A stretch of DNA of 64,000 nt from the NCBI GenBank assembly GCA_947373225.1, contig CANBWX010000003.1, positions 1 to 64,000 on the forward strand. The letters run 5' to 3'. The notes under the pieces were generated by a model. The model searched no databases. It was given only the letters and a program-made list of their open reading frames with translations, and was not told where the DNA came from. Shown here piece after piece: positions 1-64,000 of this stretch. This DNA is from Flavobacteriaceae bacterium. GTDB lineage: Bacteria; Bacteroidota; Bacteroidia; Flavobacteriales; Flavobacteriaceae. Numbering within the stretch: position 1 is the first letter of the stretch; each line of letters begins with the position of its first letter. The translations under genes and the position numbers were made by a program.

Positions 1-18
1 TTTTCAAAAATTCCTTTT

Positions 19-2079
<2,061 letters not shown>

Positions 2080-2244
2080 TAGTTTGCAACTCTTGGAAAA
2101 TGTCATTTTTTTTACAACAGATTCAATATGAATAGAAAGTAAAATCCTTTTAATCTTTTTAATCTGTGGCAAAAAAATAATTTAAAAGATATTTGATTTT
2201 TTAAAATCAATTTACGTGATAAATCAGACATATTTTTTTGAAAA

Positions 2245-3159
2245 CTAAACCACAATCGATTTTCCGATAGAAGATTTTGCTTTATTAGTATCTAGATAAA
2301 AGTCAATATGTCCCAAGTTTATTCCGTAACATCCCACTTGGTTAACCAAAACTTCTTTTCCGTCAAGGTTTTTTGCAATTGTTGGTTTGTCAAGAAAAGT
2401 GTGTGTGTGACCACCAATAATTAGGTCAATATCTTTGGTAAGAGCTGCAAGTTTTAAATCTGATATTTTATCAGCATCTTCCTTATTGTATTTATAACCC
2501 AGATGCGAAAGACAAATAACCAAGTCGCATTTTTGTTCTTTTTTCAAAATCAGAACAATATCCTGCGCCGTTTCCACCGGATTATGATAGACCGTTTCCT
2601 TGTACATTTTTTTATCCACAAGACCTTCAAGTTCAATTCCAAGACCAAAAACGCCTATTTTAATTCCGTTTTTGTTAAAAATTTTATAAGGCTTTACAAA
2701 AGCCGCCATCGATGTATTCTTAAAATCATAGTTCGCCGAAACAAATTCGAATGTAGCATGAGGCATTTGGGCAGTTAAACCATCTACGCCATTATCAAAA
2801 TCATGATTTCCAATTGTAGATAAATCATATTTCATCATGCTCATCAATTTGAATTCTAATTCGCCACCATAATAATTAAAATACGGCGTTCCTTGAAAAA
2901 TATCTCCAGCATCTAGCAATAAAACATTTGCGTTTTCCTGACGAATCTTTTCAATTAAAGCAGCTCTTCGAGCGACACCACCCATATTTGGGTTTCTTGG
3001 GTCGTCCATCGGAAAAGGATCAATATGGCTATGAACATCATTGGTATGAAGTATGGTTATTTTTTTTACTTCAGCCAATTCAAAACTGCTCAACGATAAA
3101 CCAAAACCCAACAAAGTTGTTCCTGCGGCTGTTTTTTCGATAAAATCTCTTCTTTTCAT
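2245..3159 (-). CDS. Metallophosphatase (5'-nucleotidase N-terminal domain) with Tat-like signal
   Basis: ILHTNDVHSH, GDIFQG, GNHDFD and GGHTHTF motifs; N-terminal MKRRDFIEKTAAGTTLLG twin-arginine signal. Confidence 0.9.
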   Translation of the reverse strand: MKRRDFIEKTAAGTTLLGFGLSLSSFELAEVKKITILHTNDVHSHIDPFPMDDPRNPNMGGVARRAALIEKIRQENANVLLLDAGDIFQGTPYFNYYGGELEFKLMSMMKYDLSTIGNHDFDNGVDGLTAQMPHATFEFVSANYDFKNTSMAAFVKPYKIFNKNGIKIGVFGLGIELEGLVDKKMYKETVYHNPVETAQDIVLILKKEQKCDLVICLSHLGYKYNKEDADKISDLKLAALTKDIDLIIGGHTHTFLDKPTIAKNLDGKEVLVNQVGCYGINLGHIDFYLDTNKAKSSIGKSIVV

Positions 3160-3200
3160 TTCTTGTTTTTTAAATCTGTAACCTGTCTGTAATCTGAATT

Positions 3201-4010
3201 TTATTCAACACTAACCCTTATATCATTTATAACTGGAATCGTGTCAACTTCTTTGAAATAATCAATCAGGACATTTCTTAATTTATAATCTAAATCAAAT
3301 CGCTGAACTCCTTTTTTGAAGAAATTCATACTATCTCCACCATTAGCCAAATAATCATTGGTGGCAACATAATAAATTCGCTCTTTTTCGACAGGTTTTC
3401 CTTGAATTAAGATATTTTTTGCAAAATCATCTTTGCTGATTGTAAAAGTAATTCCAGATAGTGGATGTGGTTTTTTTGCTGCAATAAAATAGTCAACTAA
3501 TTCGAAAATTTGTTCGCCTTTTAGAGCTATTACAACAAGTCCGTTTTCGAAAGGCATTAATTCATAGGCGGTTTTCGTGGTAACATTTCCTTTTGGAAGC
3601 GTAGAACGAATACCTCCATTATTGAGCATGCACATGTCGATATTCTTTTTTTCTCTAGCAAAAAAAACGGTATTTCCGCGTTTCAAAGTTACATCGGCCA
3701 TTAAATTCCCAATGGTAGTTTGCCATCTTCCTGCACTTTTGTCAAGTGTCTCTGGGCAATAAGCCAAAACAGTATTCAAGTCCTTATCAATGTGATTTCG
3801 ATACGGTTTGATGTATTTTTCAATTTGCTTTGACTGTTCGGTTTCTAAAACTTGTCCTGAAATTTGATTTCCGTTTTCGGTAATTGGAATCTGTTTTCCT
3901 TCAATTTTAGAAACTTGATAGTTTTGTTTGCCACACGAAACGATTAAAAAAAGTGTTAAGAATATAACAAAAAGTTTCAAAACACCATTATACTTTTTTA
4001 GATTTACCAT
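3201..4010 (-). CDS. 5'-nucleotidase C-terminal domain lipoprotein
   Basis: NNGGIRSTLPKG and NDYLANGGDSM motifs; lipobox LIVSCG. Confidence 0.9.
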   Translation of the reverse strand: MVNLKKYNGVLKLFVIFLTLFLIVSCGKQNYQVSKIEGKQIPITENGNQISGQVLETEQSKQIEKYIKPYRNHIDKDLNTVLAYCPETLDKSAGRWQTTIGNLMADVTLKRGNTVFFAREKKNIDMCMLNNGGIRSTLPKGNVTTKTAYELMPFENGLVVIALKGEQIFELVDYFIAAKKPHPLSGITFTISKDDFAKNILIQGKPVEKERIYYVATNDYLANGGDSMNFFKKGVQRFDLDYKLRNVLIDYFKEVDTIPVINDIRVSVE

Positions 4011-4057
4011 CTGTAATGCGACTTAAATAATTAATTTTGTAATCAGGTAAAAGTAAC

Positions 4058-4579
4058 ATGTTTTTGAATTATATAAAGGATTTTTTTTTAAAAAGAATAT
4101 TAAAAAATAGTTTGCATAATGTAAAGAGTAGTGCACTCGGAACTCCTATTCAAACCGTTGGTCTACTTGTCGATGAAAGTTATTTTTTCGAAAAAGACAA
4201 CTTGGTAAAGGAATTAATTGCCAACGGAATTCTAGAAAAAAACATAAAAATTATTGCTTACAGAGATACGTTAAAAAAAAACGAGACCTATTCGCATCCT
4301 ACATTTGGTATGAAAGATCTCAATTGGAAAGCTGAAATCACAAACTCAGAAGTTAATGATTTCATCAATCAAAAATTTGATTTATTGATCAGTTATTATG
4401 ATGTTGAGAAAGCAATTTTGCTGAACATTACCCATAATTCCAAAGCGCAATTTAAAGTTGGTTTTTCCTTAATTGATAAAAGATTGAACCATTTGATGAT
4501 CAATACAAATGCCGAGAATTATAAAGTTTTCGCCCACGAATTATTTAGATATTTAAGAATTTTAAACAAAATGAAATAA
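4058..4579 (+). CDS. Conserved hypothetical protein (DUF6913-like)
   Basis: Intact ORF directly upstream of dapA; family assignment from memory. Confidence 0.65.
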   Translation: MFLNYIKDFFLKRILKNSLHNVKSSALGTPIQTVGLLVDESYFFEKDNLVKELIANGILEKNIKIIAYRDTLKKNETYSHPTFGMKDLNWKAEITNSEVNDFINQKFDLLISYYDVEKAILLNITHNSKAQFKVGFSLIDKRLNHLMINTNAENYKVFAHELFRYLRILNKMK

Positions 4580-4582
4580 GAT

Positions 4583-5470
4583 ATGCAATCATTAATAGGA
4601 ACTGGTGTTGCCCTTGTAACTCCTTTCAAAAGCGATTTTTCAATTGATACGGAAGCGTTAAAAAGAATCGTAAATTTTTCGATAGACGGAGGAGTCGAGT
4701 ATATTGTAATTCTTGGCACAACTGCCGAGAATGCAGTTTTGACAAATGACGAATTAGAATTTGTTATTAAAACAGTAATAGAAACTAACAACGGAAGATT
4801 GCCATTGGTTCTTGGAATGGGAAGTAATAATACCGCGAAACTTGTCGAGGAACTTAAAACAAGAGATATGTCACAATTTGCCGCCATATTATCAGTTTCT
4901 CCTTATTATAATAAACCTACACAAGAAGGAATTTATCAGCATTTCAAGGCTGTTGCCGAAGCTTCTCCGGTTCCAGTTATTTTATACAATGTTCCCAGTA
5001 GAACAGGTGTTAATATGTTGCCATCAACAGTTTTAAGACTAGCAAATGATTTCAAAAACATCGTAGCTGTCAAAGAAGCGGCTGGTGATATGATACAAGC
5101 TTTGCGACTTATCAAAGACAAACCAAAAGATTTTCTTGTAATTTCAGGAGATGATATGATCGCTTTGCCAATGGTTTTGGCTGGTGGAGCTGGCGTAATA
5201 ACTGTAATTGGTCAAGGTTTTCCAAAGGAATTCTCCGAAATGATTCGTTTAGGTTTAAACGGAAAAGTAAATGATGCCAATAAAATTCATTACCTTTTTA
5301 TGGATTGCATCGACATGATTTTTGAACAAGGAAACCCTGCTGGAATCAAACAAGTGTTTGCCTCATTGGGAATATCCGAGAGCACGGTTCGATTACCATT
5401 GATTAAAGCCGATGAATCATTAGCGACTAGGATTGCTCAATTTGTAGAAATGATCAACAAATTAGCCTAA
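4583..5470 (+). CDS. dapA: 4-hydroxy-tetrahydrodipicolinate synthase
   Basis: [24 protein letters not shown] and VAVKEAAGD motifs. Confidence 0.96.
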
Positions 5471-5502
5471 AAATCAGCGCCTTTTATTAAGCAAAAATAT
5501 AT

Positions 5503-5533
5503 TTTGTAGTAGCTAAATTAATAACTAAATTTG
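5503..5533 (+). promoter_or_regulatory. Bacteroidetes-type promoter TTTG-N19-TAAATTTG upstream of bamD operon
   Basis: TTTG 5503-5506, 19-nt spacer, TAAATTTG 5526-5533, matching the known TTG/TAnnTTTG consensus. Confidence 0.65.
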
Positions 5534-5603
5534 CCACCGAAACTTCGGTATGATTTGTGCGTGTTATAATTAACTGATAAATCAAAAAAAAGTAAAAAAT
5601 AAA

Positions 5604-6398
5604 ATGAAAAAAATAATTTCTTTATTGATTGTTGTAATCGTTTTTGGTTCTTGTGGTGACTACCAAAAGGCATTGAAAAACGAAGATGTTGGTGCAAAAT
5701 TTGAAATGGCAACTAAATTATATGATGCTGGAAATTATTCAAAAGCAATTCGTCTTTTTGAACAAATTGCCCCATCTTACAGAGGAAAACCTCAGGCAGA
5801 AAAATTATTTTATATGTTTTCTCAGTCTTATTACAAAACAAGACAGTATTATCTAGCAGGATATCAATTTGAAAGTTTTGTTTCAGGTTATCCAAAAAGC
5901 GAAAAAATTGAAGAAGCTGCTTTTTTAGGAGCTAAAAGTTTTTCTATGCTTTCGCCAATATATAGTCTAGATCAAACAGATACTCATAAAGCGATAGAAA
6001 AATTACAGACGTTTATTGATAATTATCCAAATTCAAAAAATTTGGTTGAAGCCAATAAAACGCTGAAAGAATTAAATGAAAAATTAGAAAAAAAAGTGTT
6101 TGAAAATGCTAAAGGATATAATACTATTTTAGATTATAAGTCGGCAATTGTATCTTTAGATAACTTTGTAGCTGATTATCCTGGAACACCTTTCAAGGAA
6201 GATGCTTTATATTATAAATTAGATTCGGCTTATCAATTGGGAATTAATAGCGTTCCTTCAAAAATGCAAGACCGATTAAATGTTGCTAAGACAGCTTATT
6301 CTAATTTGATAAAGTTTAAACCAGATACAAAATACAAAAAAACAGCCGACGCAATGTCTGCTCGAATTGAAAAAGATTTAAAAAATTTCACTAAATAA
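5604..6398 (+). CDS. bamD: Outer membrane protein assembly factor BamD
   Basis: Lipoprotein signal (FGSCGDY) and TPR-like YDAGNYSKAIRLFEQI repeats. Confidence 0.9.
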   Translation: MKKIISLLIVVIVFGSCGDYQKALKNEDVGAKFEMATKLYDAGNYSKAIRLFEQIAPSYRGKPQAEKLFYMFSQSYYKTRQYYLAGYQFESFVSGYPKSEKIEEAAFLGAKSFSMLSPIYSLDQTDTHKAIEKLQTFIDNYPNSKNLVEANKTLKELNEKLEKKVFENAKGYNTILDYKSAIVSLDNFVADYPGTPFKEDALYYKLDSAYQLGINSVPSKMQDRLNVAKTAYSNLIKFKPDTKYKKTADAMSARIEKDLKNFTK

Positions 6399-6405
6399 TA
6401 AAGCC

Positions 6406-6723
6406 ATGGATTTAAGAAAGACGAATGCTCCAGTAAACACAATAACTTATAATAAAAATATTATTGAAGAGCCAACAGGCAATGTGTATGAAGCTATAAC
6501 AATTATGGCCAAAAGAGCAAATCAAATCAATTCTGAAATCAAGAAAGAATTGACTGAAAAATTAGAAGAATTTGCTACTTATAATGACAGTCTTGAAGAA
6601 GTTTTTGAAAACAAAGAACAAATAGAGGTTTCAAAATTCTACGAAAAATTGCCTAAACCACACGCTTTGGCGGTTCAAGAATGGTTAGATGGAAAAATCT
6701 ACCATAGAGAAGGAAATAAATAA
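6406..6723 (+). CDS. rpoZ: DNA-directed RNA polymerase omega subunit, Bacteroidetes type
   Basis: Small protein between bamD and coaBC; GNVYEAITIMAKRANQIN motif. Confidence 0.85.
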   Translation: MDLRKTNAPVNTITYNKNIIEEPTGNVYEAITIMAKRANQINSEIKKELTEKLEEFATYNDSLEEVFENKEQIEVSKFYEKLPKPHALAVQEWLDGKIYHREGNK

Positions 6724-6725
6724 TA

Positions 6726-7988
6726 TTGATTATGTCAGTTTTAAACGGGAAAAAGATTTTACTAGGAATTTCTGGTGGAATTGCAGCCTATAAAACTGCT
6801 ACATTAGTTCGACTTTTTATAAAAGCAGGTGCACATGTCCAAGTGATAATGACACCTGCTTCTAAGGATTTTATAACGCCACTTACCTTATCGACGCTTT
6901 CGAAAAATCCGGTGCATTCTACTTTTTATAATCAAGACGAAGAGAATGAAATGTGGAATAGCCATGTAGAATTCGGTCTTTGGGCAGATATGATGGTTAT
7001 TGCTCCTGCAACCGCAAATACATTGTCGAAAATGGCAAATGGTGTTTGTGATAACCTATTGATAGCAACTTATTTATCGGCAAAATGTCCTGTTTATTTT
7101 GCACCTGCCATGGATTTGGATATGTATATTCATCCATCTACATTAGCGAGTTTTAAGAAATTAGAACAGTTTGGCAATACGATGATTCCTGCCGAAAGAG
7201 GGGAATTAGCAAGTGGTTTATCAGGTGAAGGAAGAATGGCAGAACCAGAACATATTGTTGCTTTTATCGAATCCGATTTAGAAAGTAGATTACCTCTTAA
7301 AGGAAAAAAAATACTGATTACTGCTGGCCCCACATACGAAGCGATAGATCCTGTGCGTTTTATAGGAAATCATTCTTCGGGAAAAATGGGTTATGATATT
7401 GCACAAAGTGCCGCAAATCTTGGTGCTTCGATAACTTTGATTTCTGGCCCTTCACATTTTACAATTGCTAATAATTTGGTAAAAGTGATTCGGGTTGTTT
7501 CAGCTCAGGAAATGTACGAAGCCTGTCATCAATATTATCAAAATACGGATGTAATGATTGCGGCTGCAGCAGTTGCGGATTATAAACCCAAAAATATTGC
7601 TTCGCAAAAAATCAAAAAGTCAGCAGATAATTTTACCATTGAACTCGAAAAAACCAAAGATATTCTAGCTTCTTTGGGCGAAATAAAGAAAAATCAATTC
7701 TTGATTGGTTTTGCATTAGAAACTGAAAATGAAATTGAAAATGCAAAGTTGAAAATTCAGAAAAAAAACCTAGATTTGATAGTTCTTAATTCGCTTCAAG
7801 ACGAAGGAGCTGGTTTTGGAAAATCGACTAATAAAATTACATTTATTGATAAAAATTTTATGGTAGAACCCATGGAATTGAAATCGAAAGAAGCGGTAGC
7901 TGATGATATTTTAAACAAAGTAATAGCGCATTTTTATGAAATCGCCACTAGCAAAAAGTTTGCGCAAGCAAACACCCATAAATTATAA
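6726..7988 (+). CDS. coaBC: Bifunctional phosphopantothenoylcysteine decarboxylase/phosphopantothenate-cysteine ligase
   Basis: GISGGIAAYK, PAMDLDM, ITAGPTYEAIDPVRFIGNHSSGKMG. Confidence 0.96.
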   Translation: MIMSVLNGKKILLGISGGIAAYKTATLVRLFIKAGAHVQVIMTPASKDFITPLTLSTLSKNPVHSTFYNQDEENEMWNSHVEFGLWADMMVIAPATANTLSKMANGVCDNLLIATYLSAKCPVYFAPAMDLDMYIHPSTLASFKKLEQFGNTMIPAERGELASGLSGEGRMAEPEHIVAFIESDLESRLPLKGKKILITAGPTYEAIDPVRFIGNHSSGKMGYDIAQSAANLGASITLISGPSHFTIANNLVKVIRVVSAQEMYEACHQYYQNTDVMIAAAAVADYKPKNIASQKIKKSADNFTIELEKTKDILASLGEIKKNQFLIGFALETENEIENAKLKIQKKNLDLIVLNSLQDEGAGFGKSTNKITFIDKNFMVEPMELKSKEAVADDILNKVIAHFYEIATSKKFAQANTHKL

Positions 7989-8031
7989 GGCGATACCATA
8001 TATGACCGCTAAAAAATAAAAATTTACATAT

Positions 8032-8916
8032 ATGAATAAAATAGTTGTTTTTATCTTATTGCTTTCTTGCGGAATTATTAATGCGCAAGAATTAAATTGT
8101 ACAATGACGGTAAATACTCAAAAATTGTCAAATGCTAATCAGCAGGTTTTCAAAACATTGGAAACGTCGTTAGGCGAATTTGTAAATCAAACACATTGGA
8201 CAGGAAAAACAGTCAAACAAAACGAAAAAATTGATTGTTCGATGTATATTACTGTTTCATCCAATAATTCAGATCAATTTGTAGCTACAATTCAGGTGCA
8301 ATCTTCAAGATTAATTTATAATTCTTCTTATTCTTCGCCTATTTTAAATTATAACGATAAAGACTTTAGTTTCAGCTATACGGGATTTGAAAGTTTAAAT
8401 TTGAATCCAAATTCTTTTGAATCCAATTTAGTATCCGTAATTTCCTTTTACAGTTATATAATTTTAGGAATGGATGCGGATAGTTTTGTACCATTATCTG
8501 GTGATCCTTATTTTGAAACAGCCCAAAATATCGCAAATGTAGCCCAGCAAAGTGGTTACAAAGGTTGGAATCAAGCTGACGGAAATCAAAATAGATATTA
8601 TTTAATAAACGACTTATTATCAACAGCTTATGGTGAAGTTCGTCAAACGGCATATAACTACCATTCAGGATTAGATTTAATGAATCAAGATTTGAAAGCT
8701 GGAAAAGAAAAAATTAAAGATGCGCTGGTAAATCTTGCGAAACTGAATGCTACTAAACCCAATGCTTTCTTAACTCGTGTATTTTTTGATGCAAAATCAG
8801 ATGAAATAGTTTCTATTTTTTCTGGAGGACCCAATATTTCAATATCAGATTTAATTGATAGTCTAAATAGAACATCTCCATTAAACTCAAGCAAATGGTC
8901 TCAAATTAAGTATTAA
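8032..8916 (+). CDS. DUF4835 family secreted protein
   Basis: Signal peptide; coaBC-DUF4835-recN gene order typical of Bacteroidetes. Confidence 0.75.
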   Translation: MNKIVVFILLLSCGIINAQELNCTMTVNTQKLSNANQQVFKTLETSLGEFVNQTHWTGKTVKQNEKIDCSMYITVSSNNSDQFVATIQVQSSRLIYNSSYSSPILNYNDKDFSFSYTGFESLNLNPNSFESNLVSVISFYSYIILGMDADSFVPLSGDPYFETAQNIANVAQQSGYKGWNQADGNQNRYYLINDLLSTAYGEVRQTAYNYHSGLDLMNQDLKAGKEKIKDALVNLAKLNATKPNAFLTRVFFDAKSDEIVSIFSGGPNISISDLIDSLNRTSPLNSSKWSQIKY

Positions 8917-8967
8917 TTGGTTTTCAATTGTAACTTAAAGCAGCTTTCTTTCACAAAAACAATATAA

Positions 8968-10620
8968 ATGATAACGTCTCTTTCGATAAAAAACTATGCT
9001 TTAATTGAAAAATTAACCATCGAATTTTCTGAAGGTTTTTCCATTATTACAGGAGAAACTGGTGCAGGAAAATCAATAATTTTGGGAGCTTTGGGTTTAG
9101 TTTTAGGAAAAAGAGCTGATTTAACTTCTTTGAAAAATAAAGAAGAAAAATGTGTTATTGAAGCTCATTTTCAAATATCAAAATATAATTTGCGTCCTTT
9201 TTTCGTTGCAAATGATTTAGATTATGAAGATGAAACCATCATTAGACGTGAAATTTTGCCTTCTGGAAAATCTAGAGCTTTTGTAAACGACAGTCCGGTA
9301 AATCTTCAAGAATTGCAGGAATTGAGTTTGTATTTACTGGATATTCACTCGCAACATCAAACACAAGAACTTTCGGATGAGAAGGTTCAATTCGATATTA
9401 TTGATTCAATTGCCAATAATAAAGAAGGAATTTTAGAATATCAAGCACTTTTGAAAAGCTATAAATCGGATAAATCTAGATTAAATTTGCTGCTTAAAAA
9501 ACAAGCTGAATCTGCTAAAGAGCAGGAATACAATACTTTTTTATTAGATGAATTAGTAGCTTCAAATTTAAAATTAGGTGAACAAGAATCTCTTGAAGCC
9601 GATTTTGAAAAATTGAATAATGTTGAAATTATAAAAGAATCTATCGATAAATCTTTGGCTATAGCCAATGAAGAGCAAATTGGGGTTTTACATAATTTGA
9701 ATGAAATCAAAGTTTCGATGCAAAAGATTGCTGCTTTTTCTCCAGAATATTTTTCTTTATTGGAACGAATTACAAGTCTAACAATTGAATTTGATGATAT
9801 TTCGGATGAAATTTTTCGTTGCTCAGAAAAGCTAATAAATGATCCTGAACAACTCGATTTAATTAGCCAAAAATTGCAGTTGATTTATAATTTGCAAAAG
9901 AAACACCAAGTTGCTACAGTTGATGAATTGATAGCAATACAAACCAATTTAGAAAATTCTCTTTTGGAAATTGGTAATTTAGAAGAAGAAATTACTGCAA
10001 TTACAAATTCTATTGAAGAGAAAACGACAGTATTAGATGTTTTAGCGAACACAATTCATAAGAAAAGAATAGATGCTATTCCTGTTCTTTCTCAAAAACT
10101 GATTTCTATTTTAGAGACTTTAGGAATGCCTAATGTTCGTTTTAAAATGGATATTAGCGCTACTTCAACTTATTTTGAAAATGGAAAAGATGAACTTGAA
10201 TTTTTGTTTTCGGCGAATAAAGGAACCGATTTTGGATTATTGAAAAAAGTAGCTTCGGGTGGTGAAATGTCTAGAATTATGCTTGCTGTAAAAGCAATAT
10301 TAGCACAATACTCAAAATTACCAACCTTGATTTTTGATGAAATTGACACTGGTGTTTCTGGTGAAATCGCTAATAAAATGGGCGAAATCATGAAAGAAAT
10401 GAGTCAGAAAATGCAAATCTTTGCCATCACGCATTTGCCACAAATTGCAGCAAAAGGAACAGCACACTTCAAGGTTTCAAAATCTACCATTGGCGAAGAC
10501 ACGCAGTCCGAATTGAAATTGCTGTCCAGTGAAGAACGTGTAATCGAAATTGCGCAAATGTTATCTGGTACAGTCGTCTCAGACTCGGCATTAAACCATG
10601 CAAAAGCCTTGTTGGGCTAA
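8968..10620 (+). CDS. recN: DNA repair protein RecN
   Basis: Walker A GETGAGKSI, SGGEMSRIMLAVK signature, FDEIDTGVSG. Confidence 0.96.
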   Translation: MITSLSIKNYALIEKLTIEFSEGFSIITGETGAGKSIILGALGLVLGKRADLTSLKNKEEKCVIEAHFQISKYNLRPFFVANDLDYEDETIIRREILPSGKSRAFVNDSPVNLQELQELSLYLLDIHSQHQTQELSDEKVQFDIIDSIANNKEGILEYQALLKSYKSDKSRLNLLLKKQAESAKEQEYNTFLLDELVASNLKLGEQESLEADFEKLNNVEIIKESIDKSLAIANEEQIGVLHNLNEIKVSMQKIAAFSPEYFSLLERITSLTIEFDDISDEIFRCSEKLINDPEQLDLISQKLQLIYNLQKKHQVATVDELIAIQTNLENSLLEIGNLEEEITAITNSIEEKTTVLDVLANTIHKKRIDAIPVLSQKLISILETLGMPNVRFKMDISATSTYFENGKDELEFLFSANKGTDFGLLKKVASGGEMSRIMLAVKAILAQYSKLPTLIFDEIDTGVSGEIANKMGEIMKEMSQKMQIFAITHLPQIAAKGTAHFKVSKSTIGEDTQSELKLLSSEERVIEIAQMLSGTVVSDSALNHAKALLG

Positions 10621-10678
10621 AGTAATTCCTTATATTTGTCATCTTAAAAAAACCAATAATAGAATAACCTTTATAAAT

Positions 10679-11869
10679 ATGATTATAGAACCTAGAATGA
10701 GAGGATTTATTTGTTTGACATCTCACCCAAAAGGATGCGAACAAAACGTAAAAAATCAAATCGAATATATCAAATCAAAAGGATCAATAAGTGGACCTAA
10801 AAAAGTTTTAGTGATTGGTGCTTCAACGGGATTTGGTTTAGCTTCAAGAATCACAGCTGCTTATGGATCTAATGCTGCGACGATTGGTGTGTTTTTTGAA
10901 AAACCTCCCGTTGAAGGAAGACCAGGTTCGCCAGGTTGGTATAATTCTGCCGCTTTTGAAAAAGAAGCGAATAAAGCAGGTTTGTATGCAAAAAGTATTA
11001 ATGGCGATGCTTTTTCTAATGAAATAAAAAGACAAACTTTAGATTTAATAAAAGAAGATCTAGGTCAGATTGATTTGGTTATTTACAGTTTAGCTTCTCC
11101 CGTTCGTGTTCATCCAGTGACGGGTGTGATGCACCGTTCGGTTTTGAAACCAATTGGTACCACTTATACGAACAAAACAGTTGATTTTCACACCGGTTTA
11201 GTTTCTGAAATTAGTATTGAACCTTGCCAAGACGATGATATTGCCAATACAGTTGCCGTAATGGGTGGCGAAGATTGGGGAATGTGGATGGAAGCTTTGA
11301 AAGCAGAAAACCTTTTGGCAAAAGGAGCTACAACAGTGGCTTATTCGTATATTGGACCATCATTAACCGAAGCGGTTTACAGAAAAGGAACTATTGGTCG
11401 TGCCAAAGATCATCTTGAAGCGACTGCTTTTGCCATCACAGATAGCTTGAAATCTATCGAAGGACAAGCATTTGTTTCAGTGAATAAGGCCTTGGTAACA
11501 CAAGCAAGTTCAGCCATTCCTGTTATTCCGTTGTATATTTCTTTGTTGTATAAAATAATGAAAGAAGAAGGAATTCATGAAGGTTGTATCGAACAAATTC
11601 AACGTTTATTTCAAGATAGATTGTATACTGGAGATTCAATTCTTACGGATGAAAAAGGAAGAATTCGTGTTGATGATTGGGAAATGCGTGATGATGTTCA
11701 AGCAAAAATCGCTACTTTATGGAAGCAAGCTACAACTGAAACTTTGCCGGAAATAGGTGATTTAGAAGGTTATAGAAATGATTTCTTAAACCTTTTTGGT
11801 TTTGAGTTTGAAGGGGTTGACTATAAAGCTGATGCAGATGAAATGGTTGGTGTTCCAAGCATTGTTTAA
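10679..11869 (+). CDS. fabV: Trans-2-enoyl-CoA/enoyl-ACP reductase FabV
   Basis: MIIEPRMRGFICLTSHPKGCE start; VLVIGASTGFGLASRI; YSYIGP. ORF-track start at 10598 judged too long. Confidence 0.95.
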   Translation: MIIEPRMRGFICLTSHPKGCEQNVKNQIEYIKSKGSISGPKKVLVIGASTGFGLASRITAAYGSNAATIGVFFEKPPVEGRPGSPGWYNSAAFEKEANKAGLYAKSINGDAFSNEIKRQTLDLIKEDLGQIDLVIYSLASPVRVHPVTGVMHRSVLKPIGTTYTNKTVDFHTGLVSEISIEPCQDDDIANTVAVMGGEDWGMWMEALKAENLLAKGATTVAYSYIGPSLTEAVYRKGTIGRAKDHLEATAFAITDSLKSIEGQAFVSVNKALVTQASSAIPVIPLYISLLYKIMKEEGIHEGCIEQIQRLFQDRLYTGDSILTDEKGRIRVDDWEMRDDVQAKIATLWKQATTETLPEIGDLEGYRNDFLNLFGFEFEGVDYKADADEMVGVPSIV

Positions 11870-11900
11870 TTAAAAAAGGGCTTTAAAACATATAAATTTC

Positions 11901-11933
11901 AAAAACCATCAATTAATAATTGATGGTTTTTTT
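11901..11933 (+). terminator. Rho-independent terminator of fabV
   Basis: AAAAACCATCAATT (11901-11914) / AATTGATGGTTTTT (11918-11931) plus T run. Confidence 0.85.
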
Positions 11934-11995
11934 ATGGATAAAGATTATCTTTGTTAAAATTATCGAGCAAATTAGTTAGATCTTAATTCTTAATT

Positions 11996-12997
11996 ATGTT
12001 ATTTTCATTAATTATACCAGTTTACAATCGACCAGATGAAGTTGATGAGCTTTTAGAAAGTTTGTCACATCAAGATTTTAATGAAGATTTTGAAGTTGTG
12101 ATTGTCGAAGATGGCTCGTTGTTAAAATGTGAAGATGTAGTTCGTAAATACGATTCAAAACTAACTATTTCCTATTATTATAAAGATAATTCAGGGCCTG
12201 GAAATTCGAGAAATTATGGAATGGAAAAAGCAAAAGGGGATTACTTTATCATTTTTGATTCGGATTGTATTATTCCCAAAAGCTATTTGACTGAAGTTGA
12301 TAAGGCGCTTAAAGAAAATTATGTAGATTGTTTTGGCGGTCCAGATAAAGCATTGGATAGTTTTAGTGATATTCAAAAAGCAATCAATTTTGCCATGACT
12401 TCTTTTCTTACAACGGGTGGAATTAGAGGTGGTTCGGAAAAAATAAATAAGTTTCAACCCCGAAGTTTTAATATGGGTTTATCTAAAAAAGCTTTTGAAG
12501 CTTCCCATGGTTTTGGAAATATTCATCCTGGTGAAGATCCAGATTTGTCTATACGATTATGGGAATTAGGTTTTGAAACCCAACTTTTTTCGAAAGCTTT
12601 CGTTTATCATAAACGAAGAATTGACTGGGAAAAATTTTCTGTTCAAGTAAATAAATTTGGCAAAGCTAGACCAATATTAAATAGTTGGTATCCCAAATAC
12701 AATAAAATTACTTTTTTCTTTCCTACTATTTTTATAATTGGATTTGTCGTTGCTTTAATTTTATCCTTGATTTTTAATCATGATTTATGGCTTAAGCTGT
12801 ATTTAGGTTATTTTTTGGTATTGTTTTTGATGTCAACTTATCAAAATAAAAGTTTTAAAATAGGTTACTTATCTGTTAAAGCAGTTTGGAAACAATTTTA
12901 TGGTTATGGAATTGGCTTTATTCAATCATTTATAAAGGTTATTGTTTTAAAACAAAAACCAGAAAAAGCGTTCCCGGAGTTGTTTTTCAAAAAATAA
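11996..12997 (+). CDS. Family 2 glycosyltransferase with C-terminal membrane segments
   Basis: SLIIPVYNRPDEV, DSDCIIP; hydrophobic C-terminal region. Confidence 0.9.
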   Translation: MLFSLIIPVYNRPDEVDELLESLSHQDFNEDFEVVIVEDGSLLKCEDVVRKYDSKLTISYYYKDNSGPGNSRNYGMEKAKGDYFIIFDSDCIIPKSYLTEVDKALKENYVDCFGGPDKALDSFSDIQKAINFAMTSFLTTGGIRGGSEKINKFQPRSFNMGLSKKAFEASHGFGNIHPGEDPDLSIRLWELGFETQLFSKAFVYHKRRIDWEKFSVQVNKFGKARPILNSWYPKYNKITFFFPTIFIIGFVVALILSLIFNHDLWLKLYLGYFLVLFLMSTYQNKSFKIGYLSVKAVWKQFYGYGIGFIQSFIKVIVLKQKPEKAFPELFFKK

Positions 12998-12998
12998 T

Positions 12999-13583
12999 AT
13001 GACAAAAATAATTGGTTTAACAGGCGGTATTGGAAGTGGAAAAACCACAATTGCCAATCATTTTTTGGCAGCGGGAATTCCTGTTTATATTGCTGATGAT
13101 GAAGCTAGAAAAATCATGCAGTTGGCTGAAATTATTGCTGAAATAAAAAAAATATTTGGAACTTCGATTTTCGAAAATGACATTTTAAATAGAAAAAAAC
13201 TAGCAGCAATTGTTTTTAATAATCCTGAAAAATTAGAACTGCTTAATTTGATTATTCATCCAGCCGTTAAAAAACATTTTGAAAACTGGGTTATAAAGCA
13301 TGGAATGTCTCCATTTGTCATTTATGAAACTGCAATATTATTCGAAAGCGGTAGTTATAAAAATTGTAATTTGATAATAACGGTTACTGCTCCAATCGAA
13401 TCAAGAATTCAAAGAGTAATTCAAAGAGACAATACTACACGTGAAAATGTTTTGAAAAGAATAAATTCACAATGGAATGATGAGCAGCGAATGTCAAAAA
13501 GTGACTTTGTTATTGAAAATATTTCTGCCCAAACCGCTAAAGCAGAAGTTAATAATATTCTTAAAATTTTGAATATTCGATAA
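12999..13583 (+). CDS. coaE: Dephospho-CoA kinase
   Basis: IGLTGGIGSGKTT, YIADDEARK, HPAVKKHFE. Confidence 0.95.
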   Translation: MTKIIGLTGGIGSGKTTIANHFLAAGIPVYIADDEARKIMQLAEIIAEIKKIFGTSIFENDILNRKKLAAIVFNNPEKLELLNLIIHPAVKKHFENWVIKHGMSPFVIYETAILFESGSYKNCNLIITVTAPIESRIQRVIQRDNTTRENVLKRINSQWNDEQRMSKSDFVIENISAQTAKAEVNNILKILNIR

Positions 13584-13654
13584 TTTCAGTCTTTGTTGTT
13601 AATCTTTGGTTAATTTATTATTAATCATATTGTTAAAATACTAAATTTGTATTG

Positions 13655-15238
13655 ATGAATAAATTGTTTTTTAGAATACTAGTTTTGTTGATGAGTTTAT
13701 CCCTAATAGGGATAATTTTAGTTCAAGTATATTGGTTTAATACTTCGTTTAAAAATAATGACGAACAATTTAAATTCCATGTTAAACAGGTAATAGGAAC
13801 TGTTGCTGATAAAATTCAGAAACAAGAAGCCTATACTTTTTATAATAAATACAATAAATATAAAGATAGCACCGGAAAAATTCCTGAGAAAAATGATTTA
13901 TTGCAATTCTATTACATTCAAAAAAACAATAAAACAAATCAAACAATTGTATATTCAAATAGTGTAACAGCCGAAGATTATAATGTTTCGTCTACGTTCT
14001 TTGATAAAAAATTTGATAGTGTAAAATTTAAAAGCTTCAATTCTAAACGAGTTACTGAGGTTTATGATAATAATAGATTTGATAATTCAAGACTTCAGCA
14101 TAAATTATCACCAGATATTAAGATTGAAAAATCTGGGAACTTAGATATTTTAGATAATGCTCAGTTTGAGATTTTCTTTAAGGATTTAGCTGCTACAATG
14201 CCAATTCAGGAGAGGGTTTCGAAAGAAAGTCTGGCTAAACTTTTGAAAAAAGAATTGGAAGAATATGGTGTTAAAACTCGATTTGAATTTGGTATTTATA
14301 GTAATGGTTTGGCAACAAAAGTTAAATCGGATGGTTTTAAATATGATAAAAATAATACGTATTCAATTCCGATATTTTCAGATAATGAAGGAAATAGTAA
14401 ATATCAATTATTAGTTTCATTTCCTTATAAAAAGAAATTTTTGTTAACGGATCTTGTTGGAATTACACTATTATCAATCATTTTTACGTTGATAATAATT
14501 ATAGCATATACAAGTGCCTTGAACCAATTGATTCGACAAAGACATATTTCTGAAATCAAATCGGATTTTATCAATAATATGACACATGAGTTTAAAACTC
14601 CTATTGCGACAATAAATTTGGCTTTGGACGCCATTAGAAATCCAAAAATTATTGATGATAAAGAAAAGGTTCTTAAGTATTTGCAGATGATTAAGGATGA
14701 GAATAAGCGAATGCACGCTCAAGTGGAAAATGTGTTGCGAATTTCTAAATTAGAAAAGAAAGAACTTGATATTGTCAAAGAATCTAGCAATATTCAGGAG
14801 GTTATAGAAGATGCAATTGAGCATGTAAGTTTGATTTTAGAAGATAGAGAAGGAACAATTGCGAAGCATTTTAATGCCGCAAGAACAACAGTTTTGGTAA
14901 ATGAAGTTCATTTTATAAATGTTATTGTAAATATTTTAGAGAATGCGATTAAGTATTCGCCAGAGATTCCGAAGATTGATATTTTTACTGAAAATGTAAA
15001 AGATTTCATGATTATCAAAATAAAAGATAACGGAATAGGAATGAGTAAAGTTGCTCAAAAAAGGGTTTTTGAAAAATTTTATAGAGAACATACAGGAGAT
15101 CTACATAATGTAAAAGGTCATGGATTAGGTTTGGCTTATGTAAAAAAGATAGTTGACGACCATAATGGTCAAATATATGTTGAAAGTGAAAAGGGAAAAG
15201 GAAGTACCTTTATAATAAAAATACCATTAATAAATTAG
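13655..15238 (+). CDS. Sensor histidine kinase (RprX-like)
   Basis: Two TM segments, NNMTHEFKTPIATI H-box, N/G boxes; paired with response regulator. ATG at 13655 preferred over TTG at 13652. Confidence 0.92.
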   Translation: MNKLFFRILVLLMSLSLIGIILVQVYWFNTSFKNNDEQFKFHVKQVIGTVADKIQKQEAYTFYNKYNKYKDSTGKIPEKNDLLQFYYIQKNNKTNQTIVYSNSVTAEDYNVSSTFFDKKFDSVKFKSFNSKRVTEVYDNNRFDNSRLQHKLSPDIKIEKSGNLDILDNAQFEIFFKDLAATMPIQERVSKESLAKLLKKELEEYGVKTRFEFGIYSNGLATKVKSDGFKYDKNNTYSIPIFSDNEGNSKYQLLVSFPYKKKFLLTDLVGITLLSIIFTLIIIIAYTSALNQLIRQRHISEIKSDFINNMTHEFKTPIATINLALDAIRNPKIIDDKEKVLKYLQMIKDENKRMHAQVENVLRISKLEKKELDIVKESSNIQEVIEDAIEHVSLILEDREGTIAKHFNAARTTVLVNEVHFINVIVNILENAIKYSPEIPKIDIFTENVKDFMIIKIKDNGIGMSKVAQKRVFEKFYREHTGDLHNVKGHGLGLAYVKKIVDDHNGQIYVESEKGKGSTFIIKIPLIN

Positions 15239-15242
15239 AAAT

Positions 15243-15959
15243 ATGGAAAATGTAAATAAAAGAATTCTTTTAGTTGAAGATGATCTTAATTTTGGTGCAG
15301 TATTAAAGGATTATTTAATGCTGAATGATTTTGATGTCACTCTGGCTAAAAATGGAATGGAAGGTTTCGAAAAGTTTAAAAAGGATACTTATGATTTGTG
15401 TATTTTGGATGTAATGATGCCTTATAAAGATGGATATACATTAGCAAAAGAAATTAGAGAGAAAAATCAAGATGTGCCTATTATCTTTTTAACGGCAAAA
15501 TCTATGAAAGAAGATGTCTTGAAAGGATATAAAGCTGGAGCCGATGATTACTTGAACAAACCTTTTGATTCTGAGGTTTTGTTGATGAAAATCAGAGCTA
15601 TTATCCAAAGAAAATCTTCGGGAGTGAAAGCTGAACCTGTTCAATTCGAGTTTAATGTTGGTAAATTTCACCTTAATTCAAAACTTAGATTTTTAACTTT
15701 TGAAAATGAAGAGCCAGTTAAATTATCTCCAAAAGAAAATGAATTATTAAAAATGTTGATTCTTCACGAAAATGATTTAATGCCAAGAGAATTGGCTTTG
15801 ACAAAAATCTGGAGAGACGATAATTACTTTACTTCCAGAAGTATGGATGTTTATATTGCCAAATTAAGAAAATATCTTAAACTAGATCCTAATGTTGAAA
15901 TTCTTAACATTCACGGTGAAGGATTTAGACTAGTAGTAAAAAATAAAGTATTAGCATAA
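15243..15959 (+). CDS. OmpR-family response regulator (RprY-like)
   Basis: Receiver domain (LLVEDDLNFG, DVMMPYKDG) plus winged-helix C-terminus. Confidence 0.94.
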   Translation: MENVNKRILLVEDDLNFGAVLKDYLMLNDFDVTLAKNGMEGFEKFKKDTYDLCILDVMMPYKDGYTLAKEIREKNQDVPIIFLTAKSMKEDVLKGYKAGADDYLNKPFDSEVLLMKIRAIIQRKSSGVKAEPVQFEFNVGKFHLNSKLRFLTFENEEPVKLSPKENELLKMLILHENDLMPRELALTKIWRDDNYFTSRSMDVYIAKLRKYLKLDPNVEILNIHGEGFRLVVKNKVLA

Positions 15960-15964
15960 ATAGA

Positions 15965-15993
15965 AAAGGCTCGAAGTAATTCGAGCCTTTTTT
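15965..15993 (+). terminator. Terminator after response regulator
   Basis: AAAGGCTCGAA (15965-15975) / TTCGAGCCTTT (15980-15990), T run. Confidence 0.9.
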
Positions 15994-16007
15994 CTTATTG
16001 TTTATTC

Positions 16008-16038
16008 TTTGTCATTTCTCCTTCGTCGAAATGACAAA
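16008..16038. repeat. Palindromic repeat, GTCATTTC...GAAATGAC family
   Basis: TTTGTCATTTC (16008-16018) / GAAATGACAAA (16028-16038); related copy at 59669-59785. Confidence 0.75.
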
Positions 16039-16062
16039 TTGTGATGTTTTTTGTTTGGTATT

Positions 16063-16809
16063 TTACTCTAAATTTAGGTTCAATTGTAAAGCAAAACACG
16101 TTTTATCTTCTTTGGTAATACTAAATATCATTGCATCCGAAGTTAAATTTTCATGAATAATAACTTTGTCTTTTAGTGATAATTCCTTGAGAAAATTCAT
16201 TTCAAAACTTTCAATTTTTTGTTTTAAAATCAGTTTTTCATTTACAAAATCAAGACACCATTCTAGATATTTCACATTATTAACGTGATTTACAATATCT
16301 AAATCCGAAAGTGCCACTGTTTTTTCAAAAACCATTTCTGTGTCATTATTAAGGTTAATTTTCGAAAAAGTTTTTTTGGTTGCTTTGTTTTCTGGATACA
16401 ATTCAAAATGTTCGAATGGCAAAGCCAATGCTTCTGGACGTCGGATTTCAGTATTGAAAACAGCCCAAAAAGTTTCACAACCTACTATTTTCTTTCCATT
16501 AACATACATTTCCAGTGCACGAACGGAACGCGAATTTTCTAATGTATTAATCCAAGTTTTTACTGTTACATTATCTTTCCATTTTGGTAATTCGGAAATT
16601 TCGACACGCATTCTGCTCAAAACCCAAGCTTGATTGAATTCCTGCATATCCGAAAAACTAATTCCTCCAATTTCGGAATGGGCTGCCGCTGTTAATTGAA
16701 GAAGGTTACACAAATCGGTATATTTTAAAAATCCGTTTGGCATGCATTGCGTAAAATTGATTTCCCAATCTTTGCTAAATATGGAGGTGAAGTCTTTGGA
16801 TATTGGCAT
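16063..16809 (-). CDS. Acyl-ACP thioesterase
   Basis: Double hotdog-type sequence; VNHVNNVKYLEWCLD motif. Confidence 0.85.
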   Translation of the reverse strand: MPISKDFTSIFSKDWEINFTQCMPNGFLKYTDLCNLLQLTAAAHSEIGGISFSDMQEFNQAWVLSRMRVEISELPKWKDNVTVKTWINTLENSRSVRALEMYVNGKKIVGCETFWAVFNTEIRRPEALALPFEHFELYPENKATKKTFSKINLNNDTEMVFEKTVALSDLDIVNHVNNVKYLEWCLDFVNEKLILKQKIESFEMNFLKELSLKDKVIIHENLTSDAMIFSITKEDKTCFALQLNLNLE

Positions 16810-16817
16810 AAAAATAA

Positions 16818-17732
16818 TTATGAATTATGAATTATGAATTTTTCATTTATAAATCGAATGATTTCTTTTCGATCGGTCAAATAATCAAACCATTTTGTAT
16901 TTTCATTTCTTTTGAACCAAGTGAGTTGTCTTTTGGCAAATCTTCTAGTGTTTTTTTTGATTTCTTCGATAGCAAATTCCAATGAAATTTCATCTTCGAA
17001 ATAACTAAATAATTCTCGGTAACCTACAGTTTGTAAGGCATTCAGGTCTTTATGGGGGAATAAATATTTGGCTTCTGCCAATAAACCTTCGTTGATCATA
17101 ATGTCGACACGCTGGTTTATTCGGTCATAAATAACGCTTCTTTCGGCTTCTAAACCAATGAGAATAGGAGTGAAGTTTCGTGTGTTTTTCTTTTGATTTA
17201 AAAAAGAAGAATACGGTTTACCGCTTCCGATGCAAACTTCTAGTGCTCGCATCATTCGCTGTGGATTTTCTTTGGCAACTACTGAAAAATAGTCTGGATC
17301 TCGTTTTTCTAATTCGGTTTGTAGATACGTTAAACCTAATTTTTCATAATTTGAAGTCACTTCCTCTCGAACCGAAGTATCAATTTCGGGAAATTCATCA
17401 AAGCCTTTTAATACAGCATCTACATACAAACCAGAACCGCCCACGAGGACTGCATAATCATTGGTTAAGAATAATTGATCCAGTTTTGCGATGGCTTCTT
17501 TCTCGAAATCACCAACGGTATAATTCTCGAAAATGGATTTGTTTTGGATAAAATGGTGTTTGGATCCAGCTAATTCTTCAGAAGTTGGAACTGCAGTTCC
17601 TATTTGCATTTCCTTGAAAAATTGGCGGCTGTCGCAAGAAATGATTTCGCAATTGAAATATTGTGCCAAAGTTATACTTAAGGAAGTTTTTCCGATGGCT
17701 GTTGGTCCAACTATTGTAATTAAATATTTCAT
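16818..17732 (-). CDS. miaA: tRNA dimethylallyltransferase
   Basis: TIVGPTAIGKTSLSI, ISCDSRQFFKEM, GGSGLYVDAVLKG. Confidence 0.96.
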   Translation of the reverse strand: MKYLITIVGPTAIGKTSLSITLAQYFNCEIISCDSRQFFKEMQIGTAVPTSEELAGSKHHFIQNKSIFENYTVGDFEKEAIAKLDQLFLTNDYAVLVGGSGLYVDAVLKGFDEFPEIDTSVREEVTSNYEKLGLTYLQTELEKRDPDYFSVVAKENPQRMMRALEVCIGSGKPYSSFLNQKKNTRNFTPILIGLEAERSVIYDRINQRVDIMINEGLLAEAKYLFPHKDLNALQTVGYRELFSYFEDEISLEFAIEEIKKNTRRFAKRQLTWFKRNENTKWFDYLTDRKEIIRFINEKFIIHNS

Positions 17733-17773
17733 ATTAAATCGGAATTTAAAAATCGTTAATCTTCAATCTGAAA

Positions 17774-19135
17774 TTAAAAATTCACTATTTTTAAATACTT
17801 ATTTTTCCGTAGATAGGCTTGAATACTGTTTCGAGTGTCTCGGTTGCTTTGCATCGGAATGATGATGTTTCTTAAAATTTCGAGCGTGTTTATTTGGTAA
17901 TTTAGATCATAAAAAGCATATCCTTTGTAGACTCCGTTTTCGACTAAAATAGCACTTCGTTCCGAGATATTTCTACCTTTGTCTAGAATAACCATCGTTT
18001 TATTGTCGAATAAGTTCTTATCTATAAATTCCTGAACACGCTCATTATATTCGGTTGCATTGATTTTTCCAATACATGCGCCATCACATTCGTTGGTGGT
18101 ATAGTGGTGACAATGTGTTTTAGTTATATATAAACCTGTAAGTTTTTGACATAGTTTATGGTCAGAAGTAATGCGAACTAACGCCTCTTTTCCTTCCTGC
18201 ATAGAGGTATATGATTTTACTTCTTTTTTCCTTCCGTCTGCTTTTTGTAATTTTAAATTGAGATAACCATTGGCGTCTTTTTCGGCATAGATTGCCCACG
18301 AAAAATTGCTTTTTGGCGACATTCTATTATAAATAGGTCTATTGATTTTGATTTCTTGAGACTCTTTCAAAAGTGCGATAAGTTCACTTCCGGTTTCTTC
18401 GTAAGTAACGGTGAAAACCTCGGTTTGAATTTTCTTAGCACTTTTTGTGATTCCTGTAAAATGCTGATTGACTCTTTTGCGGATGTTTTTACTTTTTCCA
18501 ATAAAAAGTAGGCTTCCGTCTTCGCGATGAATGTAATAAATTCCCGTTTTTGAAGGTAAACTTTCTACAATATCCATCAATTTTGGAGCAATTCCTTTTT
18601 GAACTTCAAACTTGATGAGTTCTTTGACAATTTCTTTATTTAAATCTTTGTCTAATAGTAATTTGAATAATTTTACGGTTGCCAATGCATCACCGCTAGC
18701 ACGATGTCTGTCGGCCATTGGAATTCCCAAAGCGCGAACTAATTTTCCTAAGCTGTGTGAAGTTTGTTCGGGTAATAACCGCTTGGATAATTCGACTGTA
18801 CAAAGGGTTTTTATGTTGAAATCATAACCCAAACGACGAAATTCGGTACGTAATATTCGGTAGTCAAAATCAGCATTATGGGCTACAAGAACGCAGTCAT
18901 TTGTCATTTCTATAATGCGTTTTGCCACTTCAAAAAACTTTGGAGCAGAGCGTAACATCTCATTATTTATTCCAGTAAGCTTTACTACAAAGGGCTGAAT
19001 GGGAATTTCAGGATTGACCAGACTTATGAATTGATCCACGATTTCGTGACCGTCAAATTTATAAATCGCAATTTCCGTTATTCCTTCTTCGTTGAATTGT
19101 CCTCCAGTAGTTTCTATGTCAAGTATTGCGTACAA
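17774..19135 (-). CDS. DEDDh exonuclease (Pol III epsilon-like) fused to GIY-YIG/UvrC-like nuclease
   Basis: N-terminal ILDIETTGG, VAHNADFDYRIL, HRASGDALAT; central GIYYIHREDGSLLFIGKSKNIRKRVNQHF. Confidence 0.92.
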   Translation of the reverse strand: MYAILDIETTGGQFNEEGITEIAIYKFDGHEIVDQFISLVNPEIPIQPFVVKLTGINNEMLRSAPKFFEVAKRIIEMTNDCVLVAHNADFDYRILRTEFRRLGYDFNIKTLCTVELSKRLLPEQTSHSLGKLVRALGIPMADRHRASGDALATVKLFKLLLDKDLNKEIVKELIKFEVQKGIAPKLMDIVESLPSKTGIYYIHREDGSLLFIGKSKNIRKRVNQHFTGITKSAKKIQTEVFTVTYEETGSELIALLKESQEIKINRPIYNRMSPKSNFSWAIYAEKDANGYLNLKLQKADGRKKEVKSYTSMQEGKEALVRITSDHKLCQKLTGLYITKTHCHHYTTNECDGACIGKINATEYNERVQEFIDKNLFDNKTMVILDKGRNISERSAILVENGVYKGYAFYDLNYQINTLEILRNIIIPMQSNRDTRNSIQAYLRKNKYLKIVNF

Positions 19136-19215
19136 AATAAGTGTTCAGTGTTTAGTATTCAGTTTGTCATTCCGTAGGAATCTCTTCATTATTAAGATCA
19201 AAATGGTCATTGAAA

Positions 19216-19878
19216 TTATCTTCCTCCAAAGATACTACTTCCTATCCGAACCATCGTGCTTCCGCATTCAATTGCGAGTTTATAATCGCCAGACATTCCC
19301 ATAGAAATGGTTTTGAGTTCTAGGTTTTGGGTTTTGGGTTTTGTAATTAAATAATCAAAAATCGATTTCAAATGGATAAATTCTTTCTTGATTTGGTTTT
19401 GATTATCGGTGAAAGTAGCCATTCCCATTAATCCCACAATTCGGATGTTTTTCATTTCCAGAAATGTTGGGGAATTTAGAATCTCGTTGAGTTCTTTTTC
19501 GTCGAGACCAAATTTAGTTTCTTCTTCGGCAATATGTATTTGAAGCAAACAATCGATAATTCTATTGTTTTTTTGCGCTTGTTTGTTGATTGCTGACAAT
19601 AATTTCAAACTGTCAACACCATGAATTAGGCTGACAAATTCCGCCATAAATTTGACTTTATTTGTCTGAACATGACCAATCATGTGCCATTGAATATCTT
19701 TTGGCATCGCTTCCCATTTCTCGGCCATTTCCTGAATTTTGTTTTCACCAAATATGCGTTGACCGGCATCGTAGGCTTCCATCAAATCAGAAATTGGTTT
19801 GGTTTTAGAAACGGCAACAAGGGTTACATTATCAGGTAAAGAGGATTTTATGTTGAGGAGGTTTTGAGCTATTGACAT
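19216..19878 (-). CDS. YggS family PLP homeostasis protein
   Basis: VAVSKTKP, FGENKIQE, WHMIGHVQTNKVK, SMGMSGDY. Confidence 0.95.
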   Translation of the reverse strand: MSIAQNLLNIKSSLPDNVTLVAVSKTKPISDLMEAYDAGQRIFGENKIQEMAEKWEAMPKDIQWHMIGHVQTNKVKFMAEFVSLIHGVDSLKLLSAINKQAQKNNRIIDCLLQIHIAEEETKFGLDEKELNEILNSPTFLEMKNIRIVGLMGMATFTDNQNQIKKEFIHLKSIFDYLITKPKTQNLELKTISMGMSGDYKLAIECGSTMVRIGSSIFGGR

Positions 19879-19880
19879 AA

Positions 19881-20768
19881 TTAAATAAACTGTTTCGAGA
19901 TTTTTTCCGCTTTTTTACTTTCGCTGTAATCATAAAAACCTTCGCTAGATTTCACGCCCATTTTTCCAGCGCGAACCATATTTATTAATAAAGGACAAGG
20001 CGCGTATTTTGGGTTTTTGAAACCATCATACATCACATTTAATATTGCTAAGCATACGTCTAGCCCAATGAAATCGGCAAGTTGTAAAGGTCCCATTGGA
20101 TGTCCCATGCCAAGTTTCATAACGGTGTCAATTTCGTAAACGCCAGCTACTTTGTTATATAAGGTTTCGATGGCTTCGTTAATCATGGGCATCAAAATTC
20201 TATTGGCAACAAAACCGGGATAATCATTAACTTCAACCGGAGTTTTACCTAGTTTTTCGGATAAATCCATTATGATTTTCGTCACTTCATCGCTCGTATT
20301 GTAACCACGAATGATTTCGACCAATTTCATAATGGGCACCGGATTCATAAAGTGCATTCCAATAACACGCTCTGGATGGGTCACAACAGCACCAATTTGT
20401 GTAATAGAAATAGAAGAAGTATTCGTCGCTAATATGGTATTATGCGAACATGCTTCGTTCAATTGCTTGAAAATATTGAGTTTTAATTCTACGTTTTCGG
20501 TGGCAGCTTCAACAACCAAATCAACGCCTACAACTCCATCTTTGATGTCGGTATAAGTTATAATATTGTTTATGGTTTTGAATTTGTCTTCCTCGGTAAT
20601 GGTTCCTTTGGTAACCATTCGATCTAAATTGGCAAAAATAGTTGCCATTCCTTTATCCAATGATTTTTCGGAAACATCAATCAGTTTTACAGTGAAACCA
20701 CTTTGTGCAAAAGTATGCGCAATCCCATTGCCCATTGTTCCAGCTCCGATTACGGCTATTATTTTCAT
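19881..20768 (-). CDS. 3-hydroxybutyryl-CoA dehydrogenase
   Basis: VIGAGTMGNGIAHTFAQSG, ATNTSSISIT, GMHFMNPVP. Confidence 0.94.
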   Translation of the reverse strand: MKIIAVIGAGTMGNGIAHTFAQSGFTVKLIDVSEKSLDKGMATIFANLDRMVTKGTITEEDKFKTINNIITYTDIKDGVVGVDLVVEAATENVELKLNIFKQLNEACSHNTILATNTSSISITQIGAVVTHPERVIGMHFMNPVPIMKLVEIIRGYNTSDEVTKIIMDLSEKLGKTPVEVNDYPGFVANRILMPMINEAIETLYNKVAGVYEIDTVMKLGMGHPMGPLQLADFIGLDVCLAILNVMYDGFKNPKYAPCPLLINMVRAGKMGVKSSEGFYDYSESKKAEKISKQFI

Positions 20769-20827
20769 AATTATTTTATTGAAAAATTAAAAAATCCAAT
20801 GATTTAAAGATTGGTTTTAATTGAAAA

Positions 20828-21820
20828 TTACTTCTTAAAACAATCAATAATTTGGTAAGCCACGCGTAAAGCTTCTGTTGCTTGTTCCAATGTTACAACA
20901 GGAGTTGTATCGTTGTTGATGGCATCGGCAAAGGATTCTAATTCGTCAAGAATAGCATTGTTTTGCTCGACATCAGGATTAGAAAAGTAGATTTGTTTTT
21001 TTACGCCTTCGGCATTTTGTAGAATTATATCAAAATCTCCAGGAATTTCGGGAGCATCTTTCATCTTTACAACCTCACATTTTTTCTCCAAAAAGTCAAC
21101 TGAAATGTAGGCATCTTTCTGGAAGAAACGAGATTTACGCATATTTTTGAGTGAAATTCGGCTGGCTGTTAAATTTGCAACGCATCCATTTTCGAACTCA
21201 ATTCGAGCATTTGCAATATCTGGAGTTTCACTAATTACCGAAACTCCACTAGCGTTGATGGATTTGACTTTCGAATTAACCACACTCAAAATTGCATCAA
21301 TATCGTGAATCATCAAGTCAAGAACCACGGGAACATCGGTACCACGAGGATTGAATTCTGCCAAACGATGCGTTTCAATAAACATTGGATTTTCGATCAT
21401 ATCCTTAGTTGCTTTGAACGCAGGATTGAATCTTTCGACGTGACCCACCTGACCTTTTACATTGTATTCTTTGGCTAGCGCCATGATTTCTTCGGCTTCA
21501 GCAACAGTATTAGAAATAGGTTTTTCTATAAAAACATGTTTGCCAGATTTAATAGAAACCTTGGCACATTTATAATGCGAAAGCGTTGGTGTTACAATAT
21601 CAATAACATCGACAGCGTGAATTAATGAGGCTATTGTCGAGAAGTGTTTATAACTAAATTCTTTGGCAACTTTCTCTCCATTTTCTTGATTTTCATCATA
21701 AAAACCTACTAATTCGTATTTTTCGGATTGTTGTAATAATCTTAAATGTATTTTTCCAAGATGTCCTGCACCTAAAACGCCTACTTTCAACATAAAAATG
21801 ATTTTTAACAAAAATAGCAA
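20828..21820 (-). CDS. Gfo/Idh/MocA family oxidoreductase
   Basis: VGVLGAGHLGKIHLR, GKHVFIEKPIS; MLKVGVLGAG start probably 21793. Confidence 0.9.
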   Translation of the reverse strand: MLFLLKIIFMLKVGVLGAGHLGKIHLRLLQQSEKYELVGFYDENQENGEKVAKEFSYKHFSTIASLIHAVDVIDIVTPTLSHYKCAKVSIKSGKHVFIEKPISNTVAEAEEIMALAKEYNVKGQVGHVERFNPAFKATKDMIENPMFIETHRLAEFNPRGTDVPVVLDLMIHDIDAILSVVNSKVKSINASGVSVISETPDIANARIEFENGCVANLTASRISLKNMRKSRFFQKDAYISVDFLEKKCEVVKMKDAPEIPGDFDIILQNAEGVKKQIYFSNPDVEQNNAILDELESFADAINNDTTPVVTLEQATEALRVAYQIIDCFKK

Positions 21821-21936
21821 TTAAATAACAATTGATAATTCATATTTGATAATTATTTAAGTATTTAAAATTTTAAATTCAATATTCGAAATAGCAATTA
21901 CTTTCTTATTTTTACCAAAATAAATCATCCCAAATT

Positions 21937-22578
21937 TTGAAAGACACTGCCAAACATCAAGGACTTCGGAATCAATTAGTAAGCCTTTTACAAGAAAAAG
22001 GAATTACAGATAAAAGTGTTTTGGGGGCAATTAAGAAAATTCCAAGGCATCTTTTCTTAGATTCTAGTTTTGAGGATTATGCTTATCAAGATAAAGCATT
22101 TCCGATTGAAGCAGGTCAAACGATTTCGCAACCTTATACTGTAGCTTTCCAAAGTCAATTATTGGAAGTAAAAAAAGAGCATAAAATTCTCGAAATAGGA
22201 ACTGGTTCAGGCTATCAAACAGCCGTTTTGTGCATAATGGGAGCTAGGGTTTACAGTGTTGAAAGACAAAATAAGTTATTCAAACAAACCCAAAATTTGT
22301 TGCCAAAATTAGGTATAAGACCCAAACATCTTTCTTTTGGTGACGGATATAAAGGTTTGCCAGATCACGCTCCTTTTGATAGTATAATTGTAACAGCTGG
22401 TGCGCCAATAATTCCGCAAGCCTTGATGGCACAGCTAAAAATAGGAGGAAGGCTGGTAATTCCGCTTGGCGAAGAAAATCAAATTATGACTTTGCTAATC
22501 AGAAAGAATGAAACACAATTCGAAAAACATGAGTTTGGCGATTTTAAATTCGTGCCTTTGTTAGAAAATAAAAATTAA
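21937..22578 (+). CDS. pcm: Protein-L-isoaspartate O-methyltransferase
   Basis: TTG start; GQTISQPYTVAFQ, ILEIGTGSGYQTAVL. Confidence 0.94.
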   Translation: MKDTAKHQGLRNQLVSLLQEKGITDKSVLGAIKKIPRHLFLDSSFEDYAYQDKAFPIEAGQTISQPYTVAFQSQLLEVKKEHKILEIGTGSGYQTAVLCIMGARVYSVERQNKLFKQTQNLLPKLGIRPKHLSFGDGYKGLPDHAPFDSIIVTAGAPIIPQALMAQLKIGGRLVIPLGEENQIMTLLIRKNETQFEKHEFGDFKFVPLLENKN

Positions 22579-22625
22579 AAATCCATTTCAACCCTACCAA
22601 AGGAAAGGGTATAGAAATGGATTTT
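22578..22625. terminator. Compound hairpin between pcm and fic
   Basis: AAAATCCATTTC (22578-22589) / GAAATGGATTTT (22614-22625) with inner ACCCT/AGGGT. Confidence 0.7.
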
Positions 22626-22678
22626 GGCATAAACTATAATCATAAAAATCAGTTTTGATCCGCTTTCCATTTGTTATA

Positions 22679-23728
22679 TTATTGACCAATAATATCAAGA
22701 TAACGCTCTAAACTTTCTTTCTCAATTTGAGCAACAAATAGTAAAAAATCCTCTTTGTTGTTTTTTGTTTGAGCTGTTTCGAGCGCATTATAATACTGCA
22801 TTCTATTATCATAATCTCCTTTTATATTGGCAATTACATAACCATTTTGCAACAGAATAAGATTCATTATTAATCGAGAAGTTCTACCGTTTCCATCAAT
22901 AAAAGGATGAATAGTAACAATTCGTTCGTGCATTTCTGCTGCCAAAATAATTGGATGTAAGTTGTTTTTATTGGTTTCATGCCAAATAAAAAAATCTTCC
23001 ATTTCCTTTGAAACCAAAAAAGGTTGAGGCGGCATGTGCGAACTGCCTTTGATCATCACTTGCACACGACGATAACGACCTGCATCTTCGGGATTAATAC
23101 CACGTAAAATCAAGTTGTGAATAGACAAAACTTCTCGCTCATTTAAGACTGTATTTTTCTCCGTCAAATGCTTGATATAAGCAATGGCTTCCTGATGATT
23201 GATGGCTTCCAGATGTTCGCGCATACTTTTTCCAGAAATAGTCAATCCTTCGTTGATAACCAAATCAGTTTCGCGAAGCGTAAGCGTATTTCCTTCGATG
23301 CGGTTACTTTCAAAAGTATATTCCAGTTCTAATGCTTGGGCAATTCTATAGCTGTCGAATTGTCTAAATTTATCCAATTTTGCCTTCAATAAATCTATTT
23401 CTTCAAGAATGGATAATAAGTTTTTTGAAAGCGATTTCTTAACAGTAATATAATTATTTTGAATCTCTTCGCGAACCATATTCATTGCTTTCAGAGCAAA
23501 TTCATCCTGACCTATTTCATAAATAATTTTTTCTTTGAGCCAAGCTACCATTAATGTTTCAAAGTCGATTCCTAGTAAAGAAGATAGTTTAACAACTTGA
23601 TCTTTGGTTGGTTTTCTTGATCCATTTTCAAATTTACTTATTAATGCTTGATCAATTCCTAAAAGTTGAGCCACTTCTCTCGTTTTTAATCCTTTTTGTT
23701 CTCTTGCATTTTTGATTAGTGTTTTCAT
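22679..23728 (-). CDS. Fic family protein with N-terminal XRE-type HTH
   Basis: HPFIDGNGRTSRLI Fic motif; SNRIEGN inhibitory motif; N-terminal AREQKGLKTREVAQLLGIDQALISKFENGSRKP HTH. Confidence 0.93.
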   Translation of the reverse strand: MKTLIKNAREQKGLKTREVAQLLGIDQALISKFENGSRKPTKDQVVKLSSLLGIDFETLMVAWLKEKIIYEIGQDEFALKAMNMVREEIQNNYITVKKSLSKNLLSILEEIDLLKAKLDKFRQFDSYRIAQALELEYTFESNRIEGNTLTLRETDLVINEGLTISGKSMREHLEAINHQEAIAYIKHLTEKNTVLNEREVLSIHNLILRGINPEDAGRYRRVQVMIKGSSHMPPQPFLVSKEMEDFFIWHETNKNNLHPIILAAEMHERIVTIHPFIDGNGRTSRLIMNLILLQNGYVIANIKGDYDNRMQYYNALETAQTKNNKEDFLLFVAQIEKESLERYLDIIGQ

Positions 23729-23742
23729 TTTATATATTTTAA

Positions 23743-23759
23743 TTGTCTTGACAAATTTA
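23743..23759 (-). promoter_or_regulatory. Putative fic promoter -7 element overlapping a palindrome
   Basis: Minus strand TAAATTTG (23759-23752) overlaps TTGTC-AA-GACAA (23754-23743); TTTG at 23786-23783. Confidence 0.5.
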
Positions 23760-23806
23760 GTCATAAATTTTAGATAAAAAAACAAAAACTAATTTTGCTT
23801 ATAAAT

Positions 23807-24259
23807 TTAAAATGCTTTTTTAATTCTGTCGAGATCGCGTTTAGTATCCTGTTCTTTCAAGGATTCGCGTTTGTCGTAGGTTTTCTTTCCTTTGCAAAGT
23901 CCAATTTCTAGTTTTGCTAATCCTTTTTCATTGGTAAACAATTTTAGGGGAACGATAGTCAAACCCTTGGCTTGAACGCTTCTTGATAAACCTTTTAATT
24001 CCCGTTTATTCAATAATAGTTTTCGTTCGCTTCTAGCTTTGTGATTGAATTGATTTCCAAATGTATATTCCTCAATATAAGTATTTATAGCGAAGAGTTC
24101 TGTGCCGCTAAATTCGCAAAAACTTTCGGTGATATTGGCTTTCCCTAAACGGATGGATTTTATTTCGGTTCCAGCTAAGACAATTCCAGCCGTAAACTTT
24201 TCAATTATTTCATAATCGAAACGGGCTCTTTTGTTAAGTATGTTGATTGTTTTTAGCAT
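23807..24259 (-). CDS. smpB: SsrA-binding protein
   Basis: NKRARFDYEI, AGIVLAGTEIKSIRLGKANI, KKTYDKRESLKEQDTKRD. Confidence 0.97.
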   Translation of the reverse strand: MLKTINILNKRARFDYEIIEKFTAGIVLAGTEIKSIRLGKANITESFCEFSGTELFAINTYIEEYTFGNQFNHKARSERKLLLNKRELKGLSRSVQAKGLTIVPLKLFTNEKGLAKLEIGLCKGKKTYDKRESLKEQDTKRDLDRIKKAF

Positions 24260-24328
24260 AGGATTGCAAATGTAAGAACAAAACGGCGAAAATTCAATAG
24301 TTATTTAAAATTGCTTTAAATTTGCACA

Positions 24329-24553
24329 ATGGAAAAGTCATCATCAAAAGATCCGCTTCACGGAATTACACTTCAAAAAATCGTAGAACAACTTGTCAAT
24401 CATTATGGTTTTGACACATTGGGCGAATTAGTAAAAATAAAATGCTTTACAGATAAGCCAAGTATCAAATCGAGTTTAACTTTTTTGAGAAAAACAGATT
24501 GGGCAAGAAAAAAAGTAGAAGAGTTGTATATAAGTACTTCTGCTAAGTTTTAA
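24329..24553 (+). CDS. VF530 family DNA-binding protein
   Basis: KDPLHGITLQKIVEQLV, FLRKTDWARKKVEELY. Confidence 0.88.
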   Translation: MEKSSSKDPLHGITLQKIVEQLVNHYGFDTLGELVKIKCFTDKPSIKSSLTFLRKTDWARKKVEELYISTSAKF

Positions 24554-24561
24554 AGATTTGT

Positions 24562-25110
24562 TTAATTTAAACGGTACGAAACCATAACGCCACCTCTATA
24601 AGGTAGCCATTCACCGCTTTTGTTGTAATTTGTCGCCTTTTCATAACGAGTATTGGTACCAATGTAATAGCCTTTATAAAATCCTTGGCTGTTTCCACCA
24701 CCTAAAAAACAATCAATCATAAACTTATCATTTATTTTCTTTTGATACCCTATCGTAGCTCCAATAAGGTAACCAATTCCTTTTTCATACATATTTGTAT
24801 TCAAATAATTCCATTTTTGAAAGTTAAAAACGGTTGCTCCTACATTTGCACCAACATAAAAACCATTGTATTTTTCGTGAAAATGATACCTATATTCTGG
24901 AACAAAAATATAAAATTGCATAGGTGTTGCTTTACTGTTCCAAAAAGAAGCAGTTATGTCAAATTGAAAAGTAGATTTTTTGCCAATACTTGTTTCAATT
25001 CCTACATTTGGAATAGTCAATAAAGTTGAAAAAGCATTTACTTTTACGTATGTTTGGCTTTGTGAATGTATTGAAAATAAAAGTATAGTTAAAATAAGTA
25101 ATTTTTTCAT
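24562..25110 (-). CDS. Secreted beta-barrel-like hypothetical protein (DUF3575-like)
   Basis: Signal peptide, VGIETSIGKK, YRYHFHEKYNGFYVGANVG. Confidence 0.6.
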   Translation of the reverse strand: MKKLLILTILLFSIHSQSQTYVKVNAFSTLLTIPNVGIETSIGKKSTFQFDITASFWNSKATPMQFYIFVPEYRYHFHEKYNGFYVGANVGATVFNFQKWNYLNTNMYEKGIGYLIGATIGYQKKINDKFMIDCFLGGGNSQGFYKGYYIGTNTRYEKATNYNKSGEWLPYRGGVMVSYRLN

Positions 25111-25224
25111 TTAAAGAGATTTTCTATTATTATCTAAAAAACAGAATTGTTTTCGGCTACAAATATAGAATATTGTTTGTAGGAATTTAATGTTTTAATG
25201 TTAATTTTGATTTTGAAAAAAGCA

Positions 25225-25782
25225 TTAAAATCTTAGTTTATTCAAAATCGAATAAACTACAGTGTCTAAAAATTGTCCTTCGTAATATTCGTTTTCTATA
25301 AAATGAGCTTCTTTGACGAATCCATTTTTTTTAAGCACATTTTCGGATGCCGAATTTCTGGGATCAATTAGAGCTTCAATAGAATGAAGTCTCATTATTT
25401 TGAAACCATAATTCACAACTTCTTTTATCGCTTCAGTCATAATCCCTTTTCCGTGATATTCAGGAAGTAACATATAACCAATTTCGGCTCGATAATGTTC
25501 CGGTTTTAACCTATAATGCCCAATAATTCCAATTAATTTTGAGTCGTTTTTTAATGTTATTCCCCAATTTATTCCTTCATTACTTTCAATTCTCAAATCA
25601 ATGAGAGCAATATGTTCCATAGCATCCTCTTTAGTTTTGGCCAATGGTCTTGGAATGTATTTCATCGTTTCTTTGTCAGATCGAAGAGCTAAAACTTCAT
25701 TAAAATCATCATTAACGAGACGTCTTAGGATTAAACGCTCTGTTTCAAGATTAGGAAAAGGAGTAAAATTGATTTCTAACAT
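25225..25782 (-). CDS. GNAT N-acetyltransferase (RimJ/RimL-like)
   Basis: TERLILRRL, IGYMLLPEYHGKGIMTEA, ENVLKKNGF. Confidence 0.9.
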   Translation of the reverse strand: MLEINFTPFPNLETERLILRRLVNDDFNEVLALRSDKETMKYIPRPLAKTKEDAMEHIALIDLRIESNEGINWGITLKNDSKLIGIIGHYRLKPEHYRAEIGYMLLPEYHGKGIMTEAIKEVVNYGFKIMRLHSIEALIDPRNSASENVLKKNGFVKEAHFIENEYYEGQFLDTVVYSILNKLRF

Positions 25783-25793
25783 TTATTTGTTTT

Positions 25794-26660
25794 TTAAAGA
25801 ATTTCTACACTAAATTTTGATTGGAAAACTTCATTTTCATTTAAAACTTGAATGCCTTCTTTTTCGAAAAGATTTCCATGATTTTTTTCGGTATCAGAAT
25901 AACCAAACCAAGGTTCAATACACAGAAAAGGAGCGTCTTTTTTTGTCCAAATTCCTAAATTTGGAAAACCGCTAAAAGTTGTTCTTAAAACAGGTTTAGC
26001 GTTTTCTAAAATTGTCAAAGAATTAGATTGTAAGGATTTAAAAATTAATGCGTCGTTTTCAAATAGTGGATAATTCAAATCCACTATTTTATTATTAACG
26101 TCAAGTTTTTTTGTTTTATTCGAAACCAAATCATTTTCCAAAAGATAATATTCTAGAGGTTCTTCTTTATTAAATTCAAGAGAATAATCTTCAAAATTCC
26201 CTGGCAAAGCAAATGCTGGATGCGCACCAATTGAAAAAGGCATTTGTAATTTGCATTTATTTAGTACTATATATTCAATGTTTAAACTGTTCTCATCCAA
26301 TGTATAAATGACATGCAATTCGAAATCGAAAGGATATACATTTCTTGTTTCGTCATTTGAAATTAATGAAAATGTAACAGAATTACTCGATTTATCAATT
26401 ATATTAAATTCCATTTCTCTAGCAAAACCATGTCTTGATAAATGATATTCGATTCCATTATAATGATAGGAATTATTTTTTAAGGTACCCACAATTGGGA
26501 ATAAAATAGGGGAATGTTTACCCCAAAAATAGGGGTTTCCTTCCCAAATGTATTCCGTGTTTTCCTTGTTTTTTAATGAAAATAATTCGGCACCTAAATG
26601 ATTTATTTCTGCCGTTAAATTAGAGTTTGATATTGCTGTTGATTTCAAAATAGTAGTCAA
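25794..26660 (-). CDS. Aldose 1-epimerase family protein
   Basis: LGAELFSLK, HGFARE, IGAHPAFALP, CIEPWFG. Confidence 0.88.
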   Translation of the reverse strand: MTTILKSTAISNSNLTAEINHLGAELFSLKNKENTEYIWEGNPYFWGKHSPILFPIVGTLKNNSYHYNGIEYHLSRHGFAREMEFNIIDKSSNSVTFSLISNDETRNVYPFDFELHVIYTLDENSLNIEYIVLNKCKLQMPFSIGAHPAFALPGNFEDYSLEFNKEEPLEYYLLENDLVSNKTKKLDVNNKIVDLNYPLFENDALIFKSLQSNSLTILENAKPVLRTTFSGFPNLGIWTKKDAPFLCIEPWFGYSDTEKNHGNLFEKEGIQVLNENEVFQSKFSVEIL

Positions 26661-26811
26661 TTATGTTATAATGATTTTTAGAATGTAAATATATTTCATT
26701 TTGAATTCAAAAAGAAGTTTATTGAACGATTGATAAACTTTTGTCAAAATTTCAAAATTATTTTGAGTATTGGCTTTATTTTTCATTAATTTGTTAAAGA
26801 AAATTTACAAA

Positions 26812-29076
26812 ATGAAAAATATCTCTCTCTGTACAATCCTTCAGTTATCTTTATTGTTTGGAATTACGACTGCATGGTCCCAACAAATTACTGATTCTAA
26901 GTCAAATAAACAAATATCTAAGTATGATTATTATGATGCTTTTGCTCCATTTTTCTATTCGAAAAACGGTACAAACACACGTTCAGCAAGTGGTCAGCCT
27001 GGTCCAGAATATTGGCAGAATAGAGCCGATTATCAATTGTCGGCAAAATTAAATGTTTCAAACAACGAAATTACAGGAACAGATATTTTGACTTATACCA
27101 ACAATAGCCCTGATAAAATGTCTTTTGTTTGGATGTTATTAGATCAAAATTTGTTTAAAACCGACTCTCGAGGAAATGCTGTAGTTCCTATAAATGGAAG
27201 TAGAAATGGTGCTCAAGGACAGGTTTTTGATGGAGGAGACAAAATAAAATCGGTTAAAATAATTTCGACAATTAAAGGAAAATCCACAGAAACCGAAGCT
27301 AAATATTTAATTACCGATACCAGAATGCAGGTGTTTCTTCCTCAAGAATTAAAATCTAAAGGAGGAATTGTAAAAATTAAAATAGAGTATTCTTTCATTT
27401 CTCCAAATGAAGGTTCGGATAGAATGGGTGTTTTAGAGACTAAAAATGGTAAAATTTTCACCATTGCCCAGTGGTATCCAAGAATGTGTGTTTATGACGA
27501 TATAAGAGGATGGAATACCAATCCGTATTTGGGTGCTTCGGAATTTTTTCTCGAATATGGTGATTTCGATGTGAATATTACCGTTCCTGCTAATCAGATT
27601 GTAGTTTGTTCGGGAGAATTGGTAAACGCTGCCGAAGTACTTTCTGTAGACCAGCAAAAAAGTTTTGTAAAGGCTTCGCAAAGTGATAAAACGGTTATGA
27701 TTCGTTCTGCGGAAGAAGTTTTGGCTACAGCAAATTTAGAATCCAAATCGAATAAAACTTGGCATTTTAAGGTTAAAAACGCTCGTGATGTTTCTTGGGC
27801 TTCGTCTGCGGCATTTATTTTGGACGCTGCTAGAATTAATTTACCAAGCGGAAAAAAATCAATGGCAATTTCGGCTTATCCAATTGAAAGTGAAGGCAAC
27901 GAGGCTTGGAGTCGTTCAACAGAATATACAAAAGCTTCAATTGAAAATTATTCGAAAAGATGGTTTGAATATTCCTATCCTGCAGCAACAAATGTAGCAG
28001 GAAATGAGGGCGGAATGGAATATCCTGGAATTGTTTTTTGTGGTTGGGAATCGAAAGGTGACGATTTATGGGGAGTTACAGATCATGAGTTTGGACATAA
28101 TTGGTTTCCAATGATAGTGGGGTCTAACGAGCGTTTGTACGGTTGGATGGATGAAGGTTTTAATACTTTTATTAATTCGATAAGTTCTGTTGATTTTAAT
28201 AATGGGGAATACAAAGACAAGCCGGTTGACTTGCATAAAGATGCTGTAAAATATACCAATCCAAATTTAGAAACTATAATTAGTTCTCCGGATAATATGA
28301 AAGAGGCTAATATTGGTACTCTATGTTATTCAAAACCAAGTGCGGGATTAGTAATGTTGCGTGAACAGATTTTGGGACCAGAGCGTTTTGATTTGGCTTT
28401 TCGAACATATGTAGAGCGTTGGGCTTTTAAACATCCAACACCAGATGATTTTTTTAGAACAATTGAAAATGTTGCAGGCGAAGACTTATCTTGGTTTTGG
28501 CGAGGTTGGTTTGTAAATAATTGGAAATTAGATCAAGGTGTAAATTCTATTAAATATGTAGATAATGATCCTAAATTAGGGGTTTACATTACAATTGGAA
28601 ACTTCGAAAAAATGGCAATGCCTGTGATTTTAGAAATAAAAACAAAATCCGGAAAAGTTACTCGAGTGAAATTACCAGTAGAAATTTGGCAAAAAAATAA
28701 AGAATGGTCATTCAAACAAGATACTACCGAAGAAATTGAAAGTATTATAATAGATCCAGATCATGTCTTTCCGGATAGTGACGAAAGTAATAATAGCTGG
28801 ACTTCTGCAACTGGAATAGTCGAAAAAGACACAAATTTAGACGGTTATTTAGGGAATTTTAGTAGTAGATTTTATGGTTTAAAAAGTGTTATTTCGAAAA
28901 AGAGAGGTGTTATTAATGTTGAAATAACAGATTATCCAAAATTTAAAATAGAACTAATAGCAGATAATACTTTTGAATCTAAAGAAGCGGGAGTTAAAAT
29001 AGAATTCAATAAAAATAAAACTGGATTTGTACTGACATTTAGTGATGCTACTAAAATGACATTTACAAGAGAGTAA
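26812..29076 (+). CDS. M1 family metallopeptidase
   Basis: [29 protein letters not shown] (HExxH...E); GGMEYPG. Confidence 0.94.
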
Positions 29077-29208
29077 ATGCCATTTTGATAATTAATATGG
29101 GTTTAGTTTCCTCATTTAAAGTGATTTTAAAGTTGAGTTAAATAGTTTTAAAGACATAGATAATAAATTTTAAAGCCTTAAATTTGAGTAAATATAAATA
29201 GTATAATT

Positions 29209-29619
29209 ATGAAAAGACATGCAACTGCAGTATGGAAAGGTTCTCTTAAAGAAGGTGCTGGACATTTGACAACGCAAAGCGGAACATTAGAGAACACACA
29301 ATATTCGTTTAAATCTCGTTTTGAAGAAGGAGTTGGTACTAATCCGGAAGAGTTAGTTGCTGCAGCACATTCAGGATGTTTTACGATGCAACTTTCGGCA
29401 TATATAACTGGCGATGGTTTTGTGATTGAAAGTATCGAAACAAAATGTGTTATTGATTTGTTGGAAGGGAAAATTGTAAGTTCTAATCTAACGGTTAGCG
29501 CAAAAATTAAAGGAATTTCGAATGAAATCTTCCAAGGATTAGTTTCTAAAGCCGAGGAAAATTGTCCTATTTCTAAATTATTCGATACAGAAATTAGTAC
29601 GGTAGCAACTTTGGTTTAG
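29209..29619 (+). CDS. OsmC family peroxiredoxin
   Basis: NPEELVAAAHSGCFTMQLS, ENCPISKLF. Confidence 0.93.
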   Translation: MKRHATAVWKGSLKEGAGHLTTQSGTLENTQYSFKSRFEEGVGTNPEELVAAAHSGCFTMQLSAYITGDGFVIESIETKCVIDLLEGKIVSSNLTVSAKIKGISNEIFQGLVSKAEENCPISKLFDTEISTVATLV

Positions 29620-29636
29620 AGGTTAAACCTAAGTAA

Positions 29637-29673
29637 AAAAGGCTCGATTTTGTATTTCAAAATCGAGCCTTTT
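29637..29673. terminator. Bidirectional terminator between osmC-family gene and cysM
   Basis: AAAAGGCTCGATTTTG / CAAAATCGAGCCTTTT, 16-bp stem, convergent genes. Confidence 0.92.
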
Positions 29674-29693
29674 ATTTTATAAATATCAAGGTT

Positions 29694-30581
29694 TTAATCA
29701 AATAAATCCGAAGATAAATAGCGATCACCTCGGTCGCAAATAATAGCTACAATTACTCCAGATTCTAATTGTTCAGCTAGTTTAAGAGCTACAGCAACTG
29801 ATCCGCCACTGCTCATTCCTGCAAAAACACCTTCTTCTTTTGCCAGACGTTTTGTCATTTCACGCGCTTCTTTTTCGCTGACTTCTATAATTGTATCGAC
29901 TCTTTTTGCATCAAAAATTTTCGGCAAATATTCATGCGGCCATTTTCTGATTCCCGGAATTTGAGAACCGTCACTTGGTTGAGCGCCTATAATTTGGATT
30001 GCTGGATTTTTTTCTTTCAAATAAGCCGAAGTTCCTATAATGGTTCCGGTTGTTCCCATCGCCGATACAAAATGGGTAACAGTTCCATCCGTGTCATTCC
30101 ATATTTCTGGACCTGTAGTTTTATAATGCGCTTTCCAGTTGTCGTCATTGGCAAACTGATTCAACATGATATAACCGCCTCCAGCTACTTTTTTATCAGC
30201 ATAATCTCTAGATCCAATTATTCCTTCTTTTGCTGGAGTCAAAATTACCGTAGCGCCATAAGCACGCATGGTTTGTGTGCGTTCTATGGTAGAATCTTCC
30301 GGAAGAACTAGCTCTATTTCAATATTGAATAATTGGGCAATCATAGCTAGTGCAATTCCTGTGTTTCCGCTAGTGGCTTCAATAAGTTTGTCTCCTTTTT
30401 TGATGTCGCCTCTTTTTACCGCAGATGCAATCATATTGTAGGCTGCACGGTCTTTTACACTTCCTCCGGGATTATTTCCTTCGAGTTTTAATAAAAGTTT
30501 GACGTTTTTATTTTTGACCAAATTGACACTTTCCATCAAAGGTGTATTTCCAATGAGGTCTACTAATTTTTGAAATTGCAT
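29694..30581 (-). CDS. cysM: Cysteine synthase B
   Basis: IGNTPLMES, EGNNPGGSVKDRAAYNMI, EATSGNTGIALA. Confidence 0.95.
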   Translation of the reverse strand: MQFQKLVDLIGNTPLMESVNLVKNKNVKLLLKLEGNNPGGSVKDRAAYNMIASAVKRGDIKKGDKLIEATSGNTGIALAMIAQLFNIEIELVLPEDSTIERTQTMRAYGATVILTPAKEGIIGSRDYADKKVAGGGYIMLNQFANDDNWKAHYKTTGPEIWNDTDGTVTHFVSAMGTTGTIIGTSAYLKEKNPAIQIIGAQPSDGSQIPGIRKWPHEYLPKIFDAKRVDTIIEVSEKEAREMTKRLAKEEGVFAGMSSGGSVAVALKLAEQLESGVIVAIICDRGDRYLSSDLFD

Positions 30582-30582
30582 A

Positions 30583-31473
30583 TTATTTTAACTCTTTTAC
30601 TTTAACTTCTGTAGTTGTGGTGTTCGTCACGATTGATCTCGCAGGAATCGATTTTGTAATCCATGTATTTCCTCCAATAATGCTGTTTTTTCCAACGATA
30701 GTTTCTCCGCCAAGTATAGTTGCATTGGCATAAATGCAAACATTTTTCTCTACCGTAGGATGACGTTTTTCGTTTTTCATGTCTTTGCTTACACTCAATG
30801 CGCCCAAAGTTACGCCTTGGTACAATTTCACATGTTTTTCGATAACGGTTGTTTCTCCAATTACGATTCCGGTGGCGTGATCTATGAAAAAAGGCGAAGC
30901 AATTGTTGCCCCCGCGTGAATGTCGGTTCCAGTGATTTGATGCGCATATTCGCTCATCAATCTCGAAAATAACAACATGTCTAACAAGTATAATTCGTGG
31001 CTTAATCTATAAATAGCAATGGCATAAAATCCGGGATAAGCTAGATATACTTCCTCAATACTGTTGGATGCTGGATCATTTTCTAAAATATATTCGGCAT
31101 CCTGATTCAAATTTTCGAGAACCAAAGGCAGTTTTTCTAGGTATTGATTCCAAATACCATCACATAATTCTTCTTGTTTTTTGCACGCAATTTTTGCAAT
31201 TTCCTTGAATAGTTTTTCAAGATCGTCAATGCTTTGATCCAAAGCTGCATTAGCATCAAATAAGGTATAAAACAGTTTTTCTGTAAAATCTACTACTTTT
31301 GTTTTGATACCATAATTGATTACGGAATGGCTTTTTAAAGCTGCAATATTTTGGATAATTATATCTTTAGCCACGTTTGTAGAATTCAAGTTGTTAGAAA
31401 GTGGTAAAAGTAAGGTGTTTTTAGAAATTGCCGCAACAATTTTGTAATTAAATTGTCTTTTTCCAAGGATCAA
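30583..31473 (-). CDS. cysE: Serine O-acetyltransferase (EpsC/CysE type); start uncertain
   Basis: Left-handed beta-helix: GTDIHAGATIASPFFIDHATGIVIGETTVI. TTG start at 31473; GTG at 31374 possible. Confidence 0.9.
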   Translation of the reverse strand: MILGKRQFNYKIVAAISKNTLLLPLSNNLNSTNVAKDIIIQNIAALKSHSVINYGIKTKVVDFTEKLFYTLFDANAALDQSIDDLEKLFKEIAKIACKKQEELCDGIWNQYLEKLPLVLENLNQDAEYILENDPASNSIEEVYLAYPGFYAIAIYRLSHELYLLDMLLFSRLMSEYAHQITGTDIHAGATIASPFFIDHATGIVIGETTVIEKHVKLYQGVTLGALSVSKDMKNEKRHPTVEKNVCIYANATILGGETIVGKNSIIGGNTWITKSIPARSIVTNTTTTEVKVKELK

Positions 31474-31604
31474 AAGCCTTATAGAAAATAGATCGAGCTT
31501 TATTTACGCTAATGTGATTTTTTTAATTCGTAAATTAGCATAAATAATTTATTTGACGGTGAAGATAACTTCGTAGGTTTTAATCCATTTAAAGAAAATG
31601 TATA

Positions 31605-32873
31605 ATGAATAATAAATCAAAATTATCAAACCAACTTTCTCGTTTTTGGAAACTTCTTGGCCCTGGACTTGTCACAGGTGCCAGTGACGACGATCCTTCA
31701 GGAATCGCAACCTATTCGCAAGCGGGAGCAGCTTACGGGCTTTCTACATTATGGACCTCATTAGTTGCTTTTCCATTGATGGCTGCCATTCAGCAAATGT
31801 GTGCTCGAATAGGTTTGGTAACTTCGCAAGGCTTAACTGGTGCTCTTAAAAATAATTATCCAAGACCTATTTTGTATGTAATGTTGCTGTTTAGTTTCCC
31901 GGCAATTATTATGAATATTGGTGCTGATATTGCAGGAATGGGTGCGGTTGGTAACTTGTTATTTCCCTCAATCGACGCTACTTATTTTAGCGTTTTGTTT
32001 ACTCTAATTCTCTTGGGATTAATTATTTATTTACCCTATCAAAAAATAGCTTCGACACTAAAATACCTTTGTATTGTAATGTTAGTTTATTTTATAGTAC
32101 CGTTTTTGTACGAACAAGATTTTGCACAAATTCTAAAAGCTACGTTTATTCCTAGTATTAAATTCGACAAGGATTTCATGGGAATTCTTGTCGGGATTCT
32201 CGGAACCACTATTTCGCCATATCTCTTTTTTTGGCAAGCATCTGTAGAAGTAGAAGAAATGAATAAGAATAAAAAACACCTGATGGTGAACAAAAGGATT
32301 ATTCATGAAATGAATGAAGATGTCGATTTTGGAATGTCATTTTCGGGTTTTGTCATGTATTTCATCATTCTGACCACAGGAACGGTTTTGTACAACGGCG
32401 GCATTCACCAGATTGACACTGTGGAGCAAGCTGCAATGGCGTTGAAACCATTAGCTGGAAATTTGGCTTATCTTCTTTTTGCTATCGGAATAATTGGCAC
32501 AGGGCTTATTGCAATTCCTGTTTTGAGCGGTTCGCTTTCGTACATTGTTACCGAAACTTTTGGGTGGGAGCAAGGTTTAAATAAAAAATTCCATGAAGCA
32601 AAAGCCTTTTATAGCATTATTGGCCTTTCGTTAATATTGGGTTTGTCACTAAATTATGTTGGGATTTCACCTATAAAAGCCTTGATTTATACCGCAATTT
32701 TATATGGACTTACCGCTCCAGTTTTGATTGCTATTATTCTTCATATTTCGAATAATAAAAAAATAATGGGAGAATATACCAATAGCAGAACTTCAAATAT
32801 TCTCGGTTTTTCAGCATTTATCATTATGACGGCAGCAGCTTTGGCTTTGTTGTATTTGCAATTTTTTAGCTAA
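31605..32873 (+). CDS. Nramp family divalent metal transporter
   Basis: GPGLVTGASDDDPSGIATYSQAGA; multiple TM segments. Confidence 0.93.
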   Translation: MNNKSKLSNQLSRFWKLLGPGLVTGASDDDPSGIATYSQAGAAYGLSTLWTSLVAFPLMAAIQQMCARIGLVTSQGLTGALKNNYPRPILYVMLLFSFPAIIMNIGADIAGMGAVGNLLFPSIDATYFSVLFTLILLGLIIYLPYQKIASTLKYLCIVMLVYFIVPFLYEQDFAQILKATFIPSIKFDKDFMGILVGILGTTISPYLFFWQASVEVEEMNKNKKHLMVNKRIIHEMNEDVDFGMSFSGFVMYFIILTTGTVLYNGGIHQIDTVEQAAMALKPLAGNLAYLLFAIGIIGTGLIAIPVLSGSLSYIVTETFGWEQGLNKKFHEAKAFYSIIGLSLILGLSLNYVGISPIKALIYTAILYGLTAPVLIAIILHISNNKKIMGEYTNSRTSNILGFSAFIIMTAAALALLYLQFFS

Positions 32874-32883
32874 ACGAAGGTTT

Positions 32884-33162
32884 TTAGAAGTGTTTATAAA
32901 TATAACCTACAACCATAAAAAGCCCTGTTATAATAGCCATTATAAAAAGTAGTTTCCGATAATTATGGCTTTTGTCCAAAAAATGCAAGCCAACAATTCC
33001 TGAAAATATAAGTACAGCATAAATCGCTGGATACATCTCGAAGGCAGCAGCAAATTTACCATTCAACAATAGGAGGAAAGAGCGTTGAAATCCGCATCCC
33101 AAACACTCCACTCCAAAGAGTGTTTTGCTTAAACAAGGAATCATGTATTTCTCTAAATCCAA
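32884..33162 (-). CDS. DUF2752 family membrane protein
   Basis: PCLSKTLFGVECLGCGFQRSF motif. Confidence 0.85.
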   Translation of the reverse strand: MDLEKYMIPCLSKTLFGVECLGCGFQRSFLLLLNGKFAAAFEMYPAIYAVLIFSGIVGLHFLDKSHNYRKLLFIMAIITGLFMVVGYIYKHF

Positions 33163-33256
33163 TGGTTTTGTGTTTTAATATTTTTGTAAAAATACAAGAA
33201 TCCTTTTCGATAATAAATGATACTATTTTAAAGTTTCTTACTTTTGAAATCCAATA

Positions 33257-33451
33257 ATGAAAGATATGAAAAAGTTTGTTATTCTAATAATGATTGTTGC
33301 TATCCTAATTGCTTTTTATGAGCAACAAAAAGCAGAAAAAAACGTCTATATTCTAGCCGTTGCCATTGGCGTATTTATGTTTGGAATGATGAATTTGAGT
33401 ACCAAAACCCCGAGTAAAAATCAAGATAAAGAAGAAAATAATGTTCAATAA
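33257..33451 (+). CDS. Small membrane hypothetical protein
   Basis: Two hydrophobic segments; 11-nt overlap with downstream Smr gene. Confidence 0.6.
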   Translation: MKDMKKFVILIMIVAILIAFYEQQKAEKNVYILAVAIGVFMFGMMNLSTKTPSKNQDKEENNVQ

Positions 33452-33992
33452 AGGAGATAAGGTTTCGGTTTTAGATGAAGCCATAAATGGAGTAGTGGTT
33501 TTGGTCAAAGATAAGGAAGTTACAATAGAAACTGAGGATGGATTTATGATGACATTTTTTGTCAACGAATTACTTAAGGTCAACGATTCCAGTAATTTAA
33601 TGGATTCTATTAAAAGAATAAATGTAGGTGAGGTCGCTAAAGAAAAAGAGATTCCAAAAGCAAGAAGTTTTATCAAAGAACGCAAAGATAAGTATGAAAT
33701 TTCGGCACCAGAGTTCGATTTACACATCGAAAAATTAGTTCCTAACAAGCGCGGAATGTCAAATTATGATATTCTGACTTTACAATCTGAAACGGCAAAA
33801 CGACACATAGAATTTGCTATCCGAAATCGTATTCCGAAAATTGTTTTTATTCACGGAGTGGGAGAAGGAATTCTAAAATCAGAGCTCGATTTTTTATTGG
33901 GACGATATGATAATATCGCTTTTCAGGATGCCAATTATCAAAAATATGGTCTTGGTGCCACCGAAGTTTATATCAAACAAAACAGCAAATAA
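33441..33992 (+). CDS. Smr domain protein (DUF2027-like)
   Basis: DLHIEKLVPNKRGMSNYDILTLQ ... IVFIHGVGEGILKSEL Smr motif. Confidence 0.88.
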   Translation: MFNKGDKVSVLDEAINGVVVLVKDKEVTIETEDGFMMTFFVNELLKVNDSSNLMDSIKRINVGEVAKEKEIPKARSFIKERKDKYEISAPEFDLHIEKLVPNKRGMSNYDILTLQSETAKRHIEFAIRNRIPKIVFIHGVGEGILKSELDFLLGRYDNIAFQDANYQKYGLGATEVYIKQNSK

Positions 33993-34030
33993 ATTATGTA
34001 GGGACAGGTTGATACCTAATCTGTGTTATA

Positions 34031-34072
34031 AAAAAAATCACCGCAAATTCATAAATTAGCGGTGATTTTTTT
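34031..34072. terminator. Bidirectional terminator
   Basis: AAAAAAATCACCGC / GCGGTGATTTTTTT. Confidence 0.88.
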
Positions 34073-34123
34073 TATAAATTACTTCACTATAAATAGTAGC
34101 ATTATCTAGTTTTAAACAGCAAT

Positions 34124-35083
34124 TTAGTTGGTTAAAGTACCAAATATATAACTAGTTCCAAGATTGAAACTCGTATTATCACTATTTGTTAGTGTTACAT
34201 TATTAAGGGTAATAGTATGGATATAAGCACTTCCATTTTTTACTGTTGTAACTGATACAATACCACTAACTCCTGTAACTCCTGTAGCCCCAATCCATTC
34301 TTGAATAATTATAGGTGATTGAGGAAGAGTTGTGCCACAAAAATAGCTTGATGTTAGCAAACCATTGTACAAGCGATAAGTAAGTTTGTTAGTTGTTGCA
34401 CTAAGTAAACTTGTTCTTGGTGTGGTGGTTGCTGATCTCTGAATAAGTGTAGGGTCTAAATTATCTAGTGTCAAAGCCTCACCACCAGTGGTGTAATTAT
34501 AGATTTGACTTGTTAAGCTACCACATTGTGTTAGTGTTTGGTTAAAAGCAAAAGGTAAAGTAGTAGCTGGAGTTACATAATCTCCAAAAGTAAATGTTTG
34601 ATAGACTTGATTTCCGCTAGTTCTTGAAAAAGTGATGTTTTTAAAAATGATATTGTGGTTGTATCCCGTAATTACAGTGCTTCCTGCATTAGTACCCGTA
34701 ACACTTATTGGCGTGGTAATTATTTGAATTGTTCCCGCTGTAGCTGTCCATTGATCCGTAACAGTTGGTGTTGATGGCGGAATAGCACTGCAAATATTGT
34801 CAGAAGCTATAGTACCATTGTAGGAGCGATAGATTACCCGGTAAGTTACATTGTCAATAGTCTTAATTGTTGGAGATCCTACAACTGTAGGCACATTTAC
34901 GAAGTCAGTACTTGGCATTTGGAGAATTAAAGCTTCTTGCGTATTCAGTTTATAAATGACATTTGTTGTGCTACAGCTTTGAGTTGTGGCATTGCTAAAA
35001 TCAATGGTTCCTACGGTTAAATTACCATCATTACAACCATTTAATAACAACACAAAAACTAATAGGCTTAATACTCTTTTCAT
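34124..35083 (-). CDS. Hypothetical lipoprotein with two internal repeats
   Basis: MKRVLSLLVFVLLLNGC lipobox; duplicated C..YR.YNG..S..C...P.SP...W pattern. Confidence 0.75.
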   Translation of the reverse strand: MKRVLSLLVFVLLLNGCNDGNLTVGTIDFSNATTQSCSTTNVIYKLNTQEALILQMPSTDFVNVPTVVGSPTIKTIDNVTYRVIYRSYNGTIASDNICSAIPPSTPTVTDQWTATAGTIQIITTPISVTGTNAGSTVITGYNHNIIFKNITFSRTSGNQVYQTFTFGDYVTPATTLPFAFNQTLTQCGSLTSQIYNYTTGGEALTLDNLDPTLIQRSATTTPRTSLLSATTNKLTYRLYNGLLTSSYFCGTTLPQSPIIIQEWIGATGVTGVSGIVSVTTVKNGSAYIHTITLNNVTLTNSDNTSFNLGTSYIFGTLTN

Positions 35084-35169
35084 CTTAAATTTTATTTGGG
35101 TCAAAAATAGTGAAAAATTGACAAATCTTAGTAGAGAAATCACAATTGATATTTCATAACTTTGTGCCA

Positions 35170-36294
35170 ATGAAAAAAGTATATCTCGATAACGCCTCTA
35201 CTACCCAGCTTCGTCCCGAAGTGATTCAGGAAATGACTAAAATTTTGACCGAAGATTACGGAAATCCGTCGTCTACACATGGTTTTGGTCGAAATGCCAA
35301 AAGTATTTTAGAGCTTTCCAGAAAGTCCATTGCCAAGCAGTTGAATGTTACTGCACAAGAGATTATTTTTACTTCCTGTGGAACCGAAGCTAATAATTGG
35401 ATGCTGCGTTCTGCTGTAAAAGATTTGAAAGTAAAGCGAATTATCACTAGCAAAATAGAGCATCACGCTGTTTTACATACCGTTCAGGCTTTGCAAAAAG
35501 AGTTTGATATTCAGGTAGATTATGTGACGGTCAAGCCAAATGGTGAAATTGACATTACTGATTTAGTCGATTTGCTTTCGCAAGAAACGAAAACTTTGGT
35601 TAGTTTAATGCACGTGAATAACGAAACGGGAACTGTTCTTGATGTAGAAAAAGTAGGTCGAATTTGCCAGCAACATAATGTGCTTTTTCATTCGGATATG
35701 GTGCAGTCTATCGGGAAAACCGAAATAGATTTGCAAACAATTCCAGTTGATTTTATTGCTGCGAGTGCTCATAAATTTCATGGTCCAAAAGGCGTCGGAT
35801 TTGCTTTCGTTCGGAAAAACTCTGGTTTGCAACCGCTGTTTTTTGGTGGCGAACAAGAAAAAGGCTTACGTCCAGGAACCGAAGCTATTCATCAAATTGC
35901 TGGAATGACAAAGGCTTTGGAACTTTCTTATTCCAATTTGAATACCGAAAGAGATTCTATTTCGGATTTAAGGAACTACTTGATTAACCAACTTGAAGTT
36001 GAATTCCCTGCTTTTGTAATCAACGGAAATCAAGATGGTTTTTATACTATTTTGAATGTTTTATTGCCTTTTTCGGATAATAAAACTGCTATGATTTTGT
36101 TTTATTTAGACATGAAAGGAATTGCCGTTTCTCGTGGAAGCGCTTGTCAAAGCGGAAGTATAAAACCTTCTCATGTTTTAATCGAAATGCTTTCGAATGA
36201 GGACTTAAAAAAACCAAGTTTACGTATTTCTTTCAGTCATTATAATACGAAAGAGGACATCGATTTATTAATCGAAGCCTTGAAAAGTATTTAA
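35170..36294 (+). CDS. Cysteine desulfurase (NifS/IscS-like)
   Basis: YLDNASTTQLRPEV, SAHKFHGPKGVGF, SRGSACQSGS. Confidence 0.94.
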   Translation: MKKVYLDNASTTQLRPEVIQEMTKILTEDYGNPSSTHGFGRNAKSILELSRKSIAKQLNVTAQEIIFTSCGTEANNWMLRSAVKDLKVKRIITSKIEHHAVLHTVQALQKEFDIQVDYVTVKPNGEIDITDLVDLLSQETKTLVSLMHVNNETGTVLDVEKVGRICQQHNVLFHSDMVQSIGKTEIDLQTIPVDFIAASAHKFHGPKGVGFAFVRKNSGLQPLFFGGEQEKGLRPGTEAIHQIAGMTKALELSYSNLNTERDSISDLRNYLINQLEVEFPAFVINGNQDGFYTILNVLLPFSDNKTAMILFYLDMKGIAVSRGSACQSGSIKPSHVLIEMLSNEDLKKPSLRISFSHYNTKEDIDLLIEALKSI

Positions 36295-36342
36295 AATAAG
36301 TTTTTAAAAGTACTAAACTAGTACTGTTTCCGTCGATAGAGT

Positions 36343-37320
36343 CTATTTTTGTTTCTCTTTTGCTTTCTCTTTTTCTAGTTTTCTAAAATAACCCCGAAAC
36401 AAGAAATTGTGTTTCATTGCCTCTAGATTTTCATTCAAACGGAAACTAGCTTGGTTTATATTGGTAATTGTCGAATCTATTTTTGTAACTAATTTTGGGT
36501 CGTTCGATAAGTAATTGATAGCTCCTTTTCCGTCTTTAGCATTTCCGATTGTGGTATTCAAATTCGTAATTACCTTGTTGATTTCTTTAGTTGATTGGTC
36601 TAAATTATTGACTACATTTTTTATTTTATTGGCTACTGCCGTATCTTTAATAACCCCAATAACATTGTCTTTTTTATCTAATGATTGAATGACTTTTTTT
36701 AATTCTGCTATCGATTCTGCAGTACCTTTTCCAGTTGTTTTCAAGTATTTCATGGTTTCTTTCAGGTCCTTTGCCAACAAAGTATCGTTGATCAATGCTC
36801 CGATAGTTCCTTTTCCTTCGTTGATTTGCTTGGTTATTTTTAGTAAATCAAAACTAAGTTTCGAGGTGTTTACATTGGTCACACTCAGGGTATTTAAGAT
36901 ATCTTCGGTACGAACTTTATTCTGCGAACGAATTTTGTCTCCGGGCTCAACAGAGGGTTGTATTCCTTTGCCTGGAAGAATATTTACAATCATGTTTCCC
37001 ACCAATCCATCCGAGCTAATAGTGGCTATAGCATCTTTTTTTATGAAAGGAAAAATAGCTTTATCAATAATCATATCTACCCGAATTATGGTGTCATTAT
37101 CCATTTCTATTCCTAAAACTGTACCTACATTTATTCCGGAATATCGGACATTATTTCCTAATTGTAAGCCATTTACATTATTAAAAACGGCTTCTAAATG
37201 GTTTGTTTTGCCAAACATTTTTTGTTTACTACCAACGAAATAAATTGCCAAAATGAATAGCAATAATCCGATGATTACAAAAAATCCTAGACGGATTTTT
37301 TGTGAGGTTGTTTTTTCCAT
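36343..37320 (-). CDS. mlaD: MlaD family (MCE domain) lipid transport protein
   Basis: Single TM then VFNNVNGLQLGNNVRYSGINVGTV MCE domain. Confidence 0.93.
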   Translation of the reverse strand: MEKTTSQKIRLGFFVIIGLLLFILAIYFVGSKQKMFGKTNHLEAVFNNVNGLQLGNNVRYSGINVGTVLGIEMDNDTIIRVDMIIDKAIFPFIKKDAIATISSDGLVGNMIVNILPGKGIQPSVEPGDKIRSQNKVRTEDILNTLSVTNVNTSKLSFDLLKITKQINEGKGTIGALINDTLLAKDLKETMKYLKTTGKGTAESIAELKKVIQSLDKKDNVIGVIKDTAVANKIKNVVNNLDQSTKEINKVITNLNTTIGNAKDGKGAINYLSNDPKLVTKIDSTITNINQASFRLNENLEAMKHNFLFRGYFRKLEKEKAKEKQK

Positions 37321-37327
37321 TTTATTA

Positions 37328-38086
37328 TTATTTAAAGAAAGCTTGAACTTGAGGATCTTCAGATGTCGATAATTCTTCAAAAGAACCTTCGACATAATTT
37401 TTGCCATCAACTAATAAAATCATTCGGTTCGAAATTGCTCGTGCGCAATCCACATCATGAGTTATAATAATTGATGAGGTACTGTATTTTTTTTGGATAG
37501 AAACCATTAATAACAAAATTTCTTTTGCCGTTATTGGGTCTAATCCCGTTGTTGGTTCGTCATATAGTATAATCCTAGGTTGTAGGATTAAGGTTCTCGC
37601 AAGAGCAATTCGGCGCTTCATTCCGCCCGAAAGTTCCTCCGGCATCAAATTAATCGTGTGGGCTAAGCCAACGTTCTCTAAAGCTTCCATCACTAATGGA
37701 GTGGTGTCTTTTATTCTTCCAAATTTCTTGGTATGACGCCTCAACGGAAATTCTAAATTTTCTCTAACGGTCATCGAATCATAAAGCGCACTTCCTTGAA
37801 ATAAGAATCCAACTTCGGTTCTTAGTTCGTCTAATTCCTCGTGATCTAGTGCGCTAATGTCTTTACCCATCACTATTATTGAACCGCTATCTGGTTGTTC
37901 TAGACCAATTAAGCATTTTATCATTACCGATTTTCCAGATCCTGATTTCCCCATGATAACCAAGTTTTCTTCTTCGACCAGTTTCATATTAAAACCATTT
38001 AGGACATGATTATTGCCATAACTTTTTTTTAAGTCCTTGATTTCTATAACTGTTTCCGGATTTTTTTCAAAAGTTTCCATAATCAT
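37328..38086 (-). CDS. mlaF: ABC transporter ATP-binding protein, MlaF type
   Basis: Walker A GKSGSGKSV, LSGGMKRRIALAR, DEPTTGLDPITA. Confidence 0.95.
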   Translation of the reverse strand: MIMETFEKNPETVIEIKDLKKSYGNNHVLNGFNMKLVEEENLVIMGKSGSGKSVMIKCLIGLEQPDSGSIIVMGKDISALDHEELDELRTEVGFLFQGSALYDSMTVRENLEFPLRRHTKKFGRIKDTTPLVMEALENVGLAHTINLMPEELSGGMKRRIALARTLILQPRIILYDEPTTGLDPITAKEILLLMVSIQKKYSTSSIIITHDVDCARAISNRMILLVDGKNYVEGSFEELSTSEDPQVQAFFK

Positions 38087-38865
38087 AAATTATAAAATAT
38101 ATTAGTGACAAAAACGGCAATAAAATCGATTATAAATAAAAGCACCGATGTAAAAACAACCGCAGAATTTGCTGCGAGACCAACACCAGCAGTGCCTTTG
38201 CTACAATTATATCCTTTATAACAACCTACTAATCCTATGGCAAAGCCAAAAAAGAACGTTTTTATTGTTGCTGGTATTAAATCGCCAAACTCCAACGTAT
38301 CAAAAACCTGATTAAAATATAATAAATAAGAAACACTTCCTTTTACATTTTCAACCATGGCAGATCCAAAAATAGCAATGGCATCACCAAAAATCACTAA
38401 AATTGGAATCATGAATGTTGTGGCTAAAATCCGTGTCACAACTAGATATTTCAAAGGATTTGTTCCCGAAACCTCCATGGCGTCAATTTGTTCGGTTACA
38501 CGCATAGAACCTAATTCTGCGCCAATTCCTGAACCAATACGTCCGGCGCAAATTAAAGCTGTAATTATGGGGCCTATTTCCCTAATGATGGAAATACTTA
38601 CCATTCTAGGCATCCAAGAAACAGCACCAAAATCTAATAATGTAGGACGTGATTGTAAGGTAAAAACTAATCCGATGATAAATCCTGTGATAGATACCAA
38701 TAATAAAGAACGGTTTCCTATATAAAAACATTGACGTATAAATTCCCTAAATTCAAAAGGACGTTTGAAAGTTTCCTTAAAAAAACGACCTGCAAAATAG
38801 GAGAGATCTCCTAGTTCTACTAAAAAAGACTTTAATATTTCGATTATTTTATAAATAGCATCCAT
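38083..38865 (-). CDS. mlaE: ABC transporter permease, MlaE type
   Basis: REIGPIITALICAGRIGSGIGAELGSMRVTEQIDAMEVSG. Confidence 0.95.
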   Translation of the reverse strand: MDAIYKIIEILKSFLVELGDLSYFAGRFFKETFKRPFEFREFIRQCFYIGNRSLLLVSITGFIIGLVFTLQSRPTLLDFGAVSWMPRMVSISIIREIGPIITALICAGRIGSGIGAELGSMRVTEQIDAMEVSGTNPLKYLVVTRILATTFMIPILVIFGDAIAIFGSAMVENVKGSVSYLLYFNQVFDTLEFGDLIPATIKTFFFGFAIGLVGCYKGYNCSKGTAGVGLAANSAVVFTSVLLFIIDFIAVFVTNIFYNL

Positions 38866-39118
38866 TATATTTTAGAGATATTCTTTTAAAAATGGGGTTA
38901 ATCAAATGTACAATTAATCTATTGATAATCAGATTATAAACCTGTAGTTAACTTGTCTTTTGTATTTATATCAATAAAATTGCGTAATTATATTTTGTTC
39001 TTAAAACGGACTTTCAATTTTTTTTTATTAATTATTTGCTGTTTAAAAGAATGTATTTCATTAAATATCTTAAAATCAGTATTATTATGGTTTTGTGTTA
39101 ATGAGATTTTTAATAAAA

Positions 39119-40015
39119 TTAGGTTTTTTTTATCTGGACAAGTTCTTCAAATAATTCTTTTTCTTTTTCGCTAAGATTGGTGGGTATAATTATTTGATAG
39201 GTGATGTATAAATCACCAAAATGTCCTTCTTTTTTATAAATAGGAAATCCTTTTCCTTTTAGCTTTACTTTAGTACCATTCTGAGTTCCCGGTATAATTT
39301 TTAGTTTTACTTTTCCGTCAAAAGTATCTACGGTTATTTCTCCACCCAAAATAGCGCTGTATAAATCTAAATCGATTGTTGAATAAAGATTGGTTTTCTC
39401 CAATTTGAATTTAGTGCGATTTTCGATGGTGAAAGTAATATACAAATCTCCTTTTGCACCACCATTTATGCTTTCGCCTCCAAGTCCGTTAATTTTTATT
39501 TGCTGACCATTTTCGACACCGGCAGGAATAGTAAGCCGAATTTTTTTTCCGTTTATGGTTAATTCCCGTTTTTCGGTTGTGTAAACGTCTTTTAAATCAA
39601 GATGCAATTCGGCATGAAAATCTTCACCTTTCGATTGTCTATTATTAGTTCTTCCTCGTGCCGAACGACCTCCAAACATAGATTCAAAAAAATCAGAATA
39701 ATCGCCACCGCCCGAAAATCCTCCGAAACCTCCTTGCTGATCGCCACCATAAGATTGTCTTTGCTGTTTAGATTGCTCAAATTCTTCGGAATGTTTCCAG
39801 TTTTCGCCATATTGATCGTATTTTTTTCGATTCTCAGGATGGCTCAAAACCTCATTGGCTTCATTTATTTCCTTGAATTTTATTTCGGCTTCTTTATCAT
39901 CGGGGTTGAGGTCAGGATGATACGTTCGCGCCATTTTTCGGTATGCTTTTTTTATCTCGGTTTCCGTTGCACTTTTCTCAATTCCTAATACTTTGTAATA
40001 GTCTATAAACGCCAT
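39119..40015 (-). CDS. J-domain protein, CbpA/DnaJ-like without zinc finger
   Basis: YYKVLGIEKSATETEIKKAYRKMARTYHPDLNP; Gly-rich linker; DnaJ C-terminal domain. Confidence 0.92.
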   Translation of the reverse strand: MAFIDYYKVLGIEKSATETEIKKAYRKMARTYHPDLNPDDKEAEIKFKEINEANEVLSHPENRKKYDQYGENWKHSEEFEQSKQQRQSYGGDQQGGFGGFSGGGDYSDFFESMFGGRSARGRTNNRQSKGEDFHAELHLDLKDVYTTEKRELTINGKKIRLTIPAGVENGQQIKINGLGGESINGGAKGDLYITFTIENRTKFKLEKTNLYSTIDLDLYSAILGGEITVDTFDGKVKLKIIPGTQNGTKVKLKGKGFPIYKKEGHFGDLYITYQIIIPTNLSEKEKELFEELVQIKKT

Positions 40016-40356
40016 TTTATGTTGTTTTTTTTAGATTGTGTTTACGTGATTTATTTTTTTTGATAGCTGAATTATAGTAACTAATTCTCTCTATCAAATT
40101 TAATCATTTTTTCCGTGCTAAAAAAGTAATAAAGTATTTTATTACAGCAGTTTATGTCTTTGTCTATCCCAATTAATAGCTTGTGTAAATGAGTTTTATA
40201 ATAAAATTTCATGAATCGTTTATGAGACAAAAAAGTGATTATTATTTTGATTATTCGTTTCATCCAATACGAATACCAATTGATTAATTTTGAGGATAAT
40301 CCATCTGTTGTGTTTTTTGGATTTAATCTAATTGTATCAAGGTGTATAAGTGTGTT

Positions 40357-41196
40357 TTACAAACTATTTTTTAATGCTTTTTCGAGGTCGTGAATTGGTT
40401 TTAAGGAAACTTCAGATCCACTTTCTCCATTATGCTTATAATCAAACGGATCATCAAGGTCTTCGATTAGTAAAAACATATACGAAATTAAAAAGGTGAC
40501 GACCAAAGTAAAAAATAGGGAAGTATCAAAAGGGGTCATTTTAATAATAAGAAGGCAAATTCCGATGACAATTCCCATGGCTTCTAGGATTGCATAGGCC
40601 GAAATAACAAAATCAGTATCTCTAATGGTATCAATTCTCAATAGCATTTTTCGAAGATTTACCTGTTCGTTTTTCATTTTTATAATATAGGGTACAGGAA
40701 CTCCTTCATTTTCAAATTCTATAAAAAACTGATTCATATCACTAATTTTGATTAACATTGATGCTGTTTTTTCCTCTTTGTAAAACCATTTTAAAATAGA
40801 ATCAACAAATGGTTTCTGAAACTCAATAAAATCAAGTGCTGTAGTTGAGTTTTTGGTTTTATGAATGGTATAAGAATCATCTAATAATGTTTTTATTGAT
40901 GCTGAAATTTCACTTGGTAATTTCTCACTTTCTTTATAATCCGAAAGAACGCCACTTATTAAAAATCCTATCAAGAATATTGTTCCTGCGACTAAACTTG
41001 TGAAAAGTGCATTTATTTCTAGAATTTCAAGTCCGTAATAATGAGAGGTGATTTTTAATAATGCAACTAAAATTAATAACGGAGTAATTTTAATTGCAAT
41101 GTACCATTTTTGCCAAATTTTTCGAGTAGATTTTTTTATTACTTCTTTAGGTTTCATATCTCTTTGAATTATTTCATTTTGAAGAGATAATTTCAA
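40357..41196 (-). CDS. Bestrophin-like membrane protein (tentative)
   Basis: Paired hydrophobic regions and C-terminal LIEDLDDPFDY motif. Confidence 0.5.
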   Translation of the reverse strand: MKLSLQNEIIQRDMKPKEVIKKSTRKIWQKWYIAIKITPLLILVALLKITSHYYGLEILEINALFTSLVAGTIFLIGFLISGVLSDYKESEKLPSEISASIKTLLDDSYTIHKTKNSTTALDFIEFQKPFVDSILKWFYKEEKTASMLIKISDMNQFFIEFENEGVPVPYIIKMKNEQVNLRKMLLRIDTIRDTDFVISAYAILEAMGIVIGICLLIIKMTPFDTSLFFTLVVTFLISYMFLLIEDLDDPFDYKHNGESGSEVSLKPIHDLEKALKNSL

Positions 41197-41240
41197 AATG
41201 AATTCGTTAATTATTGATAAATTTAATAAAAAAAATAAAA

Positions 41241-41274
41241 ATCCTCAATCACATTTTTTTGCAATTGAGGATTC
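41241..41274 (-). terminator. Terminator of tpiA
   Basis: AATCCTCAAT / ATTGAGGATT flanked by A/T tracts. Confidence 0.8.
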
Positions 41275-41306
41275 TATTTATAAAGTTTCTAAAACTTAAA
41301 AAGGTA

Positions 41307-42059
41307 TTAAATAGCGGTTACAATTGCTACGAAATCGGCTGCATTAAGCGCTGCACCACCTATTAATCCACCGTCAACATCTGGTTTAGAGAATATCTCT
41401 TTTGCATTATCTGGTTTTACACTTCCACCATAAAGGATCGAAACATCTTCGGCGATATCACTTCCAAAAGCTTTACGAACCGTTTCTCTGATGAATTCGT
41501 GCATATCTTGAGCTTGTTCTGGACTTGCAGTTTCACCAGTTCCAATTGCCCAAACTGGCTCATAAGCCAAAACAATTTTTTCCCAATCTTTAGCTTCAAT
41601 ATGAAATAATCCGTCTCTCAATTGGTTTTCAACAATATTGAAATGATTTTTAGATTGACGATCTTTCAATTCTTCTCCAAAACAAAAGATAACGGTCATG
41701 TCATGTTTCAAAGCAGTATCTACTTTGTTGGCAATCAAAGCATCACTTTCGTGAAAAATAGCTCTGCGTTCAGAGTGACCAAGAATCACAGTGTTTATTG
41801 CAATACCTTTCAACATATCAGCTGAAATTTCACCTGTGTAAGCGCCACTTTCTGCTTGGTGCATATTTTGTGCAGCAACTTGTATTTTTGTGTTTTTTAA
41901 TTGGTCTACTGCCGAAGCTAGGTTTACAAATGTAGGCGCAACGATAACTTGCGTGTCACCTCCAGTTGGAATTTGAGCAATCAATTCGTTTAATAATACT
42001 TTAGTTTGCTCTGCATTTTTGTTCATTTTCCAGTTTCCTGCTACAATTTTTTTTCTCAT
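41307..42059 (-). CDS. tpiA: Triosephosphate isomerase
   Basis: AGNWKMNKN, GHSERR, AYEPVWAIGTG, GGSVKPDN. Confidence 0.97.
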   Translation of the reverse strand: MRKKIVAGNWKMNKNAEQTKVLLNELIAQIPTGGDTQVIVAPTFVNLASAVDQLKNTKIQVAAQNMHQAESGAYTGEISADMLKGIAINTVILGHSERRAIFHESDALIANKVDTALKHDMTVIFCFGEELKDRQSKNHFNIVENQLRDGLFHIEAKDWEKIVLAYEPVWAIGTGETASPEQAQDMHEFIRETVRKAFGSDIAEDVSILYGGSVKPDNAKEIFSKPDVDGGLIGGAALNAADFVAIVTAI

Positions 42060-42099
42060 TTTGGTTGTGTTTGTAATTTGATAATTCTATTTCTAATTT

Positions 42100-42597
42100 C
42101 TATTTGTTCAATTTTTTTAAAGTGGTATTTATCATTTCAAAGTCGGTTTCAATAGCTCTGTAAAGTACTATTTTACCGGTTTTGTCAATGATAATATACC
42201 TCGGAATCCAATCTAAATCTATTGCTTTTCCAAAAATGCCTTTCATTCCATCATTGGCCATAAAATGATCGCCTTTGAGTTCGTGTTTTTCAATTCCTAA
42301 TTTCCATTTTTCGGCGGTTTTATCCATCGAAAGGAATAAATAAGCGACATTAGGATTATTGGCTTGCAACTCTTTTATTTTTGGCATTGCTTTTACACAA
42401 TCGCCACACCACGAAGCCCAAACTTCGATAACGAGGGGTTTTCCTTTGTATTTTTTCAAAATATCTTGAAAAGCAACTTGTTTTCCGTCAGTTGCTAATA
42501 AGGTTTGGGACAAAGCTTCTTTTGAAAACGATGTTTTTTGTGCATGCGAACAAGATAAACTCACAATAGCGACAAGCAAAACAAGTATATTTTTCAT
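42100..42597 (-). CDS. TlpA-like thioredoxin family lipoprotein
   Basis: VIEVWASWCGDCVKAMPKI; lipobox SLSCSH. Confidence 0.92.
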   Translation of the reverse strand: MKNILVLLVAIVSLSCSHAQKTSFSKEALSQTLLATDGKQVAFQDILKKYKGKPLVIEVWASWCGDCVKAMPKIKELQANNPNVAYLFLSMDKTAEKWKLGIEKHELKGDHFMANDGMKGIFGKAIDLDWIPRYIIIDKTGKIVLYRAIETDFEMINTTLKKLNK

Positions 42598-42624
42598 TTT
42601 TTAAAATTTTTGGCAAAGTTACAT

Positions 42625-43737
42625 TTAATAAGTAGGATTCAGATTCAATTTGTCAAGATCATTATAATGTACCTTTTGAATTATTGTTCCATAATGCAAA
42701 ATTACGAAACTTGGATTGGCTCTTTCTATTGTTTTTAGTGGCGTTGCATCGCAAAATAGGAAATCAAAAGTGAAACCATATTTCTTTTTCACATTGGCAA
42801 TATCTTCTTTTGAGGAACCTGTTAGAACCGCAACATAATAACCATTTGTCAAAGCTTGTTTGTATAATTTATTGATTTTCTGCAGGCCTACTGGATTTGC
42901 TTTTTCTAAATCATAAGCGACAATTAGCAATGATTTTTCTTTAGAAAAAATTTGTTGTGTGTTATCATTTCCATCTAATTCAAGTTTGAAATCATGAATA
43001 GGAGGGAGGTAACCTTGAACAAGAACTTTGTCTTTTCGGTCAACAAATTTGGCTCCAGCCGGAAGCGCGCCTAAATCTTTTTCTTTAAATTCTTTGTTTA
43101 CGCCATTTACATTATAAATAAATACCATTTCAACAACGCTTTTTGGCGCATTATCCGGAATTTCCATAGCAGTTTTAATATTTGTACCTACTTTATAAGG
43201 TCTAAAATCGACTATTGGCAAATGATTTAAAACCCAATATCCCATAAAGGAACACAAAACAACGCTTAGAATAGCCAACGCATTTTGAATAGAATTCGGA
43301 AACAAAGGTTTTATCAATTTTTTGTTAAAAAACAAAATAAGGATGAAAAATAATAAAATAATATCTTTCGAAAAGGATTGCCAAGGCGTTAAATGCAATG
43401 CGTCACCAAAACAACCACAGTCTTTTACGACATCAAAATAAGCCGAATAAAAGGTTAAGAAAGTGAACATTATAATCAAAAGCAACAAACTCCAAATCGT
43501 CAATTTTGATTTGTAACCAATGAGTAACATGACTCCCAAAACTACTTCGAGAATTACCAAAAACAAAGCAATTGCCAGCGAAAATGGAACGAAAAAAGGC
43601 ATATTAAAAACAGGTTCACTGAAATATTCTTCCAGTTTATAGGAGAAACCTAAAGGATCATTCAGTTTTATTAAACCTGAAATGATGAATAAAATTCCAA
43701 CGAATAATCGGGAGAATTGTGTGATGATGTTTTTCAT
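42625..43737 (-). CDS. DoxX/MauE-like membrane protein with thioredoxin-like C-terminal region
   Basis: RLFVGILFIISGLIKLNDPLGFSYKLEEYF; conserved linkage to TlpA and tpiA. Confidence 0.85.
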   Translation of the reverse strand: MKNIITQFSRLFVGILFIISGLIKLNDPLGFSYKLEEYFSEPVFNMPFFVPFSLAIALFLVILEVVLGVMLLIGYKSKLTIWSLLLLIIMFTFLTFYSAYFDVVKDCGCFGDALHLTPWQSFSKDIILLFFILILFFNKKLIKPLFPNSIQNALAILSVVLCSFMGYWVLNHLPIVDFRPYKVGTNIKTAMEIPDNAPKSVVEMVFIYNVNGVNKEFKEKDLGALPAGAKFVDRKDKVLVQGYLPPIHDFKLELDGNDNTQQIFSKEKSLLIVAYDLEKANPVGLQKINKLYKQALTNGYYVAVLTGSSKEDIANVKKKYGFTFDFLFCDATPLKTIERANPSFVILHYGTIIQKVHYNDLDKLNLNPTY

Positions 43738-43785
43738 TTTTTTTTCGATTTTCGAATTTATTTGAAATTTGTTTTTTGCTATTTG

Positions 43786-44328
43786 TTATTTTACATTCTT
43801 CATTAATATCAATGCAAAAACGGCATAATTGATCATATCCTGATAATTAGCGTCAATGCCTTCTGAGACCAATGTTTTTCCTTTATTATCCTCAATTTGT
43901 TTTACACGAAGTAATTTTTGTAAGATTATATCTGTCAAGGAACTCACTCGCATTTCGCGCCAAGCCTCGCCATAATCATGGTTTTTATTTTCCATTAATT
44001 CTTTGGTCAGCTTGATTTTAGCATCATATAATTGCGTTGCTTGATCTACATTCAAATCGGGTTGATCGACAACTCCAAGTTGTAATTGGATCAAAGCCAT
44101 AAGCGAATAATTGATGATTCCGATGAATTCGCCAGTTTCATCTTCGTCTATTTTTCGAACCTCATTTTCCTGTAAACTTCTTATTCTTTGGGCTTTGATA
44201 AAGATTTGATCCGTCAAAGAGGGTAATCTTAAAATGCGCCAAGCGCTGCCGTAATCTTTCATTTTATTGACGAAAAGGGTACGACAAATCGCAATCACCT
44301 TATCATATTCCTGTGAAGTAATGTTCAT
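43786..44328 (-). CDS. DUF1599 domain protein with two tandem domain copies
   Basis: KMKDYGSAWRILRLPSLTD and NKNHDYGEAWREMRVSSLTD repeated. Confidence 0.88.
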   Translation of the reverse strand: MNITSQEYDKVIAICRTLFVNKMKDYGSAWRILRLPSLTDQIFIKAQRIRSLQENEVRKIDEDETGEFIGIINYSLMALIQLQLGVVDQPDLNVDQATQLYDAKIKLTKELMENKNHDYGEAWREMRVSSLTDIILQKLLRVKQIEDNKGKTLVSEGIDANYQDMINYAVFALILMKNVK

Positions 44329-44396
44329 TTATTGATGTATATTTGTCACAAAAATAAGGATAATTTTTTTGAATGATGAATGATGATTAACGATTT

Positions 44397-45239
44397 TTGA
44401 ATTTTAAAATGACAATAAACTGCAAAGGACAACTTATCGATTTATCTATTCCTAAAGTTATGGGGATTTTGAATGTAACGCCCAACTCTTTTTTTGACGG
44501 TGGAAAGTATAAAAACGAAAGTGAAATACTATCTCAAGTGGAGAAAATGCTTAATGATGGCGCAACTTTCATCGATATTGGTGCGTATTCAAGCAAGCCC
44601 AATGCCGACTTTGTTTCGGAAGAAGAAGAATTGCAACGAATTGTTCCGATTGTGAATCTTATTCTAGAAAATTTCCCCGAAACTTTAATTTCAATTGATA
44701 CTTTTAGAAGTGAAGTTGCTCAAGCTTGTATCGAAAATGGTGCGGCGATTATCAATGATATTTCGGCAGGAAATCTGGATGATAAAATGCTGGAAACTAT
44801 TGCCAAATATAATGTTCCTTATATCATGATGCACATGCGCGGGACGCCAAAAACCATGCAAATCATGACCAATTATGAAAATATTGTCAAGGAAATGCTG
44901 TTTTATTTCTCTGAAAAAGTGGCAAAAGCAAGAAGTTTAGGAATTAATGATTTGATTCTTGATCCTGGTTTTGGTTTTGCCAAAATAGTAGAACAAAATT
45001 ATGAGGTTTTGCAAAAAATGGAATTATTTAATACTTTAGAATTGCCAATTCTTGTTGGTTTTTCGAGAAAATCAATGATTTATAAATCGTTAAATTCCAT
45101 TGCCGAAGAAGCCCTAAACGGAACCACTGTTTTGAATACTTTAGCCTTGACAAAAGGAGCAAAAATCCTTCGCGTTCATGATGTTAAGGAAGCGATGGAA
45201 TGTGTTACTTTATATACTAAAACAAATCAAAAATTATGA
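44397..45239 (+). CDS. folP: Dihydropteroate synthase
   Basis: MGILNVTPNSFFDGGK, IDIGAYSSKP, LDPGFGFAK, GFSRKSM. ATG at 44409 also possible. Confidence 0.96.
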   Translation: MNFKMTINCKGQLIDLSIPKVMGILNVTPNSFFDGGKYKNESEILSQVEKMLNDGATFIDIGAYSSKPNADFVSEEEELQRIVPIVNLILENFPETLISIDTFRSEVAQACIENGAAIINDISAGNLDDKMLETIAKYNVPYIMMHMRGTPKTMQIMTNYENIVKEMLFYFSEKVAKARSLGINDLILDPGFGFAKIVEQNYEVLQKMELFNTLELPILVGFSRKSMIYKSLNSIAEEALNGTTVLNTLALTKGAKILRVHDVKEAMECVTLYTKTNQKL

Positions 45240-45856
45240 AATATTGTAGTCTAATTATATTATTTATTTTGTTTTCTTGTGGAAATAAGGAAGATATTTT
45301 ATTACCAAAATCGAATGTGACGGCGGTTTCGGATATTGTAGATCATTCGCCTATTTATATCTTTTTTAGAACTAAAGAAAAAGATACTTTGGTCGAAGTC
45401 AATAAGAAAAATGAGATTATTTCGACCAATTGGATTTTTAATATCGACAAGCGTTTGCCTTTACGATTAGTAATTCCAGAAGTGATGAAGTTGCAAGATA
45501 AAAAGCGAAAAGAAGTCGCTCACAAAAACGATGATGCCAAAAATTATTATTCGTATGCGGATAGTATTCACAAGAATTTGGCGTTTTTGCCTTTCACGGA
45601 AGTGGTTTATAAATTAGAAAAACCAAAATCAGGATTGGTAATATTTTTTGATAAACACAACGAAATTACTGTTAATAATGTGCCTGTAAAACGAGCAGAT
45701 TTGCGTAAATATTTGAGTTCAATTTCAAACGAGAATTCTAATGTATTGCAATTTTGCTTTGCTAAGAATATGACTTATGGAAGTTACCTTCAGAACGAAA
45801 TTTTCATCCAAAGTTCCGTAATAAATAAGATTACGAAAGAAGAGTTTGTTTATTAA
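45236..45856 (+). CDS. Hypothetical lipoprotein overlapping folP stop (ATGA)
   Basis: MKYCSLIILFILFSCGN lipobox; ATGA overlap with folP. Confidence 0.7.
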   Translation: MKYCSLIILFILFSCGNKEDILLPKSNVTAVSDIVDHSPIYIFFRTKEKDTLVEVNKKNEIISTNWIFNIDKRLPLRLVIPEVMKLQDKKRKEVAHKNDDAKNYYSYADSIHKNLAFLPFTEVVYKLEKPKSGLVIFFDKHNEITVNNVPVKRADLRKYLSSISNENSNVLQFCFAKNMTYGSYLQNEIFIQSSVINKITKEEFVY

Positions 45857-45878
45857 AAACTTAATATGAATTCTTAAA

Positions 45879-46352
45879 TTACTGGTGATGATAGGGTTCG
45901 TTCTTCAAAATCGTGAATCCGCGGTATAATTGTTCTATAAAAAATAATCGCACCATTTGGTGCGAAAATGTCATAAGCGACAGCGATATTTTACCATTTG
46001 CTTTGGCATATATTGCATCCGAAAATCCGTAAGGTCCGCCAATAACGAAAACCAAAGTTTTTACTCCGGAATTCATTTTCTTCTGTAATTCCTCTGAAAA
46101 TGCCATACTCGAAAAGGTTTTTCCGTTTTCGTCCAATAAAATAAGTTGGTCTGTTGGTGTTATTTTTGCCAAAATCAATTCGCCTTCTTTCTCCTTTTGT
46201 TGACTTTCCGACAAGTTTTTTACGTTCTTAATATCAGGAATTATCTCTAAATCGAACTTGATATAAAACGATAATCGTTTTTGATATTCATCAATTAAAG
46301 ATTGAAGATTTTTATTGTCGGTTTTGCCAATGGCAATGAGTTTGATGTTCAT
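45879..46352 (-). CDS. rlmH: 23S rRNA (pseudouridine-1915-N3)-methyltransferase
   Basis: LLDENGKTFSS, FVIGGPYGF, LSLMTFSHQMVRLFFIEQLYRGFTI. Confidence 0.97.
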   Translation of the reverse strand: MNIKLIAIGKTDNKNLQSLIDEYQKRLSFYIKFDLEIIPDIKNVKNLSESQQKEKEGELILAKITPTDQLILLDENGKTFSSMAFSEELQKKMNSGVKTLVFVIGGPYGFSDAIYAKANGKISLSLMTFSHQMVRLFFIEQLYRGFTILKNEPYHHQ

Positions 46353-46638
46353 TTTTTGGAATTAAATAAAAAGCAAAGGTATAAAAAGTGAGTAGGAAAT
46401 ATTTATGCCTAATAAAGTATTTTGTAGTAATTGAAAAATAGTAATGGAAAGAATTCAGTCTCTTTTTCTTAAAAAAATAAGTAATACTATTTCAAATCCA
46501 TATCAGAAAAAATGATGGTACTTTGTAAAGCATAATTTTAATTTAGGATTACAGTATTAAATATTCAGAACGAAAAATATTTTAAAATTGACCCTTTGAA
46601 TTATTAAATTAATAGTAAAATTTCTGTTTTTATAAAAT

Positions 46639-49600
46639 TCACGAAAAATATTTTTCTATCATATGAATCAAATTGTCTTTGTTTATTGGCTTAGAAATAT
46701 AATCATTACATCCTGAATCTATTGCCTCTTTTCTGTCGCTACTTAGCGCATTGGCAGTTTGGGCAATAATAATTATGTCTTTATTGAACTGCCGTATATA
46801 CATAGTGGCTTCATAACCATTCATCTCGGGCATATTTACATCCATCATAACTAGATCTATGTCTGGATTGTTCTCACAAGCTTGAACGGCTTGAATTCCT
46901 GTGCTTGCAATTAGTATTTCTTTGCTAAAAGGCGATAACACTTTAGAAATTAATAGTTTAGAAATGGGGTCGTCTTCGGCAATTAATATTTTTAGTTTTT
47001 TGAATTGAACTTCTGATTCCTTTTCCTTTTCCTGATTCGTTTTTATAACAGGAGTTTCATTTTTAGGTTTTGTATTATAAGGGATAGTGAAATAAAATGT
47101 AGAACCAATTCCTACTTCGCTTTCTACCCAAATTTTTCCGCCTAGCATTTCGACATAAGCCTTGGAAATAGATAATCCTAAACCTGCTCCTTGAAAAGCT
47201 CTTTTGTCGGAAATATCAGCTTGGATAAAACGGTCAAAGATGGCGTGCATCCTATCGTTTGGAATTCCTATTCCGGAATCTTTGACAAAAAATTCTAGTT
47301 CTGTAGCTCCGTTATTTTCTTTTGTAATGTATCCAAAATTGATGCTGCCTTTGTCACAAAATTTTATGGCATTTTTGACCAAATTAATTAGAATGGCATA
47401 GATTTTTGAGTTATCGGTATTAATGAAAGCTTGATTTGGGGCAAGTCCGTTTTCGAACCCAAAATCAATTCCTTTATTAGTAACTTCTGGTTTAAAGAAA
47501 TCAAATATGTATTCAATATGCTCATTGATATTAATTTCCGTTAAAGAAACTTCCATTTGGTTGGATTCAATTTTAGAAATATCAATAATATCATTGATAA
47601 TATTCAGAAGGCGATTGCCACTTTCATCGATTATTTTGATATATTCTTGCTGATTTTCATTTGAAAGATTAGCTTCTTTAAGTAAGTTCGTAAAACCTAG
47701 AATCCCATTCATAGGAGTACGAATTTCATGGCTCATATTTGCGAGAAATGCTGATTTTAGTCGGTCACTTTCCTCAGCACTTTCCTTGGCCTTTATGATT
47801 TCATCTTCTGCATTTTTAATTTCAGTGATGTCATAGCGAATCGATAAATACTGAAAAGGTTTATTATTTGCATCTAAAAATGGAACAATTGTAGTATGTA
47901 TCCAATTAAATTCATTGTTTTTAGTTTTGTTTTTAATTGCACCACTCCATACTTTTCCTGAGATAATTGTATCCCACATTTCTTTAAAAAATGCTTTAGA
48001 ATGATGATTTGAACTTATAATACTATGTGTGTTTCCTATCAATTCTTCTCTACTAAACTGAAATGTTCTGCAAAAATTATCATTTACAGTTTTTATTATT
48101 CCGTTTTCATCGGTAATATTAATTATTGCAGATTCGTCTAGTGCAAATTTATAATCTTCCAACTCTTTCCTACTTTTAGAAAGTGCTATTTCTGTTTTTT
48201 TTCGTTCATCAATATTTTGTAAACTTCCATTTATTCGCGTTGGTTTTCCATTTACAAACTCCGTTTCGCCAATAATCTTTACCCATAAGTAATTTCCTTT
48301 TGCTGTTCTAAAATTTAATTCTAATTCCCATTTTTCTCCGTTTCTAATTCCATTTTCTATTGCAAAATTAATTTCTTTACTTTTTGTTTCAAGGTTAAAA
48401 AAAGGAATAAAATTTTCAAGGTCAATTTTAAAATCATTTTCCACTTCAAGAATACTCATCGTAATGTCTGAAAGAGTGAACATATAGTTGGATAAATTTA
48501 TTTCCCAAGCTCCTAGATGTGCAATTGTATTAACTTTTGCCAATAAATTTTCTAAGTTTTTTTTATAGGTTATATCACGAATAGAATATTGTACAGCAGG
48601 CTTTCCATTATAATTAATCATTAAGCCTTGACTTTCAATATTTATTATTGATTTATCTTGAGTAAACAATTTTAATTCTGTCATTGGGACAGAATCCCCT
48701 ATTTTTTCTAGCTTTTTTATTCTTTCCGCAACTGTATGATGGTAATTAGGAAGAATCCAATCTAAGATTGATTTACCTATTAAATCATCTTTGCTATTCG
48801 CATTTAAAGTTTTAACAGTTGTAGGATTTACATAAATTATTTTATTTTTTCTATGCACAAGAATTGAGTCTGGCGACCACTCAACAAGGGATCTATAGCG
48901 TTCTTCACTTTCTTTTAATGATTTTTCATTTTTTTTACGTTCGGTAACGTCAGTGATGAAATTCATGCTTGCAGGACTGCCTTCCCAATCAATTTTAACA
49001 CCGCTAAATTCAAGCCATCTTATAGAAGAATCTTTATTTATAAATTTTACGTTATATCTTTTTTGAACTTCTTCTCCATTAATTCGCTTTTGGTAGTTCT
49101 CCATCAACATTTCTCTATGATCTGGATGTATGAAGTTTATAAAAGGAATTGTCAAAAGTTCTTTTTCGCTATAACCGCTAATTTCGGAGACTTTTGCATT
49201 GACAAATTTTAGATGAGTTCCTTGTCCAACTAAAATTCCTTCATTTGATGATTCCACCAAGAGTCGATAGCTATTTTCCTTTTCTTGAAGCTTGATTTCG
49301 GCTTGTTTTTGTTCAGTAATATCTCTGGCAACAGCTATAACAACAGATTTTCCAAAATAAGTGCCTAAAGTTAAATTGACGTTTTTTTGAAAAATTATTC
49401 CGTCTTTGGTAATTGCCCAAAAATAAAAATTTTGAGGTTTACCATTTCTGGCTAATTCAATTGATTTGGCAATTTTATTTAAATCGTTTTTATCAGGTGC
49501 AGAAACATATTCGGGATTTTTACCAATTAAATGCCCTGTTTCATAACCATATTTTGTATCAGTAGCTTCATTTACATAAAGAAAATATCCGTTTTCGTCA

Positions 49601-50541
49601 AGAATATAAATTAATTCGGTAACGCTGTTTAATATGTCTCGATAAGTAATTTTAGAAAGATTTACATATTCTTCAGCCAGCTTTCGTTTATTTATATTTT
49701 GATGTGTTCCTGATATTTTTATGGGATTACCCTCTTTGTCTTTTTTGTTAATTTTTCCTTTATCCAGAATCCAAATCCAATCTCCATTTTTATGCTTCAT
49801 TCTTAATTCACACTCATAATAATCTAACTCTCCATTAATATGTTTTTTAAGTAATTCATCTGATTTTTTTAGATCATCAGGATGTGTAAGTCTTCTCCAA
49901 GTTTTTAGGTTTAATGGCATTAGTTCTTCTAGTGTATAACCAATCATTTCTGCATATTGATTATTATATAAAACGGTTCCGGTTAAAAAATTCCATTCCC
50001 AAGTCCCTACATTTGTTCCTTTTAAAATTGCGGACAATCTTTCTTTTTCTTCCCAAATTGTAGCCTCATCTTGTTTGAATTTTGTAATGTCAACAGCTAT
50101 TATATCACAATTTTCTTCATTTTCTATTACTAAACCCTTTAGCTGAACATAAGTTAGTGTGCTGTTTGTATCTATAAAGCTAAGCTCACAGTTTATAGCG
50201 GTTTTATCAGTAAATATTTTTTCAAAAAAGTCATGAAAAATAGACTTTGAATCTTCGGTAATGTAAATGTCAAAAAGAGTGTTTATTATTTGTGAATTTT
50301 CTTTACCAATCATTTTAGAACCAACAAGATTTAGATTGATTATGGTACCTGTTCTGGAAAGAGTAAAATGTCCAGATGCTGAATGATTGAATAATTCAGT
50401 GTATTTTTTAGAGGTTAATTCTGCTTTATTTTTTGCAATTAAGAGTTCTTTTTCCGACAACTTTAGTTGTTCATTTTCTCTTTTCAATTCTTGAATGAGT
50501 TTTTGTACTTCGGATTCTGAATTGTTATTGTCGTCAACCAT
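46639..50541 (-). CDS. Multi-PAS (about 7) hybrid histidine kinase with C-terminal receiver
   Basis: Successive PAS/PAC modules; FLANMSHEIRTPMNG H-box; GAGLGLSISKAYVEMLGG; receiver ILIAEDD...VMMDVNMPEM. Confidence 0.95.
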   Translation of the reverse strand: MVDDNNNSESEVQKLIQELKRENEQLKLSEKELLIAKNKAELTSKKYTELFNHSASGHFTLSRTGTIINLNLVGSKMIGKENSQIINTLFDIYITEDSKSIFHDFFEKIFTDKTAINCELSFIDTNSTLTYVQLKGLVIENEENCDIIAVDITKFKQDEATIWEEKERLSAILKGTNVGTWEWNFLTGTVLYNNQYAEMIGYTLEELMPLNLKTWRRLTHPDDLKKSDELLKKHINGELDYYECELRMKHKNGDWIWILDKGKINKKDKEGNPIKISGTHQNINKRKLAEEYVNLSKITYRDILNSVTELIYILDENGYFLYVNEATDTKYGYETGHLIGKNPEYVSAPDKNDLNKIAKSIELARNGKPQNFYFWAITKDGIIFQKNVNLTLGTYFGKSVVIAVARDITEQKQAEIKLQEKENSYRLLVESSNEGILVGQGTHLKFVNAKVSEISGYSEKELLTIPFINFIHPDHREMLMENYQKRINGEEVQKRYNVKFINKDSSIRWLEFSGVKIDWEGSPASMNFITDVTERKKNEKSLKESEERYRSLVEWSPDSILVHRKNKIIYVNPTTVKTLNANSKDDLIGKSILDWILPNYHHTVAERIKKLEKIGDSVPMTELKLFTQDKSIINIESQGLMINYNGKPAVQYSIRDITYKKNLENLLAKVNTIAHLGAWEINLSNYMFTLSDITMSILEVENDFKIDLENFIPFFNLETKSKEINFAIENGIRNGEKWELELNFRTAKGNYLWVKIIGETEFVNGKPTRINGSLQNIDERKKTEIALSKSRKELEDYKFALDESAIINITDENGIIKTVNDNFCRTFQFSREELIGNTHSIISSNHHSKAFFKEMWDTIISGKVWSGAIKNKTKNNEFNWIHTTIVPFLDANNKPFQYLSIRYDITEIKNAEDEIIKAKESAEESDRLKSAFLANMSHEIRTPMNGILGFTNLLKEANLSNENQQEYIKIIDESGNRLLNIINDIIDISKIESNQMEVSLTEININEHIEYIFDFFKPEVTNKGIDFGFENGLAPNQAFINTDNSKIYAILINLVKNAIKFCDKGSINFGYITKENNGATELEFFVKDSGIGIPNDRMHAIFDRFIQADISDKRAFQGAGLGLSISKAYVEMLGGKIWVESEVGIGSTFYFTIPYNTKPKNETPVIKTNQEKEKESEVQFKKLKILIAEDDPISKLLISKVLSPFSKEILIASTGIQAVQACENNPDIDLVMMDVNMPEMNGYEATMYIRQFNKDIIIIAQTANALSSDRKEAIDSGCNDYISKPINKDNLIHMIEKYFS

Positions 50542-50758
50542 AAAATGGGGCGGTTTATGAATTATACATCTGTTGATCCCTATTTATTATCAAGTTCTGG
50601 TTTTTTAAATGACTAAATAATATATTATTTGCGAGGTTATTTTTTACTCTACCTTATATGAATATAAAAACGGATTAGTTGTTTAAAAAGTGAATTTAAA
50701 TAATTTTTTAAGATTATTTAACAAATATAATAAATAATTCATAAAGATTTCAATGTAA

Positions 50759-53700
50759 TTAAATTTCTGCAAAATATTTCTGAATGGTGCGCATTAAAAC
50801 TTCTTTATTTATAGGTTTAGAAATATAGTCATTACATCCCGAATCTATTGCTTTTTTTTTATCGTTACTTAGTGCATTGGCAGTTTGTGCAATAATAATT
50901 ACGTCTTTATTGAATTTTCGAATTTGCTGGGTGGCTTCATGACCGCTCATTTCGGGCATATTAATATCCATCATTACCAAATCGATATCAGGAATGTTTC
51001 GGCAAGTTTCTATGGCTTGAATTCCGGTACTCACTTTTAGAATTTCTTTACTAAAAGGCATTACGGCTTTAGAAATTAGTAGTTTTGATATTGGATCATC
51101 TTCAACAATTAGTATTTTTAGTTTTTTGATTTGAATTTCTGATTCTTTTTCTTGAGTATTTTTTATGGCAATAGTTTCACTTTTTGGTTTTGCATGGTAA
51201 GGAATAGTAAAATAAAATGAAGAACCTATTCCTACTTCGCTTTCTACCCAAATTTTTCCACCTAACATTTCGACATAAGCTTTAGAAATAGATAGCCCTA
51301 AACCTGCGCCTTGAAAAGCTCTTTTATCAGAAATATCAGCTTGTATGAAACGATCAAATATGGCTTGTTGTCTATTATTTGGAATTCCTATCCCGGAATC
51401 TTTTACATAAAATTCTAGTTCAGCAGCTTCATTATTTTCTTTTAAGTTGTAACCAAAATTTATGGTGCCTTTATCACAAAATTTTATCGCATTTTTTACT
51501 AAATTGATCAAAATTGCATATAGTTTTTCACTGTCCGTTTTTATAAAAGCTTCATTTGTGGCTAGTCCATTTTCGAAACTAAAATCGATTCCTTTATTAG
51601 TGATTTCGGGTTTAAAGAAATTAAAAATGTATTCAATTTGATGGTTGATATTCGTATCTGTGTTAGAAACTTCCATTTGTCTAGATTCGATTTTAGATAT
51701 ATCAATAATATCATTGATAATGCTTAGCAATCGAACACCACTTTCGTCGATAATTTTGATGTATTCTTGTTGATCTTCACTAGAAAGATTAGCCTCTTTG
51801 AGCAAGTTGGTAAAACCTATAATTCCGTTCATTGGAGTCCTAATTTCATGGCTCATATTAGCAAGGAAAGCGGATTTGAGTCGGTCACTTTCCTCGGCAT
51901 GTTCTTTGGCTTTTATAATTTCTTCTTCGGCATTTTTAACTTCGGTAACGTCAAAACGAATGGCTAAATACTGAAAAGGCTTGTTATTCGTGTCTAAAAA
52001 CGGAACAATAGTAGTATCTACCCAATAGAATTCATTACTTTTCTTTTTATTTTTAATTACACCCCGCCATACATTTCCGGTGCTGATAGTTCTCCATAGT
52101 TCTTTGAAAAATTCTTTAGAATGATAGTTTGAATTAACAATTTTGTTTGTGTTTCCTAGTAATTCTTCTCTGCTAAATTGGGATATTTTACAAAAATTAT
52201 CATTTACGTTTTTTATTATTCCATTTTTATCTGTAATAGCAATAATTGCCGATTCGTCAAGAGCAAACTTATAATCCTCAAGTTCCTTCATATTTTTATG
52301 AAGCGCTATTTGTGTTTGTTTGCGTTCATTAATATCCTGAAAACTGCCGTTTATTCGTGTTGGTTTTCCGTTGATGAATTCGGTTTCTCCAATTATTTTT
52401 ATCCACAAATCATTTCCTTTACCCGTTCTTAAATATAGTTCTAGTTCCCATTTTTTTTCATTTTTCATTCCATATTCTGCTACAGAAAAAATTTCGTCTC
52501 TTTTTGTTTCAAGGTTAAAATAAGGGAAAACATTTTCAAGATTAATTTCAAAATCTTTTTCTACTTCTAATATATCTTTTGTAATATCGGACATAGTAAA
52601 CTGGTAGTTAGATAAATCTAATTCCCATGCACCTAAACGAGCAATTTTATTGACTTTTATTAATAAATCTTCTAATTCTTTTTTATAACTAATGTCACGT
52701 ATAGAAGCCTGAACGGCAGGTTCCCCGTCATAAATAATCAATATAGATTGTGTTTCAACATTTATAATTTTGCCGTTTAGATTAAGAAATTTTGCTTCTG
52801 ACATAGGATTAAAATCTCCAATATTTACAAGCAATTTTGATTTTTCTAACATTAAATTAAGGTAATCTGGGTGAATTAAATCGAATATAGATTTACCTAT
52901 TAAATCATTATCAGATTTTGCTTTGACTGCCTTTGTAGCTGCTGGATTTGCATAAAGTATTTTACCATTTCTATGTACAACTATAGCTTCTGGCGACCAT
53001 TCTACAAGAGAGCGATAGCGATCTTCGCTTTCTATTAATGACTTTTCAGTTTTTTTGCGTTCGGTGATGTCAGTGATAAAATTCATACTTGCTGGTTTGC
53101 CTTCCCAATCAATTTTGACACCGCTAAATTCGAGCCATTTTATGGTGCTATCTTTTTTTATAAATTTTACGGAGTAATTGTTTTCAAGTACTTCTCCATT
53201 AATTCGCTTGCTGTAGTTCTCCATCAACATTTCTCTATGATCTGGATGTATGAAGTTTATGAACGGAATTGTCAAAAGCTCTTTTTTGCTATAACCGCTA
53301 ATTTCGGATACTTTTTTATTGACAAACTTTAGATGTGTTCCTTGGCCAACTAGAATTCCTTCATTTGATGATTCTACTAAAAGACGATACCGATTTTCAC
53401 TTTCTTGAAGTTTAAGATCAGCTTGATTTTGTTCGGTAATATCTCTGGCAACAGCAATAACGGCAGGTTTCTCAAAATAAGTGCCTAAAGTTAAATTGAC
53501 TTCTTTCGGAAAAATAATTCGGTCTTTGGTAATTGCCCAAAAATAAAAATTTTGAGGTTTCCCTTTTCTGGCTAATTGAATAGCTCTTGCAATCTTATTT
53601 AAATTGTTTTTTCCAGGTGCGGAAAGAAATTCTGGGCTTTTACCAATTAAAAAGTCTCTTTCATAACCATATTTTTTTTCGGTAGCTTCATTTACATAAA

Positions 53701-54736
53701 GAAAGCATCCGTTATCATCTAGTATGTAAATTAATTCGGAAACATTGTTTAAAACACCTCTATAGGTAACTTTAGATAATCGTATAAATTCTTCAGCCTG
53801 TTTTCGTTTAGTAATGTTTTGATGTGTACCTGATATTTTTATAGGTTTCCCATCTTTGTCCTTTTTGTTAATTCTTCCTTTATCAAGAATCCAAACCCAA
53901 TCACCATTTTTATGCTTCATTCTTAATTCACACTCATAATAATCAATTTCACCATTAATGTGTTTTTTTATCAATTCATCCGATTTTTTCAAATCATCAG
54001 GATGTGTATATTTCCTCCAAGTTTTGCTGTTAATAGGCATTAGTTCTTCGATTGTATACCCAATCATTTCAGCATATTGGTTATTGTATAAAACGTTTCC
54101 ATTAAAAAAATTCCATTCCCATGTACCTACATTTGTTCCTTTTATAATAGCAGATAATCTTTCTTTTTCTTCTCCAATGGCATACTCATGCTCTTTAGAT
54201 TTAGTCATGTCAAAGGCTGTAATATAGCAATCCTTACTATTTTCTGAGGTGATACCCGTTAGCTGAACATAGGTTATTAAACCATTTGTATTTATGAGGG
54301 TAAGATCACAGTTTACGGCAGTTTTGTATGTAAATATTTTTTCAAAAAAATCATAAAAAAGGGGTTTTGTATCTTCGGTAATGTAAAAATCAAAACGAGT
54401 ATTTATTATATGCGAGCTTTCTTTGCCAATCATTTCCCAACCAACATGATTTAGGTCAATTATAATCCCTGAACGGGAAATAGTAAAATAGCCCGATGCC
54501 GAATGATTGAATAATTCGGTATGTCTTTTTGATGTTATTTCTGCTTTGTCTTTTGCAATAACGAGTTCTTTATTCAATAATTTTAGGTATTCTTTTTCAC
54601 CTTTCAATTCTTGAATGAGTTGTAGCATTTCGGTTTTCGAAAATTGAGATTCTTGCTTTTGCATTTCTTCATCCAATAAATATTTCCTGTTTTTAATGAT
54701 ATTCTTCGATTCTGAATTGTAATTTTCATTTTTCAT
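50759..54736 (-). CDS. Multi-PAS (about 7) hybrid histidine kinase, tandem paralog of 46639-50541
   Basis: Collinear with neighbouring paralog over the full length; H-box and receiver conserved. Confidence 0.95.
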   Translation of the reverse strand: MKNENYNSESKNIIKNRKYLLDEEMQKQESQFSKTEMLQLIQELKGEKEYLKLLNKELVIAKDKAEITSKRHTELFNHSASGYFTISRSGIIIDLNHVGWEMIGKESSHIINTRFDFYITEDTKPLFYDFFEKIFTYKTAVNCDLTLINTNGLITYVQLTGITSENSKDCYITAFDMTKSKEHEYAIGEEKERLSAIIKGTNVGTWEWNFFNGNVLYNNQYAEMIGYTIEELMPINSKTWRKYTHPDDLKKSDELIKKHINGEIDYYECELRMKHKNGDWVWILDKGRINKKDKDGKPIKISGTHQNITKRKQAEEFIRLSKVTYRGVLNNVSELIYILDDNGCFLYVNEATEKKYGYERDFLIGKSPEFLSAPGKNNLNKIARAIQLARKGKPQNFYFWAITKDRIIFPKEVNLTLGTYFEKPAVIAVARDITEQNQADLKLQESENRYRLLVESSNEGILVGQGTHLKFVNKKVSEISGYSKKELLTIPFINFIHPDHREMLMENYSKRINGEVLENNYSVKFIKKDSTIKWLEFSGVKIDWEGKPASMNFITDITERKKTEKSLIESEDRYRSLVEWSPEAIVVHRNGKILYANPAATKAVKAKSDNDLIGKSIFDLIHPDYLNLMLEKSKLLVNIGDFNPMSEAKFLNLNGKIINVETQSILIIYDGEPAVQASIRDISYKKELEDLLIKVNKIARLGAWELDLSNYQFTMSDITKDILEVEKDFEINLENVFPYFNLETKRDEIFSVAEYGMKNEKKWELELYLRTGKGNDLWIKIIGETEFINGKPTRINGSFQDINERKQTQIALHKNMKELEDYKFALDESAIIAITDKNGIIKNVNDNFCKISQFSREELLGNTNKIVNSNYHSKEFFKELWRTISTGNVWRGVIKNKKKSNEFYWVDTTIVPFLDTNNKPFQYLAIRFDVTEVKNAEEEIIKAKEHAEESDRLKSAFLANMSHEIRTPMNGIIGFTNLLKEANLSSEDQQEYIKIIDESGVRLLSIINDIIDISKIESRQMEVSNTDTNINHQIEYIFNFFKPEITNKGIDFSFENGLATNEAFIKTDSEKLYAILINLVKNAIKFCDKGTINFGYNLKENNEAAELEFYVKDSGIGIPNNRQQAIFDRFIQADISDKRAFQGAGLGLSISKAYVEMLGGKIWVESEVGIGSSFYFTIPYHAKPKSETIAIKNTQEKESEIQIKKLKILIVEDDPISKLLISKAVMPFSKEILKVSTGIQAIETCRNIPDIDLVMMDINMPEMSGHEATQQIRKFNKDVIIIAQTANALSNDKKKAIDSGCNDYISKPINKEVLMRTIQKYFAEI

Positions 54737-55046
54737 AATAGGGCAATATTTATGAATTATTACTTTCGTTGATTGGCTATTTGCATCAATTATTTTTTTG
54801 TTGGTCTAAAAAGAAAATTAAATCCTAACTATGTGGAGCTTTTTCGCCTCAATTTATTTTAAATGTAATAACGGATTCTTTGTTTAAAAAACTGCAATAA
54901 ATTTTTGGAGAATTTGTATATAAATATACTAATAATTTAACTTGTAAAAAACTAAGTATTTGTTTTTTTTTAAGTTATTATTTAAAAATCAATACGTTAA
55001 TGCAATAATTTTATAAATATCACTTAGGTGAAAAAATAAACATAAA

Positions 55047-55075
55047 AAAAACACCAATTTTGAACTGGTGTTTTT
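55047..55075 (-). terminator. Terminator of agmatine deiminase gene
   Basis: AAAAACACCA / TGGTGTTTTT. Confidence 0.8.
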
Positions 55076-55103
55076 CTAATTTGAATTCGTATTTTTGGAT
55101 GTT

Positions 55104-56144
55104 TTATTCTGGAATTTGCTGGCTTAAACAATGCAAGGTACCAAAACCCCATATCAAATCTATTGCGTTAATACCTATAATTTCTCTGTCAGAAAAACAG
55201 TCGGAAATTATATTTAAAGCCTTTCTGTCATTCGCATCGTTGAATGTAGGAACCAATATACATTGGTTCAAAATTAAGAAATTAGCATAACTTGCTGGCA
55301 ATCGTAAACCATCAAAATCGATGCGTTTTGGCATTGGCAAAGTAACTATTTTCGGCGATTTTCCATTTTCTAATTTGGCATTTTGCAATCGTTTTAAGTT
55401 GTCTTGCAAAGGCTTGTAATTGTTGTCTTTAGGATCCGATTCTACGATGGTAATAATAGTATCTTCATTTACAAATCGGCATAAATCGTCAATATGACCG
55501 TGAGTATCATCGCCTTCGATGCCGTCACCTAGCCAGATTACGTTGGTAATTCCTAGATATTCTTTGAAAACAGCTTCATAATCTGCTTTGGTAAAATTGG
55601 GATTTCGAACCTGAATATCGGGATGCATTAAGCATTCTTCCGAAGTTAATAAAGTTCCTTTTCCGTTCGAATCAATCGCACCACCTTCAACAATTACAGG
55701 TTTTCCGTTATGTAAAACTTGGGTTAAAGGAATATTTAAAAATTCGCCCACTTTATGGGGAACTAATTTATCGAGTTGAATGTTTTTGTATTTTGCCCAA
55801 CCATTAAAATTGAAATTTAATGCTTCGCGTTTAGTTCCGTTTTTGATAATAATTGGCCCAGAATCGCGCATCCAGCTTCGGTTAGTTTTATAAATTAGGA
55901 AAGAAACAGTATTCATTTTAACTGCGGCTGTTTCTAGCATTTCAGTAACTTTTGCTTTCAAATTTTCATCGGCAACGATTAAAAAAACGGGTTCAAAAGT
56001 GACAACTTTCTTTATAAATTCGACAAAAGCCCATTGAATAGCTTCATATTTCCCTGGCCAATCTTTGCCATTATGTGGGAAACAAAGCAAAATTCCTTGT
56101 TGTTTTTCCCATTCGGCGGGGAATCGTCTCGTGTTTGTGGTCAT
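55104..56144 (-). CDS. aguA: Agmatine deiminase family protein
   Basis: RSWMRDSGP, NFNFNGW, VEGGAIDSNGKGTLLTSEECL, GDDTHGHIDD; MTTNTRRFPAEW start. Confidence 0.94.
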   Translation of the reverse strand: MTTNTRRFPAEWEKQQGILLCFPHNGKDWPGKYEAIQWAFVEFIKKVVTFEPVFLIVADENLKAKVTEMLETAAVKMNTVSFLIYKTNRSWMRDSGPIIIKNGTKREALNFNFNGWAKYKNIQLDKLVPHKVGEFLNIPLTQVLHNGKPVIVEGGAIDSNGKGTLLTSEECLMHPDIQVRNPNFTKADYEAVFKEYLGITNVIWLGDGIEGDDTHGHIDDLCRFVNEDTIITIVESDPKDNNYKPLQDNLKRLQNAKLENGKSPKIVTLPMPKRIDFDGLRLPASYANFLILNQCILVPTFNDANDRKALNIISDCFSDREIIGINAIDLIWGFGTLHCLSQQIPE

Positions 56145-56315
56145 GATAGTATTTTTGCAAGACAAAAGTAATGATTTACAAATAAGATAGAAAAAGTTAT
56201 TTGGAGCCGACTTAAATATTTTTTAAAAGAGTTTATCCCAAAAGGCTAAAGGAATTCAAATTATCAAATTGAAAAAGATGAAATATTGGTAAGTTGTAGC
56301 AATTTTCAAAGAAAG

Positions 56316-57602
56316 TTAAAAGACCTCTCCTAAATTAACAAAAAAACCTCTTGAACCGTCTGCGCCAACTCCATAATCTAAACAAAGATTTGCTCCAGAG
56401 TGTTTGTTTAATCGTAACCTTAACCCAAGCCCAGCACCAGGGATGGGTTTATTATATGTTGGCGAAATATCGCTAGAAAAATATTGAGCATTTCCAAAAA
56501 CTACACCACCTAATAAGCCGTTTCTGCTGATTCTATATCGATATTCACTTTCTAAATAAAACATGTTTCTACCTCTATATCTACCTTGTATATAGCCTCG
56601 TCCAGTATTGTATTGGTCATCCCAGCCCGTACTTGGTAGCATTAAATAAGGCGGTTGATTTTTGCTGGTTGTAAACCAATCAAAACTCCAAAAACTCAGT
56701 ACGTTCTTTGAACCTTCAGGAAAATGAGTGTACGTACGAATATCAGCTTGAACGGATTGCCAGTTACTTTTACTTCCCAATACGGTAGAATTAGCTCGAT
56801 AACTGATGTCACAATGCCAACCTTGCTCGGGATAAATTTGATTAAGACGATTATCGAACAAAAAATTCAAAACTAAGCCTGAGGCTAACTCTTTAGATCC
56901 TAGTTTATTATCTACTATAGTGGAAATATTTTGATTTGAATTATCAGATGGTTCTATCTGCCAAAAACTATCAAAATAGTAGCCGATGCCCAGAAAAGTA
57001 TTTTTAGTTACTTCTTTTAAAACTGTTTGATGAAACTTAAATCCTGAAAAATCAATTGAATAACCTGTGTTTGGATCGGTAGTGCCACCTAAACCAAAGA
57101 TTTGGGATGGATATTTAATATACCTTATATCGGTAATAAAATTTAATTCGTTGTCTTTTGTCCAAATGTTAGCTACAAAAGGAATAATCGATTGTTGATA
57201 TTGCGAATAAGTAAAACTAGAAGAAATGCTTGATATTTTTTGGTTTTTCGCTTCTCCAGCATAGAAACCCAAGTTAGCACTGACAATACCGGCAAAACCA
57301 GTTTGAAGCGTATAGCCTATTGCAGGCACAAGAGAAAGTTGAATTTTATGGACATCATTTTCAGTGTCTTTCGAAACTATTCTTTTCTTTTTTATAAACT
57401 TGTAATATACATCGGCCATGTCTTTTTCTTTAGCATAATCAGGTGTTTGTTCTGTAGTAATTTTATTATCTACAAATACACTTGAATTTATACCAGTATC
57501 TTGCGCTTGAAGTGTTAGCGAAAAGATTGTCAAAAGAAATAAAAAGAATACTCTCAAATAATATTTATTTAAAAAATGAAAAAGAAGATACAAAAATAAC
57601 AA
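56316..57602 (-). CDS. BamA/TamA-like outer membrane beta-barrel protein
   Basis: Signal peptide; FLFDNRLNQIYPEQGWHCDISYR and GRGYIQGRYRGRNMFYLESEYRY Omp85-like segments. Confidence 0.8.
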   Translation of the reverse strand: MLFLYLLFHFLNKYYLRVFFLFLLTIFSLTLQAQDTGINSSVFVDNKITTEQTPDYAKEKDMADVYYKFIKKKRIVSKDTENDVHKIQLSLVPAIGYTLQTGFAGIVSANLGFYAGEAKNQKISSISSSFTYSQYQQSIIPFVANIWTKDNELNFITDIRYIKYPSQIFGLGGTTDPNTGYSIDFSGFKFHQTVLKEVTKNTFLGIGYYFDSFWQIEPSDNSNQNISTIVDNKLGSKELASGLVLNFLFDNRLNQIYPEQGWHCDISYRANSTVLGSKSNWQSVQADIRTYTHFPEGSKNVLSFWSFDWFTTSKNQPPYLMLPSTGWDDQYNTGRGYIQGRYRGRNMFYLESEYRYRISRNGLLGGVVFGNAQYFSSDISPTYNKPIPGAGLGLRLRLNKHSGANLCLDYGVGADGSRGFFVNLGEVF

Positions 57603-57765
57603 ATCAATTAGTGAAGCGTAACTTATTGTGTTTTATTTAAGTTTTTTATTAAATTATTAATTCTATGGTAAGTTGTTATATACCAATTTCAATATTTAAA
57701 TATTCAAATATACTTTTACTCAAAACACCTCTAAAACCTTAGACGATCTATATTTTTTTTAATGA

Positions 57766-58653
57766 CTAATCAATGGCTCTTTTTGTAATGTCGCCAAAAG
57801 CATCTATTCGTCGGTCTCTAAAAAATGGCCAATTTTGGCGTACATTTTCTTGTAGCTCTAAATCGACTTCGGCAATCAATATTTCCTCTTTGTCGTGTGA
57901 GGCTTGCGCCAAAATTTCGCCTTGAGGACCAGCGATAAAGGAAGAACCCCAAAACTGAATTCCTGCTGTATCTGGCAAATATTGTTCTAAACCAATGCGG
58001 TTTGCGGCGGCAACATAAACACCATTCGCCACAGCGTGACCTTTCATCACGTTCATCCAAGCACCATGTTGGTTTACACCATATTCGTCTTTTTCTAGCG
58101 GATGCCAACCAATTGCTGTTGGATAAAACAAGACTTCGGCACCTTGCAAAGCCGTCAAGCGAGCCGCTTCTGGATACCATTGATCCCAACAAATTAGAGT
58201 TCCAATTTTTCCTTTATTCGTCGGAAAAGCTTTAAAACCCAAATCACCAGGCGTAAAATAGAATTTTTCGTAAAAATGAGGATCGTCCGGAATGTGCATT
58301 TTGCGGTATAATCCCGCTTCCGACCCATCAGTATCAATGATATAAGCGCTATTATGGTAAATTCCTGCCATTCTTTTTTCGAAGAAAGGAACAATAATTA
58401 CCACGCCTAATTCTTTTGCTAATGCGCTAAAAGCTATAAATGAAGTGCTATATAATGGTTCTGCCAAGGCAAAATTATCGACATCTTCGCTTTGACAAAA
58501 ATAGTGGCTGCTGTACAATTCAGGTAAAGAAATTACTTCGGCACCTTGACTGGCAGCATTTCGCACCCAACTCAAACATTTTTTTAAGTTATTTTCGGCA
58601 ACGTCGTTAAGATTCAATTGTATAACCGCTATTTTGTATTTCTTCTTTGGCAT
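57766..58653 (-). CDS. aguB: N-carbamoylputrescine amidase-like carbon-nitrogen hydrolase
   Basis: LPELY, YRKMHIPDDPHFYEKFYFTPGD, ICWDQWYPEAARL. Confidence 0.94.
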   Translation of the reverse strand: MPKKKYKIAVIQLNLNDVAENNLKKCLSWVRNAASQGAEVISLPELYSSHYFCQSEDVDNFALAEPLYSTSFIAFSALAKELGVVIIVPFFEKRMAGIYHNSAYIIDTDGSEAGLYRKMHIPDDPHFYEKFYFTPGDLGFKAFPTNKGKIGTLICWDQWYPEAARLTALQGAEVLFYPTAIGWHPLEKDEYGVNQHGAWMNVMKGHAVANGVYVAAANRIGLEQYLPDTAGIQFWGSSFIAGPQGEILAQASHDKEEILIAEVDLELQENVRQNWPFFRDRRIDAFGDITKRAID

Positions 58654-58829
58654 AAGGCAAAATTTAGATTACAAAAATAGGAATTTATGTGACTATTAAA
58701 AAACGTTTGTAAAAATAGTAGAAGCAAGGTAGGGAAATGTATTTCCGGAATGTTTAATTAGTAGCAAACCACATAAATTATGGTAACCCCAATAACTTAA
58801 ATCTATTTATTAATAAAAAACGAATAATT

Positions 58830-59111
58830 ATGGCGAATGATTTCGAAACAATCCAGAAAGAAAATATTCATTCTTTAAGATTTCCTGCTACTGAAGTATT
58901 GAAAGATAAAATGGCTATACATCAAAGAATAAGCGAATTGCATCGAGCACTTTCTTTAGGAAATCTAGAACATTCAAAAATCCGAATTTACTTTGAAGAT
59001 AGCCTTTCCAAAAAAATGGTAGAAACCACCGTTTGGGCAGTAACCGATGAAAGCGTGATTCTAAAACAAGGCGTTGGAATCCCCATTAATAGAATATTTA
59101 TGACTTTTTAA
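58830..59111 (+). CDS. Conserved hypothetical protein
   Basis: Intact 93-aa ORF followed by a terminator; no family recognised. Confidence 0.65.
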   Translation: MANDFETIQKENIHSLRFPATEVLKDKMAIHQRISELHRALSLGNLEHSKIRIYFEDSLSKKMVETTVWAVTDESVILKQGVGIPINRIFMTF

Positions 59112-59128
59112 GGTTTAAAGTGTAACAA

Positions 59129-59156
59129 AAAATACCAGTCGAAAAACTGGTATTTT
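59129..59156 (+). terminator. Terminator of 58830 gene
   Basis: AAAATACCAGT / ACTGGTATTTT. Confidence 0.85.
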
Positions 59157-59340
59157 GTTTTTATAGGACTTACTTTGAAGTCGTTTTTGGTACAGATTAC
59201 CAAATCAATCTTTTTTATCTTGTTGTTCCGTATTGTATTGATTTCCGTTGAACATGGTGTTTTCGTTGTTCATTCCGTTTGACATTCCGAGCATAAGTGC
59301 AGTAATAATTAGAATAATTTTCCTTTTTGCCCGAATATGT

Positions 59341-59451
59341 CAACAATCGTTAGCGCAGTTTTGCAAACTTTGCCCATTCCAATTAATAATTAAAGCTATC
59401 TAACTTAATTGCTGTTATTTTTTAATTATTATTGTTTCCTGTCGATTGTGG
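59341..59451. repeat. Nested imperfect inverted repeats
   Basis: CAACAATCG (59341-59349) / CGATTGTGG (59443-59451); CAATTAATAATTAA (59380-59393) / TTAATTATTATTG (59422-59434). Confidence 0.5.
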
Positions 59452-59517
59452 GACGGTTTACAAATCCGCCTATCGGGATTTTTTAAGAAAGATCATTATG
59501 AATTTAATCGTTTTCTC

Positions 59518-59592
59518 TAGCCGCGATGGGAGCAAGTATCCTTTTTGGGCTGGCGTTCAGCCCAAAAAGATGCTGCGTACAGCGGGAGGGAA
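59518..59592. repeat. REP-like palindromic element
   Basis: TAGCCGCGATGGGAGCAAGTATC-CTTTTTGGGCT-GGCGTTC-AGCCCAAAAAG-ATGCTGCGTACAGCGGGAGG; 11-bp perfect stem; locally GC-rich. Confidence 0.7.
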
Positions 59593-59668
59593 GAGGATAG
59601 AAAAACCAATCGTTCTGCTCCTAATAAAAAAAGCACCAATCTTTCGACTAGTGCTTGTTGTTTTTTAG

Positions 59669-59785
59669 TGTCATTTCGACAAAAGTCTATAATCACATTA
59701 GTTGCTCACTTTATGTGATTTGCTTCGTCTGTTTGAGCATAGCTCTCGGGTCTCCTTTGTCGAAATGACAAAAGTCTATAATCAC
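59669..59785. repeat. Nested palindrome, GTCATTTCGAC family
   Basis: TGTCATTTCGACAAA (59669-59683) / TTTGTCGAAATGACA (59756-59770); inner AATCACAT/ATGTGATT; 19-bp direct repeat GACAAAAGTCTATAATCAC at 59678 and 59767. Confidence 0.8.
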
Positions 59786-62388
59786 GAAACCAACTCACTC
59801 TGATTTCTGAATACCAATTTTCCGTCGAACGCATCAATCAAAACGATGCTATCGGTGGTGATGGTTCCTGCCAAAATCTCTTTGGATAATTGGTTTAAAA
59901 CGTCTCTTTGGATCACTCGTTTTACGGGTCTGGCTCCAAATTGCGGATCGTAACCTTTCTCGGTTAAATACCCAATGGCTTCCGGAGTCGCGTCCATAGT
60001 TATGCCTTGTAGAGCCAGCATTTTGGTCACGGATTTCAGTTGTAAGCCAACAATTTGTGCAATATTAGCGTTGGTGAGCGGCGTAAACATCACGATTTCG
60101 TCAATACGATTGATGAACTCGGGACGCACGGTTTGTTTCAATAATCCCAAAACTTCCACTTTTGCGGCTTCGATTGTGGCTTCAATACTACCTTTGAGAT
60201 TGTCAAATTTCTCCTGAATAATCTGGCTTCCCATGTTAGAAGTCATGATGATAATTGTGTTTTTAAAATCGGCCAATCGTCCTTTATTGTCCGTCAATCT
60301 TCCTTCGTCTAAAACTTGCAATAATATATTAAAAGTGTCGGGATGCGCTTTTTCGATCTCATCCAATAATATTACAGAATACGGTTTTCTACGTACGGCT
60401 TCGGTCAATTGTCCGCCTTCGTCATAGCCCACATATCCCGGAGGTGCACCTACGAGGCGGCTCACGCTGTGGCGTTCTTGGTATTCGCTCATGTCGATTC
60501 GGGTCATGGCATTTTCATCGTCGAATAAATATTCGGCTAAGGCTTTGGCCAATTCGGTTTTTCCGACACCGGTTGTTCCAAGGAAAAGGAAGGTTCCTAC
60601 AGGTTTTTTCATATCCTGTAATCCAGCACGACTTCTACGAACGGCATCGCTCACGGCTTCGATAGCTTCTTCCTGACCTACAACTCTTCGGTGTAATTCA
60701 TCTTCGAGTTTCAAGAGTTTTTCTCTTTCGCCTTGCAGCATTTTCGTTACAGGAATTCCGGTCCATTTTGCCACAACTTCAGCAATATCTTCGCGGGTAA
60801 CTTCTTCTTTTATCAAGGAAGTTCCTCCACTTTGATCTTCGGCTAATTGTTTTTGTAGCGCCTCCAATCGCTCTTGGGCTTCTTTGATTTTTCCGTATCG
60901 AATTTCGGCTACTTTTCCGTAATCGCCCTCTCGTTCGGCACGTTCGGCTTCGTATTTGAAATCTTCGATTTCAGTTTTCACGTTTTGAATGGTATCGACA
61001 ACGTCTTTCTCTGATTTCCATTTGGAATATATTTTATTACGATCGTCTTTTAGGTTGGCCAAATCCATGCCTAAAATTTTAAGTTTACTCTCGTCTTTCT
61101 CCCGTTTAATGGCTGCAATTTCGATTTCAAGTTGCATCACTTTTCGATCTAAAACATCCAATTCTTCGGGTTTCGAATTGATTTCCATTCGGATTTTCGA
61201 AGCCGCTTCATCCATTAAATCAATGGCTTTATCGGGCAAAAAACGATTGGTAATATAGCGTTGTGACAATTCGACAGCCGCAATTATGGCGTCGTCTTTT
61301 ATCTGAACTTTATGGTGGGTTTCGTATTTTTCCTTGATTCCACGAAGAATCGAAATCGCACTTTCGGTATCAGGTTCTTCGATAATTATTTTTTGAAAAC
61401 GTCTTTCGAGCGCTTTGTCTTTCTCGAAATATTTTTGATATTCGTCCAAAGTGGTTGCACCAATGGCACGCAATTCGCCACGAGCCAAAGCTGGTTTCAG
61501 GATATTTGCCGCATCCATCGCACCCTCGCCACCACCAGCGCCAACGAGCGTGTGGATTTCGTCAATGAAAAGCACAATATCACCTTCGGCAGCGGTAACT
61601 TCTTTCACGACTGATTTTAGACGTTCTTCGAATTCGCCTTTGTATTTTGCTCCGGCAATTAATGCGCCCATATCAAGCGAAAATACAATTTTGTCTTTCA
61701 GATTATCAGGTACATCGCCATCCACAATTCGGTGTGCTAAACCTTCGGCAATGGCAGTTTTACCAACTCCAGGTTCACCGACCAACATTGGATTATTTTT
61801 GGTTCTACGCGTCAAAATCTGCAAAACCCGACGAATTTCTTCGTCACGCCCAATAACGGGATCGAGTTTACCAGCTCGCGCTAATTCGTTGAGGTTTTTG
61901 GCATATTTATTCAAGGAATTATAGGTTTCCTCTGCCGAAGCCGAAGTTACTCTTTCGCCTTTTCGAAGTTCGTCAATGGCAGCTTTCAGCCCTTTTTCGG
62001 TAACACCTTGGTCTTTTAGAATTTGTGCCACTTTACTTTTCGACGCAAATATGGCCAATAATAAATGCTCAATCGAAACGAATTCATCGTTCATTTTTTT
62101 GGCGATGATCTCTGATTCGTTAAGAGTTGTGTTTGCCGTTCTGGAAAGCATGATTTCGCCACCAGTAACTTTAGGAAAACTCTGAATGGTGCTGTCTAAT
62201 ATTTGTTGGAACAACGGAACATTTACATTTAGTTTTTTCAAGATAAAAGGAGCTACATTTTCATCGACTTCAAAAATCGCCTTAAAAATGTGTTCGTTTT
62301 CTATTTGTTGTTGTCCAAAACTCTGCGCCAATTGCTGCGAAAGCTGAATGGCTTCCTGCGATTTGATAGTAAATTTATTGATGTTCAT
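59782..62388 (-). CDS. clpB: ATP-dependent disaggregase ClpB
   Basis: Two AAA+ modules ([34 protein letters not shown]), coiled-coil middle domain, Clp N domain. Confidence 0.98.
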
Positions 62389-62565
62389 TTTACTTTTTAT
62401 TTAAAGTTTAATGTAAGTTTCTAACGTTTGAAATAAAATATCAAATCTCATTCCACTGTTAAAGTTACGACAAAATGACTGATAATGTAGATTTTTCGGA
62501 TTATTAATTAATTAGAAAAATTTAACGTAAATATCTTATTTTCAATTGTTTTAATGCCAAAAAAT

Positions 62566-62617
62566 ATCGCCACGAATTCAAGAATTAAGTTGATGTAATT
62601 CGTGAATTCGTGGCGAT
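62566..62617. repeat. Long hairpin GCCACGAATTCA...TGAATTCGTGGC between argH and clpB
   Basis: ATCGCCACGAATTCA (62566-62580) / TGAATTCGTGGCGAT (62603-62617), inner GAATTA/TAATTC. Confidence 0.8.
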
Positions 62618-62645
62618 TGGATTGAATTGAAAATGAATTTTCCTT

Positions 62646-63923
62646 TTAGAATGAATCTCTCATTTTTCTTTTTATTTCTTTTAAACACAGATTGTTGATA
62701 CTTCCTTCGTGTGTATGTTTTGTTTCTTTTGGTGATTGAAAAGTACCGTTTTCTAATTGTTCGGCAACAGTTTTATAAGCATCTCTGAAAGGAATTCCTG
62801 CAACTACCATTTCATTTAAAGTATCAACGGTAAATAGATAATTGTACTTAGGATCGTCTAGAATATGGTCTTTTACTTTGATGTCTTTTATGGAGAAAAT
62901 GGCAATATCCAAACACGCTTTTAGGTTTTGAATAGCAGGAAACAAACCTTCTTTCAACAATTGTAAATCCCTGTGATAACCGCTTGGCAAGTTGTTGGTG
63001 ATTAACGTAATTTCATAAGGCAACGCTTGAATTTTGTTGCATTTTCCACGAATTAATTCAAAAACATCAGGATTTTTCTTGTGTGGCATAATGCTAGAAC
63101 CTGTCGTAAGATGTGCTGGCAAACTGATAAAATTAAAATTTTGACTCATATACAAACACACATCCATAGAAAATTTTGCCAAAGTTGCAGCAACGCTACT
63201 CATTGCGAAAGCCACTGTTTTTTCTGATTTTCCACGGCTCATTTGCGCCGCAACCGAATTGTATTTTAAGGTTTCAAAGCCTAATTCTTTGGTTGTAAAA
63301 GTTCTGTTGATAGGAAATGAACTTCCGTAACCTGCAGCAGAACCTAAAGGATTTTGATCTACGATTTTCAAAGCTGCATTTAGCATCGTAATATCGTCAA
63401 TCAAGGTTTCGGCATAAGCAGAAAACCACATTCCGAAAGATGACGGCATCGCAATTTGCAAATGTGTGTAACCTGGCAATAACACATTTTGGTGTCTTTC
63501 GGCAGATTCCATTAGTAAGTCAAAAAGGGTTTGAACTTGTACTTTAAATTCTTTTACGACGTCTTTTAGATACAAATTTACATCGACTAAAACTTGGTCA
63601 TTACGCGAACGAGCTGTGTGGATTTTCTTTCCAGCATCACCTAGTTTCAGAGTCAATAAATACTCGATTTTAGAATGTACATCTTCAAAACTATCTTCAA
63701 TTTCGAAATCGCCTTTTTCGACATCAATGATGATATCTTCTAAAGCGAGAACCAAAGAATCGGTTTCTTCATCAGTTAAAAGTCCAATTTGTCCCAACAT
63801 TTTGGCGTGAGCAATAGAGCCTAACGCATCGTATTTGGCTAGGACCAAGTCGAGTTCACGGTCGTTTCCAACGGTGAAATGTTCTATTTGTTTATCTGTT
63901 GGTATTCCTTTTTCCCAAAGTTT
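62646..63923 (-). CDS. argH: Argininosuccinate lyase; start codon not identifiable
   Basis: KLWEKGIPTDKQIEHFTVGNDRELDLVLAKYDALGSIAHAKML; TGSSIMPHKKNPDVFELIRGK signature. No ATG/GTG/TTG until TTG at 63848. Confidence 0.9.
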   Translation of the reverse strand, partial: KLWEKGIPTDKQIEHFTVGNDRELDLVLAKYDALGSIAHAKMLGQIGLLTDEETDSLVLALEDIIIDVEKGDFEIEDSFEDVHSKIEYLLTLKLGDAGKKIHTARSRNDQVLVDVNLYLKDVVKEFKVQVQTLFDLLMESAERHQNVLLPGYTHLQIAMPSSFGMWFSAYAETLIDDITMLNAALKIVDQNPLGSAAGYGSSFPINRTFTTKELGFETLKYNSVAAQMSRGKSEKTVAFAMSSVAATLAKFSMDVCLYMSQNFNFISLPAHLTTGSSIMPHKKNPDVFELIRGKCNKIQALPYEITLITNNLPSGYHRDLQLLKEGLFPAIQNLKACLDIAIFSIKDIKVKDHILDDPKYNYLFTVDTLNEMVVAGIPFRDAYKTVAEQLENGTFQSPKETKHTHEGSINNLCLKEIKRKMRDSF

Positions 63924-63944
63924 CCTAGGTGTATTTTTTATTTC

Positions 63945-63972
63945 GTAGGGACAAGTCGCGACTTGTCCCTAC
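63945..63972. repeat. Perfect 28-bp palindrome
   Basis: GTAGGGACAAGTCG|CGACTTGTCCCTAC. Confidence 0.9.
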
Positions 63973-64000
63973 TTATTATTGTTTAAAAAAATCAGTCAAT

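What the first reader, a model, noticed from the sequence alone, without database searches (positions are those of the whole stretch)
63848..63972. argH has lost its canonical start codon next to a perfect 28-bp palindrome
The conserved N-terminus KLWEKGIPTDKQIEHFTVGNDREL is intact, but the codon where ATG is expected (63926-63924) reads AGG. Upstream in frame the sequence is TAG GGA CAA GTC GCG ACT TGT CCC TAC GAA ATA AAA AAT ACA CCT AGG AAA CTT TGG, so no ATG, GTG or TTG exists between the stop and TTG 63848, which would delete about 26 conserved residues. The palindrome GTAGGGACAAGTCG|CGACTTGTCCCTAC lies within this leader and is translated in frame. An insertion of a repeat element may have removed the start, forcing use of a rare start codon (for example ATA), truncation, or loss of ArgH.
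Basis: partly seen in the sequence, partly recalled or inferred. Interest (0 to 1): 0.65.

Follow-up and report, generated by a model that had tools for sequence, protein, structure and literature searches.

The report
argH start codon lost by point mutation
In this Flavobacterium draft genome, one changed base turned the start codon of an otherwise intact arginine-synthesis gene from ATG to AGG; the neighbouring palindrome is a common short repeat that did not cause it, so this is an ordinary recent loss-of-start mutation or a sequencing-consensus error.

Summary
argH (62646-63926, minus strand) has AGG where its start codon should be, there is no in-frame ATG/GTG/TTG between the upstream TAG and TTG 63848, and a perfect 28-bp palindrome lies at 63945-63972, directly after argE. 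The proposed cause fails. All 80 named Flavobacterium relatives carry ATG at this codon. In a 400-genome survey of the genus, 196 genomes gave the motif and only this one has a non-T middle base. Species with no insert between argE and argH (e.g. L100: CAATAAAAAATACACCT-ATG) share the last 16 nt before the codon with this genome, so the element lies upstream and removed nothing. Thirteen relatives carry the same or a decayed palindrome in this spacer with ATG intact. What remains is a single T->G change. The gene shows no decay: dN/dS 0.018 against the closest relative, like neighbouring arg genes, with no frameshift or stop. The loss is therefore very recent, or a consensus error, or (less likely) tolerated by weak non-canonical initiation. 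argB, argC, argE, argF and argG are present and open, and no second argH exists. The palindrome resembles GTAG-type REPs but fails two defining tests: only two copies, and no adjacent RAYT carries it.

The parts
62646..63926 (-). argH (argininosuccinate lyase), 426 codons counting AGG as codon 1, stop included; open and full length
   Evidence: TIGR00838 341 bits against cut-off 279.5; 98% aa identity to L034; no internal stop
63924..63926 (-). AGG at the ancestral ATG start codon (single T->G change)
   Evidence: 80/80 named relatives have ATG; only genome among 196 with the motif to have a non-T middle base
63927..63942 (-). Ancestral leader AATAAAAAATACACCT, intact
   Evidence: Identical to empty-site relative L100; most of its 3' part shared with L049, L042, L057 and L067
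63939..63941 (-). ATA, the only near-cognate (ATN) codon in frame upstream; 3 nt 3' of the hairpin
   Evidence: Direct reading; fold
63945..63972 (.). Perfect 28-bp palindrome GTAGGGACAAGTCGCGACTTGTCCCTAC, REP-like, in the argE-argH spacer
   Evidence: same or decayed element at this place in 13 relatives
63973..63978 (-). Tandem stop codons TAA TAA ending argE (argE continues beyond the window to about 65046)
63846..63848 (-). TTG, first conventional start codon in frame; its use would delete residues 1-26

Best explanation
A single T->G substitution changed argH's start codon from ATG to AGG, independently of the palindrome. The palindrome is a short mobile-looking repeat that entered the argE-argH spacer, as such elements did in many other Flavobacterium species, and it left the start codon and its leader untouched. 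If the base is real, the change is very recent and most likely abolishes or strongly reduces ArgH synthesis, giving arginine auxotrophy or a leaky phenotype in that lineage. Shown: the ancestral ATG, the intact leader, the single-base difference, no other decay, the rest of the pathway present. Inferred: that the base is real (about 60:40 over consensus error) and that expression is lost.
For: ATG in 80/80 named relatives and in every row listed of 196 genomes with the motif; only this genome has a non-T middle base. The 16-nt leader is identical to empty-site L100. dN/dS 0.018 against G040, with argB 0.016, argE 0.041, argF 0.043 and clpB 0.023; on the own branch 44 synonymous and 3 non-synonymous codon changes, on the sister branch 31 and 2. 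No second argH in the genome; argG, argC, argB, argE and argF open. Of 61,358 ancestral AUG starts reconstructed in PMC5622118, switches were reported only to GUG, UUG, CUG and AUU, so AGG is not a known tolerated replacement.
Against: No reads, no second genome of the species and no expression data, so a consensus error cannot be excluded. The complete lack of decay is also what an error or a still-translated gene would give.
Confidence: 0.85

Rival explanations
1. The AGG is a one-base consensus or assembly error in a draft genome (178 contigs); the real gene starts with ATG. (This is a sub-case of the one-base change above, so the two confidences overlap.)
For: Draft assembly of 178 contigs, 96% complete; the change is unique in the genus and the gene shows no decay.
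Against: Over the whole 67.9-kb contig, genes shared with G040 and G002 show no other frameshift, internal stop or lost start, so the assembly is not error-rich.
Confidence: 0.35
2. ArgH is still made at full length from a non-canonical start, either AGG itself or ATA 63941-63939, which would add MKNTP before R-KLW.
For: The gene is under strong purifying selection; Flavobacterium selects starts without Shine-Dalgarno pairing, by low structure and upstream A (PMC6847099), and the region from ATA to AGG is A-rich.
Against: AGG was not among replacements of ancestral AUG in PMC5622118. ATA lies 3 nt from a very stable hairpin, within the -20 to +20 zone that tends to be unstructured in F. johnsoniae.
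Confidence: 0.1
3. Translation starts at TTG 63848 and gives a 400-residue ArgH lacking residues 1-26.
For: It is the first conventional start in frame; the fragment still scores over the argH cut-off (336.9 against 279.5 bits).
Against: The deleted stretch KLWEKGIPTDKQIEHFTVGNDREL is nearly invariant in the genus and its end aligns with the N-terminus of solved ArgH 1tj7; all relatives keep the longer form.
Confidence: 0.05
4. Insertion of the palindromic element destroyed the start codon.
For: Palindrome and lost start are only 18 nt apart.
Against: Leader between them is the ancestral one; 13 relatives have this element type here with ATG intact.
Confidence: 0.02

Closest known systems
Argininosuccinate lyase ArgH (TIGR00838)
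   Same: Full-length homologue, over the curated cut-off, in an argF-argB-argE-argH cluster
   Different: AGG at the start codon position
GTAG-tagged repetitive extragenic palindromes (REPs; PMC3733652, PMC2817692)
   Same: Intergenic, 28 bp, palindromic, begins GTAG
   Different: Only two copies in the genome; no adjacent Y1_Tnp/RAYT gene carries it
Ribosome termination structure, a stable hairpin right after a stop codon (PMC7518266)
   Same: Stable hairpin directly after argE's tandem stops, in a 49-nt spacer
   Different: Present in a minority of species and evidently inserted, so not a conserved regulatory structure here; effect on argH untested

Membership tests
Argininosuccinate lyase (argH, TIGR00838) | Score over the curated model cut-off | tested here: met
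   341 bits against 279.5
Argininosuccinate lyase (argH, TIGR00838) | Complete gene with a usable start codon | tested here: not met
   AGG instead of ATG; next conventional start is TTG 63848
Argininosuccinate lyase (argH, TIGR00838) | Catalytic activity / arginine prototrophy | not testable with these tools
   Needs the strain or an expressed gene
REP (GTAG class) | 20-40 bp palindrome in extragenic DNA | tested here: met
   28 bp, between argE and argH; second copy just upstream of a dut-like gene
REP (GTAG class) | GTAG tag at one end of the palindrome | tested here: met
   Begins GTAG and ends CTAC
REP (GTAG class) | High copy number in the genome | tested here: not met
   Two copies with up to 3 mismatches; two with a relaxed core pattern
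REP (GTAG class) | Cognate RAYT (Y1_Tnp) flanked by the same palindrome | tested here: not met
   Four Y1_Tnp loci in this genome, none with this palindrome within about 1.5 kb

The most novel reading that the evidence does not exclude
A conserved, selected biosynthetic gene in a bacterium that does not use Shine-Dalgarno pairing is translated at useful levels from AGG (or from ATA beside a hairpin), which for AGG would be a natural start codon outside the NTG/ATN set.
Probability: 0.06. Interest if true: 0.6.

Novelty: new member of a known kind. Interest (0 to 1): 0.15.

Why it matters
If the base is real, it is a fresh start-codon loss in a core biosynthetic gene, caught before any other decay, and it predicts arginine dependence in this Flavobacterium. 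If it is an error, it shows how one base can make an intact pathway look broken. More generally, the argE-argH spacer is a repeated landing place for several unrelated short palindromic elements across Flavobacterium, and they leave the start codon alone.

Tried and rejected
Element removed the start: rejected by empty-site and filled-site relatives. Old pseudogene: rejected by dN/dS and branch counts. A second argH elsewhere: the only other match in the genome is a 25% identical superfamily member. Error-rich assembly: no other broken gene on the contig; one flagged internal stop proved to be a start-site artefact. RAYT for this palindrome in the same genome: not found. Copies of the argH 5' end in viral contigs: none. 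No metagenome scan was available to look for other strains.

Full report
What is there. On the minus strand the window ends in an arg cluster: argF', argB, argE (mostly beyond the window) and argH. argE ends in tandem TAA TAA (63978-63973). A perfect 28-bp palindrome, GTAGGGACAAGTCGCGACTTGTCCCTAC, follows at 63972-63945. Then come GA, the leader AATAAAAAATACACCT (63942-63927), AGG at 63926-63924, and AAACTTTGGGAAAAAGG..., the conserved N-terminus KLWEKGIPTDKQIEHFTVGNDREL. The first conventional start in frame is TTG 63848, residue 27.

The ancestral start. Every one of 80 named Flavobacterium loci has ATG at the homologous codon, as do all but one of the more distant relatives that could be aligned (the exception, L021, is only 58% identical and starts elsewhere). 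In 400 genomes of the genus, 196 hold the motif [ACT][AGT]G-AAACTNTGGGANAAAGG... (the list is cut, but every row shown is ATG). A second search for a middle base other than T matched this genome alone. The start was ATG, and the change is one T->G transversion.

The palindrome is not the cause. The argE-argH spacer ranges from 6 to 580 nt in the relatives. At least seven species have an almost empty spacer of 6-11 nt, for example L100, CAATAAAAAATACACCT-ATG. This genome has the same last 16 nt before its AGG, and AATAA occurs on both sides of the insert, which would fit a short target duplication (inference; the sequence is A/T-rich). So the insert lies upstream of an untouched leader and start codon. 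Thirteen relatives carry the same palindrome or a decayed form in the same spacer with ATG intact: L042, L044, L050, L056, L063, L065, L066, L067, L072, L076, L080, L082, L083 (read by eye). Others carry unrelated short repeats there. The closest relative, L034/G040, lacks the palindrome.

State of the gene. argH is 98% identical in protein to L034 and has no stop or frameshift. dN/dS against G040 is 0.018; argB, argE, argF and clpB give 0.016, 0.041, 0.043 and 0.023. Using L035 as outgroup, the own branch has 44 synonymous and 3 non-synonymous codon changes, and the sister branch 31 and 2, with 19 codons unresolved. Constraint has not been relaxed for any appreciable part of the branch. There is no second argH. 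argG and argC lie together on another contig and are open; argG scores just under its model's cut-off (259.5 against 268.2) but is full length.

Real or error. No reads are available. Genes shared with G040 and G002 across the 67.9-kb contig show no other lost start, frameshift or internal stop, so the assembly is generally sound. A single wrong consensus base remains possible, and I give it 0.35.

If real, what happens. [quoted passage not shown] Flavobacterium johnsoniae lacks Shine-Dalgarno sequences and tends to keep about -20 to +20 around the start unstructured (PMC6847099). The hairpin (region MFE -23.9 kcal/mol, z -6.0) ends 18 nt before AGG but only 3 nt before ATA 63941, which speaks against ATA. 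The TTG form would lose 26 nearly invariant residues. The likeliest outcome is therefore little or no ArgH; this is inference.

The palindrome's identity. It is intergenic and carries GTAG, like the GTAG class of REPs (PMC3733652). But it has only two copies in this genome at up to three mismatches, the exact core is present in 4 of 150 genomes of the genus, and none of the four Y1_Tnp loci here carries it. I call it REP-like and do not file it as a REP.

Noticed in passing
L002:9900-9960 (contig C3 about 65899-65957, beyond the window): argB has an extended N-terminus, MSPKPNVIPSAVEGQNRKP, part of which (CATCCCGAGCGCAGTCGAGG) resembles a repeat seen in the argE-argH spacers of L047, L074, L090 and L102; it is single-copy in this genome at up to 2 mismatches. 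G040's argB starts instead with an AAAAGCC tandem repeat.
   Followed up: partly
L115 (G000:C32), 1952-2153: A Y1_Tnp (RAYT-like) gene is followed by four copies of a CCCACGGTTTCAACCGTGGG-type hairpin at roughly even spacing, which looks like a RAYT with its own REP array.
   Followed up: no
L117 (G000:C19), 1940-1988: A Y1_Tnp-like gene with a perfect 24-bp-arm hairpin (AACTCAATACACCTGACAGGTTTT...) shortly downstream.
   Followed up: no
argE-argH spacers of many loci, e.g. L036, L047, L054, L077, L094: A longer element of about 110 nt, GGAGCTAATCCCGCTATCCG...CTATCGGGGCTAAAA, fills this spacer in a large share of Flavobacterium species; with several other short repeats this makes the spacer a recurrent landing site.
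   Followed up: partly
62560-62620: An inverted repeat downstream of argH (CGCCACGAATTCACGAATT ... AATTCTTGAATTCGTGGCG) is the same type as one found in the argE-argH spacer of L108, L110, L111 and L113.
   Followed up: no
59669-59773: A stretch of about 105 bp just downstream of clpB matches several dispersed places in G040, suggesting another interspersed repeat.
   Followed up: no
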